DNA of 64,000 nucleotides from Methylocapsa acidiphila B2. GTDB taxonomy: Bacteria; Pseudomonadota; Alphaproteobacteria; Rhizobiales; Beijerinckiaceae. Under the pieces are notes generated by a model, which searched no databases, was not told the DNA's origin, and was given only the letters and a program-made list of their open reading frames with translations. Numbering within the stretch: position 1 is the stretch's first letter; each line of letters begins with the position of its first letter. The position numbers were made by a program, and so were the translations under genes. The DNA lies in contig NZ_KE386496.1 in assembly GCF_000427445.1 (NCBI RefSeq), forward strand, positions 2,681,504 through 2,745,503. The letters are read 5' to 3'. Positions 1 to 64,000 of this stretch are shown here, piece by piece.

Positions 1-165
1 GGATAAGATTGGTCGCGCAATAATCGTCATAAGTAGCAAGGATGACGCCTTACATTCAAGGCTTCAAAGCCAATATTTTCCAAGATGGGTCAAAATGCAC
101 TTCTCTATTTTATAATGATTTTAAAATAGACGAACAAAGCCCTACTAAGCTTAGATTGCTCAATT

Positions 166-1206
166 CTATTTTCTCGTCGCGCCAAAGCTCAGCGCCGCAC
201 GAAGGCGCGCGCGATCCGCATCCGATCCGGGCAGGCCGAAGCGGAGCAAAGCGGGCCGCGAGGCGAAGCGCCGAACCAGGATTCCCGCCCTCGCCAAGGC
301 GTCAAACAGCTTCAGGGCGTCCCGATGCGCGGCAAGGCGAAAAAGCGGGCTCCCACCGACGATCTCGAATTGCGCCGACAACAGAATCTCGTCGAGCGCG
401 GCCGCATCCGCCGTAAGCTTTCGGCGCGCGGTCGCAAGCCAGTCCGCATCGGCCAAAGCCTTCGCGCCGAGCGCAATCGCCGCGCCCGAAACCGGCCACG
501 GCCCCAGGGCCGCACGCAGTTTTTTGGCGAGCTCCACCGGCGCGATCACAAAGCCGAGGCGAAGCCCCGCCAGGCCATATGCCTTGCCGAAGGAGCGCAG
601 GGCGAGGACGCCGCGGGTCGGCATGGCCGGGATGATGCTGGCCGCAGGCTCGACAAAATCCATGAAGGCTTCATCAACGATCAGCAAACCGTCATGTTCG
701 CCGAGTTCCCTCGCAAGTGCGTGCAGGTCCTCCGCGGGAACGAGCCGGCCGTCGGGATTATTGGGATTGACCACAATGGCGACGTCCCTGTCGGCAAGCC
801 CGGCGAGGTCCTCGACCCTATCGACCTCGGCCCCAGCCGCCCGCCACGCATCGGAATGTCCGCGATAAGCATGGCCCAAAATCCCAACGCGGCGGGCGGG
901 CCAAAGATAAGGCAGACAGCCGATGATCGCCTGGCTTCCGGGAGCGGCGAGCGCTGCGGCGCCTTCGCTGGCGCGATAGGCGAGCGCCGCCGCCTTTTCG
1001 AGCGCGCGCAGGGCCTCTGGCTCCGGCAGGCGGCTCCACGCCTCGGCAGGCAAATCCCCGATCGGATAGGCATAGGGGCTGACGCCGGTCGAAAGATCGA
1101 GCCAGGGCTCGGGCGCCAAAGGATAGGCGCGCCGCGCCGCGGAAAGATCGCCGCCGTGACCGTCGCCGAATGGCGTCGGCGCCGCGAATGTTGGATGATG
1201 CCGCAT
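166..1206 (-). CDS. cobC: Threonine-phosphate decarboxylase-like aminotransferase CobC
   Basis: This 346-residue protein is a PLP-dependent fold-type I enzyme of the histidinol-phosphate aminotransferase/CobC group. In cobalamin synthesis it provides the aminopropanol arm (threonine-phosphate to aminopropanol phosphate). The N-terminus carries HGGDLSAARRAYPLAPEPWL and LDLSTGVSPYAYP, the usual CobC opening. VVNPNNPDGRL is the substrate/PLP region and SFGKAYGLAGLRLGF contains the Schiff-base lysine. Length is normal for the family. Its start codon overlaps that of the divergent cobD (shared CATG at 1204-1207), so each gene's upstream signals must lie inside the other. Role assignment is secure from motifs and context. 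Confidence 0.93.
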   Translation of the reverse strand: MRHHPTFAAPTPFGDGHGGDLSAARRAYPLAPEPWLDLSTGVSPYAYPIGDLPAEAWSRLPEPEALRALEKAAALAYRASEGAAALAAPGSQAIIGCLPYLWPARRVGILGHAYRGHSDAWRAAGAEVDRVEDLAGLADRDVAIVVNPNNPDGRLVPAEDLHALARELGEHDGLLIVDEAFMDFVEPAASIIPAMPTRGVLALRSFGKAYGLAGLRLGFVIAPVELAKKLRAALGPWPVSGAAIALGAKALADADWLATARRKLTADAAALDEILLSAQFEIVGGSPLFRLAAHRDALKLFDALARAGILVRRFASRPALLRFGLPGSDADRARLRAALSFGATRK

Positions 1207-2197
1207 GGATCTCTATGTCACGCTTCCGCTCGCGGCGCTGGCCGCGGCGATCGAGGCCGGCCTCGGCTATCCGCAAGCCCTGTTCAAGGCGATCGGCCAT
1301 CCCGTGACCTGGATCGGCGCCCTGATCGCCCGCGCCGACCACGGCCTCAATCGCGACGCCGACTCATTTGCGCAAAGGCGCGCCCTCGGCTTTCTCGCCC
1401 TGGGCCTTGTGCTAGCCATCGCCGGAGGCGGCGGCTTCATTATCGCCCAAGGCATCGAGGCGTTGGCGATCCCCCACGCAATCGGCCTAATGCTGACAGC
1501 GCTTATCGCGTCGAGCCTCATCGCGCAACGCAGCCTGCATGCGCATGTCCGCGCCGTCGCCGACGCGCTCGAGCGCGAGGGGCTCGCCGCCGGCCGGACG
1601 ACCGTGGCCGCCATCGTCGGCCGCGACGTCGTGGCTCTCGACGAGGCCGGCGTCGCCCGCGCCGCGATCGAGTCGCTCGCGGAGAATTTTTCCGATGGCG
1701 TCGTCGCGCCAATCTTCTGGCTGGCGCTCGGCGGGCTTCCGGGCGGAATGGCCTATAAAGCGATCAACACCGCCGACAGCATGATGGGGCATCGGACCGC
1801 GCGGCACGTAGCTTTCGGCTTCGCCGCCGCCAGGCTCGACGATCTGGTCAATCTTGTTCCCGCACGCCTCTCCGCGCTGTTGATCGCGACGGCGGCTCTT
1901 TTCACGCCCGGCGCTTCCGCCATCGGGGCGCTGCGGACCGCATGGCGCTTTTCCGGCGGGCATCCCTCCCCCAACGCCGGCTGGCCGGAGGCGGCCTTCG
2001 CCGGCGCGCTCGGCCTGCGGCTCGGCGGCCCGCGTTGTTACGGGCAAATCAAGATCGACGACCCCTGGATCGGCGCCGGCGCGGCAGTCGCGGGGTCGGC
2101 CGACATCCGACGCGCGCTCGCGCTTTATCGCCGCGCCTGCTTCGTTCATTGGGTCCTTCTGACGCTGCTCGCCCTTGGCTTTATTGGGCGAGCGTGA
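1205..2197 (+). CDS. cobD: Adenosylcobinamide-phosphate synthase CobD (CbiB)
   Basis: This 330-residue integral membrane protein belongs to the CbiB/CobD family. It attaches the aminopropanol (phosphate) arm to adenosylcobyric acid, consuming the product of the CobC-type decarboxylase encoded divergently. Family marks are [10 protein letters not shown] near residue 37, the central [17 protein letters not shown] (around 160) and the segment [13 protein letters not shown] (about 185). Several hydrophobic segments are visible, including one near the C-terminus ([12 protein letters not shown]). The 3' end overlaps the convergent cobQ by 17 bases. In enterobacterial nomenclature this is cbiB; the cobD symbol follows Pseudomonas denitrificans usage. 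Confidence 0.93.
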
Positions 2198-3647
2198 GGA
2201 GCCGGTCGAGATCGATGCTCGCCTCCAGATGCGCCGCGACCGCGTCGAGCGCCTGCTCGAGCGAATCGTCATAGGAGCGGCCCGAGCCGGACGCGCCGAG
2301 CCTCGCGAGCAAAGCGGCCCGCTGCGACGGCTCGGCGAAAAGGCCATGCACATAGCAGCCGCTCACCCTCCCGTCGGCCGAGGTCGCGCCGTCCATGCGC
2401 CCGTCGTCGAAGGCGAGAAGCGGGCGAGCACAATCCGGCCCGAACGTGCGCCCGAGATGGATTTCATAGCCCGAGAAGGGCGCGCCGTCCTGCGCCCCCG
2501 CGCCGCGCACCGGCCTGACCAGCTTCTCGCCTGAGAAATCCGTCTCGACATCGAGCAGGCCGAGGCCCGGCGCCTCGCCGGACGGACCTTCGAGCCCTTG
2601 CGGGTCGCGACAGATCCGGCCGAGCATCTGATAGCCGCCGCAAAGGCCGAGCACATGGCCACCCCGCCGCACATGGGCGAGAAGATCGATGTCCCAGCCC
2701 TCCCGACGGAACGCGGCGAGATCGGCGATCGTCGTCTTGGAGCCGGGCAGCAGCACGAGCGCGGCCTCGACCGGCAAGGTCTCGCCGCTTTTGACCATGA
2801 CGAGCCGCGCCGCGCTTTCGAGAGCCAAGGGATCGAGATCGTCGAAATTGGCGATCCCCGGCAGGACCGGGACGGCGATCGTGATCTCGCCCGCGCCGGC
2901 CTCCCTTCGATGCGCCAGCGCCAGGGAATCTTCGGCGGGCAGGCGCGCCGCCGCCGGGCAAAAGGGGATGAGCCCGAGTCCCGGCCAATCCGTATGGCTT
3001 TCGATCAGGCGCATGCCCTCGGCGAAGAGGGAGGGATCGCCGCGAAACTTATTGACGAGGAAGCCCTTGATCATCGCCGCGTCGGCCGGATCGAGGACGA
3101 GCTTGGTCCCAACGATCTGCGCGATGACGCCGCCGCGATCGATGTCGCCGAGCAGAACCACCGGAACGTCTGCGGCCCGGGCGAAGCCCATATTGGCGAT
3201 GTCGTTCTTGCGCAGATTGATTTCGGAGGCGCTGCCGGCGCCTTCGACGATGACGAGATCGGCCTCGCCGCAGAGCCGCGCAAAGCTTTCCAGCACCGTG
3301 GCGAGCAGCTTCGGCTTCCAATCCTGATAATCCCGCGCGCTCGCCTGGCCGACGACCTGGCCGCGCGCCACGACCTGCGCCCCGCCGCCGCCATGGGGCT
3401 TCAAAAGCACGGGATTCATATCGATCGAGGGCGCGACGCCGCAGGCTCTCGCCTGCATCGCCTGGGCGCGGCCGATCTCGCCGCCATCCTCGGTCACGGC
3501 GGCGTTGTTCGACATATTCTGCGGCTTGAACGGGCGGACGGCGAGGCCCCGCTTATGAAATGCGCGGCAGAGCCCGGCGACGATCAGCGATTTGCCGACG
3601 TCGGAGCCCGTCCCCTGCAGCATCAACGCCTTCGCCCGCCGCGCCAT
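2181..3647 (-). CDS. cobQ: Cobyric acid synthase CobQ (glutamine-hydrolysing)
   Basis: This 488-residue enzyme amidates four peripheral carboxylates (b, d, e, g) of adenosylcobyrinic acid a,c-diamide, using ATP and glutamine. The N-terminal synthetase domain begins with the P-loop-like [20 protein letters not shown] and continues with FKPQNMSNN and [14 protein letters not shown]. The C-terminal class I glutamine amidotransferase domain has the nucleophile Cys in [10 protein letters not shown] and the catalytic His in YVHGLF. The start codon lies three bases after the stop of cobO (TAG, 3 nt, ATG), so the two genes form one minus-strand operon. Length matches the family. Confidence 0.96.
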
Positions 3648-3650
3648 GGC

Positions 3651-4271
3651 CTAGAATTCGATCCCTTCCTGCGCCTTCACCCCCGCCTTGAAATGATGCT
3701 TGACCAGCGTCATCTCGGTCACGAGATCGGCGGCCTCGATCAGCTCCGACTTGGCGTTGCGGCCGGTGACGACGACATGAAGATCGGGCCTGCGGGCCTC
3801 GAGCGCCGCGAGAATCTCGACGAGCGGCAGGTAATCGTAGCGCAAGGCGATGTTCAATTCGTCGAGCACGAGCAGCCTGATCTTCGAATCCGCCATAAGC
3901 GCCCGCGTCTTGGTCCAGGCGGACTCAGCGGCGGCTACATCCCGCGCGCGGTCCTGCGTTTCCCAGGTGAAGCCCTCGCCCATCGTGTGCCAGGAGATGA
4001 GATCCGCGAATCTCGCGAGCGCCGCGCGCTCGCCGGTCTCCCAACCGCCCTTGATGAATTGGACGATTCCACAGGACCAGCCGTGGCCGAGCGCGCGCAA
4101 AAGGAGCCCCATAGCCGCCGTGGACTTGCCCTTGCCAGCCCCCGTGTGGACGATCAGCAGCCCTTTTTCCACGATGGTTTTAGAGGCCACCTCGGCGTCC
4201 TGCAGGGCCTTGCGCTTCGCCATTTTTTCGCGATGGCGGAGGGCTTCGGGTTCGTCAGTGGATTTATTCAT
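3651..4271 (-). CDS. cobO: Cob(I)yrinic acid a,c-diamide adenosyltransferase CobO
   Basis: This 206-residue member of the CobO/CobA/BtuR corrinoid adenosyltransferase family transfers the 5'-deoxyadenosyl group from ATP to the cobalt of the reduced corrinoid. The Walker A-type loop is HTGAGKGKSTAAMG at about residue 40. Other family segments are IVQFIKGGWETGE, LLVLDELNIALRYDYL and VVTGRNAKSELIEAADLVTEM, ending in the typical HHFKAGVKAQEGIEF. It is the first gene of the cobO-cobQ minus-strand pair. No riboswitch was recognised in the 242 bases upstream, unlike the cobW side of the locus. Confidence 0.95.
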   Translation of the reverse strand: MNKSTDEPEALRHREKMAKRKALQDAEVASKTIVEKGLLIVHTGAGKGKSTAAMGLLLRALGHGWSCGIVQFIKGGWETGERAALARFADLISWHTMGEGFTWETQDRARDVAAAESAWTKTRALMADSKIRLLVLDELNIALRYDYLPLVEILAALEARRPDLHVVVTGRNAKSELIEAADLVTEMTLVKHHFKAGVKAQEGIEF

Positions 4272-4513
4272 TTGTGCCCAATTCGTCGAGACGGCTTAAG
4301 TGGCCAGTGAAGCAATTTTGAAATGCTCCATTCTTAAAAAGCCGGGGCTTCAATTGTGGCTTAGGTAAGGTTGAAGGGTAACTGGAACAGACACCAACCC
4401 TTGCAAAGGCTTCTGCCAACTGCTGACAAGGCCATGCTCTAAATTGAGCTCGACCTTTAGCACCCGCTGTGGTTTACTTACCATATTAGTGGCTCAGCCT
4501 GCTGCAGGGGACT

Positions 4514-5728
4514 ATGAATATTTATAGCCGGCTCTACAAGTACCGGAACACTCCCTCAGCATTCCCAGCAGAAAACTTTCTCACAGAAGCACTCGCAGAC
4601 ATCTTCAACCGATTGCCGATGCCCTTCCAAATCGAGTTCCTGGTTCGAATGTTGTCAGCATCGTGCTCGAAGCGCCTCCGAAAGAAGTGCAAGGACGTAG
4701 GACAGATCAACGCCAAAACGCAAGTCTGCATAGACGTGGTTGGCTCCTTCAAGCGACCGGACATGATCGTCTATCTGGACAACCAGCCGCTCGTCCTTTT
4801 CGAAGTCAAGGTCAACGCTGCTTTCCAGGAACACAAGGTAGAAGGCCCCGAAGTTGAACGACTGCACCGTGCCGACAATAACGAAGCCCTCATTCAGAGC
4901 CAGCTCAAGACGTACTCGGACTGGATGAGTTCGCAGTGCTCCGGCGATTGGCCGGGTGCCGTCGTGCTGCTAACACACGGGACGCAAGCGCCAGATGGAT
5001 TCGAGGATGACGGGCGCGAGCGCAACTCTGTTATCGGCGTTACGCGGACATGGGCGCACGTTGGTGGCTGGCTCGCCTCTAATCTCAACTTGAACCGATC
5101 TGAGATGACGTATTGTGCACTCGCTTCGGACTTCAATCTCTTTCTAGAGGAACAAGGACTGATGACGGACTTCATGACTTCGCGGGATTTGGCGGCAACG
5201 GCACTTTTTATGTCCTCCTACCGAGCGCTGATGTATACTTTCAGCACAGCAATATCCGCAATCGCTTCAAAGTACCCGAAGTCCCGGGGCGGAAATTTGC
5301 ATTGGGAGTTCTGGCCCGATGGTAACGCATATTGGGCTTGGTACTACCTGAATAGCAAGCTGAACCCCCCTGGCAGCAAGTTCTGGATCGGGATCGGCAT
5401 ATGTTTTCCAGATCAGCGAGCGCTTGATTGTGTTGATCCCGTTGGCATACCGATGCATGAGCCTTTCTTCTTCGTCATGAGCGACGACGACTGGCACAAA
5501 ATGAAGCCCTCTGAGTTCTTCAGCAAAATCCCCAAGGGATGGGTTGAAATCCACGACGGATACAGCGTAGTCGCGACGCGCGCGGTCAGCAGTTTCGTAG
5601 CCGACCCAGATGCTCGCGCGCAATCGTTAATTGCCTGGGCTCAGGAAGAAGTTGGGCAACTTATCTCTTGTATCCCAAACTTCGAGGATGCGCCCATCGA
5701 GAATATACCCGAGGAGGTCGAAAGCTGA
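4514..5728 (+). CDS. PD-(D/E)XK nuclease-like protein of unknown role
   Basis: The product has 404 residues. Residues 80-110 read RPDMIVYLDNQPLVLFEVKV, followed by AAFQEHKVEGPE and, about 20 residues on, ALIQSQLKTYSDWM. This is the D-(x)n-E-x-K arrangement and the Q..L..Y helix of PD-(D/E)XK nuclease superfamily proteins (PDDEXK_4-like). The rest, including LHWEFWPDGNAYWAWYY and a C-terminal half, is not recognised. An AGGGG sequence sits just before the ATG. The gene and its flanks are visibly more AT-rich than the cob genes on both sides, so it looks horizontally acquired. Nuclease activity and a defence role are inference only. Confidence 0.6.
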   Translation: MNIYSRLYKYRNTPSAFPAENFLTEALADIFNRLPMPFQIEFLVRMLSASCSKRLRKKCKDVGQINAKTQVCIDVVGSFKRPDMIVYLDNQPLVLFEVKVNAAFQEHKVEGPEVERLHRADNNEALIQSQLKTYSDWMSSQCSGDWPGAVVLLTHGTQAPDGFEDDGRERNSVIGVTRTWAHVGGWLASNLNLNRSEMTYCALASDFNLFLEEQGLMTDFMTSRDLAATALFMSSYRALMYTFSTAISAIASKYPKSRGGNLHWEFWPDGNAYWAWYYLNSKLNPPGSKFWIGIGICFPDQRALDCVDPVGIPMHEPFFFVMSDDDWHKMKPSEFFSKIPKGWVEIHDGYSVVATRAVSSFVADPDARAQSLIAWAQEEVGQLISCIPNFEDAPIENIPEEVES

Positions 5729-6024
5729 TTCAACAGCCGCAGCAACGCCAGTGGAAATAGATTTCCCATTTTTTCGGTGTAAACGGCGGCTCAAGATCAG
5801 ACCATCTCAAGAAAATTGTCCTTCCGTGTTTGGGAAAGCATTATTGAGGCGTCGCTCGTTGCCACGACCGGCAGTCGTTCGAAAGAGGTGCGCCGCAGAA
5901 ACGAAAGTATCGAAGATGGCTCGCGAGTGGAGAAACCACCCCCACAGGCACAACGCGATCCAAACTTGACCCGCCACCCCTCGATTGACAGAACTCCCCA
6001 CTGGTATAGTCTCCCTCCCCGCAA
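5729..6024. other. Non-coding stretch before the riboswitch
   Basis: No credible gene was seen here. The first half is AT-richer, like the preceding nuclease-like gene, and GC rises towards the riboswitch. The promoter for the cobW operon must lie in or near this stretch, but no clear -35/-10 pair was identified. Confidence 0.5.
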
Positions 6025-6210
6025 CGGTCCCTCGCTTCGAGTGGTAAAAGGGAATGCGGCGGCGCTTTCTTTCGCGCCGGAAGCCGCAGCTGCCCCCGCA
6101 ACTGTCAGCGGTGAGCCGCGCGCCACAAAGCCACTGGGACGCCGGGCGACCGGGTTCTGGGAAGGCGGCGCGGGGCTATGATCCGTGAGCCAGGAAACCT
6201 GCCGTTCAAA
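6025..6210 (+). promoter_or_regulatory. Cobalamin riboswitch upstream of cobW
   Basis: The conserved blocks of the AdoCbl riboswitch appear in order: GGTCCC...AAAAGGGAA near the 5' end, the core GCAGCTGCCCCCGCAACTG at about 6086, then AGCCACTGG, GGGAAGGC, and the B12-box region ATGATCCGTGAGCCAGGAAA with CCTGCC ending near 6203. It sits about 150 bases before cobW, on the same strand, so it should repress the cobW-cobN-cobG-cobH-cobI-cobJ run when adenosylcobalamin is abundant. A GC-rich GCCGG/CCGGC hairpin follows at 6221-6239 but has only a short T run, so the mode (transcription or translation) is not clear. Boundaries are approximate. Confidence 0.93.
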
Positions 6211-6361
6211 TCGAGCCAAGGCCGGCGGGGTGCTCCGGCTTTCATCGATGCCGGCGACCAGCTCGCCGGCGAAGGAGCCCGCATCTTTGCGGCGCTCCCG
6301 CCGAAGCGCCCGCGCGTAAATTCAACGCCGAAGGACCGGGCGCCTCGATGACGACACTCGC

Positions 6362-7405
6362 ATGACCAGCTTCGCCAAAATCCCGGCGACGATCGTCACC
6401 GGCTTTCTCGGCGCCGGAAAGACGACGCTCATCCGTCACTTGCTCGCCACCGCCCAGGGCCGCCGCCTCGCCCTCGTCATCAATGAATTTGGCGATGTCG
6501 GGGTCGATGGCGAGATTTTGCAGGCCTGCGGCGACGAAGCCTGCAGCGCCGACCGAATCATCGAGCTCGCGAATGGCTGCATCTGCTGCACCGTCGCCGA
6601 TGATTTCCTGCCCGCGATCGAACGGCTCCTGGCGCTGCCAGAGCCGCCCGAGCACATCATCATCGAGACCTCCGGCCTCGCTTTGCCGAAGCCGCTGGTC
6701 AAGGCCTTCGATTGGCCGGCGGTCCGCTCCCGATTGACGGTCGACGGCGTCATCGCCGTGGTCGACGGCGCGGCGGCGGCGGAGGGCCGCTTCGCCGATG
6801 ATCCAGCGCGTCTCGCCCGCCAGCGCGAGGCCGATCCCTCGATCGAGCATGACAATCCGCTCGAAGAAGTCTTCGAGGATCAATTGCTCTGCGCCGATTT
6901 GATTATTTTAAACAAGACCGACCTCATCGGCGCGGAAGATCAGGCGCGTGTCTCGGCCGAAATCGCAGCGAGCGTTCCCCGCGCGATCAAAATCGTCGCG
7001 GCGCGCGAAGGGCGGATCGACGCAGCCATCCTTCTCGGCCTTCATGCCGCCACCGAGGACGATCTCGCCGCGCGGCCCTCCCATCACGATTCCGAAGCCG
7101 AGCATGATCATGATGATTTCGAAAGCATCATCGTCGACATGGACGCGATCGAGGATAGCGGCGCCCTGATGCGCCGCCTGGCGGAGGTCGTCGAGCGCCA
7201 TGACGTCCTGCGGATCAAGGGCTTTCTCGAATTGCGCGGCAAGCCGATGCGGCTCCTCGTGCAAGGGGTCGGCGCGAGGCTGCAGCAGAGTTTCGACCGG
7301 CCCTGGCGTCCCGGAGAGCCACGGCGCGGACGCTTGGTCATGATCGGCGAGAAAGGCCTCGACGCGGCGGCGATCGCCCAGGCCCTCGCGCCCAGCGCGT
7401 TTTGA
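6362..7405 (+). CDS. cobW: CobW-type GTP-binding metallochaperone
   Basis: This 347-residue G3E-family GTPase is proposed to help deliver cobalt for cobalamin synthesis. The P-loop is GFLGAGKTTLIRHLL at residues 14-28, the metal-binding CxCC motif is NGCICCTV near 75, and the NKxD motif is LNKTDL near 182. A His/Asp-rich stretch (SHHDSEAEHDHDDF, around 240) is typical of CobW proteins and may bind metal. The C-terminal CobW_C domain includes RIKGFLELRG. It is the first gene after the riboswitch and ends 4 bases before cobN, as expected for cobalt insertion partners. Confidence 0.93.
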   Translation: MTSFAKIPATIVTGFLGAGKTTLIRHLLATAQGRRLALVINEFGDVGVDGEILQACGDEACSADRIIELANGCICCTVADDFLPAIERLLALPEPPEHIIIETSGLALPKPLVKAFDWPAVRSRLTVDGVIAVVDGAAAAEGRFADDPARLARQREADPSIEHDNPLEEVFEDQLLCADLIILNKTDLIGAEDQARVSAEIAASVPRAIKIVAAREGRIDAAILLGLHAATEDDLAARPSHHDSEAEHDHDDFESIIVDMDAIEDSGALMRRLAEVVERHDVLRIKGFLELRGKPMRLLVQGVGARLQQSFDRPWRPGEPRRGRLVMIGEKGLDAAAIAQALAPSAF

Positions 7406-7409
7406 GCCT

Positions 7410-10400
7410 ATGCACCTCCTGCGCAGCCAATCGCTGACGCTCGACGAGGCGGAGGCCGCGATCGATCTGGGGCAGACGCCGGCCGATCTCGTGTTCCTGT
7501 CCTTTTCGGACAGCGATCTCGCGATCGTCGCGGCCGCGCAGGCGCGGCAGAAGAGCAGGCAGAGCCTACGGCTCGCCAATCTCGGCAAGCTCAAGCATCC
7601 CTATTCCGTCGATCTCTATGTCGAGAAGCTCGCCTCGAAAGCCCGCTTTGTCCTCGTTCGCCTGCTCGGCGGCCTCGACTATTGGCGCTATGGCGTGGAA
7701 GAGCTCGCCCGCGCCGCGAGGGCGCAAAATTTCACGCTCGCCATCATTCCCGGCGATGCGACGGAAGACCCGAGGCTCGACGCCGCCTCCACCTTGCCGA
7801 TCGCCGAGCTTCGCCGCATGTCCGCGGCGTTCCAACATGGCGGGGTTGAAGGCGTCGCCGCGCTTCTCAGCTGGATCGAGACCTTTCCTCATGCGCCGGC
7901 CATGCCCGGCGAGCCTACGACCTTGCCAGCGGCTGGGCGATGCGAGGCCGCTTGCCGAGCGCCCGCCGCGGCCGCAGGACGAGCGTTCATCGTCTTTTAC
8001 CGCGCCTTTCTTCTCGCCGGCGACCTGGCGCCGATCGAGGCGCTCGCCGACGCGCTCGCCGCGCGGAGCTTGAGCGTCTCCGGCCTGTTCGCGACGAGCC
8101 TCAAGGACGCGCAGGCGATTGCTTTCCTGCGCACGCAGATCGCGCGCGAAAAACCCGACGTGATCGTCAATACGACCGGATTTTCAGCCCGCCTCGACGA
8201 TGGCAGAAGCCCGCTCGACGAGGCCGATTGTCCAGTGCTGCAGGCGATCCTCGCCGGCTCGAGCGAAGCCCAATGGAAGGCGGACCCGCGCGGCCTCGGT
8301 GCGGCGGATCTCGCGATGAATGTCGTCCTGCCAGAAATGGACGGGCGGCTGATTTCGACCGCGATCGGCTTCAAGACGGAAAGCCTTCCCCGTGCGGATC
8401 TCGAATTCACGCCGCTCGTTCATGCGCCCACGACCTCCGGCGTCGATCGCGTCGCCGATCTCGCCGCCGCCTGGACGAGATTGCGAAAGGTCCCGCAAGC
8501 GAAGCGCAAGATCGGCTGCGTCCTTTCGGATTATCCGGGCAAGGCCGGCCGCGCCGGCTATGCGGTCGGGCTCGATGCGCCGCAAAGCGTCGCCTCGATC
8601 GCGGCGATCTTGCGCGACACCGGATATGACGTAGGCACGCTTCCGCCCAACGATGAATTGATGCGCGGCCTCGAAGCCGGCGCCGCGACCGAGCGCTTGA
8701 GCCTCGCGGATTACAAAGACGCCCTTCGCGCCATGCCGGGACCATTTGTCGAGTCGCTGCTCGCGCGCTGGGGAGAGCCTGAGGCGGACCCGCTGGCGCG
8801 CCAGGGCGCTTTCCACTTCTCGATCCTGCGCGCGCGCCATTTGCTCGTCGCGCTACAGCCCGATCGAGGCGCGAGCCCCGAGCGTAAGGCCGACTATCAC
8901 GACTCGAGCCTGCCGCCGCGCCATTCCTATGTCGCCTTCTATGTCTTTCTGCGCCGGTCGGAGCAGATCGACGCCATGATCCATTGCGGGACGCATGGCA
9001 CGCTCGAATGGCTGCCGGGAAAGGCGGTCGCGCTCGCCGAGGATTGCGCGCCGGCCGCCGTGCTCGGACCTCTGCCCGTCGTTTATCCGTTCATCGTTAA
9101 TAATCCAGGCGAGGCCGCGCAGGCCAAGAGGCGCATCGGCGCGCTGACCCTCAGCCATATGACCCCGCCGCTGACGGAAGCCGGAAGCCATGGCGCCGCG
9201 CTCGAGATCGAAGCCTTGTTCGACGAATATGCCGCCGCCGAGTCCCTTGACCCGAAGCGCGCGCGACTCCTGGCGAAAGCCATTCTGGAACGCGCCGAGG
9301 ACACGGGATTGGCGCGGGACTGCGGGCTCGACCAAAGCGCCGACCCGTCAGCAGCGCTAACGCGCCTCGACGCCTGGCTTTGTGATCTGAAGGAGATGCG
9401 CATCGGGGACGGCCTGCATGTCTTTGGCCAGTCCCCTTGCGCCGCCTCGCGCGACGCCAACGCGCCAGCGGAAACCGCCATGCTGATTGACGCCTGCGGA
9501 CTGGCGGAAGCAACCGGCCTCGTCGCCGCGCTCGACGGCCGCTTCGTCCCGCCGGGGCCGGGCGGCGCGCCCTCACGCGGACGCCTCGACGTCTTGCCTA
9601 CCGGCCGCAACCTTTATGGCGTCGATCCGCGCGCGGTCCCGACCCGAACGGCCTTCGAGATCGGCCGGCGCGCCGCGCGCGAGGTCTTGAACCGTCATGC
9701 CCAGGATCATGGCGATTGGCCGAAGCGGATCATCATGGACCTTTGGGCGAGCGCGACCATGCGCACCGGCGGCGACGATCTCGCTCAGGCGCTCGCGCTC
9801 ATGGGCGTCATGCCGGTCTGGGATTTCGCCTCGTCCCGCGTGAGCGGCTTCGAGATCCTGCCTCTCGCCCGCCTCGACCATCCGCGCGTCGACGTCACCT
9901 TGCGGATTTCCGGCCTCTTCCGCGACGTGTTTCCAGCTCAGATCGCACTATTCGATCAAGCCGTCCGCGCCGTCGCAGCCCTCGACGAGGACGACGACAG
10001 CAATCCCTTGGCGGCGGCGCGGCGGCGTTCGCCGGGGGACTTTCCGCGCATCTTCGGCGCCGGGCCCCAGGCCTATGGAATCGGCGTCACGCGGACGATC
10101 GACGCAGATCCATCCAGCGCGCGCGACGATCTCGGACGGCTCTATCTCGCCGCGACCTCGCACGCCTATGGCGGCCCGCGCGGCGAAGGCGCGGCCTCGG
10201 CGCAATTTTCCGATCGCGTCGCGGAAGCCGATGCGCTCGTCCATGTCCAGGACCAGGATGAAGGCGACGTTCTCGACTCCGACGCCCTCGTCGATCACGA
10301 GGGCGGCTTCGCGGCGGCGGCGCGCCTGCTCGGCAATGACGCGCCGGTCTATCATGTCGAGACGACCAGGCCTGACGCGATCAGGGCGCGCACCCTGCCT

Positions 10401-10742
10401 GAGGAGGTTGCGCGCGTGGTCCGCGCGCGCGCGAGCAATCCGCGCTGGATCGCCGGGCAGATGCGCCATGGCCATCGCGGCGCGGCCGAAATCGCCTTGA
10501 CCATAGACAATCTCTTCGCGCTCGCGGTTCTCGCCGATGCGGTCGCGAGCCAGCATTTCGACTTAATGTTCGAGGCGACCTGCGGCGCGCAAGATGTCCG
10601 GGACTTTCTGATCGAGTCCAATCCCAAGGCGGCGCGCGCCATTGTCGAGCGTTTCGAAGAGGCCCATCGACGCGGCGTCTGGAAAAGCCGGCGGAATTCC
10701 GTCCTCGATCGCCTCGCCGAAATGCGGGGCGCGCTTCCATGA
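7410..10742 (+). CDS. cobN: Cobaltochelatase subunit CobN
   Basis: This 1110-residue large subunit of the ATP-dependent aerobic cobaltochelatase inserts cobalt into hydrogenobyrinic acid a,c-diamide together with CobS and CobT. It is related to magnesium chelatase BchH. Recognisable blocks include HCGTHGTLEWLPGKAVAL, YPFIVNNPGEAAQAKRR, LPTGRNLYGVDPRAVPTRTA and SSRVSGFEILPLARLDHPRV. At 1110 residues it is somewhat shorter than the ~1250-1275 residues of characterised CobN proteins, but the conserved blocks are present and no frameshift is seen. cobS and cobT are not in the window, so the other subunits must be encoded elsewhere. It overlaps cobG by 4 bases. Confidence 0.96.
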   Translation: MHLLRSQSLTLDEAEAAIDLGQTPADLVFLSFSDSDLAIVAAAQARQKSRQSLRLANLGKLKHPYSVDLYVEKLASKARFVLVRLLGGLDYWRYGVEELARAARAQNFTLAIIPGDATEDPRLDAASTLPIAELRRMSAAFQHGGVEGVAALLSWIETFPHAPAMPGEPTTLPAAGRCEAACRAPAAAAGRAFIVFYRAFLLAGDLAPIEALADALAARSLSVSGLFATSLKDAQAIAFLRTQIAREKPDVIVNTTGFSARLDDGRSPLDEADCPVLQAILAGSSEAQWKADPRGLGAADLAMNVVLPEMDGRLISTAIGFKTESLPRADLEFTPLVHAPTTSGVDRVADLAAAWTRLRKVPQAKRKIGCVLSDYPGKAGRAGYAVGLDAPQSVASIAAILRDTGYDVGTLPPNDELMRGLEAGAATERLSLADYKDALRAMPGPFVESLLARWGEPEADPLARQGAFHFSILRARHLLVALQPDRGASPERKADYHDSSLPPRHSYVAFYVFLRRSEQIDAMIHCGTHGTLEWLPGKAVALAEDCAPAAVLGPLPVVYPFIVNNPGEAAQAKRRIGALTLSHMTPPLTEAGSHGAALEIEALFDEYAAAESLDPKRARLLAKAILERAEDTGLARDCGLDQSADPSAALTRLDAWLCDLKEMRIGDGLHVFGQSPCAASRDANAPAETAMLIDACGLAEATGLVAALDGRFVPPGPGGAPSRGRLDVLPTGRNLYGVDPRAVPTRTAFEIGRRAAREVLNRHAQDHGDWPKRIIMDLWASATMRTGGDDLAQALALMGVMPVWDFASSRVSGFEILPLARLDHPRVDVTLRISGLFRDVFPAQIALFDQAVRAVAALDEDDDSNPLAAARRRSPGDFPRIFGAGPQAYGIGVTRTIDADPSSARDDLGRLYLAATSHAYGGPRGEGAASAQFSDRVAEADALVHVQDQDEGDVLDSDALVDHEGGFAAAARLLGNDAPVYHVETTRPDAIRARTLPEEVARVVRARASNPRWIAGQMRHGHRGAAEIALTIDNLFALAVLADAVASQHFDLMFEATCGAQDVRDFLIESNPKAARAIVERFEEAHRRGVWKSRRNSVLDRLAEMRGALP

Positions 10743-12055
10743 CCCTCGCGGCTCGCCTTCGCAAGGGCTGGTGTCCGGGCGCGCTTCGGCCCATGCCGGC
10801 CGAGGACGGCATGCTGGTCCGCTTGCGCATCAGTGGCGGCGCGCTTTCGAGCAGGGCGCTGCGGCGGCTGGCGGAGGCAGGACGCGCGTGCGGCAACGGG
10901 CTCTTCGATTTGTCGTCGCGCGCCAATCTGCAAATGCGCGGCGTCTCGGCGCAAAGCCTGCCCGCTCTGACCGCGATCCTTGCGGAGCTCGGCCTGCTCG
11001 ACGAAGACGCGGAGGCGGAAGCCGTCCGCAATGTGCTCGCGAGTCCCCTCGTCGGCCTCGATGCGCCGATCGACGCGGGGCCCATCGCGCAGGCGCTGGA
11101 GAAGGCCCTCGTCGGCAACAAGGATCTTCATGGGCTGCCGGGCAAATTCGGCTTTCTCATCGACGATGGCGGCGCGCTGTCGCTGGCCTCGGTTCCGGCC
11201 GATGTCCGCTTCGACTATTGCGCGGAGCGAAAGGTTTTCATCGTTGGCGTTGGCGGCGACGCGTGCGAGGCCGAATGTCTCGGCGCCTGCGAGCCCGGCG
11301 CCGTCGTCGATCAAGCGCTGCGGATCGCGCGCGCCTTTCTCGATCACGGCGCGCGCATGCCCGAAACTCCCCGCCGGATGCGCGAGCTTTTGCAATCATG
11401 CGGCCCCACCGCGATCGCCAAGGCCACAAGACTTCGCCCTGCGCCGCCGCCGCAAAAGGCTCGCTCCCTAGCCGAGCCCTGCCCCATCGGCCCGATCCGC
11501 CTCGGGGGCGGCGAAAATCTCTGCTTCGGGGTCGGCGCGCCCTACGGCCGCTTCGACGCCGATATGCTTGAAGCGATCGCCCGCGGCGCGGAAGCATTCG
11601 CCGATGGCGAGACCCGCCTCACGCCCTGGCGCGCGATGCTTTTGCCGGGGGGCGCCGAAGCCGAGATCGAAGCGCTGAAGACCCATTTCTCCATGGAGAA
11701 TTTCATCATCGACCCGCAAGACCCTCGGCTCGCCGTCGCCGCCTGCCCTGGCGCCCCGGCCTGTGCGCAAGGCTCAACGCCGACCCATGCCGACGCCCTA
11801 GCCTTGGCTCCTCTCGCGCGGCTCTTGCAGCCGGAGGGCGTGACGCTCCATGTGTCGGGCTGCGCCAAGGGTTGCGCGCGGCGCGCCGCGACGCCTTATG
11901 CGCTCATCGCGAAAGACGGCCGCTATGAGCTGATCGTCGAAAACGCGCCGCCGAATCGGGGCGCGGCGCAAGGTCTCACGCTTTCGGAGGCGCAATACAT
12001 GCTGGAGTCGATCGCCCGCCAGGCGCGCGCGGCCCGCGAGGTCGAGCATAGATGA
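10739..12055 (+). CDS. cobG: Precorrin-3B synthase CobG
   Basis: This 438-residue oxygen-dependent monooxygenase converts precorrin-3A to precorrin-3B, the step defining the aerobic route. It belongs to the nitrite/sulfite reductase superfamily: an N-terminal ferredoxin-like half (KGWCPGALRPMPAEDGMLVR), a second repeat starting around residue 240, and the [4Fe-4S] cysteine motif near the C-terminus, CPGAPACAQG followed by VSGCAKGCARR. It overlaps cobN (4 bases, ATGA) and cobH (4 bases), implying one co-translated transcript. Length is close to characterised CobG (~460). Confidence 0.93.
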   Translation: MTLAARLRKGWCPGALRPMPAEDGMLVRLRISGGALSSRALRRLAEAGRACGNGLFDLSSRANLQMRGVSAQSLPALTAILAELGLLDEDAEAEAVRNVLASPLVGLDAPIDAGPIAQALEKALVGNKDLHGLPGKFGFLIDDGGALSLASVPADVRFDYCAERKVFIVGVGGDACEAECLGACEPGAVVDQALRIARAFLDHGARMPETPRRMRELLQSCGPTAIAKATRLRPAPPPQKARSLAEPCPIGPIRLGGGENLCFGVGAPYGRFDADMLEAIARGAEAFADGETRLTPWRAMLLPGGAEAEIEALKTHFSMENFIIDPQDPRLAVAACPGAPACAQGSTPTHADALALAPLARLLQPEGVTLHVSGCAKGCARRAATPYALIAKDGRYELIVENAPPNRGAAQGLTLSEAQYMLESIARQARAAREVEHR

Positions 12056-12702
12056 ACGCCATGTCGGAACCTTCGAGCCGCTTCGATTACATTCGCGACG
12101 GCGCCGAGATTTATCGCCGCTCTTTCGCGACCATCCGCGCGGAAGCCGATCTCGCGCGCTTCTCCCCCGATGAGGAAGCCGTCGCGGTGCGCGTCATCCA
12201 CGCCTGCGGCATGGTGGAGATCGCCAGCGATCTCGCATTCTCGCCCGAGGCCGCCGCGCGCGCGCGCCAGGCGCTGCGGGACGGCGCGGCGATCCTTTGC
12301 GACTCCCAGATGGTCGCCCATGGCGTCACAAGAGCGCGCCTGCCGCGCGCCAATGACGTGATCTGCACGCTTGGCGATCCCACTGTCCCGGCGCTCGCCG
12401 CACGGATCGGCGAGACGCGCAGCGCCGCCGCGCTCGAACTCTGGCGCGATCGCCTCGACGGCGCCATTGTCGCGATCGGCAATGCGCCGACCGCCTTGTT
12501 TTACCTGCTCGAAATGCTCCGCGAGATCCCTGCGCGGCCCGCTTGCATCATCGGCATGCCGGTTGGCTTCGTCGGCGCCGCCGAATCGAAGGAAGCGCTG
12601 ATCGCAGCGGCGCCCGCGCCTTTCATCACGGTGAAGGGCCGCAAAGGCGGCAGCGCCATGACGGCCGCCGCCTTGAACGCGCTTGCAAGCGAGGCCGAAT
12701 GA
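12052..12702 (+). CDS. cobH: Precorrin-8X methylmutase CobH
   Basis: This 216-residue enzyme moves the C11 methyl group to C12, turning precorrin-8X into hydrogenobyrinic acid. The diagnostic segment ILCDSQMVAHGVTRARLP contains the catalytic His; upstream is VRVIHACGMVEIASDL and downstream IGNAPTALFYLLEML and GMPVGFVGAAESK, all typical for CobH/CbiC. A second in-frame ATG four codons in (MNAMSEP) is an alternative start. It overlaps its neighbours cobG and cobI by 4 bases each. Confidence 0.95.
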   Translation: MNAMSEPSSRFDYIRDGAEIYRRSFATIRAEADLARFSPDEEAVAVRVIHACGMVEIASDLAFSPEAAARARQALRDGAAILCDSQMVAHGVTRARLPRANDVICTLGDPTVPALAARIGETRSAAALELWRDRLDGAIVAIGNAPTALFYLLEMLREIPARPACIIGMPVGFVGAAESKEALIAAAPAPFITVKGRKGGSAMTAAALNALASEAE

Positions 12703-13442
12703 ACGATCAGGCGCAGCGCAAAGGGCGGCTCTATGGCGTTGGGCTCGGCCCCGGCGACCCGGAGCTCGTGACGATCAAGGCGGCGAAAATCATCGAATCC
12801 GCACCAGTCGTCGCCTTCTTCTCCAAAAAAGGCGCGCCGGGAAAAGCCCGCGCCATCATCGACCGTTGGCTCCATGGCCAATGCATGGAATTGCCTCTCC
12901 TCTATCCGCTGACGACCGAGATCCATTTTCACGATCCGGCCTATGTCGAGGACCTGCGCGAATTCTACGCCGCGGCGACCGAGACGATCGCCGCGCATCT
13001 TGCGACAGGCCGCGACGTCGCTCTCGTCTGCGAGGGCGATCCGCTCTTCTACGGCTCCTTCATGCATGTCTATATCCGGCTGAAGGGTCGATTCGAGATC
13101 GAGATCGTGCCCGGCATCACCGGCATGTCCGGCTGCTGGAGCGCGGCGAAATTGCCGATGGCCTGGGGCGACGATGTCGTGAGCGTTCTTCCAGGCACGC
13201 TGGAAGGCGCCTGCCTCACCCGCCATTTGAGCGCCAGCGACGCCGCCATCATCATCAAGATCGGCGCGAATTTATCAAAGGTCCGAGCTGCCATCGCGCA
13301 AGCCGGGCGGCTCGACGCCGCAATCTATGTGGAGCATGGCACGGCCGCAGCAGAGAAGATCATTCCGCTGGCCGAAAAGACCGACGATCACGCGCCTTAT
13401 TTCTCGCTCGTCCTCATTCCGGGAGAGGGGCGACGGCCATGA
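12699..13442 (+). CDS. cobI: Precorrin-2 C20-methyltransferase CobI
   Basis: This is a 247-residue SAM-dependent tetrapyrrole methylase. The start was set at the ATG that overlaps the cobH stop (ATGA), because the open frame upstream is antisense-like noise; this gives the N-terminus MNDQAQRKGRLYGVGLGPGD, the family's first SAM-binding block. ALVCEGDPLFYGSFMHVYIR is the second hallmark, and IVPGITGMSGCWSAAKLPMAW the third. It methylates precorrin-2 at C20 to give precorrin-3A, the substrate of CobG encoded two genes upstream. It overlaps cobJ by 4 bases. Confidence 0.95.
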   Translation: MNDQAQRKGRLYGVGLGPGDPELVTIKAAKIIESAPVVAFFSKKGAPGKARAIIDRWLHGQCMELPLLYPLTTEIHFHDPAYVEDLREFYAAATETIAAHLATGRDVALVCEGDPLFYGSFMHVYIRLKGRFEIEIVPGITGMSGCWSAAKLPMAWGDDVVSVLPGTLEGACLTRHLSASDAAIIIKIGANLSKVRAAIAQAGRLDAAIYVEHGTAAAEKIIPLAEKTDDHAPYFSLVLIPGEGRRP

Positions 13443-14221
13443 CGATTTCTCCCCGCGCTCCAGCTGGAAATCTGAGGGTGGTCGGCCTCGGCCCCGGCCC
13501 CGAGGCATGGCTGACCCCGGAAGCCTCCGCCGTCCTCGCCGAGGCGACGGATCTCATCGGCTATGCGCCCTATCTCGACAGGCTTCCGCCCCGACCGGGG
13601 CAGACGCGCCATGCGAGCGACAATCGCGTCGAACTGGAGCGCGCGCGCCATGCGCTCCGCCTCGCCGAGGAGGGCCGCCGCGTCGCCGTCGCCTCGGGCG
13701 GCGATCCAGGCGTCTTTGCAATGGCGGCGGCCGTGTTCGAGGCGATCGATCGAGGCAAGCCCGCCTGGCGCGAGATCGACATCGCCATATGTCCGGGCGT
13801 TTCGGCGATGCAGGCGGCGGCGGCCCGCGTCGGCGCGCCTTTGGGCCATGATTTCTGCGCGATTTCGCTCTCGGATAATCTCAAGCCCTGGGCCGTGGTG
13901 GAGCGAAGGCTGAACGCGGCCGCGATCGGCGATTTTGTGATCGCGCTCTATAATCCGGCCTCGAAAGCGCGGCCGCATCAGATCCATGACGCCTTCGCCC
14001 TGCTGCGCCGGAGCAAGGCCCCTGAAACGCCGGTGATCTTCGCCCGCGCCATCGGCCGCGCGGATGAAAAAATCACAATAACGACGCTCGCAGCGGCAGA
14101 GCCGGGCCTCGCCGACATGAGCACTCTGGTGATGATCGGCTCGAGCGAAACGCGGCTCATCGCCCGCGCGGGCGCGCAACCCTTCGTCTATACGCCGCGC
14201 GACGCGAGAGCCTCGGCGTGA
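13439..14221 (+). CDS. cobJ: Precorrin-3B C17-methyltransferase CobJ
   Basis: This 260-residue tetrapyrrole methylase catalyses ring contraction and C17 methylation of precorrin-3B to precorrin-4. The start at the ATGA overlap with cobI gives MTISPRAPAGNLRVVGLGPG; further marks are ATDLIGYAPYLD, VASGGDPGVFAMAAAVFEA, CPGVSAMQAAAARVGAPLGH and ALYNPASKARPHQ. Its 3' end overlaps the convergent cobK by 34 bases. It is the last plus-strand gene before cobK interrupts the run. Confidence 0.95.
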   Translation: MTISPRAPAGNLRVVGLGPGPEAWLTPEASAVLAEATDLIGYAPYLDRLPPRPGQTRHASDNRVELERARHALRLAEEGRRVAVASGGDPGVFAMAAAVFEAIDRGKPAWREIDIAICPGVSAMQAAAARVGAPLGHDFCAISLSDNLKPWAVVERRLNAAAIGDFVIALYNPASKARPHQIHDAFALLRRSKAPETPVIFARAIGRADEKITITTLAAAEPGLADMSTLVMIGSSETRLIARAGAQPFVYTPRDARASA

Positions 14222-14952
14222 GCGAGAATATGGGCCATGGCCTCGGCCGGATCATGCAGGGCGTCTCCCGCGACGCCTTGCGGACGTTCGACCATCACGA
14301 CCGGCAGCCCGAGGCGCCGCGCCGCGACGATCTTGGCGAAAGCCGCGCCACCGCCGCTATTCTTGGTGACGATCATTTCGATCTTTTCATCGCGCAGAAG
14401 CTCTTCTTCCGCAGCCGACCCAAATGGGCCGCGCCCGGCGATCACCCGGCAACGAGCCAATTCAGGCGGCGGATCGAAGGGATCGACGGCGCGAATGAGA
14501 TAGGCATGCTGCGGAGCCGACGCGAAAGCCGCGAGCTGCAGCCGGCCAATGGTGAGAAAGACGCGCTTCGGCTCGGGTCCGAGCGCGGCGGCGGCTGCCT
14601 CCATATCGCCCACTATGGTCCAATCATCGCCCGGCTCGCGCAGCCAGGGCGGGCGCGTCAGGACGATGAGCGGAATCCCCGCCTGCGCGGACGCGAGCTC
14701 AGCGTTGCGCGACATTTGCTCGGCATAGGGATGCGTCGCGTCCACGAGAAGTTCGATGCGCTCCCGCTCGAGATAGGAGACGAGGCCCTCGACCCCGCCA
14801 AAGCCGCCAATTCGATAGGGAATCGCCGGCGCGATCGGCGCCTTGGTGCGGCCGGCGAAGGACAGCATGGACCATATGTCACGCCGGGCGGCCGCGAGCA
14901 AGGCGGCGAGGCGGCTCGCCTCCGTCGTCCCGCCGAGCACGAGCACGCGCAT
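14188..14952 (-). CDS. cobK: Precorrin-6A reductase CobK
   Basis: This 254-residue NADPH-dependent enzyme reduces precorrin-6A to dihydro-precorrin-6. The start was chosen at the second in-frame Met (MRVLVLGGTTEASRLAALL), because a strong GGGAGGA ribosome-binding site lies 6-7 bases before it; a Met six codons upstream lies before that site. Later marks are LLVDATHPYAEQMSRNA, the VFLTIGRLQLAAFA block and VTKNSGGGAAFAKI. It is the only gene of the later cluster on the minus strand, its end overlaps cobJ and its start is about 30 bases from the divergent cobL. Confidence 0.94.
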   Translation of the reverse strand: MRVLVLGGTTEASRLAALLAAARRDIWSMLSFAGRTKAPIAPAIPYRIGGFGGVEGLVSYLERERIELLVDATHPYAEQMSRNAELASAQAGIPLIVLTRPPWLREPGDDWTIVGDMEAAAAALGPEPKRVFLTIGRLQLAAFASAPQHAYLIRAVDPFDPPPELARCRVIAGRGPFGSAAEEELLRDEKIEMIVTKNSGGGAAFAKIVAARRLGLPVVMVERPQGVAGDALHDPAEAMAHILAHAEALASRGV

Positions 14953-14984
14953 CCGTTTTCCTCCCAACATCGGCGCGCGACGCC

Positions 14985-16205
14985 ATGACTGCGACGCCCA
15001 GCAAAAAATGGCTTTCCGTGATCGGCATCGGCGAGGACGGACTCGACGGGCTTTCTCCTGCCGCGCGGCGACTATTTTCGCAAGCCCGCCTGGTCGTCGG
15101 CGGCGCGCGGCATCTCGCGCTCGGCGGCGCTCTCGAGGCCGAAACCCTGGCCTGGCCCTCGCCCCTCGCCGACGCCATGCCGAAAATCCTGGCGCGACGC
15201 GGGACCCCTGTCTGCGTCCTCGCCTCGGGCGATCCCTTCTTCTTCGGGGTCGGCGCGCTCATCGCGGCCCATGTTCCAGCAGAAGAGATGCTTTGTCTGC
15301 CGGGACCTTCGGCCTTCAGCCTCGCGGCCGCGCGGCTCGGCTGGAGCCTTCAGGATTGCCGCCTCATCTCGCTGCATGGCCGCGATTTCGAACGGATCAT
15401 CCCTGAATTGCAGCCTCGGACCCGCATCCTCTGCCTTTCCTGGGACGAGACGACTCCGCCGCGCCTCGCTGGGCTCCTTCGCGAGCGCGGCCTCGGGGGC
15501 TCGCGGATAATCGTCATGGAGGCCATGGGCGGACTACGCGAGCGCCTGAGTGAAAGCTCCGCCGAATCTTTCGCGATGGACAAGATTAATCCCCTGAATC
15601 TCGTCGCGCTCGAAATCAGCGCGGCGCCCGGGTCCAGGGTTCCGCCAGCCGCCTCGGGCCTCCCCGACGCCTGGTTCGAGAATGACGGGCAGCTCACCAA
15701 GCGCGAGATTCGCGCCATCGTTCTGTCGGCGCTCGCGCCGAGGCGCGGCGAATTGCTTTGGGACGTCGGCGCCGGCGCGGGCTCCGTCGCGATCGAATGG
15801 ATGCTCGCCGATCCGGCCAATCGCGCCATCGCGATCGAGTCTCAGCCCGCGCGCGCGGAGCGCATCAGGCGCAACGCGCTTGCGCTCGGCGCGCCGCAGA
15901 TCGAGATCGTGACCGCCGCCGCGCCCGAAGCCTTTACCGGCTTGCCTCAGCCGCAAGCGATTTTCGTCGGCGGCGGCGCGAGCGACCCAAAACTTCTCGA
16001 TGCGGCCTATGCCGCGCTTCCGGCCGGCGGCCGCATCGTCGTCAATGCGGTGACGCTCGAATCCGAGGCGGAATTGATCGCCCGCTTCAAGGCGCATGGC
16101 GGCGATCTCATCAAGATCGACATTGCCCGCGCCGATCCTCTCGGCGGCTTCCACGGCTGGAGGCCGGCGCGGCCGATCACGCAATGGTCGGCGACCAAGA
16201 CATGA
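14985..16205 (+). CDS. cobL: Precorrin-6Y C5,15-methyltransferase (decarboxylating) CobL
   Basis: This 406-residue bifunctional enzyme methylates C5 and C15 and decarboxylates the ring C acetate, giving precorrin-8X. The N-terminal CbiE-like tetrapyrrole methylase domain (residues 1-200) includes WLSVIGIGEDGLDGLSPAAR and VLASGDPFFFGVG. The C-terminal CbiT-like Rossmann methyltransferase begins near residue 235 (NDGQLTKREIRAIVLSAL) with the SAM site LLWDVGAGAGSVAIEWM. It overlaps cobE by 4 bases. The fused CbiE-CbiT architecture is normal for aerobic CobL. Confidence 0.95.
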   Translation: MTATPSKKWLSVIGIGEDGLDGLSPAARRLFSQARLVVGGARHLALGGALEAETLAWPSPLADAMPKILARRGTPVCVLASGDPFFFGVGALIAAHVPAEEMLCLPGPSAFSLAAARLGWSLQDCRLISLHGRDFERIIPELQPRTRILCLSWDETTPPRLAGLLRERGLGGSRIIVMEAMGGLRERLSESSAESFAMDKINPLNLVALEISAAPGSRVPPAASGLPDAWFENDGQLTKREIRAIVLSALAPRRGELLWDVGAGAGSVAIEWMLADPANRAIAIESQPARAERIRRNALALGAPQIEIVTAAAPEAFTGLPQPQAIFVGGGASDPKLLDAAYAALPAGGRIVVNAVTLESEAELIARFKAHGGDLIKIDIARADPLGGFHGWRPARPITQWSATKT

Positions 16206-16582
16206 TCGCCATTGGACTCGGATGCCGGAAAGGCTGCGGCAGCGAGGCGGTCATCCGCCTCGTCCGACGCGCCTTGGCGACGGCAGGTTGCAGCGACGCC
16301 CGGGCCAGTCTGTTCACGCATGTGGATAAGAGAGACGAAATGGGCCTCGTGGAGGCCGCGCGGACGCTCGGCCTGACGTTGAATTTTCTCGACGCCAACG
16401 TGTTGCGTCTCGCCTCAAACCGCGCCGCGACCCGCTCGATGCGAGTCATGCAACTCTTCGGTCTGCCCTCGATCGCCGAGACCGCAGCGCTCGCGGGCGC
16501 CGGCCCAAACGCCATGTTGATCCTGCCGCGCATGAGCGAAGGCGGCGCGAGCTGCGCGATCGCCGCAACGGAGCGAATATGA
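16202..16582 (+). CDS. cobE: Cobalamin biosynthesis protein CobE (CbiG C-terminal-like)
   Basis: This 126-residue protein starts at the ATGA overlap with cobL, giving [18 protein letters not shown]. It corresponds to the CbiG C-terminal domain/CobE family, small proteins of aerobic cob clusters with an ill-defined role (possible precorrin binding or hydrolase-like activity). The Gly/Cys-rich start GLGCRKGC and the terminal [13 protein letters not shown] fit. It overlaps cobM by 4 bases, so cobL-cobE-cobM are co-translated. Confidence 0.88.
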
Positions 16583-17328
16583 CCGTCCATTTCATCGGCG
16601 CGGGTCCCGGCGCGCCAGACCTCATCACCTTGCGCGGCCGCGATCTCATCGCCAGCTCGCCTGTCTGTCTTTTCGCCGGCTCGCTCGTTCCCCGCGCCTT
16701 GCTGGAGCATTGCCCCAAGGGCGCGCGCGTCATCGACACGGCGCCAATGAGCCTCGACGAAATTTGCGCCGAATTTTCCCGCGCGCATTCTGCTGGGCAA
16801 GACGTCGCGCGGCTTCATTCCGGCGATCTTTCGATCTGGAGTGCGCTCGGCGAGCAAATCCGCCGCCTCGACGGCCTCGACATTCCCTACACGATCACGC
16901 CCGGCGTTCCCGCATTCGCCGCCGCCGCGGCGTCTCTCGGCTGCGAGCTGACTTTGCCGGAAGTCGCCCAATCTCTCGTGCTCACGCGCACGCCGGGGCG
17001 CGCCTCCTCCATGCCGGCGCTGGAAACGCTAGAGGCTTTCGCGAGGACCCAGGCGACGCTCGCAATCCATCTTTCCATCCACGCCCTCGGCCAAGTCGTC
17101 GCCGACCTGACGCCGCATTACGGCGCAGATTGCCCGGTCGCGATCGTCTATCGCGCCTCGTGGCCCGAACAAAAGATCATTCGGGGAACCCTTTCAACCA
17201 TCGCGCAACAGCTCGCCAAGACGCCAATCGAGCGAACGGCGCTGATCTTCGTCGGCCGCGCGCTCGATGCGCCGGATTTTCGCGAAAGCGCGCTTTATGA
17301 CGCTGCTTATCAGCGGCGGTATCGTTGA
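16579..17328 (+). CDS. cobM: Precorrin-4 C11-methyltransferase CobM
   Basis: This 249-residue tetrapyrrole methylase methylates precorrin-4 at C11 to precorrin-5. Hallmarks are [20 protein letters not shown] at the N-terminus, [10 protein letters not shown] near residue 35, [20 protein letters not shown] near 80, and [18 protein letters not shown]. The product would go to CobF (precorrin-6A synthase), which is not encoded in the window. It ends the cobL-cobE-cobM run; nothing recognisable follows for about 330 bases. Confidence 0.95.
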
Positions 17329-17658
17329 CGCTCTTGCGTTGTGTTGGAACAGTTCAAGGTGACGGGTCGTTCCGCGCGCATAGCGCAAATGCTAACATGC
17401 GTCCTGTCAGCTGGAATGATTCGATCCAACCAATATTTGCGCAAGGCGAATATGCCGCATGATCGAACTCACAACGCCACAACCCGTGCGAATCCTACGA
17501 CCGCACGACGAATTCTCTGCCGCTACGCGTAAGCGACGCCTGTAGTTCGACGTCGGTAGATACAGCATGCGGCGAACTTGCATTCCGATAATTACGGTTG
17601 ATCGATCCTAAGTCATTTCGATCTTGCCGGACGAATGCGGACTAGCCCCTCGATCCAC
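17329..17658. other. Intergenic stretch after cobM
   Basis: About 330 bases between the convergent ends of cobM and the carboxymuconolactone-decarboxylase-like gene. No gene, RNA or clear terminator hairpin was recognised. The stretch is moderately AT-richer than its neighbours. Confidence 0.4.
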
Positions 17659-18213
17659 CTAAAACGGCTTCGCCGCGCCTTCGGGCAAGGCGACGCCGAA
17701 GCCTTGATTGATCGCCGAAAACATCTGGTAGAAGCCGGAGAGCACGACCAATTCCACAAAGCCCTCTACGCCGAAGGCCTCGATGCTTCGGTCCTGCAGG
17801 TCTTGCGGGACATTCTTCCAGGCGAGCGTCGCGGCCAAAATGTTGGCGACGAGATCATAGGGCGCCGGGAACGCCCCGTCCTGAACGCCGTCCTTCCGCA
17901 AAGCGTCGATCACCGGCAAAGGCACGCCCGCCGCTTCGGCATGCTCGACATGGTCGAGCCATTCAAAAGCCGCGCCCGTGCTTCTTGCGACGCTCAACAC
18001 GATGAACTGATAAATATTCCGCGGCAGGCTGCCTTGGAATTTCAGGAAGAAGCCCAGGTCTTCGATCCGTCGGCAGAGCTGCGGATGGTTCATCAGCGCG
18101 GCATAGGGGCCGCCGAAGCCCGCGCCCTGCGCGGCGCGGCGCTCGAGCATCTCGTCGTAGAGCTCGAGATCGGCCGGCGAAAGCTTTGAAGGATCGAAAG
18201 GCAGCTGCGCCAT
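17659..18213 (-). CDS. Carboxymuconolactone decarboxylase family protein
   Basis: This 184-residue all-helical protein of the CMD/AhpD-like fold has the core HVEHAEAAGVPLPVIDALR and the following helix VANILAATLAW. The start at MAQLPFDPSKLSPADLELY is supported by a GGAGG site 7 bases upstream; a longer frame upstream has none. The AhpD-type CxxC redox pair is absent, so peroxidase-type chemistry is unlikely. It begins 13 bases after the TPP-dependent enzyme gene and is surely co-transcribed with it; the pair suggests decarboxylation of an unidentified 2-keto or beta-keto acid. Confidence 0.8.
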   Translation of the reverse strand: MAQLPFDPSKLSPADLELYDEMLERRAAQGAGFGGPYAALMNHPQLCRRIEDLGFFLKFQGSLPRNIYQFIVLSVARSTGAAFEWLDHVEHAEAAGVPLPVIDALRKDGVQDGAFPAPYDLVANILAATLAWKNVPQDLQDRSIEAFGVEGFVELVVLSGFYQMFSAINQGFGVALPEGAAKPF

Positions 18214-18226
18214 AAAGGCCTCCGCG

Positions 18227-19951
18227 TCACTCGTGATAGGAATAGGCGGCGAGCGCCGCCGCCCAATCGGCGACCGGCGTCGCCGCGGACTTGTCGGCTT
18301 TGACATCTATGAGACATGGGCCTTCGCCGGCAAGGCCGCGCGCGAAGGCGCCGGCGAGATCGCCCGGCTCGCGCACCGTCTCGCCGCGACAGCCCAAGGA
18401 CCGCGCGAAACCCGCCCAGTCATGATCCGGCAGCCGCGTCAATTCATCGGGAACCGGCCCGAGCTTATGCGCGCGCAGCCATACATTGCCCAAAGCCGCA
18501 TTGTTGACGACGACAAACAAAATTGGGAGCCCATAACGCGCGGCGGTCGCGACCTCGATCCCATTCATGCCCATGCAGCCATCGCCCGTGACGACCGCGA
18601 CCCGGCGCTGCGGCTGGGCGCATTGCACGCCTGCGGCGGCGGGAATGGCCCAGCCCATCGGCCCGAGATTGGTGGCCGAAATATAGGTGCGGGGCTCATA
18701 AGACTCCCAATAATGGCCGGCGAAGGCGCGATGCGCGCCGGAATCCACCAGCAACACGCCGTCGCGGGGAAACGCGCGCCGCAATTCGGCAATGATTCGC
18801 GCCGGATGGATCGGCACGGCGTCGCTGGCGCAATGTTCCACGTCTTGCAGCCGCGGCGTCGCGCGAATCTCCGATAGCCAGGCTTCGCGCGCGGCGCGGC
18901 TCGTTCCGAGCGAGGCGTCAAGCACATCCGTGCGGTCAAGCAAATAGCGTAGAAATGCGCCGCAATCTCCAACGACGCCGCCGCCTGCCGAATGCATCCC
19001 GATATTCGCCGCCGCGAGATTGACGCAGATCGTGGCGCTCGGCGCGAGCTGCAGCGACCAATGCATGGTGTCGCGCTCGTTCAGGCCGGAAGCGAGCACG
19101 ATCAGCAGGTCGGGCGGCGCGTCGAGCAGGGCCATGCGGGCATGATGCGTTCCGCCATAGCCGAAGACGCCGAGCGACAAAACATGATCCTCCGGAAAGA
19201 CCCCCTTGGCGCGCAACGTGGTCGCGACCGGAATGCGCCAAAGCTCGGCGAATTGCCGCAGCGCCTTGGCCGCATAGGCGTGCTCGACGCCCGCGCCCGC
19301 GAGGATGGCGATCCTGATCGGCGGACGACCGCCGTCAGCGCCGGTGAAATGACGGAACGCGGCTTCCGCGCCGCTCAAGGATAGCGGCGCCGGATCGACC
19401 AGCGTGGGATCAATCGGGACGTAATCAACCGAAAGCTCAGCGATCTGGCAGTCGCTCGGCAATGAAAGATGAACCGGGCCAGACGGCTTTGTGCGCAGCT
19501 GCAACATGGCGTGCTTGAAAATATGCGGCAGGTTTTTTGGGTTGTCGACAGAAGAGGACATGCGGACGATCGGCTTCAGAACCGAGACGTCGTCGAGCGT
19601 GAGCGGGCTTGCGTCCTGGAACATGCCGAGGCCTTCGACCAGCGTCGCGACCTCGCCGCTGAGCAAAAGCACCGGCGAGCCGTCGGTCTGCGCCGCGGCG
19701 ACCGCCGTCACCGTATTGGTGAAGCCCGGCCCGCCAATGCAGAGCGCCGCGCCAAACTTGCCGCTCGCCCGGGCGTAGCCGTCGGCCATATAGACCGCGC
19801 CGCCCTCTTGCGCGGCGACGATGGGCTTCAAGGCCTTTTGCCGCCCCAGCGCCGGCAGAAAAGGATCGACAAGGCCGCCGGGGACCATGAAAAGATGGTC
19901 GACGCCCTCGGAGGCTAGAGCGTCGAGAATGAAATCGGTTCCAAGCGGCAT
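18227..19951 (-). CDS. TPP-dependent acetolactate synthase-like enzyme
   Basis: This protein of about 574 residues has the three-domain layout of ThDP enzymes. The N-terminal PYR domain has the catalytic Glu in AAQEGGAVYMADGYARASG. A central nucleotide-fold domain follows. The C-terminal PP domain has the ThDP/Mg motif GDGCMGMNGIEVATAARYG and VVNNAALGNVW. The ATG at 19951, preceded by GAGGGG, is preferred to a TTG eight codons upstream. It is not a typical IlvB (no IlvN partner follows); the following gene is a CMD-like protein. Candidate activities are a benzoylformate-, oxalyl- or sulfopyruvate-type decarboxylase, but the substrate cannot be read from the sequence. Confidence 0.8.
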   Translation of the reverse strand: MPLGTDFILDALASEGVDHLFMVPGGLVDPFLPALGRQKALKPIVAAQEGGAVYMADGYARASGKFGAALCIGGPGFTNTVTAVAAAQTDGSPVLLLSGEVATLVEGLGMFQDASPLTLDDVSVLKPIVRMSSSVDNPKNLPHIFKHAMLQLRTKPSGPVHLSLPSDCQIAELSVDYVPIDPTLVDPAPLSLSGAEAAFRHFTGADGGRPPIRIAILAGAGVEHAYAAKALRQFAELWRIPVATTLRAKGVFPEDHVLSLGVFGYGGTHHARMALLDAPPDLLIVLASGLNERDTMHWSLQLAPSATICVNLAAANIGMHSAGGGVVGDCGAFLRYLLDRTDVLDASLGTSRAAREAWLSEIRATPRLQDVEHCASDAVPIHPARIIAELRRAFPRDGVLLVDSGAHRAFAGHYWESYEPRTYISATNLGPMGWAIPAAAGVQCAQPQRRVAVVTGDGCMGMNGIEVATAARYGLPILFVVVNNAALGNVWLRAHKLGPVPDELTRLPDHDWAGFARSLGCRGETVREPGDLAGAFARGLAGEGPCLIDVKADKSAATPVADWAAALAAYSYHE

Positions 19952-20275
19952 GGCGGCATTCCCCTCGTCGCTCAAGGCCCGGAGATGGTGCGAATCGGCC
20001 CTTGCGCAGCCTAATCCTTGACTGCAGGTTCTAATATCACGCGCGCTCTTTCCATATCCGCCTTGCGCGAAGATTTCATGCCCCGCCTTCGCCCCGGCGG
20101 CGGCTTGCGGTCGCGAACATGAATGCGACCAAGAAAGAAAACGATTAGCCGCGCCCGAAGCGTAGCTCAGCGACAGCTCCGCCGAAGCGCCTGCGGCCTC
20201 ATAGGCGGCGCGTGACCTTGCCGCGCCGATTGGCTATAAGTCGCGGACAAATTCCTCACCTTCAGGATCGATGTC
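19952..20275. other. Divergent intergenic region before ilvD
   Basis: About 320 bases between the divergent TPP-enzyme gene and ilvD. It must hold promoters for both. A TATAAG hexamer lies near 20235, about 40 bases before ilvD, but its -35 partner is uncertain. No RNA gene was seen. Confidence 0.35.
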
Positions 20276-22126
20276 ATGCCCGCTTACCGCTCCCGCACCA
20301 CGACGCATGGCCGCAACATGGCGGGCGCGCGCGGCCTTTGGCGCGCCACGGGCATGACCGACGCCGATTTCGGCAAACCGATCATCGCCGTCGTCAATTC
20401 CTTCACCCAATTCGTGCCGGGTCATGTGCATTTGAAGGATCTCGGCCAGCTCGTCGCGCGCGAGATCGAGGCGGCCGGCGGCGTCGCCAAGGAGTTCAAT
20501 ACAATCGCGGTCGACGACGGCATCGCCATGGGGCATGACGGCATGCTCTACAGCCTGCCTTCGCGCGACATCATCGCCGACTCCGTCGAATATATGGTCA
20601 ACGCCCATTGCGCCGACGCCATGGTCTGCATCTCGAATTGCGACAAGATCACCCCCGGCATGTTGATGGCGGCGCTGCGGCTCAACATCCCCGCCGTCTT
20701 CGTCTCCGGCGGCCCGATGGAGGCCGGCAAGGCCGTCGTGGCCGGCAAGACCAAGGCGCTCGACCTCATCGACGCCATGGTGGCGGCCGCCGACGACAAG
20801 ATCGCCGACGCCGATGTCGCCGTCATCGAGCGCTCGGCCTGCCCGACCTGCGGCTCCTGCTCCGGCATGTTCACCGCCAATTCGATGAATTGCCTGACCG
20901 AGGCGCTGGGCCTCGCGCTGCCCGGCAATGGCTCGCTCGTCGCCACCCATGCGGATCGCAAGCGCCTCTTTATCGAGGCCGGCCATTTGATCGTCGATCT
21001 CGCCCGCCGCTGGTACGAGCAGGACGACGCTTCCGTTCTGCCGCGCTCGATTGCAAGCTTTTCGGCCTTCGAGAACGCCATGACGCTCGACATCGCCATG
21101 GGCGGCTCGACCAACACCGTGCTGCATCTTCTCGCCGCCGCCCATGAGGCCGAGGTTGATTTCACCATGCGCGACATCGACCGCCTCTCGCGTCGGGTGC
21201 CGGTTTTGTGCAAGGTCGCGCCTTCCGTCCCTGACATTCATCTCGAGGATGTGCATCGCGCCGGCGGCGTGATGGCGATTCTCGGCGAGTTGGAGCGCGC
21301 CGGGCTCCTCCATGCCAGCCTGCCGACGGTCCACGCGGCGAGCCTCGGCGAGGCGCTCAAGCGTTGGGACGTGCGCCGCACGACGAGCGAGACGGCTGCG
21401 CATCTCTTCCGCGCGGCGCCGGGCGGGGTTCCGACCCAGACCGCCTTCAGCCAGGACGCCCATTTCGCCGCGCTCGATCTCGACCGCGAGTCCGGGACCA
21501 TCCGCGACGCCGCTCACGCTTTCTCCAAGGACGGTGGCCTCGCCGTGCTATATGGCAATCTCGCCGAGGACGGCTCGATCGTGAAGACGGCCGGCGTCGA
21601 CGCCTCGGTCCTGACCTTCGCCGGTCCGGCCCGCATCTTCGAGAGCCAGGATGCGGCTGTGGACGCCATTCTCGCCAATGAAATTAAGGCCGGCGACGTG
21701 GTCGTCATCCGTTATGAAGGTCCTCGCGGCGGCCCTGGCATGCAGGAAATGCTCTATCCGACGAGCTATCTGAAGTCGAAAGGCCTGGGCAAAGCCTGCG
21801 CCCTGATCACGGACGGCCGTTTCTCCGGCGGCACCTCGGGCCTTTCGATTGGCCACGCTTCGCCGGAAGCGGCCGAAGGCGGCGCCATCGGCCTCGTGGA
21901 AGAGGGCGATCTGATCGAGATCGACATACCGAATCGGCGTCTCCATCTAGCCGTCTCGGACGAGGAGCTCGGCCGCCGCCGCGCCGCGATGGAGGCGAAG
22001 GGCAAGCTCGCCTGGAAGCCCGCGAGCCGCCGCCGCAACGTCTCGACGGCTTTGCAGGCCTATGCGGCCTTGACGACCAGCGCCGCGCGGGGAGCGGTCA
22101 GAAGCCTCGACGCGCTCTCGCGCTGA
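20276..22126 (+). CDS. ilvD: Dihydroxy-acid dehydratase IlvD
   Basis: This 616-residue iron-sulfur enzyme of branched-chain amino acid and pantothenate synthesis dehydrates 2,3-dihydroxy-3-methylbutanoate/pentanoate to the 2-keto acids. The cluster cysteines lie in [13 protein letters not shown] (about residue 117-129) and [19 protein letters not shown] (about 190-208). The C-terminal domain has [16 protein letters not shown] and [19 protein letters not shown]. An AGGA site precedes the ATG. Length and motif spacing match the ~615-residue IlvD class. Confidence 0.97.
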
Positions 22127-22530
22127 GGTAGAAGCTCCCTCTCGTCCTTGAGGGCGACGGTCCGCGCGCCGATTGGAGCACCCCGCCTGTCCGACCGTCT
22201 CGTGACTTTCGTAAGCCTCAAGGGCTTGCGAAGGCCATTGCGCAACGCGTTTCTTTCACGCAAGCTCCGCTTTATTCTGTCGCCGTACTGAAGAGGCCGC
22301 ACAGGCCGGCGTTAGAGCGTGATGCGAAAAGTGGAAACCGATTTTTCGCATCCCGCTTCCATTTTTCGAAACTCGATCACGAAATTTTTCGATCTTTCCG
22401 TCCAAAGTCGTTGTGATGGAAATCCCGACTGTGGAACCGGCTCAAAATAAGATTGCCGCCTTTTCGGCAAGAAACTTCTGCGCCTTTTGGGGTCCGGGCG
22501 CAGAATGAGAAAACCGCGGAAAGACTGAAA
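22127..22530. other. Intergenic region between ilvD and the antiporter gene
   Basis: About 400 bases without a gene. It contains the palindromic dispersed repeat at 22314-22380 (separate entry). The remainder shows no recognisable RNA or promoter. Confidence 0.4.
22314..22380 (+). repeat. Dispersed palindromic repeat, copy 1
   Basis: The element begins AGAGCGTGATGCGAAAAGTG and holds a perfect 10-bp stem GATGCGAAAA / TTTTCGCATC (22321-22330 with 22343-22352), ending in TCGAAACTCGATCAC. A clear second copy lies in the opposite orientation at 39734-39812. Such short palindromic intergenic repeats are common in Hyphomicrobiales; function is unknown. Confidence 0.85.
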
Positions 22531-23793
22531 ATGAGCGAGATTTATTCTCTTTTCATCATTTCCCTCGTGGCCGCTCTGGCGCCTCTGCTCGGCCGCTTAC
22601 CTCAGCTCGCTCAAACGCCGGTCGTGGTCATCGAATTGGTGCTCGGCATCCTGATCGGCCCCAGCGTCGCGAATTGGGTCGCGAGCGACAGCACGATCGG
22701 GTTTCTCGGCATTGTCGGCCTGTCCTTCCTCTTCTTCCAGGCCGGGCTCGATTTCGACAAGGAAAAGATCGGGGCGCAGGCGCTGCGCCTCGGCGCGATC
22801 GCCTGGCTCGCCTCGTTCGGCTTGGCCTGCATATTCGTCGGGCTCCTTTATTTCGTAGGGCTTTTACGCGCGCCTCTTCTCGTCGCTCTGGTCCTGCCGA
22901 CAACTGCCTTCGGCATTCTCATCCCAATTCTCCGCCAGACCGGGGACCTCGACAGCGATTTCGGCCGCTATCTCCTCGGCCTGGCGGCGGCGGGCGAGCT
23001 TGGGCCCGTCATGCTCGCCTCGGTGGCGCTGGCGCACGCCAATCATCATTTGCATCAGACCCTATTGAGCATAGGTTTTCTGGCGATCGCCGTCGGCGCG
23101 ATCTTTCTCGCCAGGACCCTGCCTGCGGACGGCTTATCGCGCGCCATCGGGCGCTGGATGGGCGACGGATCCATTTTGCCCGTCCGCATCGCGATCTTGA
23201 TTTTGCTTGGCCTTGTCTCGCTGGCGAGCGAGCTTGGCATGGAGACGGTTCTCGGCGCCTATGCGGCCGGCGTCATCGTCGCTCTGCTGGCACGGGGCGA
23301 CGCGACGGAGGCGCTCGTCGGCAGGTTGACGTCGATCAGCTCCGGCTTTTTCATTCCGATGTTCTTCATCACGAGCGGCGTGGAGCTCGACCTCATCGGC
23401 CTTGTGACAAGCCCGGCAAGCCTTCTCCGGCTCGCTCTCTTCACTTTGGCGCTCCTGTTCATCCGGATCGTGCCGATCCGACTTTACAGGGGCGGGCTTC
23501 CCGACCGAGATCTGCTGCCGCTCGCGCTTTTGTCCTCGACGACCCTTGGTCTGGTCGTCGCCGTGACCTATTTGGGCGTGCGGACCGGCCAGATGTCGAC
23601 CGAAAACGCCTCCGCGCTCGTCGGCGCCGCCGTCATATCGGTCGCTGTCTTTCCAACCCTCGCGATCTCGCTTCGTGCCCAGTCGGACGAAGCTCGCGCA
23701 GCCGGTTTCCCGGCGCTCATCGCGCGCCGCGCAGGCGATTTCGCCGCAACGCAGCTTATCCGACTGAAAGGCTTGATGTCTCAGAAGGGTTGA
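22531..23793 (+). CDS. Kef-type cation/proton antiporter (CPA2 family)
   Basis: This 420-residue membrane protein has about 12 predicted membrane segments of the Na+/H+ exchanger domain. The start MSEIYSLFIISLVAALAPLL is preferred to an upstream in-frame start because a GGAAAG site precedes it and it begins directly with the first membrane helix. LVLGILIGPSVANW and LSFLFFQAGLDFD are typical of CPA2/KefB proteins. It has no C-terminal TrkA-N/RCK domain, so it is the short form. Substrate (Na+ or K+) and regulation are unknown. Confidence 0.85.
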   Translation: MSEIYSLFIISLVAALAPLLGRLPQLAQTPVVVIELVLGILIGPSVANWVASDSTIGFLGIVGLSFLFFQAGLDFDKEKIGAQALRLGAIAWLASFGLACIFVGLLYFVGLLRAPLLVALVLPTTAFGILIPILRQTGDLDSDFGRYLLGLAAAGELGPVMLASVALAHANHHLHQTLLSIGFLAIAVGAIFLARTLPADGLSRAIGRWMGDGSILPVRIAILILLGLVSLASELGMETVLGAYAAGVIVALLARGDATEALVGRLTSISSGFFIPMFFITSGVELDLIGLVTSPASLLRLALFTLALLFIRIVPIRLYRGGLPDRDLLPLALLSSTTLGLVVAVTYLGVRTGQMSTENASALVGAAVISVAVFPTLAISLRAQSDEARAAGFPALIARRAGDFAATQLIRLKGLMSQKG

Positions 23794-23815
23794 GGCCCGC
23801 GCCGCCCAAGCGGAA

Positions 23816-24262
23816 TCAACCAGCGGGCGAGATCGCCGGCGAGGACGCAAGCGACAATGTCAGCGATCTCTGCTCGTTGAAGATGCGCGAGGCTTCGCGT
23901 TCAGCCAAGGGCGCGCGTCGGTGCAAAACAAGCCAGGCGCTTAAGGCGATGAGCGCGGAGCAGACGAGAAGAACGAGGCTTCTCCGAGCGAATTGCGTTG
24001 TCGCCAAGAGGCGAATGACGCCAATCTCCCGTTCGGTGAGCGCGCCCTTAACGCGGCTGTCCGAATCGATGAGTCTGACGATCTGCTCCGGAGTCAGACG
24101 GTCGTAGTTTTCAATACGCACGCTTGAAGAAGCGCGCAGCTTATTGACGACGGTCGTGAAAACCTGGCCGGTGAACTGAGCTTTGCCGGGCCAGATATAA
24201 GTGAGAAGGCCAGCAACGCCGAGCGCGCCCGGCACGAACTTCAAGAAGCTCGAGACATCCAT
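23816..24262 (-). CDS. Hypothetical inner-membrane protein
   Basis: A 148-residue product is predicted from the ATG reading MDVSSFLKFVPGALGVAGLL, with AGGA about 10 bases upstream; a longer frame exists. It has a membrane segment at residues 8-25 and another near 110-126 (LVLLVCSALIALSAWLVLH), with a soluble stretch between them containing RLTPEQIVRLIDSDSRVKGA and LTEREIGVIRLLA. No family was recognised. It is convergent with the antiporter gene, 22 bases away. Confidence 0.55.
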   Translation of the reverse strand: MDVSSFLKFVPGALGVAGLLTYIWPGKAQFTGQVFTTVVNKLRASSSVRIENYDRLTPEQIVRLIDSDSRVKGALTEREIGVIRLLATTQFARRSLVLLVCSALIALSAWLVLHRRAPLAEREASRIFNEQRSLTLSLASSPAISPAG

Positions 24263-24495
24263 GGGCGCCGTTCCTGAGCGAGAGGATCTACCTGCGCTGA
24301 GCCCGACGATCGGGACCAGCAGACCTAAAGTCCTATAGCGGCCAAGGGATGAACGCAATCATCCGAGACAGTTCGTCTCATAGGGATCGGCCGGCGAAGA
24401 TCGCCGGCCTTGACCAACGAGGTGGGATTCGCTCTTGGAGCGAGCCCGCAGGCCCATGAGTCCGGCTTCGGCTCGCACCAGACTCCTCGGGAGCC

Positions 24496-25899
24496 TCAAT
24501 GAGCCCAGTCGAACAGCTTCGCGGCGCCGGACGTAATCGAGCTAACCGCCGTTTGCGCGAAACCGAGCGGACCCGGCGCCGCAGGAGCAGGCGCCGGAGG
24601 GGTGGACGGCGTGGACGAAGCGGATTGCGTCGCGGCTGGCGCCGGATGCAGCGACGCGGGCTTGGCCGCTGCTGTGACGGGCTTAGCTTTCGCCGCGCTT
24701 ACGGCTTGGGCTTGCCGGACGTGACCAGCTGCGGTCGGCGCCGGCTTTGCGGCGGCCGCTTGAGGTGCGGCGGGCTTTTGCGGTTTTGCCGCGGCGGCGC
24801 GAGGCGCCGGCGTGACGGGCGCAACGTCACCAGGGACAAGCGCTCCATCCGGCCGAACCGCCACGGTCCTGACCGGAGCGGCGGCTGCCGGCGCGACAGC
24901 CATGCTCGGATCAGACAAGTTCTCAGCCTTTTCTTGCGGCTGCGGAGGTTCGATCGCCGCCGGTTCGACGGCCGCCACTTCCGGCCGCTTGGGTTCATCC
25001 AAAGAAATCACGCGCGGCGCAGTGTCCGAAGCGGGCGCGAGCGCTGCTGCCTGACCGGCCGCATCGGCCGAGGCCGATGAAGCTTGCGCCGTAGACTCGG
25101 TGAAAGCCCGAGGCTCCGAAGGCTCCAAGGCCTCCGAGGCGGCATCGGGAAGAAGCGCGGTCATTTCCGTCTGATCGGTCTCGCCCGTTTGCGAGACGAA
25201 ACTCGCGCCGATGCCGACAAGCCCGGCAATGATGATCGCGGCTATGGCGTAAAGCGGGACGCGCGACCTAAAGTCATCGTCGCCCATCGCCGCTGTGCGC
25301 GCGGAAGGACCTTCGTCGGCTTCGACCGCCAAAATCGGAGACGCCGCGCCGACATTCGCGGCTTGGCTCGGCGTGGTCGACGCGCTTTGCAAGGCGCCGA
25401 GCAATTCAGTCTCAATGGCCGAGAAATCAAAGCTGTGGAAGGAGGCCGGAGCCGACGCCTCTTGACGCTCGGCGCGAAGCGCCTGGCTCGGCGGCGAAAT
25501 CGCGGGCTCACGCCGATTCACGCGATGCGCTCCAATTTCAGCCGCGGCAAAAGCGTCGCTGTCCTCTGCTTGCGCCGAGCCCGAGGCCCCGGGATGGCTC
25601 GCCCTCGGCTCAACCCGCGTCCCAAAACCCAATAATCCGGCTTCGATCGCCGCAAAATCGCCGGTGATGAACCGCTCCAAGGGCGGCGGCTCCCGACGCT
25701 CGCCCGGCGCGAGACCGGCGACCTGGCCAGCCAGCTGGACGCTGGACTTGCTTAAATCCCCTTGCCGACCGAGGAGCTGCGCGAGCTCGGCGATGCGTTC
25801 GCCTTCCCACGGATTCGAGGCGCGCGGGCTGCGCGAAGATGGTCCTTCGAGCTCCTGCGAATCGCTCATCGGGCGTCGTTTCATAACAGGCATGCTCAT
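24496..25899 (-). CDS. Single-pass membrane protein with long Ala/Pro-rich tail
   Basis: The product has about 467 residues. The start is placed at the ATG with a strong AGGAGG site 7 bases upstream (MSMPVMKRRPMSDSQ), rather than a TTG further up. Two copies of a short motif (FAAIEAGLLGFG near residue 85 and FSAIETELLGALQ near 165) precede one membrane helix (LYAIAAIIIAGLVGIGASFV, about 218-237). The last 230 residues are low-complexity Ala/Pro/Lys-rich, probably disordered and periplasmic, like linkers of TonB or SPOR-type envelope proteins, but no C-terminal folded domain was recognised. Confidence 0.65.
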   Translation of the reverse strand: MSMPVMKRRPMSDSQELEGPSSRSPRASNPWEGERIAELAQLLGRQGDLSKSSVQLAGQVAGLAPGERREPPPLERFITGDFAAIEAGLLGFGTRVEPRASHPGASGSAQAEDSDAFAAAEIGAHRVNRREPAISPPSQALRAERQEASAPASFHSFDFSAIETELLGALQSASTTPSQAANVGAASPILAVEADEGPSARTAAMGDDDFRSRVPLYAIAAIIIAGLVGIGASFVSQTGETDQTEMTALLPDAASEALEPSEPRAFTESTAQASSASADAAGQAAALAPASDTAPRVISLDEPKRPEVAAVEPAAIEPPQPQEKAENLSDPSMAVAPAAAAPVRTVAVRPDGALVPGDVAPVTPAPRAAAAKPQKPAAPQAAAAKPAPTAAGHVRQAQAVSAAKAKPVTAAAKPASLHPAPAATQSASSTPSTPPAPAPAAPGPLGFAQTAVSSITSGAAKLFDWAH

Positions 25900-26742
25900 G
25901 CTGCCGACCTCCTGTTGCAATCATGCGGTCCGCCCAAAACACGGCGATCCGCATCCCTGCCTACGCGCATCGGGCGCTCGAGCATGCCGCATCAAAGAAG
26001 TCGCTCGACTTCTCGACTCAAAACATGCTCCGAAACTCCGCGATCGAAACGGTTTCGCATGCTTGCGCGAACCCATCGATCAGGAGCCGGCTTCGATCGC
26101 GCCGCGTCCGAATCAAACCGATTCCAACCAGCCAACACGATCGATTCCGTTCAACCAGAGCGGCCTCTTCAAGGATAAAAGGAGCGGAACGCCGCTTTAT
26201 CGCTTGAATTTCCCCGTTTCGGGCGTCCGCCTGTAGCGCGCCCCGTGGGCTCCGACGAGATCTGAGATCCCACGGCGAAGCCCCACGCTACGCTCCTTGC
26301 CAACCTAGCCATCCCTCGACCTGGCTGGCGCTACGCTCTTTAACAACCTATTAAGAAATCGTAATTGTGGCTGATCTGTGCCGTCGGTTGAAATTGCGGC
26401 TTGGACGCCGAGCGGCGATAGACCGACCCTCTCCGCCTCCTCAAGCGATTCTAGGCGTTTTCAACCAGTTGGGCTTTTCTTGACCCATAAACATGGCGTC
26501 AACGCTCGAAGAACTCTCTCGCATTCGAGCAAATATGACATTTGCCTTGTTTGAAACATGCTCCTAGAAATCCCAAGTTTTTCTTAACATGCGACGCCGA
26601 GCCGCCGCGAACAGGACGGCGAGCTGCAGGTTTGGAATTAATCTCAAAGGAGAGAAAGCTTGGCGCCATGTCCGCATCCGGCGCCGCCACCGAGCGCGGA
26701 AACCGTCTCGCGGAAATAAGACGCCGCGCCGAACGTCCTGAC
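25900..26742. other. Long intergenic region of about 840 bases
   Basis: No convincing gene was found on either strand; the open frames here are short and lack family features. GC falls in the 26330-26660 part. Around 26235-26335 an imperfect inverted repeat pairs CCCGTGGG with CCCACGG and GTAGCG with CGCTAC, which could be a bidirectional terminator or a repeat remnant. Confidence 0.45.
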
Positions 26743-27114
26743 TCACCGCTTGACAAGTATATTTACGGTGACGACCGACGTTCCGGAGCCGTGGACTCCC
26801 TGTCCGACCAATGTCATTTGGAAACTATCGGTTCCGACAAACCCGCGGTTGGGGATATACTCATAGCTCGCGCCATTGATTGTCGCTATTCCGTGTCCCG
26901 CGGGACGCGACAATGCGCCACTCCCGATCCAGCCGTTTGGAAGAGAGATCGTCGCCGTGCAGGATGCGCCCGCCTGCAATTGCAACTGCCAGGTTGCATT
27001 GACGCCAAAGACAAACCACGCCCCGCGCGGGCGGCATATGTCGCCCCACGCCAAGCCCGGCGCAACCGCCAGGGCCAACATAAGGCAGGCCCGCCAGATT
27101 GCCGGACGCGTCAT
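26743..27114 (-). CDS. Secreted Ig-like domain protein
   Basis: This 123-residue protein has a signal peptide (MTRPAIWRACLMLALAVAPG, cleavage likely after AWG). The mature part reads as a beta-sandwich of the bacterial Ig-like/cadherin-like type: SYEYIPNRGFVGTDSFQMTL and a final strand VVTVNILVKR. Two cysteines (ICRP and SCTATI) could form a disulfide. It lies 61 bases downstream of the Fae-family gene on the same strand. Function is unknown; a surface or periplasmic binding role is plausible. Confidence 0.65.
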   Translation of the reverse strand: MTRPAIWRACLMLALAVAPGLAWGDICRPRGAWFVFGVNATWQLQLQAGASCTATISLPNGWIGSGALSRPAGHGIATINGASYEYIPNRGFVGTDSFQMTLVGQGVHGSGTSVVTVNILVKR

Positions 27115-27175
27115 GACGCCCGCCTCGCCTTCGCCCAGCAAAGGCGGACTTCCCGGCTGGTCCGCTCGCCAACGA

Positions 27176-27724
27176 TCATTCGCCCTCTTGGTCGAACAGG
27201 CCTTCCAGCGCGTAATGGCTGATCGTCTTGCGGTTGGCGATCAGCTCATCGACCGTCGGCTCGCCCTTCATGGCGCGGGAAATCGCGAGCTTCGTCGCTT
27301 CATAATTGGTGCGATAAAGGTCGCGCTGATCGAGATTGGCGTCCGTCGCGCAGCGCGGATCGAGCCACACCATGATGATCATGCAAAGCTCGTCCGCCGC
27401 CTCGCGCGGCAAGACGCCTTCCGATAGGCAATCGACGATGGCGTCGCCCGTCGCAGCCTGCACCACGCCGCCGAGCAATTCGACATAGTCGTTGGAGCGC
27501 ACCGTCATCTTGGTGGTCATCATGGTCGCCGGCCTCACCATTTGATTGAGGTCGCGAATGACGAACATGCGCGGATGGCCGGCGACCTGTCCCGCCATGG
27601 AGGCGAAAGCATGCCCGACCGGCCCCCGGACATGGCCGATCATCACCTCGGGCATCGCGTCGGTGAACTGACCATCTGCGGCGAGAACCGTCGCCTCGCC
27701 TGTGCGCAGCCAAATTTCGCTCAT
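27176..27724 (-). CDS. Formaldehyde-activating enzyme (Fae) family protein, divergent
   Basis: A 182-residue member of the Fae superfamily; true Fae condenses formaldehyde with tetrahydromethanopterin in methylotrophs. The C-terminal signature TNYEATKLAISRAMKGEPT aligns with the Fae motif YNYEATKLSIQRAVNGEP, and the N-terminal GEATVLAADGQFTD with MPEVMIG aligns with the Fae start. In Fae the segment reads AHIDLIIG with the catalytic His; here the aligned position is Met (AMPEVMIG), so canonical activity is doubtful. An AGGA site precedes the ATG. It most resembles the Fae homologues (Fae2/Fae3-like) found beside true Fae in methylotrophs. Confidence 0.85.
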   Translation of the reverse strand: MSEIWLRTGEATVLAADGQFTDAMPEVMIGHVRGPVGHAFASMAGQVAGHPRMFVIRDLNQMVRPATMMTTKMTVRSNDYVELLGGVVQAATGDAIVDCLSEGVLPREAADELCMIIMVWLDPRCATDANLDQRDLYRTNYEATKLAISRAMKGEPTVDELIANRKTISHYALEGLFDQEGE

Positions 27725-28230
27725 GTTTCATCCTGCTGATTCGAAGGGCGGTTACGAATAGCATCGGAACGGGCGCGCCGGAAGCGCTCGCATGGACCCG
27801 ATTCATCGCAAAGCTGCGGCGCGCAGCGCGATGCGCCTACCTCCGCGCAGGCCAACATGGCCGCCCCCGCCCACGCTTCCCTCGCGCGGCTCGAGGCGTT
27901 GAGCGAGCGCGGCCAACGCCCACAAAGATCCCGGAACAACGCCGACTTGACCGATCTTGAGCCCAAATAAAGCGGGCATTGATCATTCTACCGGAAACTC
28001 TATTGGACATTTTTCCAAAAAGATGCTGGTGATAGAATGTCCATATAGATTCGTGGGCAGAATCATGCAACCAACACCGCCGCTCGGGGAGCAGTTCCTA
28101 CGGTAGGCGCGAACTGAACAATCGTAGGATCACGGGAGCACCGCCCAGGATATTCGCGCATCGACGATTGCGGCTCGCGCCGAGGCAGGATGCAATCCTT
28201 TCCGTCACTCTACATGGTAAGCAGAAACAC
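27725..28230. other. Intergenic region upstream of the Fae-family gene
   Basis: About 505 bases between divergent genes. It should hold the promoters of the Fae-family gene (minus) and the winged-helix gene (plus). No further gene, RNA or clear operator was recognised. Confidence 0.4.
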
Positions 28231-28650
28231 ATGAACACATCACTCGATCGCATCCGCGAGAGAATTGCGGAACTGGAGGCGAAGATCAACGACCTTCGCA
28301 TCGCCGAGCGCGAGCTCCAGGCGCTGGAAAAAGGTCCGGCCAAGGCCGCGAAGGAGCCGGCTCCAAGGGGGCGTCCGGGACGCGCGCCAAAACGGACGGC
28401 CGCTCCGTCGGAAGCCGAGCCTCAGCCGGAAGGTCGTCAGACCATCGGCGCGGCCATCGCCGAAGTCCTCGACCAGCACGGCGCTTTGTCGGTGGCCGAG
28501 ATCGCCGAGCAGATCAAGGCAGCGGGCCGCGACATCAGCAATCGCACCGTGTCCTTTTCGCTTCAGGCCCTCAAAAAGCGCGGCCTCGTGAAAGGCGTCG
28601 ACGGCAAATGGACGCTGCCTAAGGCCCGAGCCAAGCGCACCCCCGCATAA
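28231..28650 (+). CDS. Small coiled-coil plus winged-helix DNA-binding-like protein
   Basis: The product has 139 residues from the ATG reading MNTSLDRIRERIAELEAKIN; an upstream in-frame start adds 21 residues of uncertain value. Residues 1-35 form an amphipathic coiled coil, 40-68 a Pro/Arg-rich linker, and 70-130 a winged-helix-like domain (TIGAAIAEVLDQHGALSVAE, ISNRTVSFSLQALKKRGLV). The basic tail (KARAKRTPA) fits nucleic-acid binding. It shares this layout with the protein at 46281-46709. Regulatory role is inferred from the fold only. Confidence 0.6.
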   Translation: MNTSLDRIRERIAELEAKINDLRIAERELQALEKGPAKAAKEPAPRGRPGRAPKRTAAPSEAEPQPEGRQTIGAAIAEVLDQHGALSVAEIAEQIKAAGRDISNRTVSFSLQALKKRGLVKGVDGKWTLPKARAKRTPA

Positions 28651-28748
28651 TCAAAAGCGGATCTATAGCGGACCACGCCGCAAAGCGCTCGCGGCGTCGG
28701 TTTCGGCTTCGGGTCGTTCTCGCCTTGTCGGCGGCTGACAGCACGCTG

Positions 28749-30173
<1,425 letters not shown>

Positions 30174-30321
30174 GCGCGGCGCTCTCCCAGCCTTCGCGGC
30201 GCGGCGATCAAACGTCCAAACGCCTGAATTCGCCGGTGCGGCGACATGACTGAAAATGGGCGGCGCCACGCGGCGATCAAGGGCGAATCGACGCCGCCGC
30301 CGAGTTGACGCCGCGCCGCAC

Positions 30322-30729
30322 TCACAATTTCGCGGCGACCTCGACGCCGGCAGAGGCGATCTGCGCATCCTGCGGAGATTGCACGCCGGACACGCCGATC
30401 GAGCCGATGATGCGTCCGCCGTTCAACAAGGGCAGGCCGCCTTCGATCGGAGTCGCGCCCGGCAGGGTGAGCATGGCCATGCGTCCGCCGGCGACGATTT
30501 CCTCGAACGCTTTGGTCGGCCGCTTGAACAAGAGCGCGGTGCGGGCCTTTTCCTGCGCGACGACGATGGAGCCGAGCGGCGCTTCATCGAGCCTTTGCAG
30601 GAAAAGCAGATTGCCGCCATCGTCGAGCACGGCGATCGTCACGCTCCAATTGTTCTTCAGCGCCTCGGCCTCGGCGGCCGCGGCGATCTCTTTTGCGTCG
30701 GCGAGGCTGAGCGCATTCTTGACATACAT
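30322..30729 (-). CDS. GlcG/HbpS family haem-binding-like protein
   Basis: This 135-residue protein covers the whole GlcG/HbpS (DUF336) domain: LADAKEIAAAAEAEALKNNW, VTIAVLDDGGNLLFLQRLD, KARTALLFKRPT, LPGATPIEGGLPLLNGGRII and the terminal GSIGVSGVQSPQDAQIASAG. Members are small proteins, some haem-binding, some beside glycolate or propanediol genes. It has no signal peptide, so it is probably cytoplasmic. It lies about 150 bases upstream of the serine deaminase gene on the same strand and may be co-expressed with it. Confidence 0.88.
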   Translation of the reverse strand: MYVKNALSLADAKEIAAAAEAEALKNNWSVTIAVLDDGGNLLFLQRLDEAPLGSIVVAQEKARTALLFKRPTKAFEEIVAGGRMAMLTLPGATPIEGGLPLLNGGRIIGSIGVSGVQSPQDAQIASAGVEVAAKL

Positions 30730-30880
30730 GGACTGCTTCTCCGTGGATCGACATTATGCGCAACGGGCGTTATCGGCCCGCCGCGAGCTGAGGAAAATCA
30801 GATTTTTCGATATAATTGAAGCGTCGGGCGAGCGACGCACGGCGAGGGATGTTCGAGACGCCGAACGAGGAGCGAGCATT

Positions 30881-33800
30881 ATGCCTTCGCGCAACCGAAT
30901 TTGGAAGACGCCGCGAGAGCGCGATCTCGGCCTCCGATGGATCTCCAACCGCGCCGGCCTCGCGATCGGCGTTCTCCCCAACGGCCGCCTCTTCGCGATC
31001 GAGAATCGCCGAGCCGACGGCGCGATCATGATCAACCAGTTGCTCGGCTCTCCCATCGCCGACGGGATTTCCCGGCTCTATCTGCGGAGCGGCGGGGCGG
31101 CGCCAGCCGCGATCGACGTCCTCGGCTCCGCCGGCGCGAGCCGTTTCGGGACGGGACCAGATCGCTTCGCGTGGGAAGGAGAGACGAACTTTCTTCTCCA
31201 TCGCGCGACGCTCTCGCTCCATCCTGAAGCGGCCGCCTGGATGTGGCGGCTCGAAGCCATGAATGTCGGCGCGGCGGCCGTCCCGCTCGACGCCGTCCTC
31301 ATCCAGGATCTGGGCCTCGGCGATAGGGGCTTTCTCATGAACAACGAGGCCTACGCCTCGCAATATATCGACCATCATATCGAACGTCGCCCCGGCCTCG
31401 GCCCTGTGATCATGAGCCGGCAAAACCTCGCCCAATCCGGCCGCCATCCATGGGTTCTTCACGCCTGCCTCGACGGCGCAAAGAGCTTCGCCACAGACGG
31501 GCTTCAGCTTTTTGGACCAGGCTTTCGCGACCAGGGCGACTTCGCCTATGCATTCGGCGCGGACCTACCGAACATGCGGCTCCAACATGAGCTCGCCAGC
31601 GCCGCGATCCAGTCGGCGCCGCGCGAGCTTGCGCCCGGCGCAGCGGTGGAATGGCGTTTCCTCGGCCTTTACGAGCCTGACCACCCGACGGCGTCGAGCG
31701 CCTCGGATCTGGCGCGGATCGACGCCCTCGCCTGGCCCGAGTCAGACCCTGCGCCCATCGTCATGGCCGCGCCGGCGCGCAGCATTATCCAAGAAGCTCC
31801 CGCCGCGATCGCCGATGCTTTGACCCCCGACGACGTCGCCGAGCGTCGCCCCGAGCGTTTCCTCGAAGAGCACGAGAACGAACGCCTCCTTTCGTTCTTT
31901 TGTCCTGATGCGCCGCTCAACCGTCATGTCGCGCTGAGGGACAAGGAGCTGCTCGTAACGCGCCGCCACGGCGCCATCCTCCGCTCCGGCCAAGCCATGC
32001 TGCCGGATGAGGCGACGCTCTGCGCCACCTGCTGGATGCATGGCGTCTTCGCCGCGCAGCTCACCATCGGCAACACCTCTTTTCACAAGCTGCTGTCGGT
32101 CTCGCGCGACCCTTACAACATCACCCGCGCAAGCGGCTTGCGCATGCTGATCGACTTCGGCGACGGCTGGCGTCTGCTCACGGTCCCATCCCTGTTCGAG
32201 ATCGGACTCAGCGATTGCCGTTGGGTCTATCGTTTCGGCGCGCGCGTGGTCGAGCTGCGCGCCGCGGCCTCGGGCGAGGATCCCGCGATGCAATGGCGCG
32301 TGACGATCGAAGGCGAAGCATGCAGGCTTCTTATCTTCGGCCATCTCGTCCTTGGCGAACGCGAGCTCGATCACGCCGGCGACGTCGAAGTCGACGCCAC
32401 GGCAATGCGCCTATCGTTCAGGCCGGACGCCGATTCGCTGTGGGGCAAAAGCTACCCCGACGCCATCTACCACCTGGTTACGAGCGCTCCCGAGGCGATC
32501 GAAGCGATCGGCGGGGACGAACTGCTCTTCAGCGACGGCGTCCCACGCGACGGCGCCTATTTCGCGCTGCGCACACGGCCGATACGCGCGTTCAAATTCG
32601 CGCTCGTCGGATCGTTGACGAACCCCGAAGCGGCGGATCGGCTCGCCGAAAAATATCGAAGCGGCGTCGCCGAGGCAGAGCTGCTCGCGCCGGCGGCGGA
32701 TTTCTGGCGGCGAGTCACGCGCGGCCTTCGCCTAGATGGCGGAGACGCGGAGGGCGCTGCTCTCGATGCAGCTTTCCCTTGGCTCGCGCATGACGCCATG
32801 ATCCATCTGACGGTTCCGCACGGCCTCGAGCAATATGCAGGCGCCGCGTGGGGAACGCGCGACGTCTGCCAGGGGCCCGTCGAGTTTCTTCTGGCGCTCG
32901 AGCATGACGAGCCGGTCAAGGAAATTTTGCGGATCGTCTTCGCCCAACAATATGAAAGCCGAGGCGATTGGCCGCAATGGTTCATGCTCGAACCCTACTC
33001 GTTCATCCAGGACAAGACGAGCCATGGCGACGTCATCATCTGGCCGCTCAAGGCGCTCAACGATTACATCGAGGCGACCCATGATCTCGCCTTTCTCGAC
33101 GAGCCCGTCGCGTGGCGGCGCGAGGATAATTTCGCGCGGACGGAGCGAAAGGACACGATCGCCGCGCATATCGAGAAGCTGCTCGCCGCCCTGCGCGAGC
33201 GCTTCATTCCCGGCACGCATCTCGTCAAATATGGCGAGGGCGATTGGAACGACTCGCTTCAACCCGCCGATCCGCGAATGCGCGACTGGATGGCGAGCAG
33301 TTGGACGGTCTCGCTGTTGCACCAGCAGCTCAACCGCTACGCCGACATCTTGTGGCGCATCGGCCAAGCCGATGAGGCCTCTGCGCTCCATGCGCTCGCC
33401 GCGCGGATGCGCGAGGACGTCAACCGCTATCTGATCCGCGACGGCGCGATAGCTGGCTATGGCCTGTTCGACGCCGCGGGCGGCGAGCCGGAGCTCTTGC
33501 TTCATCCGAGCGATGCGCGCACCGGGCTCAAATATTCGCTCCTGCCGATGATCCAAAGCATTACTGGCGGCTTGTTCACGCCGGAGCAACAACGAAGCCA
33601 CCATCGGCTCATCCGCGACTTTCTGCTTTTTCCAGACGGCGCCCGCTTGATCGACCGTCCGATCGTCTATCGCGGCGGCGTCGAGACCACATTCCGCCGC
33701 GCCGAATCCTCCGCCTTTTTCGGGCGTGAGATCGGACTCATGTATGTTCACGCCCATTTGCGCTACGCGGAAGCCATGGCCGCGCTCGGCGACCAGGATG

Positions 33801-34126
33801 CAGTGTGGGATGCGCTTCAGCTCGCAAATCCGATCGCGGCGACGGATCGCCTGCCGCGAGCCCGGCTTCGCCAGCGCAACGCCTATTTCAGCAGCAGCGA
33901 CGCGGCCTTCCCCGATCGCTACGCGGCGAGCGCCGAATGGGCGCGCGTGAAGGTCGGCGACATCGCGCTGGAAGGCGGCTGGCGCGTCTATTCCAGCGGC
34001 CCCGGCCTCTATGTGAGCGTGCTGCTCCGTCATGTGCTTGGATTGGGCCGCACATGGGACGAAGCCGGCGAGTCCCGAGCGTATGCGAGTCTACGCGGCG
34101 TCGCCGCGACGTTGGATCCCGATTAG
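30881..34126 (+). CDS. GH94-type glycoside phosphorylase, probably 1,2-beta-oligoglucan-type
   Basis: The product has 1081 residues. The start at MPSRNRIWKTPRERDLGLRW has a GAGGAG site upstream; the open frame extends further 5' but without similarity. The N-terminal half is a beta-sandwich domain with NNEAYASQYIDHH; the C-terminal half is an (alpha/alpha)6 barrel with QYAGAAWGTRDVCQGPVEFL, the catalytic-acid region KYGEGDWNDSL, and GLKYSLLPMIQSITGG. GH94 enzymes phosphorolyse beta-glucosides; the length and large N-terminal region best resemble 1,2-beta-oligoglucan phosphorylases (about 1110 residues). Its stop codon overlaps the stop of the convergent extensin-like gene. Substrate is inferred. 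Confidence 0.75.
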   Translation: MPSRNRIWKTPRERDLGLRWISNRAGLAIGVLPNGRLFAIENRRADGAIMINQLLGSPIADGISRLYLRSGGAAPAAIDVLGSAGASRFGTGPDRFAWEGETNFLLHRATLSLHPEAAAWMWRLEAMNVGAAAVPLDAVLIQDLGLGDRGFLMNNEAYASQYIDHHIERRPGLGPVIMSRQNLAQSGRHPWVLHACLDGAKSFATDGLQLFGPGFRDQGDFAYAFGADLPNMRLQHELASAAIQSAPRELAPGAAVEWRFLGLYEPDHPTASSASDLARIDALAWPESDPAPIVMAAPARSIIQEAPAAIADALTPDDVAERRPERFLEEHENERLLSFFCPDAPLNRHVALRDKELLVTRRHGAILRSGQAMLPDEATLCATCWMHGVFAAQLTIGNTSFHKLLSVSRDPYNITRASGLRMLIDFGDGWRLLTVPSLFEIGLSDCRWVYRFGARVVELRAAASGEDPAMQWRVTIEGEACRLLIFGHLVLGERELDHAGDVEVDATAMRLSFRPDADSLWGKSYPDAIYHLVTSAPEAIEAIGGDELLFSDGVPRDGAYFALRTRPIRAFKFALVGSLTNPEAADRLAEKYRSGVAEAELLAPAADFWRRVTRGLRLDGGDAEGAALDAAFPWLAHDAMIHLTVPHGLEQYAGAAWGTRDVCQGPVEFLLALEHDEPVKEILRIVFAQQYESRGDWPQWFMLEPYSFIQDKTSHGDVIIWPLKALNDYIEATHDLAFLDEPVAWRREDNFARTERKDTIAAHIEKLLAALRERFIPGTHLVKYGEGDWNDSLQPADPRMRDWMASSWTVSLLHQQLNRYADILWRIGQADEASALHALAARMREDVNRYLIRDGAIAGYGLFDAAGGEPELLLHPSDARTGLKYSLLPMIQSITGGLFTPEQQRSHHRLIRDFLLFPDGARLIDRPIVYRGGVETTFRRAESSAFFGREIGLMYVHAHLRYAEAMAALGDQDAVWDALQLANPIAATDRLPRARLRQRNAYFSSSDAAFPDRYAASAEWARVKVGDIALEGGWRVYSSGPGLYVSVLLRHVLGLGRTWDEAGESRAYASLRGVAATLDPD

Positions 34127-35103
34127 CGGCGCTTCGGCAGATCCCAGTCCGAGGGACTGCCTTCCGGCGCATCGACGCCGTCCGCACGCAGGGCGCCGCG
34201 CACCGGCTCGGAAGGCGTCGGCGCGTCGCCGCGCCGCATGGGCGTCTTCATCGCGGCGATGAAATAGTCCTGCGGAATGCTCGCGATCGGCGACGAGCCC
34301 GCGCCGCCGCGCAAGGCGAGCGCGCCGCCATTGCGGATGCGATTTTCGGCGACATCGACGTCGTCGTCTATATCCGGCGCATCGGGCAGCCCGTCGCGCG
34401 GCGGTTGCGGCGTCGCGCTCGGACCGAGAAGCGGCCGACAGACCCGACGCGGGCCAGTCGAGCTATTGCCATGCATCGCGAGATCGGCATGGATGTGATT
34501 ATAGTGAAAGACATTGGCGCCGGGGCCGAGCGCCGTCGTGAAATGCGCGCAGGCGCCGGCATGGACGTCTTGCAGAAAGGCGCGGGTTTGCTCGTCGCCG
34601 CGCGTCCAATCGCGCACGATGGAGATCTCACGTCCGTCCGCGAGACGGAAGCCGCCGATGTCGATCGCATTGCCGAAAGCATGTTCGGAAATCCGCGCGC
34701 CGAATTGATTGTTCATGGCGCGGCAACTATAGGTCCCCATCGAGTCGATCTGGACCACCGGTTGCCCAAACCGCGCTCGAGCCGCCGGCTGGACCACATC
34801 GGCGAGCCATCCGTTGAGCGCTGCGATCATCGGGCAGTCGAGAAGATAGCTCGCATTGAAGCTAACCGCACCATCCTGCAAGGCCGTCACCCTAAAGGGC
34901 CGCGTCAACCCGCAGATGCCAGGCCCGTTGATTTCGCGCGCGGGCTGAATATAGGCGGAAGGCTCGACGAGGCGCTGCGCGAGGCAGGCGTTTTCGGCCT
35001 GCGTGCGCCAAGCCGGGCGTCGCGGCGTCTCATAGTTCGAGCAGCCGGCCAGGGCGCCGACGAGAACCGCGACAAGAGCGAATGGCAAGTTGCGTCGCGC
35101 CAT
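34123..35103 (-). CDS. Extensin-like lipoprotein with M15-type metal motif
   Basis: This 326-residue lipoprotein has a signal (MARRNLPFALVAVLVGALAG) ending in the lipobox LAGC, so it is anchored at Cys 21. The extensin-like C-terminal domain spans roughly residues 35-215, with SCRAMNNQFGARISEHAFGN, AIDIGGFRLADGREI and FHYNHIHADLAMHG. The H-x6-D and HxH pattern is that of zinc-dependent M15-type peptidases/amidases, suggesting a cell-wall hydrolase. The last 100 residues are Pro/Arg-rich. Common in Hyphomicrobiales; the true substrate is not established. Confidence 0.85.
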   Translation of the reverse strand: MARRNLPFALVAVLVGALAGCSNYETPRRPAWRTQAENACLAQRLVEPSAYIQPAREINGPGICGLTRPFRVTALQDGAVSFNASYLLDCPMIAALNGWLADVVQPAARARFGQPVVQIDSMGTYSCRAMNNQFGARISEHAFGNAIDIGGFRLADGREISIVRDWTRGDEQTRAFLQDVHAGACAHFTTALGPGANVFHYNHIHADLAMHGNSSTGPRRVCRPLLGPSATPQPPRDGLPDAPDIDDDVDVAENRIRNGGALALRGGAGSSPIASIPQDYFIAAMKTPMRRGDAPTPSEPVRGALRADGVDAPEGSPSDWDLPKRR

Positions 35104-35187
35104 CGCCGAGACATGCGCGCAATTTATTAACCTGCGCTAAAGCAGTGCGGTTAACAGTTCGGAAACTTTGCGGGAAGGACCAACGCC

Positions 35188-35610
35188 ATGCCGAGGATCG
35201 CGGCGACGCCGGAGATCTCGATCGACGAGGCGGAACTCGACTTCTCCTATGCGCGCGCGAGCGGGCCCGGAGGTCAGAACGTCAACAAGGTCGAGACGGC
35301 TGCGCAATTGCGCTTCGACGTGGCGAACTCTCCCTCCCTCGCGGAGGCGGTCAAGCAGCGCCTCGCCAGATTGGCGGGGAGCAGGCTGACAAAGGAGGGC
35401 GTGATCGTGATCTTCGCCCAGAACCGGCGCTCGCAGGAGCTCAATCGCCAGGACGCCTTGGCGCGCCTCCTCGCGCTGATCGCCGCGGCCGCTGAAAAGC
35501 CCAAGCCGAGGATCAAGACGAAACCCAGCTTTTCGGCCCGCAAGCGGCGCGTGGAGAGCAAAGTGCGGCGCGGAGAAACGAAAAGGTTAAGAAGCGCGCC
35601 TTCGGAATAG
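35188..35610 (+). CDS. arfB: Alternative ribosome-rescue factor ArfB (peptidyl-tRNA hydrolase)
   Basis: This 140-residue protein of the YaeJ/ArfB/ICT1 family releases stalled nascent chains from ribosomes on mRNAs without a stop codon. The catalytic GGQ is in SGPGGQNVNKVETAAQLRF (about residues 30-50), and the C-terminus is a long basic tail (KPSFSARKRRVESKVRRGE) that enters the empty mRNA channel. Length is normal. It stands alone between the extensin-like and DUF2852 genes. Confidence 0.95.
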   Translation: MPRIAATPEISIDEAELDFSYARASGPGGQNVNKVETAAQLRFDVANSPSLAEAVKQRLARLAGSRLTKEGVIVIFAQNRRSQELNRQDALARLLALIAAAAEKPKPRIKTKPSFSARKRRVESKVRRGETKRLRSAPSE

Positions 35611-35675
35611 AAGCAGCCGAAAACGGGCGCGCAAGCGTCGCGCCCGTCACATCGGATCAGACCAAGTCAGCCAAA

Positions 35676-36182
35676 TCAGACCGAGGTCGTCGGCCCCTGC
35701 TGGCTGCGCCGTTCGTTCATGAACCGCTCGAATTCCTCCCGGTCCCGGGCGCGGCGGAGATTCTCCATGAAATCGGCGAATTCTCGTTCGGCTTGAACGA
35801 GCTTTTGGCGTTCTTCCTCGAGCCGCGCGAGCTCGGCGGAGCGCCAGTCGTCGAAGGCGAGATTGCCGCTCGAGCCGAAGCCTCGCCAAGGATTGGCGGC
35901 GGAGCGCCAGCCGCCGGAGCTGCAGGCCCAGCTCCAATTCGAGCTATTTCCCCATTTCTCGCGTCCGAAGGCCAGAATGTCGCCCTGATAACCGGTCTTT
36001 CTTTGCCAAACCTTCCACAACAAAACCCCGACGCCAATCGGCCAAAAAACGATAAATCCGAGGATCATCGCCAAAAGCTCGACCGGCCGCCAAGGCTGGC
36101 CGCGCCCACAGGCGCCCCAGCCGGGCCCGCCTTTTTGTCCCATCGAGGACCCATCGTAAGCTTGCCCCATGTCAGCGCTCAT
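35676..36182 (-). CDS. DUF2852 family membrane-associated protein
   Basis: A 168-residue protein from the ATG reading MSADMGQAYDGSSMGQKGG, which has GGGAG 7 bases upstream; the longer open frame is not supported. A membrane helix (ELLAMILGFIVFWPIGVGVL) lies near residues 36-55, followed by WKVWQRKTGYQGD, a Trp/Ser/Gly-rich segment and a C-terminal coiled coil (LARLEEERQKLVQAEREFAD, FMENLRRARDREEFERFM). This is the DUF2852 layout found widely in Alphaproteobacteria. Role unknown. Confidence 0.8.
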   Translation of the reverse strand: MSADMGQAYDGSSMGQKGGPGWGACGRGQPWRPVELLAMILGFIVFWPIGVGVLLWKVWQRKTGYQGDILAFGREKWGNSSNWSWACSSGGWRSAANPWRGFGSSGNLAFDDWRSAELARLEEERQKLVQAEREFADFMENLRRARDREEFERFMNERRSQQGPTTSV

Positions 36183-36325
36183 CGTCTGCTCCCAGGTGAT
36201 CGCTTTGTCGAACAAAGCGGCGCCCCAAGGCGCGCATGACATATGTGGACCCTCTCTCGATGCGGGAGTCGCGGCGACGATCACATTCTCGCGAGAGCAT
36301 CCCGAAAAGGCCGGCCTCACCAGCG

Positions 36326-37216
36326 TCAGACGGCGCCGAGCACCTTCTTCAATTCCGCCTTGAAAGGACCAGCGATTTCGGGATTGGCGAGCGCGAAAGC
36401 GACATTTGCGGCGAGGAAACCCAGCTTCGAGCCGCAATCATAGGTCTTGCCCTCGAAACGAACGCCGTTGAAAGCCTGAGTCTGGGCCAGAATCTTCATG
36501 CCGTCCGTCAGTTGAATTTCACCGCCGGCGCCCTTCTCGCCTTTTTCCAGAATTGCGAAAATCTCGGGCGAAAGGACGTAGCGGCCGGAGATCATGAGGT
36601 TGGAAGGCGCCGTCCCCTTCGGCGGCTTCTCAATCATGCCGGTGATCTCGAAAGCGTCGCCGAAATCCTTGCCGACGGAGACGATGCCATATTGATGCGC
36701 CTCCTCCCACGGGGTTTCCTCAACCGCGATAATATTGCCGCCGTGCTTCTCATAGGCCGCGACGCATTGCGCGAGGCAACGGCCGCCCTGTCCATTGGCC
36801 GGCGCCGTCACCATGTCGGGAAGCAATACCGCGAAGGGCTCGTCGCCGACGATCTCACGGGCGCACCATATGGCGTGACCGAGCCCGAGCGGCGCCTGCT
36901 GGCGGGTGAAACTGGTCGCTCCAGCGGCCGGAAGTTGCGCCGCCAAGGCTTCAAATTCCTTGATCTTGCCGCGCCTTTGCAGGGTCTCCTCGAGCTCATA
37001 GGCGATGTCGAAATGGTCTTCGATCACCGCCTTGTTGCGGCCGGTCACGAAGACGAAATGCTCGATGCCGGCCTCCCGCGCCTCCTCGACGACATGCTGG
37101 AGGACCGGTCGGTCCACGATGGTCAGCATTTCCTTGGGGATGGATTTGGTGGCGGGGAGAAATCTCGTTCCGAGACCCGCGACCGGGAAGACCGCCTTGC
37201 GAATGCGTTTGCTCAT
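36326..37216 (-). CDS. galU: UTP-glucose-1-phosphate uridylyltransferase GalU
   Basis: This 296-residue nucleotidyltransferase makes UDP-glucose for polysaccharides and for the epimerase encoded divergently. The start [20 protein letters not shown] contains the nucleotide-binding loop; next come [54 protein letters not shown] and AVLLPDMV. Length is normal for bacterial GalU. It diverges from galE with about 320 bases between the starts. Confidence 0.96.
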
Positions 37217-37537
37217 CTGCCGTTCCTGGAAAGCTGCGCCATATCGAGTTGCGATTTAACATAGCGAATAACAATACGGAAACACGCGGACCCGCGACGG
37301 CGCCTCGGCGAGTCCGGGCCGAGCCGGCGCCCAGCGGCACGCGCGGGCTCGAATCGTCGGCATCGCCGACGGTTCGCGTTCGTCTGGATCAGTTCCTTGT
37401 CGATTGCATGACTTCGGCGGGACAAACGTGCGCGCGGAGACATTCGACCGAAGGAAATCAGCTTCCGCTTCCCTTTCTCCTTTCCACTTTTCAGCGTCTC
37501 GCTCTAAGAAAATATTGCAGCAGCGAAGGGAGCGGGC
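37217..37537. other. Divergent galU-galE intergenic region
   Basis: About 320 bases between divergent starts of galU and galE; both promoters should lie here. A GAAGGGAGC ribosome-binding site sits just before galE. No operator or RNA was recognised. Confidence 0.4.
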
Positions 37538-38545
37538 ATGACGGTTCTGGTCACGGGGGGCGCCGGCTATATTGGCGGACATATGGTTCTGGCGCTTCTC
37601 GACGCCGGCGAAAAAGTTATCGTGCTCGACAATTTATCGACGGGCTTTCGCTGGGCGGTGTCCGACGCGGCGAAGCTCATCGTCGGCGATTTTGGAGACA
37701 CGGCGCTCGTCGATTCGGTCCTGGCCGAGCATAGCGTCGACGCGATCGCGCATTTCGCCGCCAAGATCGTCGTGCCGGAATCGGTTTCGGACCCCATCGC
37801 CTATTACGGCAATAACACCGCGAAGGCGTTGAGCCTTCTCGATTGCGCCCTGCGCGCCAAGATCAAGCATTTCATCTTCTCCTCCACCGCCGCGGTCTAT
37901 GGCGAGCCCGAGTTCAATCCCATCTCTGAACAGGCGCCCCTTGCGCCCATCAATCCCTATGGGCGCTCGAAGCTCATGGTCGAATGGATGTTGCAGGACG
38001 TCGCCAAGGCGCATGATCTCCGCTTCGCGGTTCTGCGCTATTTCAATGTCGCGGGCGCCGATCCCAAGGGCCGGCTCGGACAATCCTCGCCGAAAGCGAC
38101 CCATCTCATCAAGGTCGCCGTGCAGGCCGCGCTCGGGCTCCGCGACGGGCTCGACGTTTTCGGCGTCGATTATCCGACGAGGGACGGCTCCTGCATCCGC
38201 GACTATATTCAGGTCTCGGACCTCATCGACGCGCATCTTCTCGCGCTCGGCCATCTTCGCAAGGGCGGCGAGAGCCTGACCGTGAATTGCGGCTATGGCC
38301 GGGGCTATTCGGTGCTCGAGGTGATTGACGTGGTCAAACGGCAGTCGGGGGTCGCGTTCGACGTGCGGATTTCCGGCCGCCGCGCCGGAGATCCGGCGTC
38401 GCTCGTCGCCGGCGCCAATCGCGTCAAGGCCGAGTTGAATTGGACGCCGCGCCACGACGATCTCGACGAGATCGTCCGCCAGGCGCTCGACTGGGAGCGC
38501 CGCCTGCGCGACCGGCCCTTGGAGCAGGGCCCCCTGCCTCGTTAG
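37538..38545 (+). CDS. galE: UDP-glucose 4-epimerase GalE
   Basis: This 335-residue short-chain dehydrogenase/reductase interconverts UDP-glucose and UDP-galactose. The NAD-binding loop is LVTGGAGYIGGHMVLALLDA at the N-terminus, the catalytic Ser is in FSSTAAVYGEPE and the Tyr-x3-Lys in NPYGRSKLMVEWML. Downstream are RDGSCIRDYIQVSDLIDAHL and RRAGDPASLVAGA, typical of GalE. With galU it supplies sugar nucleotides for envelope or exopolysaccharides; no polysaccharide cluster is nearby. Confidence 0.95.
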   Translation: MTVLVTGGAGYIGGHMVLALLDAGEKVIVLDNLSTGFRWAVSDAAKLIVGDFGDTALVDSVLAEHSVDAIAHFAAKIVVPESVSDPIAYYGNNTAKALSLLDCALRAKIKHFIFSSTAAVYGEPEFNPISEQAPLAPINPYGRSKLMVEWMLQDVAKAHDLRFAVLRYFNVAGADPKGRLGQSSPKATHLIKVAVQAALGLRDGLDVFGVDYPTRDGSCIRDYIQVSDLIDAHLLALGHLRKGGESLTVNCGYGRGYSVLEVIDVVKRQSGVAFDVRISGRRAGDPASLVAGANRVKAELNWTPRHDDLDEIVRQALDWERRLRDRPLEQGPLPR

Positions 38546-38610
38546 GCCGATCCCTCGACGGCATCGACCAGGCTCATGGTATTGGACCGGATCGGTCCAA
38601 TATCCACAAA

Positions 38611-39669
38611 CTAGACCCAGCCTTTGATCTCGCGGGCGACGAGATCGAAAATCACCATCATTCCCATCTCACTGTCGTTGAGGCAGGGCGCGAGCGCGAA
38701 ATTCTTGCCTCCGTTCGCGAGAAAAACGGCGCGCGTCTCCAATTTGATCTCATGCAGCGTCTCGAGGCAGTCGGCGGAAAAGCCCGGGGTGACGACGACG
38801 AGATTCTTGATCCCCTCACGGGCGAGGCGTTTGACGGTGGCGTCCGTATAGGGCTGCAGCCAAGTTCCGGCGCCGAAACGGGATTGAAAGCTGATCGGGC
38901 ATTGCTCGGCGGTTAGGCCGAGTTCTTCGCGCAACAGCCGCCAAGTCTCGCGGCATTGCTCCAGATAGGGATCGCCCTTTTCAATCTCGGATTTCGGCAA
39001 GCCGTGGAAAGAGACGAGGACCGCCTCGGGCCGGAAATCGAGGCGCGACACCGCCGCCCGCAGCGAGGTCGCGAGGACGTCGATATAGGTTCGATCGTCG
39101 AAATAGGGCGGCGCGAACCGCACGGCCGGGTCCCATTGCATGCCTTCGAGCGTCGCGAACACCTTGTCGTAGACCGAGGCCGTGGTCGCCGCGGCATATT
39201 GCGGATAGAGCGGAACGACGAGAATCCGGTCGCAGCCATGCGCCTTGAGGTCATGGATGGCCGGCGCAATCGAAGGCTCGCCGTAGCGCATCGCCCAGGC
39301 GATGAAGATGCTCTCCGCGCCCCGGCCATGTTTCTCGAGGCCTCCGGCGCGGATCCAGGCGGCGAGCTTTTCCGCCTGGGCGCGCGTGATGGATTTAAGC
39401 GGGCTTTCGTCCAGGGTCTTGTTCCAGATCGCGGCATATTTGCCGGCGAGCCGGGCCGGCCGCAGCCAGAGGACGAAAAGATGCAGGATCGGCTGCCAAA
39501 TGATCCTCGGCAGAGGAACGACGCGCCGGTCGGACAGAAACTCCCTCAAGAAGCGGCGCACCGCCCAAAACCTCGGCGCGCTCGGCGTACCGAGGTTGAC
39601 CAGAAGGATTCCGATTTTGCTATGCGGAGCCGCGGCGTTCTTGCGCGCGAGAGCGTCGGACTGTGACAT
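38611..39669 (-). CDS. hemH: Ferrochelatase HemH
   Basis: This 352-residue protein inserts Fe2+ into protoporphyrin IX, the last step of protohaem synthesis. Family blocks are KIGILLVNLGTPSAPRF near residue 18, KSITRAQAEKLAAWI, VVPLYPQYAAATTASVYDKV, the metal-site SFHGLPKSEIEKGDPYLEQC, TYQSRFG-type SFQSRFGAGTWLQPYTD and the C-terminal VTPGFSADCLETLHEI. It is in line with irr on the same strand; a dispersed repeat separates them. Confidence 0.96.
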   Translation of the reverse strand: MSQSDALARKNAAAPHSKIGILLVNLGTPSAPRFWAVRRFLREFLSDRRVVPLPRIIWQPILHLFVLWLRPARLAGKYAAIWNKTLDESPLKSITRAQAEKLAAWIRAGGLEKHGRGAESIFIAWAMRYGEPSIAPAIHDLKAHGCDRILVVPLYPQYAAATTASVYDKVFATLEGMQWDPAVRFAPPYFDDRTYIDVLATSLRAAVSRLDFRPEAVLVSFHGLPKSEIEKGDPYLEQCRETWRLLREELGLTAEQCPISFQSRFGAGTWLQPYTDATVKRLAREGIKNLVVVTPGFSADCLETLHEIKLETRAVFLANGGKNFALAPCLNDSEMGMMVIFDLVAREIKGWV

Positions 39670-39733
39670 GGATCTCTGAGCCTGATTGGCTAGATCACGA
39701 TGCTTTCGGATGAAACAGCCAAAAGCGGGCGAC

Positions 39734-39812
39734 GTGATCGAGTTTCGAAAACGAGAGCGGGATTTTCCGCGAAAAACCGGATTCCACTTTTTCGCATCCC
39801 GCTCTGGAGCAT
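39734..39812 (-). repeat. Dispersed palindromic repeat, copy 2
   Basis: Read on the minus strand it runs AGAGCGGGATGCGAAAAAGTG to TTTTCGAAACTCGATCAC, matching the copy at 22314-22380 through most of its length, with a short insertion and a few mismatches. It lies between irr and hemH. Confidence 0.85.
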
Positions 39813-39924
39813 GTTCATCGAAAAAGGGGGCGCCTTTTCAAGCATGCTTTGGACGGCTGCGCTGCAGCCTCGCCCCTAAATACGCCTTCTCCGCGACGGG
39901 GACATCACGAGAAGCGAATTATCC

Positions 39925-40518
39925 TCACAATTCGTCAGAAAGGGCAGGCTTCGTCGGCTCGGCGTCGCGCAGCTTGACGATGACCTCGACCTGAGCCACG
40001 CGCTTGCCTTCCGGCGGCGGCGGCAGGCGCATGAGATCGACCGCCACTTGCGGAATATCGATGAGAATATTCGAGCCCTCGACCAGGAAATGATGATGCT
40101 CGGCGACATTCGTGTCGAAATAGGTCCTCGACCCGTCGACCGCGATCTCGCGCAAGAGGCGCTGCTCAGTGAACTGGTGCAGGCTATTGTAGATCGTCGC
40201 CAGCGAGATGGAGACGCGTGAGGCTTGGGCCTCCTCATGCACCATTTCAGCGGTGAGATGCCTGTCGCCCTTGGCGAAGAGCAGCCAGCCGAGCGCTATC
40301 CTTTGCCGCGTCGGGCGCAACCCCGCCGCGCAAAGCTTCATGCGCACGTCATGAAACGGGCAACCAGTGAGAGCGCCAAGCGTCGCCTTGGCGCGCGCGC
40401 CGCGGCGGGCTTTCGTCGACCGTTTCGAGGGCGCCGCGCGAGGGGCCATGCCGCCAGCTCCCTTATTGAATTTCACCGGCCCTGCGCCGGAGAGTGAATC
40501 TTTTGCAACATAGGTCAT
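39925..40518 (-). CDS. irr: Iron response regulator Irr (Fur family)
   Basis: This 197-residue Fur-family regulator controls haem and iron genes according to haem status in Alphaproteobacteria. The N-terminal haem-regulatory Cys-Pro motif is in LTGCPFHDVRMKL (residues 51-63), followed by the DNA-binding winged helix AGLRPTRQRIALGWLLF and VSISLATIYNSLHQFTEQRL. The His cluster AEHHHFLVEGSN is the second haem/metal site. The first 23 residues are unconserved and MAPRAAPSK is an alternative start. Its position next to hemH fits the known Irr target set. Confidence 0.93.
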   Translation of the reverse strand: MTYVAKDSLSGAGPVKFNKGAGGMAPRAAPSKRSTKARRGARAKATLGALTGCPFHDVRMKLCAAGLRPTRQRIALGWLLFAKGDRHLTAEMVHEEAQASRVSISLATIYNSLHQFTEQRLLREIAVDGSRTYFDTNVAEHHHFLVEGSNILIDIPQVAVDLMRLPPPPEGKRVAQVEVIVKLRDAEPTKPALSDEL

Positions 40519-40618
40519 TCTTCAGGTTCCGGCAACTCTGGTCCGCGCCCGTGGCATGGGGGCTGCTTGCGGCGTCACGCCAGCGACGCATATAATTTCC
40601 ACTGGAAAGGCCGGCGCA

Positions 40619-40885
40619 ATGATTCAGATCACAATTTACACCACGGCGACATGTCCCTATTGCCGCCGAGCCAAGGAGCTTTTGCGGCAGAAGAATCTTG
40701 AATTCGTCGAAATCCCGGTCGATCATGATCCGGCCGAGCGAATGAAGATGATGGAAAGGGCGAATGGCCGGATGACGGTGCCGCAAATATTCTTTGACGA
40801 CATGCATATCGGCGGCTGCGACGATCTTCATGAGCTGGAATATGGCGGCAAGCTCGATCTGCTCCTGGCCGATCTCGCCCGATGA
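40619..40885 (+). CDS. grxC: Glutaredoxin 3 (GrxC)
   Basis: This 88-residue thioredoxin-fold protein reduces protein disulfides and glutathionylated proteins with glutathione. The active site is ATCPYCRRAKELL at residues 10-22, and the glutathione-binding TVPQIFFDDMHIGGCDDL is intact. A GGAAAGG site precedes the chosen ATG; an in-frame start further up adds 21 unrelated residues. It overlaps the DUF1178 gene by 4 bases, a common arrangement in Alphaproteobacteria. Confidence 0.96.
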   Translation: MIQITIYTTATCPYCRRAKELLRQKNLEFVEIPVDHDPAERMKMMERANGRMTVPQIFFDDMHIGGCDDLHELEYGGKLDLLLADLAR

Positions 40886-41346
40886 TCAAATTCGCTTTGG
40901 TTTGCCACGAAGGGCATGAATTCGAAAGCTGGTTCCAAAATGGCGCGGCCTTTGATCGGCAGGCGGACTCCGGCCTGATCCTTTGCCCGAACTGCGGATC
41001 GGCGAAAGTCGCAAAGGCCATTATGGCGCCCGCACTGGCGAGCCGTAGCGCCGCTGAGCCTTCGCCCGCCCAGTCCACCGCGCCGGCCGAAGGCGCCGCG
41101 CCGGTCGCCTTGCTCCAGGAGCGCGACCATGAGCTCCGAGCGATGATCAATGAGCTACGGACGCGCATTTTCACCGATACGGATAATGTCGGCGCGCATT
41201 TTTTCGAGGAAGCGAGCAAGATCCACCAGGGCCTCGCCCCCGAACGTCCAATTCACGGCCTGGCGAGCTTCGAGGAGGCCCGCGCGCTTCTTGACGAGGG
41301 CGTCGGAATCCTGCCCATTCCTCCTGCGCCGGCGGATTATAACTGA
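40882..41346 (+). CDS. DUF1178 family protein
   Basis: A 154-residue protein of the DUF1178 family: MIKFALVCHEGHEFESWF at the start, then a zinc-finger-like ILCPNCGSAKVAKAIMAPAL with Cys at residues 8, 35 and 38, an Ala/Pro-rich linker, and a conserved helix FTDTDNVGAHFFEEASKIHQ. It is translationally coupled to grxC. The family is widespread in Alpha- and Betaproteobacteria beside glutaredoxin genes; biochemical role unknown. Confidence 0.88.
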   Translation: MIKFALVCHEGHEFESWFQNGAAFDRQADSGLILCPNCGSAKVAKAIMAPALASRSAAEPSPAQSTAPAEGAAPVALLQERDHELRAMINELRTRIFTDTDNVGAHFFEEASKIHQGLAPERPIHGLASFEEARALLDEGVGILPIPPAPADYN

Positions 41347-41380
41347 CAGCCCGAGCGCAGCGACCCGAAGGATTTTCAGC

Positions 41381-42025
41381 GTGGCAAAATTGTCCCGACG
41401 CGTCGCCCTGAGCCTCGCCTTTGCGATCGCCGGGTTTTGGGGCCTTTCCGCCGCCGTCCCGCGCGCCGAGCAAGCGGCTGATCCCGATCTGACCCGCGAG
41501 GCGATCCTCAACGATCCGCAAGCGCCCGTCGGCGGCAACCCCCAAGGCGACGTGACCGTCGTCGCCTTCTTCGACTATAATTGCATTTATTGCATGAAGT
41601 CGGAGCCGGAGCTCAACAAGCTCCTCAAATCGGATCACGGCATTCGCGTCGTCTATAAAGACTGGCCAATTTTCGGCGAAGTCTCCAGCTATGCTGCGCA
41701 AGTCGCTTTGGCCGCCAAGCTTCAGCTTAAATATGGCGCCGTCCATGACGCCTTGCTCGCCGCCGGCGCGAAGAAATCGAGCAAGGATCAGGTTCGCGAC
41801 ATTGCGCAAAAGGCCGGCGTCGACATGACGAGGCTCGACGCCGATCTCGCCGCCCACGGGGCGGAGATCGAAGCGATTCTCAAGCGCAATGACAAGCAGG
41901 CGACAGGCATGGGCTTCCAGGGCACGCCCGTCTATCTGATCGGGCCCTTCCTCGTCGCCTCGCCGCTGGATTTGGCCGGCTTCCAAAAAACCGTCGCCGA
42001 CGCGCGGAAACGGCAGGCTAAATAA
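41381..42025 (+). CDS. Periplasmic DsbA-family thiol-disulfide protein
   Basis: This 214-residue protein begins at a GTG (VAKLSRRVALSLAFAIAGF) with AAGGA 7 bases upstream. A signal peptide covers residues 1-29 (cleavage near PRAEQA). The thioredoxin-fold domain has the redox motif FFDYNCIYCMKSEPEL near residue 65, VVYKDWPIFGEVS, and the cis-Pro loop GFQGTPVYLIG. It fits the BdbD/ScsC-like DsbA group. Its stop directly abuts the end of the convergent M3 peptidase gene. Oxidant or isomerase activity cannot be distinguished. Confidence 0.87.
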   Translation: MAKLSRRVALSLAFAIAGFWGLSAAVPRAEQAADPDLTREAILNDPQAPVGGNPQGDVTVVAFFDYNCIYCMKSEPELNKLLKSDHGIRVVYKDWPIFGEVSSYAAQVALAAKLQLKYGAVHDALLAAGAKKSSKDQVRDIAQKAGVDMTRLDADLAAHGAEIEAILKRNDKQATGMGFQGTPVYLIGPFLVASPLDLAGFQKTVADARKRQAK

Positions 42026-44092
42026 TCACGCCGCGTCGGCGAGGCCGCGCTTGCGCAACAGCGCCTCGGGCGAAGGCGCCCGACCGCGAAAGCCCTGATA
42101 GGCCGCATGCGGATCGCGGCTATAGCCGGCGGCATAGACATAATCGCGCAGCCGCGCGGCGATCGCCGGATCGAAAATATCGCCGCTCTCCTCGAAGGCC
42201 TCGAACCCGTCGGCGTCGAGAATTTCCGACCAGAGATAGCTGTAATAGCCCGACGAATAGCCGTCGCCCGAGAAGATGTGCTGGAAATGCGGGGTGCGGT
42301 GGCGCATCACGATCGCCTCCGGCATGCCGAGCCGCTCCAGCTCCTTCTTCTCATAGGCGAGAACGTCGAGCTTTTCCGGCTCGGGCTCCATATGCAGGCC
42401 GAGATCGACGAGCGCCGAGGCCGCGAATTCGACCGTCGCGAAGCCCTGGTTGAATTGCCGCGCCGAAAGAAGCCGTTGAAGCAAAGCCTCCGGCATCGGC
42501 GCCCCGGTCTCATGATGAAGCGCGAAACGGCGCAGGATTTCCGGCTGCTCCAACCAATGCTCATAAAGCTGCGACGGAAACTCCACGAAATCCTGCGCGA
42601 CGGCCGTGCCGGAGATCAGCGGATAGGTGACGTTCGAGAGCATGCCATGCAAGGCATGGCCGAACTCGTGAAACAGCGTATGCGCGTCGTCAAAGCTCAG
42701 AAGAGTGGGCTCGTTCGGCCCCGCCTTGGCGAAATTCAGCACATTGACGACGATCGGCAGGCTTTCCCGGTCGAGCCTGTGCTGATCCCTGAAAGAACTC
42801 ATCCAGGCGCCGCTGCGCTTTGATTCACGGGCGAAATAATCGCCGATGAACAGCGCGACCTCCTTGCCGTCCGGCCCAATGAGCGTCCACGCGCGCGCCT
42901 CGGGATGATAGAGCGGTATGTCCGCGCGCGGGACAAAACTCACCCCGAAAAGCTTGTTCGCCGTATAGAAAGCCGCCTCGATCAGCCGGTCGAGCTGAAG
43001 ATAGGGCTTGGTCTCGCCTTCGTCGAAATCAAACAGCGCCTTGCGCCGCTTCTCCGCGTAATAGCGCCAATCCCAGGGCTGAATTGTGAAATTGCCGCCC
43101 TCCGCCGCGACGATCGCCTGCAAATCCTCCTGCTCGGCGAGCGCCCGCGTCCGCGCGCGGGTCCAGACCGAGTCCAGAAGGCCCAGCGCCGCGTCCGGCG
43201 TCTTGGCCATCCGGTCGGCGAGGCGGAAATGCGCGAAAGTCGGGTAGCCCAAAAGCTTCGCCCGCTCGGCCCGCAGCGCGATCATCTCCGAGGCGATCAT
43301 CCGATTATCGGTGACGCCCCCGGTCTCGCCGCGCATGGCCCAGGCGCGAAAGACCTTTTCACGCAGATCGCGCCGCGCCGAGAATTGCAAAAACGGTTCG
43401 ATGCTGGAGCGGGCGAGGCTGATCGCATGCTTGCCCGGCATCCCGCGCTCCGCCGCCATCTGCGCCGCCGCGGCGACGAGCGAAGACGGCAGGCCTTCAA
43501 GGTCCTCGGGCGCCTGGAGCACCAGGAGATAGTCTTTTTCGTCGGCGAGGACATTTTGGCCAAAAGCCGTGCCGAGCGTGGCGAGGCGTTCGCCGATTTC
43601 CGCGAGCCGCGCCTTGGCCGCCGCCGGCAACCCGCCGCCCTGGCGCTGAAAGGCGATGGAATAGCGTTCCAAGACCCGCGATTGCTCGGCGTCGAGATGG
43701 AGCGTTTCCACCGCCGCCTGCAAAGCGGCCACGCGAGCGAAAAGCGCTTCGTTCAGATAGATCTCGCTGCGATGGCGCGACAGGATCGGCGCGATCTCGC
43801 GCTCGATCTCCTGAAGCGCGTCATTGGTGTCCGATCCGGCGAGATTGAAGAAAACGGAGGCGACCCGGTCGAGGGCCTGGCCGGAACGTTCGAGCGCCGC
43901 GATCGTGTTCTCGAAATTGGGCGGGGCGGGATTTGCGGCGATGGCCGCGATCTCGGCCTTCTGCTCGGCGAGCGCGGCCTCGAAGGCTGGCCGATATTGC
44001 TCCGGCTTGAACAGATGGAAAGGCGGCGCCTCGAACGGCCCGGTCCAGGGTTCGAGAAGCGGGTTCTGCTCGCTGAGGCCTGTCTGAGTCAT
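42026..44092 (-). CDS. M3 family oligopeptidase (oligopeptidase A/Dcp-like)
   Basis: This 688-residue zinc metallopeptidase degrades peptides, including cleaved signal peptides, in the cytoplasm. The zinc motif is FHEFGHALHGML near residue 475, followed by the third ligand Glu region SGTAVAQDFVEFPSQLYEHW. The N-terminal start LLEPWTGPFEAPPFHLFKPE and the terminal YAAGYSRDPHAAYQGFRGRA are typical of PrlC/Dcp. No signal peptide is seen. Length agrees with the ~680-residue family members. Confidence 0.93.
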   Translation of the reverse strand: MTQTGLSEQNPLLEPWTGPFEAPPFHLFKPEQYRPAFEAALAEQKAEIAAIAANPAPPNFENTIAALERSGQALDRVASVFFNLAGSDTNDALQEIEREIAPILSRHRSEIYLNEALFARVAALQAAVETLHLDAEQSRVLERYSIAFQRQGGGLPAAAKARLAEIGERLATLGTAFGQNVLADEKDYLLVLQAPEDLEGLPSSLVAAAAQMAAERGMPGKHAISLARSSIEPFLQFSARRDLREKVFRAWAMRGETGGVTDNRMIASEMIALRAERAKLLGYPTFAHFRLADRMAKTPDAALGLLDSVWTRARTRALAEQEDLQAIVAAEGGNFTIQPWDWRYYAEKRRKALFDFDEGETKPYLQLDRLIEAAFYTANKLFGVSFVPRADIPLYHPEARAWTLIGPDGKEVALFIGDYFARESKRSGAWMSSFRDQHRLDRESLPIVVNVLNFAKAGPNEPTLLSFDDAHTLFHEFGHALHGMLSNVTYPLISGTAVAQDFVEFPSQLYEHWLEQPEILRRFALHHETGAPMPEALLQRLLSARQFNQGFATVEFAASALVDLGLHMEPEPEKLDVLAYEKKELERLGMPEAIVMRHRTPHFQHIFSGDGYSSGYYSYLWSEILDADGFEAFEESGDIFDPAIAARLRDYVYAAGYSRDPHAAYQGFRGRAPSPEALLRKRGLADAA

Positions 44093-44200
44093 GGGGGCAC
44101 TGTCCGGTTTTTTCCGCGCAAGGCCTTTATATAGGGAGTTTTTCGCCCGCGCTCAGATCGCTGGCAAGCAAGCGCCTTGCCGAATCGCGCCGCCGCGCTC

Positions 44201-46099
44201 ATGCTTCGGGCCGAAGCTGTCGAGAGAGTGGAGGGGCCTCTGGTCGAGATCAACAATCGCGATGATTTGGAGGCTTGGCTTCGAACGAGACCACACGAAG
44301 TGGCAGTCACATTCGCGGCAAGGGCCGCCTTGCGCGTATTACCTTGTTTGTGGAGCGCACGTGATGCATCTTGCAGCGGCGACATAAGAACCGATCTCGT
44401 TCTGCCGGCTTTTCGCGGAACCGCGATAGTATGGGCAGTGGCGAATTTTCGTTCGAACCGCCAAGAACTCTCATTACGCGCCATTTACGGGATCAAAGCG
44501 GAGTTTTCTGCAAGATTTGTCGGCATCTCTGCTGCCTCATTGGCTTGTGAAGCCGTTAGAGCCGCGGTCGAGTCGGTTACAGCTCATGGCACCCTGCTCC
44601 GTCAGGCATTGCTTTCACCTCGCGCCCTCGCCGCCGCAACCGACCCCACCGTCTTTGCTTCAGAGACCGCCGCCGTTGATGCTGCTGATTTCGCAGCTCA
44701 AGCTGGTGCCGCTCTGGACGCCGTCGACGTCCCACTCTGGGCGGGAGGACTCAGCCTTAGCTTGGGTTTTGGACATGCAGAAAAAGATTTATGGTCCGCC
44801 ATTTCCATAGATGCAAGGCGTGTGGAAGACAGTGTACCGGTTTCGGTCATCGCTCGCTCGCCACTGTGGCCTAACAGCTCATCACCAACGCCATACAGTC
44901 AGCCTGAGCCAATTTGGTCCTTGTGGCGCGACCTAAAGCGAGAGTTGCACGCTGCGGGCCAGGATTGGCAGGTTTGGACCATCTGGTACGAAGACCGTCT
45001 TCAAGGCTACGTCAGGGATGAAAAACGTGAATTCGCCTATATTCAAATCGAAGACGAGCTTTGGAGGCAAGGCCCGACCATCGTCAATGCTGAAATCATA
45101 AAGCAGGTAGAATCCCTTAACGCGCAACGAACTGATGCGAAACACTGGGCGAACACGCTCGCTAATTTAGCGGAAGCCCCGCTTGGCAATAGGTGGATCG
45201 AACACGGCGATCAACTGACTATCGATCCTCGCGGAAATGAAACTGACACGGCAGCTGCGCTTGATCCAGTCGTGCGTCAGCTCCACGAAGCGCTGAGGCG
45301 GAAAGCAATTGCATTTGCCATTGACTCAACAGGAATTGATGAACGACTTGGCTGGACGGGCTTCGAGGGCGCGATTGGGCGTTTTCGCGCTGCGGTGGAC
45401 ATCGACACCGCCGAAATTCCAAACCAGATCGCGACGGTCTACGATGCAACCATCGAGCTTGCCTCATTTCTTGAATACGATAACGACCTCAAGGAACGCT
45501 TCGCGGGCAATGTCACGCCGCTCGATCCCTCGACGCGCCGCGCATTTCAAGATCTTGTGCGAACCGCGTCGCCTTGGGTAAGGCATTTCCCCACCGCATG
45601 TAAACTGGACGACGAAACAGGCACGTTTTTGGCGCGTCGCGATTTATTTGAACCGTCGAGGACGGTGTTGGAAGGCGCTGGCAGCGTGTCCCTTATCTCA
45701 GGGGCTGATGAGGAACGATTAAAGGCGCTTCTTTCCGCCGCCTTATCCGATGGTCTTCAGGCCCAAAAGGCTGGCAACAGGGGTGTTTTCAGCGCGAAAA
45801 ATTTGATCCTCACATCATTGGTGTGCATGGCGACCAGCGGAATCGCCTTCTATTCCAGCGCAGTTGCATCCGATTTCGCAAATCGCTCCGAACTGGTGAA
45901 GAAAATCGGAACATTCCTCGCCAAGGAAGAGTCGCAGATCAAGCAAATTTTCGCCGACGCGCCCGCAGACATACGTCTCGCAATTTCTTCTTTGTTGGCA
46001 GATCTTAGAAGCGGTCATGCCAGCGATCACTCCTCCCCTCTGAGCGGAGATCAATACGCGATCCTCAATCGCCGCAAGCGTGAAGAGGATGGAAATTGA
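44201..46099 (+). CDS. Large hypothetical protein of the accessory island
   Basis: A product of about 632 residues from the ATG at 44201 (MLRAEAVERVEGPLVEINNR); a TTG 24 bases upstream is an alternative and neither has a clear ribosome site. The first 150 residues include HEVAVTFAARAALRVLPCL and repeated Ala-rich helices; the middle has WSLWRDLKRELHAAGQDWQV and WTIWYEDRLQGY, a Trp/Tyr-rich motif seen in uncharacterised alphaproteobacterial accessory proteins. One membrane-like helix near residue 545 (LTSLVCMATSGIAFYSSAVA) lies close to the C-terminus. No catalytic motif was recognised. It opens the island after the M3 peptidase gene. Confidence 0.6.
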   Translation: MLRAEAVERVEGPLVEINNRDDLEAWLRTRPHEVAVTFAARAALRVLPCLWSARDASCSGDIRTDLVLPAFRGTAIVWAVANFRSNRQELSLRAIYGIKAEFSARFVGISAASLACEAVRAAVESVTAHGTLLRQALLSPRALAAATDPTVFASETAAVDAADFAAQAGAALDAVDVPLWAGGLSLSLGFGHAEKDLWSAISIDARRVEDSVPVSVIARSPLWPNSSSPTPYSQPEPIWSLWRDLKRELHAAGQDWQVWTIWYEDRLQGYVRDEKREFAYIQIEDELWRQGPTIVNAEIIKQVESLNAQRTDAKHWANTLANLAEAPLGNRWIEHGDQLTIDPRGNETDTAAALDPVVRQLHEALRRKAIAFAIDSTGIDERLGWTGFEGAIGRFRAAVDIDTAEIPNQIATVYDATIELASFLEYDNDLKERFAGNVTPLDPSTRRAFQDLVRTASPWVRHFPTACKLDDETGTFLARRDLFEPSRTVLEGAGSVSLISGADEERLKALLSAALSDGLQAQKAGNRGVFSAKNLILTSLVCMATSGIAFYSSAVASDFANRSELVKKIGTFLAKEESQIKQIFADAPADIRLAISSLLADLRSGHASDHSSPLSGDQYAILNRRKREEDGN

Positions 46100-46171
46100 T
46101 ACCGTGCTCGAAACAACCGGACCTCCGCTACCCCAGCGAAAGCTCTCCTTAAATCGGAAGGCTTCATCAGA

Positions 46172-46238
46172 GCGCGACTGGATTTTGAACTCAAGGACCT
46201 CCGGCCAGCAGAGCGGCATTAGGTAGCAAGCTCACCAA
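46172..46238 (+). repeat. Long inverted repeat, left copy
   Basis: Two blocks match the minus strand at 50585-50662: 46172-46198 (GCGCGACTGGATTTTGAACT and on, 26 of 27 bases) and 46214-46238 (CGGCATTAGGTAGCAAGCTC and on, 25 of 25). The spacer differs in length and holds related CAGCAGAG/CTCTGCTG words. The pair encloses the BstA-like, transposase, Xre and P63C genes. Confidence 0.85.
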
Positions 46239-46280
46239 GTCAGATATGGCGCAGTTTTAGGCAACCCGCCACAATGCGGC

Positions 46281-46709
46281 ATGGCCGAACCGCTCGTATT
46301 CACGATGTTGCGCTCCAAGCGCGCTGAGATCGAAGATGCAATCGTCGCTTACGAAAAGCGGCTTATTGAAGCGCGCGCCAACTTGGCGCACATAACCGCG
46401 ACGTTGCGGATGTTCGAGCTAACCGACGATTTGGCATCATTGCCGGCCTATGTCGATTTGGGGCGTCTCTTCAAACGAGGCGAAGTCGTCTCCATCTGCT
46501 TCGCGGCGCTGGCCGAAGAAGGCCCGCTTGATACCCGAGAACTCGGCTTGCGAGTTGTCCGCGCCAAGGGGCTAGATGAAACGGATGGCGTCTTGCGGCA
46601 AACCGTCGTCTATCGCGTCATCCAAGCTCTCGCCATTCAGCGAAAGCGCGGGAGGGTCAGAAACACCGGGAAGCGGAGAGCGGTGCTGATCTGGGCGCTC
46701 CCGGCATGA
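46281..46709 (+). CDS. Coiled-coil plus winged-helix-like hypothetical protein
   Basis: The product has 142 residues. Residues 8-45 form a coiled coil (LRSKRAEIEDAIVAYEKRLI, EARANLAHITATLRMFEL); residues 68-140 look like a winged helix (FKRGEVVSICFAALAEEGPL, VYRVIQALAIQRKRGRVRN). The layout parallels the protein at 28231-28650. It starts 43 bases inside the left inverted repeat's boundary. It could be the regulator of the neighbouring unit; no family name is known to me. Confidence 0.55.
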   Translation: MAEPLVFTMLRSKRAEIEDAIVAYEKRLIEARANLAHITATLRMFELTDDLASLPAYVDLGRLFKRGEVVSICFAALAEEGPLDTRELGLRVVRAKGLDETDGVLRQTVVYRVIQALAIQRKRGRVRNTGKRRAVLIWALPA

Positions 46710-46843
46710 CATGCGCGTTCAGTTCAGTGCGCTGGCCGTCGGGTGACCATCCTTCGCGTCGGCGAGCGAGGCCAGCGTCATATGGGCGTTGGAGTGGTGT
46801 TGCGGGTCACATAGGACTAACCAAATGACCCACAACGCTACGC

Positions 46844-47770
46844 TTACTTGAGCAGCTTTTGCGGCTTCACTCCAAACGCCTCCAACGCCCTGTTGGCCGC
46901 TGGCGCGGTGATCCCTTGATTTTTGATTTTGGTCTCAAGGTAAGCTGGGAGGTTTTTCTTCAGATAGTGAACTCGTACCCACTTCCGAAACTCGCCTAAT
47001 GCGTCGTCAGGATAAGCATATGGCGACTGCGGGTTAGAGGCGGACTGTGGAAAATACAGAGGATAGTTATGCTCATATTTTATACGCTCTCCGTATAAAA
47101 TATCCAAGCTCTCAGCTCTCCAATACTTTCCCCAAGCTAGACCAACACTTATATCTGGGATAAAAGATGGCCCTAGGCTCGCTTTCTGCCTAATCAGCGT
47201 GACAAAAATATCTGATATCTCTTTGAAGACGCTAAAGTATCCATCAGGAACTGTATGGTGGCTTAGCGAAACTCTGTCGTGGAATTGCTGCCAAGCAATA
47301 TCATAGGACCCTGAAGGATTATATCCAACCTGCGCATAAACAAAATCATTGAAGCCCTTACGGGCAAGGGTTCTGTAATTCTTTGCTGCTCTTTCGCTGT
47401 CGCCTTGCTTGGTTTCAAAAGCATAGTATTCGAGAGTAGCCATACATACAGCATCTGGGACAGCATGATGAACTACTCCATTCTTCATGGTCGCGATGAA
47501 AGCGATTGTATCATCCGCATTCTGCGCTCTCACCAACTCGCGAATCTTTGCTTCACGAGGCTTTAGAGGCTTTTCATTCCAATTCGCTGTCATTCTGACG
47601 ATCGAAGCATTATCGACCCCGCACATGCGCGCGAGCCCGCGCATGGTCAGGAAGGAGGTTCCATCGCTGAACACCCCCATGCCAACACCGTCGATTTCTT
47701 TCTCGGCGGCGACTTGAAGTTCTAGATTGAGTTGAGCTGGTGTGATGACCTCTGGTGTCGTATTTTTCAT
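46844..47770 (-). CDS. BstA-like protein (candidate phage-defence/antirepressor family)
   Basis: The product has 308 residues from the ATG MKNTTPEVITPAQLNLELQV, which has AAAAGG upstream; a TTG start adds 20 residues without a ribosome site. The N-terminal part (FSDGTSFLTMRGLARMCGVD) resembles the KilA-N/antirepressor-type fold. The C-terminal half has DIAWQQFHDRVSLSHHTVPD, GYFSVFKEISDIFVTLIRQK, IPDISVGLAWGKYWRAESLD and PQSPYAYPDDALGEFRKWVR, which I recall from BstA-type abortive-infection proteins of prophages. The gene is AT-richer than its surroundings. The family call is from memory and needs a profile search. Confidence 0.5.
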   Translation of the reverse strand: MKNTTPEVITPAQLNLELQVAAEKEIDGVGMGVFSDGTSFLTMRGLARMCGVDNASIVRMTANWNEKPLKPREAKIRELVRAQNADDTIAFIATMKNGVVHHAVPDAVCMATLEYYAFETKQGDSERAAKNYRTLARKGFNDFVYAQVGYNPSGSYDIAWQQFHDRVSLSHHTVPDGYFSVFKEISDIFVTLIRQKASLGPSFIPDISVGLAWGKYWRAESLDILYGERIKYEHNYPLYFPQSASNPQSPYAYPDDALGEFRKWVRVHYLKKNLPAYLETKIKNQGITAPAANRALEAFGVKPQKLLK

Positions 47771-48021
47771 TTCCGCAAGCCTTTTCAGCAAGTTAGGATG
47801 GTGACCAAACTGGCTAGACTGCGTTTCCAAGACCGTTATGATCTTGAGTGCATGGAACGGGCCTAGCCATTGCTACGTCCAACCGAGGGGCCGATCGTCA
47901 TTGGCGTGGCGATCGGCTTCGCGCTGGGCCCATGAATATACACGCTTGCCGCCGAAAGTAAAATTCGGCGCGGCAGGTAGTCCATATGCTTGACGTGCAA
48001 ATTCGTCATGCGCCTATCCCC

Positions 48022-48984
48022 TCAATTAACGCTACGCTGCCAATAACCTTTCCATTGGCGCGAAACGCCATGTTGTAAGGCCGCATTCGTTGCCATGAGA
48101 TACTGTTCGCCATTGCTTACGCGCCGGTTATCCTCGCGCCAAGCCATTTCTGAGGCGTAAGCGCCAAGGTAGCGCCCGCTGATATGGTGATGCGTCCCGA
48201 TCTCGGCCCGGCGCAGGCGGGAAAAGAAGCTCTCCGCCTGATTGGTGCAAGCGTCGCCGTCTGAATAGCATTCCTCGTGATTGATGCGCTTGGTCAGGAA
48301 GCGCTCATGCAAAACATCCCAGCCGGCGGCTTGATCGGCATGGATCGTGGCCTCGGGATGAACGCGCTGGCCAATGGTCGCCACTGACTGCGCTTCGCTC
48401 TTGAACACGAAAGGCAGAGTAATCCCGTTCCGCTCGCGCATGATGACGACGACGCGGCGCTTGCCGGTTTGGTTCTCGGCAAGGCGACGATCGCGGCGGT
48501 TCTCTTTCCAATTGGCCGGCTTCACATAACCGCCGAAATAGGCGCCGTCGATCTCGACTTCGCCAGAGACGGTTTCTTCGGCCTTTTCGTCGGCAAGCGC
48601 TTCGCGGATTTTATGCGCCAGCACGAAAGCCGTCTTGTATTGCACATCCAAATCGCGAGAGAGCTGCAACGCGCTATGGCCTTTCGCGCCGTTCACAAAG
48701 ATCGCGATGGCAAGGAGAATGTCACGGATCGGCATCTTGCGGCTGGCGAAGATTGTGCCCGACGTGACGCTGAATTGATGCGAGCAAGCCTTGCATTTCC
48801 AGAGCTTGCGGGTTTCGTATTTGTAGGTCGCGCCGCATTGGCAACGCGGGCAAACCGGCTCGCCTTCGGTCGCGGTCCAGCGGATCAGGCGGAAGGCGTC
48901 ATGCGCTTCCTCATCCGAAAGCCGGGCGACCCGAGCAATGCTCAGGCTCCTTGCGGCTTTGGAAAGAAGGAAGTGCTGGCTCAC
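48022..48984 (-). CDS. IS1595 family (ISXO2-like) transposase
   Basis: This 320-residue transposase has an N-terminal zinc ribbon (CPRCQCGATYKYETRKLWKC then KACSHQF) and an ISXO2-like catalytic domain: EIDGAYFGGYVKPANWK (first Asp), ATIHADQAAGWDVLHERF (second Asp), and HEECYSDGDACTNQAESFFS (third acidic/Asn position) followed by RLRRAEIGTHHHISGRYLGA. The frame is intact, so it may be active. I could not identify terminal inverted repeats or target duplications with confidence. Its promoter is a candidate for control by the adjacent Xre protein. Confidence 0.92.
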   Translation of the reverse strand: MSQHFLLSKAARSLSIARVARLSDEEAHDAFRLIRWTATEGEPVCPRCQCGATYKYETRKLWKCKACSHQFSVTSGTIFASRKMPIRDILLAIAIFVNGAKGHSALQLSRDLDVQYKTAFVLAHKIREALADEKAEETVSGEVEIDGAYFGGYVKPANWKENRRDRRLAENQTGKRRVVVIMRERNGITLPFVFKSEAQSVATIGQRVHPEATIHADQAAGWDVLHERFLTKRINHEECYSDGDACTNQAESFFSRLRRAEIGTHHHISGRYLGAYASEMAWREDNRRVSNGEQYLMATNAALQHGVSRQWKGYWQRSVN

Positions 48985-49037
48985 TTGCAGGTCGTCCGTT
49001 TTGGATGACCTTATCTATAATAGATGATATGGATGGC

Positions 49038-49056
49038 GTCAACCTAAAAGGCTGAC
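49038..49056. promoter_or_regulatory. Palindrome between transposase and Xre genes
   Basis: GTCAACCTAAAAGGCTGAC is a near-perfect 19-bp palindrome (7 of 8 pairs per arm). On the minus strand its TTGAC end starts a TTGACG, 17 bases, TATAGA promoter pointing at the transposase gene. It lies 36 bases before the xre ATG, so it is a candidate operator for that regulator. Inference from position and symmetry only. Confidence 0.45.
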
Positions 49057-49092
49057 CTTTACAAATATTTTCGATGATGTTAGCTTTTCGGG

Positions 49093-49341
49093 ATGACGCC
49101 TGAGCAATGCCGGGCCGCCCGAGGGTGGCTGAATTGGACGCAAGCCGATCTCGCGAAAGCCGCGAACACGGCGCTTTCGACCGTGAAGGATTATGAAGGC
49201 GGACGTCGGACCCCGATGCCGAATAATCTAGCGGCAATTCAAGCTGCGCTGGAGAAGGCCGGAATCGCCTTCGTCTTTGCCGAGGGAAAGATCGCATCTG
49301 GGATTGCCTTCAAAGCGCCGCTAGAGGCGACGCCGCGCTAG
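49093..49341 (+). CDS. Xre-family helix-turn-helix regulator
   Basis: This 82-residue HTH_3 protein has the DNA-binding helices in AARGWLNWTQADLAKAANTA and LSTVKDYEGGRRTPMPNNLA, and a short C-terminal segment AALEKAGIAFVFAEGKIASG typical of small alphaproteobacterial Xre proteins. It is divergent from the transposase gene with a palindrome between. It may regulate the transposase or island genes. Confidence 0.88.
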   Translation: MTPEQCRAARGWLNWTQADLAKAANTALSTVKDYEGGRRTPMPNNLAAIQAALEKAGIAFVFAEGKIASGIAFKAPLEATPR

Positions 49342-49370
49342 AGAACCGTACAGGATTCTGCTATAAAACA

Positions 49371-49448
49371 GGTGGAGGCGGGGGGAGTCGAACCCCAGGG
49401 GGGAGACGCTGCAAATCGTTCCCTGGCACCGGCGCACCGCCCCCACAA
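49371..49448 (-). ncRNA. tmRNA 3'-end-like RNA fossil or attachment site
   Basis: Read on the minus strand, the 5' GGGGGCG can pair with the 3' CGCCTCC to form a 7-bp acceptor stem with a G-U at the third pair (the alanine identity element), followed by A and CC. A T-arm GGGGTTCGACTCCCC lies directly before, and CCAGGG/CCCTGG could form a second stem. The 3' end resembles that of ssrA (tmRNA), but the piece is too short and has no tag frame, and it does not fold as a normal tRNA. It may be a remnant left by integration at ssrA. Confidence 0.45.
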
Positions 49449-49457
49449 TTTGAAGGC

Positions 49458-50501
49458 TCAGACACTTTCGGTGTCTGGGTCTTCGTCGTCCTTGGGAGGC
49501 GGCAACGCGAACAAATCGCCAGATTGCGGCCTGAATCTTTTGCTGAACAACCGCGAAAATTCTTTCCAGTCGTCAGCTACCGATAGAAGCGTTGTTACCG
49601 CGACGATCTGTTTTTGCAGATGGGGGTCTCCGACATCCTCAGTCAAATATTTGTAGTGAAGATTCTTACGGCGCTTTTTGTCCGGCAAGATCGGATTTTT
49701 CTTTCGGAGATTGTCCAGCACGCCTTCTGGCAATTGCTTATAAATTAGTTCGTTCGTGAGCTTTCCAATGTAGTGGTTTCGCTTGTTCGATCCGGGGGCG
49801 TATTTCCAGCCGCGGACACGGTGGAGTTCAGAGTAAAAATTCTGCGGGAATCGGGACGTATAGGGCATCAAGTCTGGAGAAACATAGGCCGCCAATATTC
49901 TTTGAAGTTCGTCGCGGGCCCGAACTTGTTGATAGCCGGTTGCCTCATCAACAAGCGCAATCAAACCAATATCGGCCAAGGCTCGCATCAACGCTTCCGC
50001 GCGTTGTGCTTTGTCTAGCTGCTGCTTTTGTAGCGCCTTAGCTTCGCGGGCTCGAAGCCAAATTTCGCAAACGGCTCGAAGAATGCGCGGGTCGTATCCG
50101 ACAAAAATCCTGCGCCCATCTAAGTAATAGATTGGCTTTAAGGGCCCTTCGGCTAAGGCGCTGTCAATAAAGGGTTTTAGCTGACTCGGCGCAACAAAAA
50201 GGGGCAAAAGGGCCCCGCTCTCCTGCGAAGCTTTTTTAAGCCGCTTAGACGCCCCACTCCTGCCCCCAAGAATCGCTTCTGCAATGCCTGTTTCAGACAA
50301 TACTCGGCTACCGTCGTTTAAAACGGCGCAAGGGATTGACGCGTCACCAAGACGTAAGATGCCGGAGTATTCAACTTTTGGCAGCAACGCCGCCGCCTCT
50401 GCGCGGGCCCTCCCGCCTTCGGAGGCGATGCGCTGCCGATCTTCAGGGCTTAGGAGTTCAGCACGCGCTTTGCCGCCCTTGCTCTGTTTTGATTCGTCCA
50501 T
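49458..50501 (-). CDS. P63C domain protein
   Basis: The product has 347 residues. The N-terminus carries a basic KGGKARAELLSPEDRQRIAS repeat-like helix (GGxARA twice). The C-terminal two thirds is a P63C domain: IALVDEATGYQQVRARDELQ, YTSRFPQNFYSELHRVRGW, HYIGKLTNELIYKQLPEGVL, DNLRKKNPI and a final DDWKEFSRLFSKRF. P63C proteins are found in phages and integrative elements, often with KilA-N-type proteins; biochemical function is unknown. The gene is AT-richer than core genes. It ends about 10 bases from the tmRNA-like element. Confidence 0.8.
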   Translation of the reverse strand: MDESKQSKGGKARAELLSPEDRQRIASEGGRARAEAAALLPKVEYSGILRLGDASIPCAVLNDGSRVLSETGIAEAILGGRSGASKRLKKASQESGALLPLFVAPSQLKPFIDSALAEGPLKPIYYLDGRRIFVGYDPRILRAVCEIWLRAREAKALQKQQLDKAQRAEALMRALADIGLIALVDEATGYQQVRARDELQRILAAYVSPDLMPYTSRFPQNFYSELHRVRGWKYAPGSNKRNHYIGKLTNELIYKQLPEGVLDNLRKKNPILPDKKRRKNLHYKYLTEDVGDPHLQKQIVAVTTLLSVADDWKEFSRLFSKRFRPQSGDLFALPPPKDDEDPDTESV

Positions 50502-50584
50502 CTATGGGGCCCTTAAATTGCCACCTATTTTGGACTTATAGCTTGCTAATTTCGATTCGCGCAAGCTGTCTCATAAAAATTGTT

Positions 50585-50662
50585 TTGGTGAGCTTGCTAC
50601 CTAATGCCGCAGCAGAGCTGGCGCGCCTTTGGCGCGTCCTTGACTTCAAAATCCAGTCGCGC
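50585..50662 (-). repeat. Long inverted repeat, right copy
   Basis: The minus-strand partner of 46172-46238: 50585-50609 is identical over 25 bases and 50636-50662 matches 26 of 27. The spacer here contains a GCGCGCC-TTT-GGCGCG hairpin. Weaker similarity continues outward (CCTTAA...CGGAA in both). Confidence 0.85.
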
Positions 50663-50736
50663 TGCGATCGGCCGTTCCGGTTAAGGCAAAAACCGCCTTC
50701 AGCATTTCCTATCGCAGGCAAGGCTTCTTAAAGAAC

Positions 50737-50772
50737 TTGACACAAAACCCGTGTCACACGATATCCGTGTCA
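50737..50772 (+). promoter_or_regulatory. Toxin-antitoxin promoter with direct repeats
   Basis: TTGACA (50737-50742), 17 bases, GATATC (50760-50765) forms a good sigma-70 promoter. Two direct repeats CCGTGTCA (50749-50756 and 50765-50772) are 16 bases apart and overlap it, as expected for ribbon-helix-helix autoregulation. The antitoxin ATG at 50772 lies only about 7 bases after the -10 hexamer, so the mRNA may be leaderless. Confidence 0.6.
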
Positions 50773-51131
50773 TGAAAAACCTCACCATCACGTTGCGCGA
50801 GGATGTCGCCGAATGGCTCCGCGTCGCGGCGGCCAAGTCGGGCCTGAGCATGTCCGCCTATGTCGGCGACCTGTTGGAAACCCGCATGGGGCGCGGCAAG
50901 GCGCAAATGGAAGGGCTCGAATATTTCCTCAGCGGTCCGGGCTTCCCCGGCGTTTCCGCCGATCTGCCCAAGCGGGAGGAGCTTTATGACCGCGCGGCTC
51001 TTCATCGACACGAACATCCTGATCTACGCCCTCGATCCGGGGGCGCCGGAAAAGCGCGCGATCTCCGCGGATTTGCTGAGGCGGACGATCAAGAGCCATA
51101 CGCTGGTCCTAAGTCCTCAAAACCTGAATGA
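50772..51131 (+). CDS. Ribbon-helix-helix antitoxin
   Basis: The first 40 residues (MKNLTITLREDVAEWLRVAA, then KSGLSMSAYVGDLLETRMGR) are a ribbon-helix-helix DNA-binding domain; residues 40-72 (FLSGPGFPGVSADLPKREEL) would be the toxin-binding arm. The frame has no stop where the toxin begins, and continues 146 bases inside the toxin gene to give 119 residues, with a low-complexity Arg/Gly-rich tail that looks like out-of-frame translation. The natural end may have been lost, or the overlap is real. It is paired with the PIN toxin. Confidence 0.75.
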   Translation: MKNLTITLREDVAEWLRVAAAKSGLSMSAYVGDLLETRMGRGKAQMEGLEYFLSGPGFPGVSADLPKREELYDRAALHRHEHPDLRPRSGGAGKARDLRGFAEADDQEPYAGPKSSKPE

Positions 51132-51432
51132 ATGCTATAGGGTTTTGACGCAGAGGCGCCGTCTGGCGTCGGTCGAGGCGGCCCGCGCCTTCCTGACCCA
51201 TCTCATGCCTTGGTGCGTCGCGCCGCTCGACGCGCAAACGACGCTCAAGGCCTGGGCGGTTCAGGACGAGGCCGGCCTTGCCTGGTGGGACGCGCTTTTG
51301 ATCGCCTCGGCCCTTATAGCCGGGTGCAAGCTCTTCATTTCCGAGGACATGCAGGATGGCCAGTTGATTTCCGGCATGCGGATCGTCAATCCATTCGGCG
51401 CGGACTTCTTGAGCCGCCTCGCCAAACAATAG
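50986..51432 (+). CDS. PIN-domain toxin (VapC-like RNase)
   Basis: This 148-residue PIN-domain protein is a probable Mg-dependent ribonuclease toxin. Acidic residues: Asp 8 in MTARLFIDTNILIYALDP, Glu in LSPQNLNECYRVL, Asp in AWWDALLIASALIAGCKLF, and Asp in ISEDMQDGQLI. A GGAGG site lies in the antitoxin frame just before its ATG. It ends 14 bases before ychF, which may therefore be partly transcribed from the toxin-antitoxin promoter. Confidence 0.88.
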   Translation: MTARLFIDTNILIYALDPGAPEKRAISADLLRRTIKSHTLVLSPQNLNECYRVLTQRRRLASVEAARAFLTHLMPWCVAPLDAQTTLKAWAVQDEAGLAWWDALLIASALIAGCKLFISEDMQDGQLISGMRIVNPFGADFLSRLAKQ

Positions 51433-51446
51433 GACATTTCCTCCCC

Positions 51447-52544
51447 ATGGGTTTCAAATGCGGCATCGTCGGCCTGCCCAATGTCGGCAAGTCGACCCTT
51501 TTCAACGCCCTGACGCAGACCGCCGCGGCGCAGGCGGCGAATTATCCGTTCTGCACCATCGAGCCCAATGTCGGCGACGTCGCCGTGCCCGACGCGCGGC
51601 TCGAAATGCTGGCGAAGATCGCGGGCTCCAAGGAGATCATCCCCACAAGGCTCACCTTCGTGGACATAGCCGGGCTGGTGCGCGGCGCCTCCAAGGGCGA
51701 AGGGCTCGGCAATCAGTTTTTGGCCAATATCCGCGAATGCGACGCCATCGCCCATGTCGTGCGCTGCTTCGAGGATTCCGACATCACCCATGTGGAAGGC
51801 AAGATCGCCCCGGTCGAGGATATCGAGACGATCGAGACCGAGTTGATGCTCGCCGATCTCGAAAGCCTGGAAAAGCGCGTCACGGCTTTGGAAAAGAAGG
51901 CCAAGGGCGGCGACAAGGAGGCCAAGGAGACCTTCGATCTCGTCCAGCGCTGCCTTGTCCTGCTGCGCGAGGGCAGACCGGCCCGGCTCGTCGAGGTGAA
52001 GCCGGAAGAGCAGAAGCTTTTCAGCGGCTTGGGACTGCTCTCGTCCAAGCCCGTGCTTTACGTGTGCAATGTGGAGGAAGGCGCGGCCGATCGCGGCAAT
52101 GCTTTTTCCGACGCCGTGGCCGCACGGGCGGCTGAGGAAGGCGCCGTGGCGGTCGTCGTCTCGGCCAAGATCGAAAGCGAGATCGCGGTCCTGCCGCCCG
52201 ACGAGCAAAAGGACTATCTGGAGGCCGTGGGCCTCGCGGAGCCGGGGCTCAACCGGGTCATTCGCGCCGGCTATGGGCTTTTGCGGCTCATCACCTATTT
52301 CACCGTCGGTCCCAAGGAGGCCCGCGCCTGGACCATCGAGCAGGGGACCAGGGCGCCGCAAGCAGCGGGCGTGATCCATACCGATTTCGAAAAGGGCTTC
52401 ATCCGCTCCGAGACCATCGCCTATGAAGATTATGTCGCCTGCAAGGGCGAGGCGGGCGCGCGGGACGCCGGCAAGTTTCGGCTCGAAGGCAAGGAATATC
52501 TCGTCGCCGATGGCGACGTCTTGCATTTCCGCTTCGCCACGTGA
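51447..52544 (+). CDS. ychF: Ribosome-associated ATPase/GTPase YchF
   Basis: This 365-residue OBG-family P-loop protein binds ribosomes and is linked to stress and translation control. The start MGFKCGIVGLPNVGKSTLFN has the G1 loop; G2/G3 follow as NYPFCTIEPNVG and DIAGLVRGASKGEGLGNQFL; the nucleotide-specificity motif is NVEE (NVEEGAADRG). The C-terminal TGS domain contains ARAWTIEQGTRAPQAAGVIH. It is usually next to pth/rplY in Alphaproteobacteria; here the toxin-antitoxin pair sits upstream instead. Confidence 0.96.
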   Translation: MGFKCGIVGLPNVGKSTLFNALTQTAAAQAANYPFCTIEPNVGDVAVPDARLEMLAKIAGSKEIIPTRLTFVDIAGLVRGASKGEGLGNQFLANIRECDAIAHVVRCFEDSDITHVEGKIAPVEDIETIETELMLADLESLEKRVTALEKKAKGGDKEAKETFDLVQRCLVLLREGRPARLVEVKPEEQKLFSGLGLLSSKPVLYVCNVEEGAADRGNAFSDAVAARAAEEGAVAVVVSAKIESEIAVLPPDEQKDYLEAVGLAEPGLNRVIRAGYGLLRLITYFTVGPKEARAWTIEQGTRAPQAAGVIHTDFEKGFIRSETIAYEDYVACKGEAGARDAGKFRLEGKEYLVADGDVLHFRFAT

Positions 52545-52576
52545 ACAATTCATAAAAAATCACATGGGAGGACGGC

Positions 52577-52642
52577 ATGGGCAGGCGTTATTATGACGGC
52601 GCGGGCTTTAGCATCGGCGCCTTCTCCCCGGCCGGCCGGTGA
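52577..52642 (+). CDS. Small ORF coupled to bluB
   Basis: This 21-codon frame starts at an ATG with a strong GGGAGGA site 6-7 bases before it and ends at a TGA that overlaps the GTG start of bluB (GTGA). It encodes MGRRYYDGAGFSIGAFSPAG and one Arg. bluB itself has no ribosome-binding site, so translation of this frame probably delivers ribosomes to it. No similarity is known to me. Confidence 0.5.
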   Translation: MGRRYYDGAGFSIGAFSPAGR

Positions 52643-53298
52643 GGCGCATCGATCCGGCAGCGGCGCCGCCGGATTTCGACGGGGCCTTCGTCCAAAGCCT
52701 CGAGGATCTGTTCAAATGGCGGCGCGACGTGCGCCGGTTCAAGACGGACTCTGTTTCGCCCGCGCTGATCGACGAGCTTGTGGCGATCGCCGCGCTCGCG
52801 CCCTCGGTCGGCAATAGCCAGCCCTGGCGTTTCGTCAGCGTCGAGACGCCGGCGCGGCGCGAGGCGGTCATCGCCAATTTCGCCGCCTGCAACGCCGCCG
52901 CGCTCCAATGTTACGAGGGCGAGCGCGCCGCGCTCTACGCCAAGCTCAAATTGGCCGGACTGCAGGAGGCGCCGGTTCATCTCGCGGCATTTTGCGATCA
53001 TGCGACGCTGGCGGGCGCGGGCCTCGGCCGCAAGACAATGCCGGAGACGCTGGATTATTCCGTCGTGGCGGCGATCCACACGTTTTGGCTCGCGGCGCGG
53101 GCGCGAGGGCTCGGCCTCGGCTGGGTCTCGATCCTCGATCCTGCCGCGCTCGCCGAGACGCTCGGCGCGCCGCCGGACTGGAAGCTCGTCGCCTATCTCT
53201 GCGTCGGCCTCCCGCAGGAGGAGCATCAAGACCCCGAGCTCGAACGCCAGCAATGGCAGCCGCATATCAGCGAGCATGAGCGGCTGCTGCGCGTTTAG
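52639..53298 (+). CDS. bluB: 5,6-dimethylbenzimidazole synthase BluB
   Basis: This 219-residue flavin destructase cleaves reduced FMN with oxygen to make 5,6-dimethylbenzimidazole, the lower ligand of cobalamin. The nitroreductase-like fold shows LFKWRRDVRRFKTDSVSPAL, LAPSVGNSQPWRFV, GRKTMPETLDYSVVAAIHTF and WLAARARGLGLGWVSILDP, all BluB hallmarks. It starts with GTG overlapping the stop of a small upstream ORF. No cobalamin riboswitch is seen here, so it is regulated differently from the cob cluster 35 kb away. Confidence 0.93.
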   Translation: MRRIDPAAAPPDFDGAFVQSLEDLFKWRRDVRRFKTDSVSPALIDELVAIAALAPSVGNSQPWRFVSVETPARREAVIANFAACNAAALQCYEGERAALYAKLKLAGLQEAPVHLAAFCDHATLAGAGLGRKTMPETLDYSVVAAIHTFWLAARARGLGLGWVSILDPAALAETLGAPPDWKLVAYLCVGLPQEEHQDPELERQQWQPHISEHERLLRV

Positions 53299-53449
53299 CC
53301 GCGGCTCGGCCCAGGAAATTCATCGTCGGGAAATTGGAAAATGTTCGCGGCTAAGCTGAAATTGTCATAAAAGTGGCAATCTCCCGGCGCTATGGCCTAG
53401 CGCTCAAGCTCTTTCATGAAGCCAAGGTTGGAACGGGGAAACCACCAGT

Positions 53450-55003
53450 ATGATAAAACTCCCAAAGATTCTCTGCGGGCTCGGCGCGAGCCTTTTGGCG
53501 CTGACGGTCGGCCTTTCCGCGCGCGAGCAATTTAATCCGCGCCATCCTTACACCCATGTGCTGCTCATCAGCGTCGATGGCCTACACGCCGTGGATCTGA
53601 CGAATTATGTCGCCGCCCATCCGAGCAGCACGCTGGCCGCTCTTTCGAACCAGGGCTTGACCTATCCGAACGCCCTGACCTCGGCTCCGTCTGACTCCTT
53701 TCCGGGCCTGCTCGCCCAGGTCACCGGGGGCACCTCGAAGACACATGGCGTCTTCTACGACGTTTCCTATGACCGCACGCTGTTCGGTCCCGGCTCGAAT
53801 TGCCAAGGTCTGCCCGGATGGCAACCGGCCTTCGACGAGAGCATCGACAATGACAAGACGAGCTACACCGCCGGCGGAACGCTCGGGCAGCCTTTGACGC
53901 AAATCAACCCGGCGAACCTGCCGATGGCCTTGACGAACGGAAGCTGCGTCCCGGTCTATCCGCATGATTTCATCAAGGTGAATACGATTTTCGAGGTCAT
54001 CCGGCGTCACGGCGGCCGCACCGCCTGGGCGGACAAGCATCCCGCCTATGACATCGTGAACGGCCCATCGGGAACAGGCGTCCAGGATCTCTTCACGCCG
54101 GAAGTCAATTCGAACGATTCAGTCACCGGCCAGGACGCGACGACGGGCTTCCACAGCATCGAGCGCAATGACCTACTCAAGGTCAACGCCGTGCTCAACG
54201 AGATCAAGGGCCTTGACAGCACTGGCAAAAATCAGGTCGGCGTGCCAGCGATTTTCGGGTTCAACTTTCAATCGGTTAGCGTCGGACAAAAACTCGCCAA
54301 GGGCAACGCGAAAGACCCGCAAGACGCCGGCCTGATCGGCGGCTATGCCGACGCCGTCGGCAAGCAGCCCAACAACGGCCTCCAGCTCGGGCTCGACTTC
54401 GTCGACGCGCAGCTCGGCGCGATCGTCGCCGCCTTGAAATCCGCGAAAATCGAAAGAGACACTCTTATCATCGTCTCGGCCAAGCACGGCCAGTCGCCGA
54501 TCAATCTGGCCCTTCGCCAAGCCGTGGACGACACGCCTTACACGAATGCGCCCGGATTCGCCGCCTCAGCCGATGACGACGCCGGGATCATTTGGCTGAA
54601 TCCGCAGCAGCAATGGGGCGATTACCTGGCTGCGAAAAACTACATTCTCAGCCAAAAGACGGCGCTCGGAATCGTCAGCCTGCTCGACAAGGATGCGCTC
54701 ACGCAGCTCTATCAGAATCCGTTCACAGACAATCGGACGCCGGATTTCATCGCCATCACGACGCATGGCCTGATTTACACGGGCGGGAGCAAGCTCGCGG
54801 AGCATGGCGGATTCGCCAATGACGACCGCAATGTCGCCCTTTTGGTGTCAAATTCGGCGCTCGCGCCCCGGACGATTAACGCTCCGGTCGAGACCCGTCA
54901 GATCGCCCCGACGATCTTGCTCAGCCTTGGCCTCGATGCGGACGAGCTGAAATCCGTTCGCGTCGAAAACACGCAGCCCCTGCCCGGCTTCGATCGGCGC
55001 TGA
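53450..55003 (+). CDS. Exported type I phosphodiesterase/alkaline phosphatase-like protein
   Basis: This 517-residue protein has a signal peptide (MIKLPKILCGLGASLLALTV, cleavage near LSA). It belongs to the nucleotide pyrophosphatase/phosphodiesterase branch of the alkaline phosphatase superfamily: metal Asp in VLLISVDGLHAVDL, nucleophile region SAPSDSFPGLLAQVTGG, VSAKHGQSPINLALR and THGLIYTGGSKLAEHGGFAN. The usual DHG is KHG here, so one metal ligand differs from classical NPPs. Periplasmic hydrolysis of a phosphodiester is the likely role; substrate unknown. Confidence 0.82.
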   Translation: MIKLPKILCGLGASLLALTVGLSAREQFNPRHPYTHVLLISVDGLHAVDLTNYVAAHPSSTLAALSNQGLTYPNALTSAPSDSFPGLLAQVTGGTSKTHGVFYDVSYDRTLFGPGSNCQGLPGWQPAFDESIDNDKTSYTAGGTLGQPLTQINPANLPMALTNGSCVPVYPHDFIKVNTIFEVIRRHGGRTAWADKHPAYDIVNGPSGTGVQDLFTPEVNSNDSVTGQDATTGFHSIERNDLLKVNAVLNEIKGLDSTGKNQVGVPAIFGFNFQSVSVGQKLAKGNAKDPQDAGLIGGYADAVGKQPNNGLQLGLDFVDAQLGAIVAALKSAKIERDTLIIVSAKHGQSPINLALRQAVDDTPYTNAPGFAASADDDAGIIWLNPQQQWGDYLAAKNYILSQKTALGIVSLLDKDALTQLYQNPFTDNRTPDFIAITTHGLIYTGGSKLAEHGGFANDDRNVALLVSNSALAPRTINAPVETRQIAPTILLSLGLDADELKSVRVENTQPLPGFDRR

Positions 55004-55512
55004 TTCCCTATATTTCGGAGCGGGACGTATCGCGCGTTCCGCCCTCCTTTGGGCGCATAGTTGCCCCGCTCCAGACGCGAAAGGCAATGGCGCTCTTCGC
55101 CTAACTTTTGCCGACCATGCGCTGCGCCTGGTCGGCAGGATGCGCGCCGACGCCGCCCTAAGCAAAGCAGAGCCAATGCCTGCCGAGGCCCGGCATCTTA
55201 TTCCGACGCTGCGAGAGGTTTGCTGAAGCGCGGCGACTTCCAGGAGTTTTAGCGGGCGCACGAGACCCAGACGGCCCAGGCGTTGCCCGCCTGATCGCGG
55301 CTAACGCGAGAATGACTTCATTGCATCGGCGATTGATCGCGCAAATTCTGCGCAAAGGCGCATAATTGAATTAGTAGGCTTTGCTGGACCATGCGCCGCG
55401 GTGCTCGGCGAAGGGCGTCGATGATCCCGCGCCAAGCTGTGCCTGCACCTAAGGACTTCCCGCGCGAAATCCACAAAAAATCGCTGCGCCCCTGACGCTG
55501 GCGGCGATCCCG
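55004..55512. other. Intergenic region between phosphodiesterase and ctrA
   Basis: About 510 bases between convergent gene ends. No gene, RNA or convincing terminator was recognised; short frames on both strands lack family features. Confidence 0.45.
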
Positions 55513-56214
55513 TCAGGCCGTGATGCGTTCGTCGTCGTCGTTCGGCTCGCGGAGCACATAGCCCCGACCCCAGACCGTCTCGATATAATTGCGGCCATGG
55601 CTCGCATTGGCGAGCTTCTTGCGCAGCTTGCAGATGAAGACGTCGATGATCTTCAACTCCGGCTCGTCCATCCCGCCATAAAGATGGTTGAGGAACATTT
55701 CCTTCGTCAGGGTCGTGCCCTTGCGGAGCGAAAGCAGCTCCAGCATCTGATATTCCTTGCCGGTCAGATGAACCCGGGCGCCCGCGACCTCGACGGTTTT
55801 TTGATCGAGATTGACGATGAGATCGCCGGTCGAGATGACGGACTGGGCGTGGCCCTTCGAGCGCCGCACGATTGCGTGAATGCGCGCGATGAGCTCGTCC
55901 TTATGGAAGGGCTTCGTCAGATAGTCGTCGGCGCCGAAGCCGAGGCCCTTGACCTTGTCCTCGATCGCCGCGAGCCCGGAAAGAATGAGGATCGGCGTCT
56001 TGACCTTGGCGACGCGCAAGGTGCGAAGCACCTCGTAGCCGGACATATCCGGCAGGTTGAGGTCGAGGAGAATGATGTCGTAATCATAGAGCTTGCCGAG
56101 ATCGACGCCCTCTTCGCCGAGATCCGTCGTATAGACGTTGAAATTCTCGGATTTCAGCATCAGCTCGATGCTCTGAGCCGTCGCGCTATCGTCTTCTATG
56201 AGTAAAACGCGCAT
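55513..56214 (-). CDS. ctrA: Cell-cycle response regulator CtrA
   Basis: This 233-residue OmpR-type response regulator is the master cell-cycle and motility regulator of Alphaproteobacteria. The receiver domain has [20 protein letters not shown] and the phosphorylated Asp 51 in [20 protein letters not shown]; the C-terminal winged helix contains [20 protein letters not shown] and [18 protein letters not shown], the CtrA DNA-binding signature. The start at 56214 is the family start; the open frame runs 26 codons further up without similarity. Paired TTAAC words lie 127 bases upstream. Confidence 0.97.
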
Positions 56215-56829
56215 CTGAGGTCCCCACTTTCCCCCCGTCGGTCGCCTGATGGCGCGCGAGATCGCCAAAGGCTCCACACTGGCGGCGCGCAAGCAGGCCG
56301 AACGTCCAGCGATTGGGTCCTTGCAACGATTTTCGTAACCTTAACGGGCATTGGTTAACAAATACATTCCCTTTGCGGACCGTCTCAAAACCTTCGCCTC
56401 ATCAGACGTCGGCGGTCCGCGGCCAGATCCTCAAAGAGCCATCACTTTTCATATAATTGAATGACTTGAGAGGCGTCTCGCTTGTAGGCGATACGGCTGT
56501 CTCAAACCGAAACCTCCATCCGCATGCGCCGCGAGCGCGACGCGACCAGGTTCGCCGAGCCCGCCGCAAGCCGGGACCGACAAGGCTGATTCGCAGCTGT
56601 CAAAGCACAGCCTGGCGCCCCGAGCTTGCGCGACGAAGGATTCGCCGCGCGCCGCAGACCCACGGAAAGACGGCTGACGTTCGGCCGCGCCGCAAAACTC
56701 CGTCGCGCGAGTAACGAATGGGCAACTTTGCTGCGCCAAAGTCGGGCGTCGGAGCGAAATCTCGCGTCGCTCGCTGAGCTGGGGGTTGACTTGAATGATT
56801 GCGTCGAAACCGTTGGGAGGCCGAAGACT
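56215..56829. promoter_or_regulatory. ctrA upstream region with candidate CtrA box
   Basis: About 615 bases between divergent ctrA and the fliJ-like gene, with no convincing gene. At 56341-56359 two TTAAC words stand 9 bases apart (TTAACGGGCATTGGTTAAC), similar to the TTAA-N7-TTAA CtrA site, though the spacing is longer. No GANTC (CcrM) site was seen between 56280 and 56460. Autoregulation of ctrA is plausible but unproven. Confidence 0.45.
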
Positions 56830-57234
56830 ATGAAGTTGCAGGACACGGTCGCGCGCCTCAAACGCTTCCAGGTCGACGAAAAACGTCGCCGGGTCGCGCA
56901 AATCGAATCCATGGTCGCCGAGTTTTCCCGAATCGCGCGGGAATTGGACCAAGAGGTCGCGCTCGAGGAGCAGCGCGCCGGCATATTCGACGCCACGCAT
57001 TTCGCCTATCCGACCTATGCGCGGGCGGCGCGGACGAGGCGCGATAATTTGAACCGCTCGGCCGAGGAGCTTATGGGCCAGCTTCAAGACGCCAGGCGTC
57101 GCCTTGACGAAGCGCTAGCCGAACTGAGCAAGACGGCCGGCCCCGAAATCCGGGACAAGGGCGTCGAGTCCGCCGAGGCCGCAGCGGAGTCCCATAAGGA
57201 CCAGCCGGCGAGGCTGAGGACCGCGCGGGCCTGA
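56830..57234 (+). CDS. fliJ: FliJ-like flagellar export/chaperone protein
   Basis: This 134-residue, almost wholly helical coiled-coil protein starts at MKLQDTVARLKRFQVDEKRR with a GGGAGG site before it. RVAQIESMVAEFSRIARELD and the long second helix (RDNLNRSAEELMGQLQDARR) give the FliJ/YscO hairpin shape. In many Hyphomicrobiales a fliJ-like gene sits next to ctrA, which supports the call. No other flagellar genes are in the window. Confidence 0.75.
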   Translation: MKLQDTVARLKRFQVDEKRRRVAQIESMVAEFSRIARELDQEVALEEQRAGIFDATHFAYPTYARAARTRRDNLNRSAEELMGQLQDARRRLDEALAELSKTAGPEIRDKGVESAEAAAESHKDQPARLRTARA

Positions 57235-57533
57235 GGGACGATCGTTTGGCCAGAAGGGCGCCGCTTAACGCCCGTCCAGCCCACCAATTCATCGGAACGG
57301 CGAGGTTCATGATTCGGGTTCGAGATCGTCCAGAAAATGTCGCGTCTCTCTACGCCGGCTTTGCGATGTGGCCTTCTCACCTCGCGACCGAAGCCGCCAG
57401 CCTTGTCCACGTGCGCGCCGGTGGATAATGCGAATTCGCCGTTTGCGCACTTGAAGTCGGGCGACGCATCGTGCAGGGATTGGCCAGTCGCGCAGCTTGA
57501 ACATCGTCGCGGCGGGGACCTGGCCGGAGCCTC

Positions 57534-58622
57534 ATGAAACGAGTTCTTGATTTTGTTTGGCCGGTCTTAGGCCTTGTGGCGGTCGTCATTTCGGTCTGGC
57601 TGCTCTACCGAGAATTTCGTGGCCAATCCGTCGGGCCCGAGGTCTGGGAGCACGTCAAGTCGATCTCGCCGGCGCATTATTTCTTTGCGATTCTCTCGAC
57701 CCTCGTGGCTTATGCGGCGCTCGCCTGGTACGACCGGATCGCTTTGCTCCATCTCGGCGTCAAGCATATCTCCTGGATCTTCATTTCGCTCTGCTCTTTC
57801 ACGACCTACGCGCTCGCGCATAACATCGGCGCGACGGTTTTTTCCGGCGGCGTGGTCCGCTACCGCGCCTATAGCACCAAAGGGTTGAACGCGGAGCAGG
57901 TCGCGCTTCTCGTGGCGATTTGCTCGCTGACCTTCTTTCTCGGCGTGATTTTGCTCGGCGGGCTCATATCGGTGTTCGAGCCGGAACAGTTGGCCCGGTT
58001 CAGCGGCCTCATGTCCGGGCTTGAGCTCGGATGGGTCGGCGGCAAATTGCGCGACATCCTTCAATACGCCACCGACGCCGCGGCGGCGCGGACCATCGGC
58101 GTCGTTTTCCTGAGCTTGATCGCAATCTATGTCGCCGGCTCGGTTTTCAAGTTCAAGCCGCTGGTCATCCGCGGTTTCGTCCTCGAATATCCGCATCCCG
58201 AGATTGTGCTGCGACAGCTTATTGCGGCGCCGCTCGAACTCCTGGGAGCTGCCGGCATCATCTATTTCGCTTTGCCCGAAGTCGGAAACCCTGGCTATTT
58301 CGTCGTGCTTGGCGTGTTTCTCGCCTCGTTTTCAGCCGCCCTGGCCTCGAACGCGCCCGGCGGGTTGGGCGTTCTGGAGCTTTTTTTCATCAACGCCATG
58401 CCGGCGACGCCAAAGGTCGAAGTTCTCGCCGCCCTTCTCGTCTTCCGGCTCTTTTACCTCTTGATCCCCCTGCTGATATCGATCGTCATCGTGATACTCT
58501 TCGAGCGGAGCAAGCTTGAGGAAGTGCTGCATCACGAGGAGCATCCTCCTCTTGGCCAAGGCGCCCTCGCCGGGCCGGACGCGGAGAAAAAGGACGATCA
58601 GAAGCGGATCAGCAGCTTCTAG
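57534..58622 (+). CDS. Lysylphosphatidylglycerol synthase-type membrane protein (UPF0104)
   Basis: This 362-residue membrane protein of the LPG_synthase_TM/UPF0104 (YbhN) family has about 8 helices: VLDFVWPVLGLVAVVISVWL, YFFAILSTLVAYAALAWYD, FTTYALAHNIGATVFSGGVV with the conserved RYRAYSTKGL, and a C-terminal GGLGVLELFFINAMP. It has no soluble aminoacyl-transferase domain, so it is a flippase-like or lipid-related transporter, not an LPG synthase. It ends in a charged tail. Confidence 0.85.
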   Translation: MKRVLDFVWPVLGLVAVVISVWLLYREFRGQSVGPEVWEHVKSISPAHYFFAILSTLVAYAALAWYDRIALLHLGVKHISWIFISLCSFTTYALAHNIGATVFSGGVVRYRAYSTKGLNAEQVALLVAICSLTFFLGVILLGGLISVFEPEQLARFSGLMSGLELGWVGGKLRDILQYATDAAAARTIGVVFLSLIAIYVAGSVFKFKPLVIRGFVLEYPHPEIVLRQLIAAPLELLGAAGIIYFALPEVGNPGYFVVLGVFLASFSAALASNAPGGLGVLELFFINAMPATPKVEVLAALLVFRLFYLLIPLLISIVIVILFERSKLEEVLHHEEHPPLGQGALAGPDAEKKDDQKRISSF

Positions 58623-58630
58623 AGCGCTTC

Positions 58631-58654
58631 CGACCGAATGGACACATTCGGTCG
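58631..58654 (+). terminator. Perfect hairpin after the UPF0104 gene
   Basis: CGACCGAATG-GACA-CATTCGGTCG is a perfect 10-bp stem with a 4-base loop, 8 bases after the stop codon. There is no T run after it, so it is a terminator-like or repeat-type hairpin, flanked by AGAGCG/CGCTCC words. Confidence 0.5.
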
Positions 58655-58770
58655 ACTTAGAAATCGCTCCAGTTCCAGAGATTTAAGCATATCCGAAAAG
58701 CTAATCGCATCCCGATGGTTTCACGGCGGCCGGCTCGGAAATCATCGGGACCGCTCGACGCAGCTCAGGC

Positions 58771-59058
58771 CTAATCGCAGACGCGAACGCGGCGGTAGCT
58801 GATAATATTGCCGTAGACGTCGACCACCGGCTGGCGGCTGATAGTGCAGCCGGGATAGGCGGCGCCATATCCATAGTAGGGAGCAGAAGCGGCCGCAGCT
58901 CCGATTGCAAGTCCGGCGGCGACGCCGCCGAGGCCCCAGCCCCAACCATAATGATGAAAACCGCCCCAAGCGGCGGCCGGGGTCGCGGTGGCGGCGACGC
59001 CGAGGCCGAAGGTTGCGACGGCGACGCCGACCGCGAGCATTTTCCTGAAATTGGTCAT
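58771..59058 (-). CDS. Small exported Gly/Ala/Tyr-rich protein
   Basis: A 95-residue protein with a very strong AAGGAGG site and a signal peptide (MTNFRKMLAVGVAVATFGLG, cleavage near ATPAAA). The mature part is rich in Gly, Tyr, His and Trp (FHHYGWGWGLGGVAAGLAIG) and ends in PGCTISRQPVVDVYGNIIS and YRRVRVCD, with two Cys. Such small secreted proteins are common in Hyphomicrobiales; role unknown. Confidence 0.78.
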   Translation of the reverse strand: MTNFRKMLAVGVAVATFGLGVAATATPAAAWGGFHHYGWGWGLGGVAAGLAIGAAAASAPYYGYGAAYPGCTISRQPVVDVYGNIISYRRVRVCD

Positions 59059-59236
59059 CTATTTCCTCCTTCTTTCGTCGGATGAGATGTGCTCCGGCGA
59101 TGAAAGAAGGCTAATCCGCGTCGCGCCGCGCGAATGTGTGAGCTCGCACGGGCGACGCGCTTTCCAAACTGGCGAGAAACGCGCGCTTTTCCAAAGGGGA
59201 GCGCGCGCTTCCATCGCTCATCGGAAATTTCGCGCG

Positions 59237-59908
59237 TTAAAGCACGCCGAAGGGGCCGACCATCAATCCGTCGGCGATCTTCTTTTGCTCCTCGCTGAAG
59301 GAGGCGTAGAGCGGAGCAAGGGCGGATTTGATCGCCTGAAGCTTGGCGAGATGCTCGCTCATATGCTTTTCATGCGCTTCGAGGCGAGAGAGAAGACCTT
59401 CGGCCGCTTCCGACTGGGGGGCGGGCGCGCTCTGCGCCGCTTCGTTGCTCGTCGGAGCCGGAGCGGTCTTCTTGATCGCCGCGGCGTCCGGATAGGAGCG
59501 CTCGCCGCCGTAGACCACTTTCACGACCGCCGGCTTGGCCTTCGCCTCTTGGTGATGCTCCCCTTGCTCGGTCTGGGCTGCCTTCGCAACCGAACGGATC
59601 GCATCCGCGAATCCATTCCATAGAGGCACTTGGGCGTCGGTGATTTTGAGCTCGGTCTTGAGTGCGGCGAGCCGCTCGTCCGCATGACTCGCCATCGCAG
59701 TCATATGGACCATCATTCCATGCATCATCTCATGCATCTTCGCGCGCATCTGCGCCGGATCGCCGCCCATCATATCGGCATGGTCAGCCTCGCCATGCTC
59801 ATGCGCCTGCGCTGGTGACGGGATCTGCGCAGAGACGCCCGCGCAGGCGAGCGCGACAGCGGCGCCGAAAGAAAAAACGGTCAGGGAACGAGAGATACGA
59901 GCCTTCAT
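59237..59908 (-). CDS. Exported Spy/CpxP-like LTXXQ-type protein
   Basis: A 223-residue protein with a signal peptide (MKARISRSLTVFSFGAAVAL, cleavage near VSAQ) and a GAGGAG site. A His/Met-rich segment (HEHGEADHADMMGGDPAQMR) precedes a helical region with LAALKTELKITDAQVPLWNG, the LTxxQ-like pattern of the Spy/CpxP chaperone group, and a final long helix ending in LYASFSEEQKKIADGLMVGP. Metal-binding or envelope-stress chaperone roles are likely but inferred. Confidence 0.75.
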   Translation of the reverse strand: MKARISRSLTVFSFGAAVALACAGVSAQIPSPAQAHEHGEADHADMMGGDPAQMRAKMHEMMHGMMVHMTAMASHADERLAALKTELKITDAQVPLWNGFADAIRSVAKAAQTEQGEHHQEAKAKPAVVKVVYGGERSYPDAAAIKKTAPAPTSNEAAQSAPAPQSEAAEGLLSRLEAHEKHMSEHLAKLQAIKSALAPLYASFSEEQKKIADGLMVGPFGVL

Positions 59909-60623
59909 ATGCGTGCTCCTCATCTGAGTTGGCTCTTCTTCTGCGGGAAGGCGCAGTCGCTGGACTACGACAATTCAGCACGAGCTCCATGCCAAAACAT
60001 CGTGATCAATTCCGATCATCGTTCAAAACGGCGCATGCGCAAGACAGAGCATCCCGCGTTCTGAGCCGACACCCGAGCAGATTCGAGCTGGATCGAAACG
60101 ATCCGGTCGACGAGAAGATGCTCGAGAGATCGCATTAGAGTTGATTTCGCGCGGACAAACAGGATCGCGCCGGTAGAGGCGACCGCCTCCCCACGCGCCC
60201 AACAGCATCGCTTGCCGCCTGAATAGCCGGCGCAAGCGACAAGAACGTGAAGAAAAATACTTCGATTCATCGCTTTCCAGGAGCATATTCATATTCCGAT
60301 CGCATCGAATTGATCCGATCGACTCAAATAGTCTCGGGCGTTTGCGATTTGGTCGATGTTCCGACGACCGGCGATACGGGGAAAGCGCCTGAGCCGCCTT
60401 GCTCGGCCGAAGCTGCGCTATGCTAGGCGAGCGCCGATGCGGCGCCATGATCCAAGTCAATCGCCGGCGAGGACAGATCGAGTCCCACGAGGGCCGCCGC
60501 CAGAGAATGTTCCGCCTGAAACGAGTTTTTGTCCAATCCGAACGCGCGTTGGACCGCGGATCGACCGGGTGTAGGTCGATCCCGCCGACAGAATCATTCG
60601 AACTTCAAATAAGAAATCAGCCG
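59909..60623. other. Long intergenic region upstream of the Spy-like gene
   Basis: About 715 bases between the start of the Spy-like gene and the end of secA. Only short, unconvincing frames are present. A run of CGATCG-type words (GATCGCATCGAATTGATCCG, near 60297) looks like a repeat remnant. The promoter of the Spy-like gene should lie at the left end. Confidence 0.45.
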
Positions 60624-63455
60624 TTACGCCACCGCGCCGTGGCAATGCTTGAATTTTCGTCCTGAGCCGCAAGGACAAGGCTGATTGCGGCCGACCTTGG
60701 CGAAGGGCGACGGCCCGCCGCCGCCGGGTTCACGCGCGAGCGTATCGACGGAGGACGCTTCGCTGGCGCTGAAGACGATCTCCTGACTCTGCGGCGCGGC
60801 CTTTGCGCTGCTCGACGGCGCGAAGGCCGCGCGCAACCCCGAGTCCGACGCCGTTTGCTCGAGCGTCGCCGCCTCGATCGGCTCGATGAGATTCGCAGGC
60901 GGCTCGAAAGCGACCTCGACGCGGCTCAGCTGCGACGTCGTGAGCTCCCGCAAATGTGTGATGAGCACGTTGAAGAGCTCGAAGGCCTCCGACTTATATT
61001 CATTCAGCGGGTCGCGCTGCGCCATGCCGCGCCAGCCGACGACCTGGCGCAAATGATCGAGCGTGACCAAATGCTCCCGCCACAAATGATCGAGCGCCTG
61101 CAGCACGATCTGCTTTTCGACATAGCGCATGATGTCGGGGCCGTTCCGCTCGACGCGGGCTGAATAAGCCTCGTCCGCCGCGGCCTGCAGCCTCTCGTGC
61201 ATATGCTCCTCGTCGATCCCCTCCTCTTTCGCCCAATCGGCAAGCGGCGGCTCGATATTGAGCCCGGCTTTGACGGCCTCAGCGAGGCCTTCGATGTCCC
61301 AGGCCTCGGGATAGGCGTCGCGCGGCACATGTTTCGTGATCAAATCATCGACGACGCCCTGGCGCATGTCGTGGATCATGGTTTCGAGCGATTCCTGCGC
61401 CATCATCTCGCGACGCTGCTCGAAGACGACCTTGCGCTGGTCGTTCATGACATTGTCATATTTGAGAATGTTCTTGCGCATGTCGAAATTGCGCGCTTCG
61501 ACCTTTTGTTGCGCCTTCTCCAATGCTTTGTTGATCCAGGGATGCACGATCGCCTCGTCCTCCTTGAGGCCGAGCTTGACGAGCATGGATTCCATTCGCT
61601 CGGATCCGAAGATCCGCATCAGGTCATCCTTGAGCGACAGGAAGAACTTGGACCGGCCGGGATCGCCCTGGCGACCGGCGCGGCCGCGCAGCTGATTGTC
61701 GATGCGGCGGCTCTCATGGCGCTCGGTGCCGATGATATAGAGGCCGCCTGCCTCGATCGCCTGCGCCCGGAAGCGCTCGACTTCAGCGCGGATCTCGGCT
61801 TCCTTCGCCTCGCGCTCCGGTCCCTCGGGCAATTTGGCGCATTCTTGCGCGACCCGCATCTCGACGTTGCCGCCGAGTTGAATGTCGGTGCCGCGGCCCG
61901 CCATATTGGTCGCGATGGTGATCGCGCCCGGCACGCCAGCCTCGGCGATAATATAGGCTTCCTGCTCGTGGAAGCGCGCATTGAGGACGGCGAACAGCTT
62001 CGACGGCTTCGCCACTCTCGACGCCGCATAGAGCTTTTGCAGCGCCTCCGGCTCCGAGAAGTCGATCTGCTTATAGCCGTGCTGCTTCATAGCTTCGGCA
62101 AGCTGCTCGGACTTCTCGATCGAGGTCGTGCCGACGAGCATCGGTTGCAGCTTCGCGTTGGCGGTTTCGATTTCGCGAATGATCGCGCGAAGCTTTTCCT
62201 CGGAGCTGCGATAGACTTCGTCGTCTTCGTCTAGACGCCTGACCGGCCGGTTGGTCGGCACCTCGACGACCTCGAGCTTGTAGATCTCGGCGAACTCATC
62301 CGCTTCGGTCAGCGCCGTTCCGGTCATGCCGGCGAGCTTGCCATAGAGGCGGAAATAATTCTGGAAGGTGATCGAGGCGAGCGTGACGTTCTCGGGCTGG
62401 ACCTGGACATGCTCCTTCGCCTCGAGCGCCTGGTGCAACCCTTCCGAATAGCGCCGGCCAGGCATCATGCGGCCGGTGAATTCATCGATGATGACGACCT
62501 CGCCACGGCGGACGATATAGTCCTTGTCGCGCTGGAACAATTTATGGGCGCGCAAAGCCTGGTTGACGTGATGCACGATCGTGACATTGGCCGCCTCGTA
62601 GAGGGAGCCTTCGGCCAGGATCCCGGCCTCGCGCAGCAATTCCTCGATATGCTCGTTGCCGGCTTCGGTGAGATTGGTCGTGCGCTGCTTCTCGTCGAGG
62701 TCGTAATCCTCGCGCGTGAGGCTCGGCAGGATCTTGTCGATCGCGTTGTACAGGTCTGATTTATCGTCGGAGGGACCGGAAATGATGAGCGGCGTGCGCG
62801 CCTCGTCGATCAGGATGGAATCGACCTCGTCGACGATCGCGAAATGATGCCCGCGCTGGACCATTTGGCCGAGCTCATATTTCATATTGTCGCGGAGATA
62901 GTCGAAGCCGAATTCGTTATTCGTCCCATAGGTCACGTCGGCGGCGTAGGAGCGACGGCGCTCATCGTCGTCGAGTCCGTGCAGAATCGTCCCCGTCGTC
63001 AGGCCGAGAAACTTATAGATGGCGCCCATCCATTCGGCGTCGCGGCGGGCGAGATAATCATTGACTGTGATGACATGAACGCCCTTGCCGGCGAGCGCGT
63101 TGAGATAGGTCGCGAGCGTCGCCACCAGGGTCTTGCCCTCGCCAGTGCGCATCTCGGCGATCCCACCCTCGTGCAGCACCATGCCGCCGATGAGCTGAAC
63201 GTCGAAATGGCGCTGCCCGAGAACGCGCCGCGCCGCCTCGCGCACTGTGGCGAATGCTGGCACGAGGAGCTGATCGAGCGTCTTTCCGGCGGCGAGCTCG
63301 GCGCGGAACGTCTCGGTTCTGGCCGCGAGCTCGTCATCCGTGAGCTTCAGCATCTCGGGCTCGAGCGCATTGATCGCCGCGACTTTCGGCCGATAGCTTT
63401 TCAGGCGGCGGTCATTGGCCGATCCGAAAATCTTCTTCGCGAGGGACCCCAACAT
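60624..63455 (-). CDS. secA: Preprotein translocase ATPase SecA
   Basis: This 943-residue motor drives unfolded preproteins through SecYEG. Motifs in order: the Walker [21 protein letters not shown] near residue 105, [21 protein letters not shown]-type [20 protein letters not shown], the helicase motifs [12 protein letters not shown] and [20 protein letters not shown], and the helical scaffold. The C-terminal SEC-C zinc motif [16 protein letters not shown] binds SecB and zinc. Length is typical for Alphaproteobacteria. Confidence 0.97.
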
Positions 63456-63940
63456 TATCCAAGGACCTTTCCGGACACGCGGCCCGAGCCGATTTCAAAT
63501 TGCGCCGGGCGTCGAGCGGCGCCGCCCGACTTCGCCCTCAGCTCACGCGCGCAAGGGCCTAAACCCAAGCGCCCCTGCGAGCAAGAAACAGATTCGCCGC
63601 GCACGGCCTCTTCCAGCCGGACGCGGGCGCAAGGGCCCGAATTTGCAGGAAAACACGAAATTCGGGCGCGGCGGGCCGGCCTCCGCGCCGAAGGCGCGAT
63701 GCGTCCACGCGGAGCCGGCGGCCCTGGACGACTTTTGCAAGAACGTCTCGAAAAATTTGCGCTCCTGCGTTGAAAACGATCCCGCCAGCCTGCGCTCGAC
63801 AGATAAGAGTGGGGTTTGACCTTGTCAAATCCGCGCGTCCGTGCATCTGTCGCCCGCCGTCCCGCGCTCAACCGCGCCCGGGGCCGCGGGGCCTCGACCG
63901 CCTCGGTCCCATGTCCACTCTCAGCCCGGAGCTCAACTGC
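63456..63940. other. Divergent region upstream of secA
   Basis: About 485 bases between the starts of secA and the exported-protein gene at the window end. Promoters for both are expected. Frames here are short, Arg-rich and mutually antisense, so they were not called as genes. Confidence 0.4.
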
Positions 63941-64000
63941 ATGATCTCGAAGCAATCCTTGCGCGGCATGGCCATGGGCCTCGCCTGCGCCGCGGCCGTC
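63941..64000 (+). CDS. Start of an exported protein, cut by the window end
   Basis: Only 20 codons are visible: MISKQSLRGMAMGLACAAAV, a signal-peptide-like start with a GGAG site 10 bases upstream. An in-frame ATG ten codons earlier (63911) is an alternative. A peptidylprolyl isomerase of the parvulin type often lies divergent from secA in this group, so that is a guess from context, not from the sequence. Confidence 0.45.
   Translation, partial: MISKQSLRGMAMGLACAAAV

Follow-up and report, generated by a model that had tools for sequence, protein, structure and literature searches.

Within the 64,000-nt window (the whole stretch of DNA analyzed, whose positions supply all coordinates given here) lies a 4,396-bp transposon of the IS1595 family, which spans positions 46214-50609 and is bordered on either side by an exact 8-bp direct duplication, CAGCAGAG. 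The transposon contains a winged-helix gene, BstA, an IS1595 transposase, an Xre gene, a tRNA-like RNA and a P63C gene (Table 1). The protein genes had been named in an earlier sequence-only reading and the names hold, with the transposase, Xre and P63C recovered by Pfam, BstA by PHROG and PADLOC, and the winged helix by the layout of its structural model.

Table 1. Features of the transposon and its insertion site, in window coordinates.
Feature	Position	Strand	Evidence or remark
Resident palindrome, left arm	46172..46198	.	Insertion target, outside transposon
Left target site duplication, CAGCAGAG	46206..46213	.	In 18/20 paired-end elements this offset yields exact 8-bp duplications
Left terminal inverted repeat, CGGCATTAGGTAGCAAGCTCACCAA	46214..46238	+	25/25 identical to right end; two genome copies only
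Putative winged-helix protein, long N-terminal helix, 142 aa	46281..46709	+	Homologue in 15/20 paired-end elements (window included)
BstA, 308 aa from Met at 47770	46844..47770	-	PHROG 6287 6.7e-93; PADLOC BstA 3.4e-121
IS1595-family transposase, zinc ribbon and DDE domain	48022..48984	-	Pfam DDE_Tnp_IS1595 8.7e-42; frame open
Xre-type regulator, divergent from transposase	49093..49341	+	Pfam HTH_3 7.5e-08; in 17/20 paired-end elements
tRNA-like RNA gene, AUUUGCAG	49371..49444	-	8-bp acceptor stem, G3-U70, A73, 4-bp T stem, 8-nt anticodon-position loop
P63C-domain protein	49458..50501	-	Pfam PF10546 6.8e-33; PHROG 2384 2.3e-94
Right terminal inverted repeat	50585..50609	-	25/25 identical to left end
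Right target site duplication, CAGCAGAG	50610..50617	.	Exact 8 bp
Resident palindrome, right arm	50636..50662	.	Insertion target, outside transposon

The DDE_Tnp_IS1595 domain with its N-terminal zinc ribbon, the inverted repeats and the 8-bp duplication are the features by which IS1595 membership is judged, and all are present. The transposase is 71-89% identical to 14 relatives, with many positions invariant in 15/15 aligned sequences. The winged-helix protein shares 39-57% identity with 17 aligned homologues and has no match in Pfam; its structural model (pLDDT 82.6, pTM 0.56) consists of a long helix followed by an HHH-EE order, which corresponds to a predicted winged-helix layout, and a fold search of the model against the PDB gave no match at E 0.001. 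The region 46214-50609 is best read as a mobile unit and a single DDE transposon of ordinary size, which bears out the mobile half of the earlier description, "mobile unit or composite island," and removes the composite half. This copy may still be active for transposition. The host genome holds one copy of the element, and recent movement is therefore unsupported. No sister genome with an empty orthologous site was found, the empty site being represented by flanks joined in silico only, and an exact scan of viral contigs for the terminal repeat returned 0 matches.

Both inverted repeats described in the sequence-only reading are present, but they are not the two parts of one bipartite repeat that it took them for. 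The inner arms (46213-46238 and 50585-50610) match at 26/26 positions, 25 of which form the transposon end, and the outer arms (46172-46198 and 50636-50662) match at 26/27. A 23-base version of the inner repeat, allowing up to 3 mismatches, occurs only at these two sites in the 4.1-Mb genome; reversed-pattern controls gave 0 matches, so the inner repeat is not due to chance. The outer repeat is a short palindrome with one further inverted pair in the genome (G000:C2:474488-474560) and is present in 10/15 genomes of the genus. It is therefore the common solitary element that the earlier reading had named as grounds for abandoning its proposal, and the inner repeat is not. A larger mobile unit ending in both repeats would account for their inverted arrangement around the same genes. 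However, the 8-bp duplication falls between the inner and outer repeats, the inner ends and duplications of relatives occur in unrelated flanks, and the outer palindrome stands alone elsewhere in the genome and genus; a joint end was rejected on these grounds, and the larger unit is extremely improbable. The inner repeat is instead the transposon end, and the outer arms are an unrelated resident palindrome into whose loop the element inserted. Nothing supports a general preference for hairpins as targets: of 18 sites, only the window (z -5.7) and L067 (z -6.6) stand out clearly, with L066 (z -2.4) doing so weakly.

Relatives of the transposon were collected in two sets. The first comprises 20 paired-end elements from the bacterial family (window included), most of which share the transposase, the winged-helix gene and Xre. 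In the second set, found via the transposase, 52/79 loci have at least 20/24 matching end bases together with an exact 8-bp duplication, a count that excludes L238, which contains a second transposase. Twelve second-set loci duplicate first-set loci, and removal of those with transposase DNA identical to the first set leaves 42/67. A mispaired control for ends and duplications gave 3/389, all three between elements with a common target sequence. The transposase gene is broken in L064 and split in L070. Across relatives the cargo includes BstA, methylase-nuclease fusions, RmrTA, Panacea proteins, a Tle1-like lipase and P63C. These comparisons point to a constant part made up of the transposase, Xre, the winged-helix protein and the tRNA-like RNA, accompanied by variable cargo.

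By tblastn, P63C is found in 11/122 loci (10 distinct, as L122 and L194 carry identical transposase DNA) and BstA in 2/122, and the two occur together in the window only. The co-occurrence check proposed in the earlier reading thus turned up no second case, and BstA and P63C are exchangeable cargo, not a travelling pair. Both are found in phages, and one satellite phage has P63C close to an Xre gene, as would be expected if the region were a prophage or satellite remnant that later received an IS1595 gene. Against this, the profiles used (Pfam, PHROG, PADLOC) recover no phage structural gene in the element, the repeat lists, judged by eye, contain no second IS1595 insertion with its own ends and duplication around the transposase alone, and in relatives these ends again enclose the transposase, but with different cargo. 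A phage remnant is accordingly very unlikely, although slightly less so than the larger unit.

The BstA open reading frame as listed begins at an upstream TTG (47830), and the alignment of L206 BstA, which is 67% identical, begins at Met 47770. From there the protein matches the PHROG and PADLOC BstA profiles over its full length and is a full-length homologue of BTP1 BstA (41.9% identity). BTP1 BstA is a prophage gene with a cognate aba DNA element, and of 72 homologues, 79% were assigned to prophages and 15/72 counted as prophage-independent (PMC8585504). By the profile matches within the element, which include no phage structural gene, the window gene lacks the prophage neighborhood that is common but not required for BstA, and it belongs to a transposon; around its start only short 6-7-base repeats occur, and an aba-like pair of end repeats is not evident. 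BstA is IS1595 cargo, with end repeats and 8-bp duplications, in the window, L206, L254 and L255, which represent at least three IS1595 groups, and it overlaps the transposase gene in two of three groups. This carriage looks new, and a literature search found no paper naming both BstA and IS1595. The link between BstA and IS1595 is not a general one: in the surrounding sequence examined, no IS1595 gene accompanies three additional BstA loci elsewhere in the phylum, and none was found at two plasmid BstA loci or at two partial or contig-edge loci. A pattern scan of genome contigs, reaching close relatives only, matched 32 stretches, none encoding a BstA relative. IS1595 transposons supply at least some "prophage-independent" copies with a carrier and thereby a way to spread. 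Window BstA most probably acts through abortive infection, shielding the host population, and such protection would favor spread of the element.

The "tmRNA-like element" noted earlier is real, but its resemblance to tmRNA is confined to the tRNA-like part. The RF00023 match (49370-49444, minus strand) reaches 30.5 bits, short of the gathering score (47), and skips the middle of the model; ARAGORN called no RNA in the whole window. The acceptor/T end, including G3-U70, is shared with tmRNA, whereas the RNA is only 74 nt long and lacks an mRNA-like domain with a tag. It is a tRNA-like cloverleaf. Identification as a tmRNA or an integrase attachment site was not favored.

In 15/17 paired-end elements with transposase and Xre, the tRNA-like RNA lies beyond Xre on the opposite strand; it was not found in the remaining two (L061 and L072), and among second-set loci with Xre, 12/33 gave no match (11/21 after removal of duplicates). 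The first 16 sequences came from a pattern requiring 5' GGG and 3' TCCACC, applied to loci picked by transposon ends. These 16 then trained a model that supplied the later copies, apart from L065 and L067, which were first spotted by eye. G3-U70 and A73, as in alanine tRNAs, are kept in 39/39 distinct copies found by searches that favored these features, and the invariance of G3-U70 is thus partly built in. Sixteen of the 26 strong genome matches are the training sequences themselves; eight of the other ten, one a fragment, adjoin a transposase of this group. The tRNA-like RNA (R1) had no match in four IS1595-bearing plasmid regions, two P63C phage regions or seven BstA loci, including L206, L254 and L255. 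A functionless remnant of a tRNA or tmRNA end, degenerate since an integrase-type insertion, would be consistent with the match to tmRNA ends only, with the silence of ARAGORN and with 5/39 copies in which CC is not encoded after A73. Such a remnant is improbable given the recurrent placement beyond Xre, the adjoining transposases at matches outside the training set, and covariation in all four cloverleaf helices, where both sides of pairs have changed. A tRNA-like RNA recurring in IS1595 transposons looks new, and no paper naming both IS1595 and tRNA-like was found in the literature searched.

The fold might alternatively mark a boundary or a 3' processing site, such as an RNase P cut at the end of a cargo mRNA, and not be a chargeable RNA. 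In the window, the P63C gene shares the strand of the tRNA-like gene and stops 13 nt short of it; in 28/38 loci an ORF of 90 aa or more, on the strand of the RNA, terminates 8-170 nt upstream (mechanical ORFs, not all confirmed as genes), and in L149 an ORF overlaps the RNA. A processing role leaves the invariant G3-U70 and A73 unexplained, although the search favored both, and is a possible though doubtful reading. The tRNA-like RNA may rather be recognized by alanyl-tRNA synthetase and take part in controlling the element or its cargo. Allo-tRNAs, as described, resemble the window copy in their 8/4 acceptor/T branch, in G3-U70 in some, and in diverse anticodon arms. Unlike them, 17/27 relatives score best as ordinary 7/5 (8/4 or 9/3 in the window copy, which is 8/4, and nine others), the anticodon-position loop often appears as 8 nt, and the RNA has a recurring position within a defined family of transposons. 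According to a review, tRNA look-alikes of soil bacteria were suspected to accompany transposons or toxin-antitoxin systems; here the question becomes testable, since the element is delimited, comes with a partner regulator and offers 39 natural variants.

Taken together, the locus is very probably a transporter-type IS1595 transposon with a shared core and two cargo places, set in the loop of a resident intergenic hairpin. The transposase would act on the 25-bp ends and insert the element with an 8-bp target duplication. The core consists of the transposase, a divergent Xre repressor, the winged-helix protein and the tRNA-like RNA. One cargo place, occupied here by BstA, separates the winged-helix gene from the transposase; the other extends from Xre to the far end and contains P63C, followed by the tRNA-like RNA. 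Sequence comparison establishes the ends, target duplications, core, cargo exchange and presence of BstA in three IS1595 groups. A broader proposal, which has about an even chance of being right, is that a family of IS1595 transposons, found mainly in Alphaproteobacteria, ferries exchangeable anti-phage cargo, BstA included, and carries its own tRNA-Ala-like RNA, selected for recognition by alanyl-tRNA synthetase within an Xre control circuit. If so, irregular transposon-linked tRNA-like RNAs would gain a home and a function.

IS1595-family insertion sequences with passenger genes (tIS), such as tISCpe8 and MTnSag1, resemble the window element in their passenger genes, their IS1595 transposase, their 25-bp inverted ends and their target repeats of 8 bp (PMC5704250; family features, PMC8101967). 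The two comprise a lincomycin-resistance element and a mobilizable transposon, whereas the window element carries BstA and P63C. Unlike them, it has an Xre and tRNA-like module, and its relatives carry other genes of defense or toxin-antitoxin type.

The element in the window is an IS1595 transposon with passenger genes, a kind already described, and two points about it are without precedent in print in the literature searched: that an IS1595 element carries BstA as cargo, and that a tRNA-Ala-like RNA recurs as one of its parts. The transposon termini form a 25-base inverted repeat, CGGCATTAGGTAGCAAGCTCACCAA, identical at left and right, and the same eight bases, CAGCAGAG, are duplicated directly outside each end. 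The inner repeat described in the sequence-only reading corresponds to this 25-base end plus one extra matching base. A 23-base portion of the end, with at most three mismatches allowed, occurs twice in the genome, both times at the ends of this element. The same reading had taken the outer and inner repeats as parts of one unit, which does not stand. Outer-repeat-like sequences (at most two mismatches) recur in 10 of 15 genus genomes, the genome itself included, many as close inverted pairs, and a second arm pair, spaced by 35 bases, lies elsewhere in the same genome. Excision on paper of the transposon and one CAGCAGAG yields a hairpin whose tip holds the duplicated bases (z of -5.7 versus 100 shuffles). 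Because this excision restores a hairpin like the solitary palindromes of the genus, the outer repeat is the insertion target, outside the mobile unit. The other 17 insertion sites are mostly not hairpins.

Features of the transposon and its surroundings, with positions in the window
Feature	Position	Strand	Detail
Cobalamin riboswitch	6008-6220	+	RF00174, 107 bits
Outer repeat arms	46172-46198 and 50636-50662		match at 26/27 bases
Transposon	46214-50609		4,396 bp
tRNA-like RNA	49371-49444	minus	cloverleaf fold
Small ORF, then PIN-domain gene	50751-51432	+	Pfam 1.2e-14; just beyond the transposon right end; possibly a toxin-antitoxin pair

The end sequence (at most three mismatches) was found in 41 of 397 family genomes, with no reversed-control hits among the matches listed, and a first set of 31 loci was taken from part of these 41 genomes. 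Both ends are present in 20 first-set elements, window included, and 18 of the 20 have an exact 8-bp duplication just outside them; the two without it, L071 and L078, are also without transposase. Locus L065 is from a genome in the window's genus. A second set came from a transposase-alignment scan of 84,980 species genomes, from which the best 80 of 285 relatives were kept; the titles of these 80 are mostly alphaproteobacterial, and those of L169 and L197, both from metagenome assemblies, name other phyla. Of the 79 loci scored, 52 combine an exact 8-bp duplication with end matches at 20 or more of 24 bases; when 12 loci already in the first set are left out, 42 of 67 do so. Mispaired controls passed in 3 of 389 cases, all three pairing elements that have a common target sequence.

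Two sister IS1595 elements, L157 and L158, lie in the genome that contains the window (on G000:C2, at 3.54 and 0.39 Mb, respectively), with transposases 56 and 55% identical to that of the window. Both have ends CGGTATTATGGCGCAAC and a winged-helix gene, and neither has an Xre or tRNA-like match. The L157 duplication, GGATAGTC, resembles that of the glycosyltransferase-site insertions.

Glycosyltransferase-2-like genes host 12 of 18 first-set insertions, eight at one site and four at another, a count for which the query sequences were drawn from two of those 12; the window element is an exception. One flank of these insertions matches Pfam Glyco_tranf_2_3 (5.7e-11), and three other flank pieces have no Pfam match. 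The 12 elements (among L059-L079) come from different genomes, and both insertion orientations occur. As a guess, loss of a surface-sugar enzyme by insertion could itself affect phages. Six elements (L221, L231, L236, L239, L242 and L245) have the target duplication AGCGCCTC in common, a further indication that target choice is specific to the group.

Among the 20 paired-end elements, 18 contain transposase sequence, 17 Xre and 15 the winged-helix gene, and between the two ends the usual layout is winged-helix gene, cargo place A, transposase, divergent Xre, tRNA-like RNA and cargo place B. When 30 cargo-region ORFs from relatives were searched against Pfam (cut-off 0.01), 16 had a match, some weak or to other transposases. 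The cargo that could be named is BstA in the window, a methylase fused to an Mrr-type nuclease in L067, L076 and L079, Panacea-domain proteins in L059, L064 and L072, HTH-M78 proteins in L060 and L062, a Tle1-like lipase in L075, and DUF1643 and dCTP-deaminase-like proteins in L063. PADLOC identified adjacent RmrT (6.8e-41) and RmrA (3.5e-148) in L062 and gave no name to 6 of the 10 cargo proteins submitted. Of 122 loci, 11 (10 of them distinct) contain P63C and 2 contain BstA; a fixed BstA-P63C partnership is not borne out, since the two co-occur solely in the window.

The window BstA is 41.9% identical to BTP1 BstA and 67% identical to that of L206, an element of Belnapia moabensis whose ends match at 19/24 bases, with duplication GACCTCTC. 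There, BstA is likewise placed between the transposase and winged-helix genes, although its strand relative to the transposase is the opposite one. Since L206 was found through its transposase, it is no independent test. A search with the BstA protein across the order (199 genomes) gave matches in five: beside the window, those in G031 and G043 are nearly full length, and the remaining two are partial or broken. In both G031 and G043, the BstA ORF overlaps the final part of an ORF for an IS1595 transposase (Pfam), which is 29-32% identical to the window transposase. These two BstA-transposase units lie within ends matching at 19/20 bases in L254 and 16/20 in L255, with exact 8-bp duplications ATTATCAA and TAATTTAT, respectively; L255 is 2.1 kb, and its only ORFs of at least 110 aa are transposase and BstA. 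No IS1595 gene was found in the DNA covered around three more BstA loci (309 genomes of the phylum), or around two plasmid and two partial or contig-edge loci. Judged from these sequences, BstA is carried by IS1595 elements repeatedly but not universally, since L206, L254, L255 and the window have the link and the other loci are without it. No paper in the literature searched contained both 'BstA' and 'IS1595', and in PMC8585504, which describes BstA, the word 'IS1595' is absent from the main text.

The window tRNA-like RNA has an 8-bp acceptor, a short D arm, an anticodon-position arm with an 8-nt loop, and a 4-bp T arm with loop UUCGACU. Across 12 related copies, 96.8% of cells in the four-helix structure are paired, and of the 21 pairs nine, with every helix represented, change on both sides, which 0/500 shuffles reach; sliding the pair partners abolishes this signal. 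Further pair types, one of five covariation measures, did not stand out in these copies (67/500 shuffles). In a wider set of 16, the acceptor and T stem have 30 double-change cells (0/500 shuffles), and two count measures fall within the shuffle range (142/500 and 257/500). G1-C72, G2-C71, G3-U70 and A73 are kept in all 39 distinct copies, and CC is encoded after A73 in 34 of them. G3-U70 is described in PMC7609411 as the major identity element for alanyl-tRNA synthetase. The invariance across the copies is suggestive rather than proof, because the initial search pattern and the covariance model both favour those letters.

This model, built from 16 sequences, gave 26 matches of at least 46 bits in the 397 family genomes, followed by a gap and then a plateau that does not exceed 39.1 bits; six plateau matches inspected were all tRNA-Ala(CGC). 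Training sequences account for 16 of the 26; of the other ten, eight adjoin a transposase of this group (L067, L122-L128), one of these a fragment, bringing the total to 23 of 26. Strong matches in L120, which has an end-like sequence only, and L121 have no such adjoining transposase. The RNA is present in 15 of 17 paired-end elements having transposase and Xre sequence (absent from L061 and L072). In the second set, 33 loci have Xre next to the transposase, and 21 of these carry the RNA, versus 1 of the 47 loci lacking such an Xre; once first-set repeats are removed, the counts are 10 of 21 versus 1 of 47 (Fisher p 1.1e-5). In L149, it adjoins a distant IS1595 transposase within different inverted repeats. 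At 28 of 38 loci, an ORF on the same strand stops between 8 and 170 nt before the RNA; at several it is P63C, winged-helix-like or Xre-like. A review states the suspicion that tRNA look-alikes of soil bacteria are linked to transposons or toxin-antitoxin systems.

Seven Methylobacterium/Methylorubrum elements (L186, L187, L188, L212, L216, L220 and L240) have Xre and no tRNA-like match; by eye, a small ORF (...YFCVNGGTVSKIVRGL...) seems to replace the RNA. In L121 (6009-6079), the RNA lies outside recognised IS1595 elements, with a winged-helix-like ORF on one side and a tRNA-Ser gene on the other, and L069 features two different tandem tRNA-like genes in one element (1715-1787 and 1818-1887).
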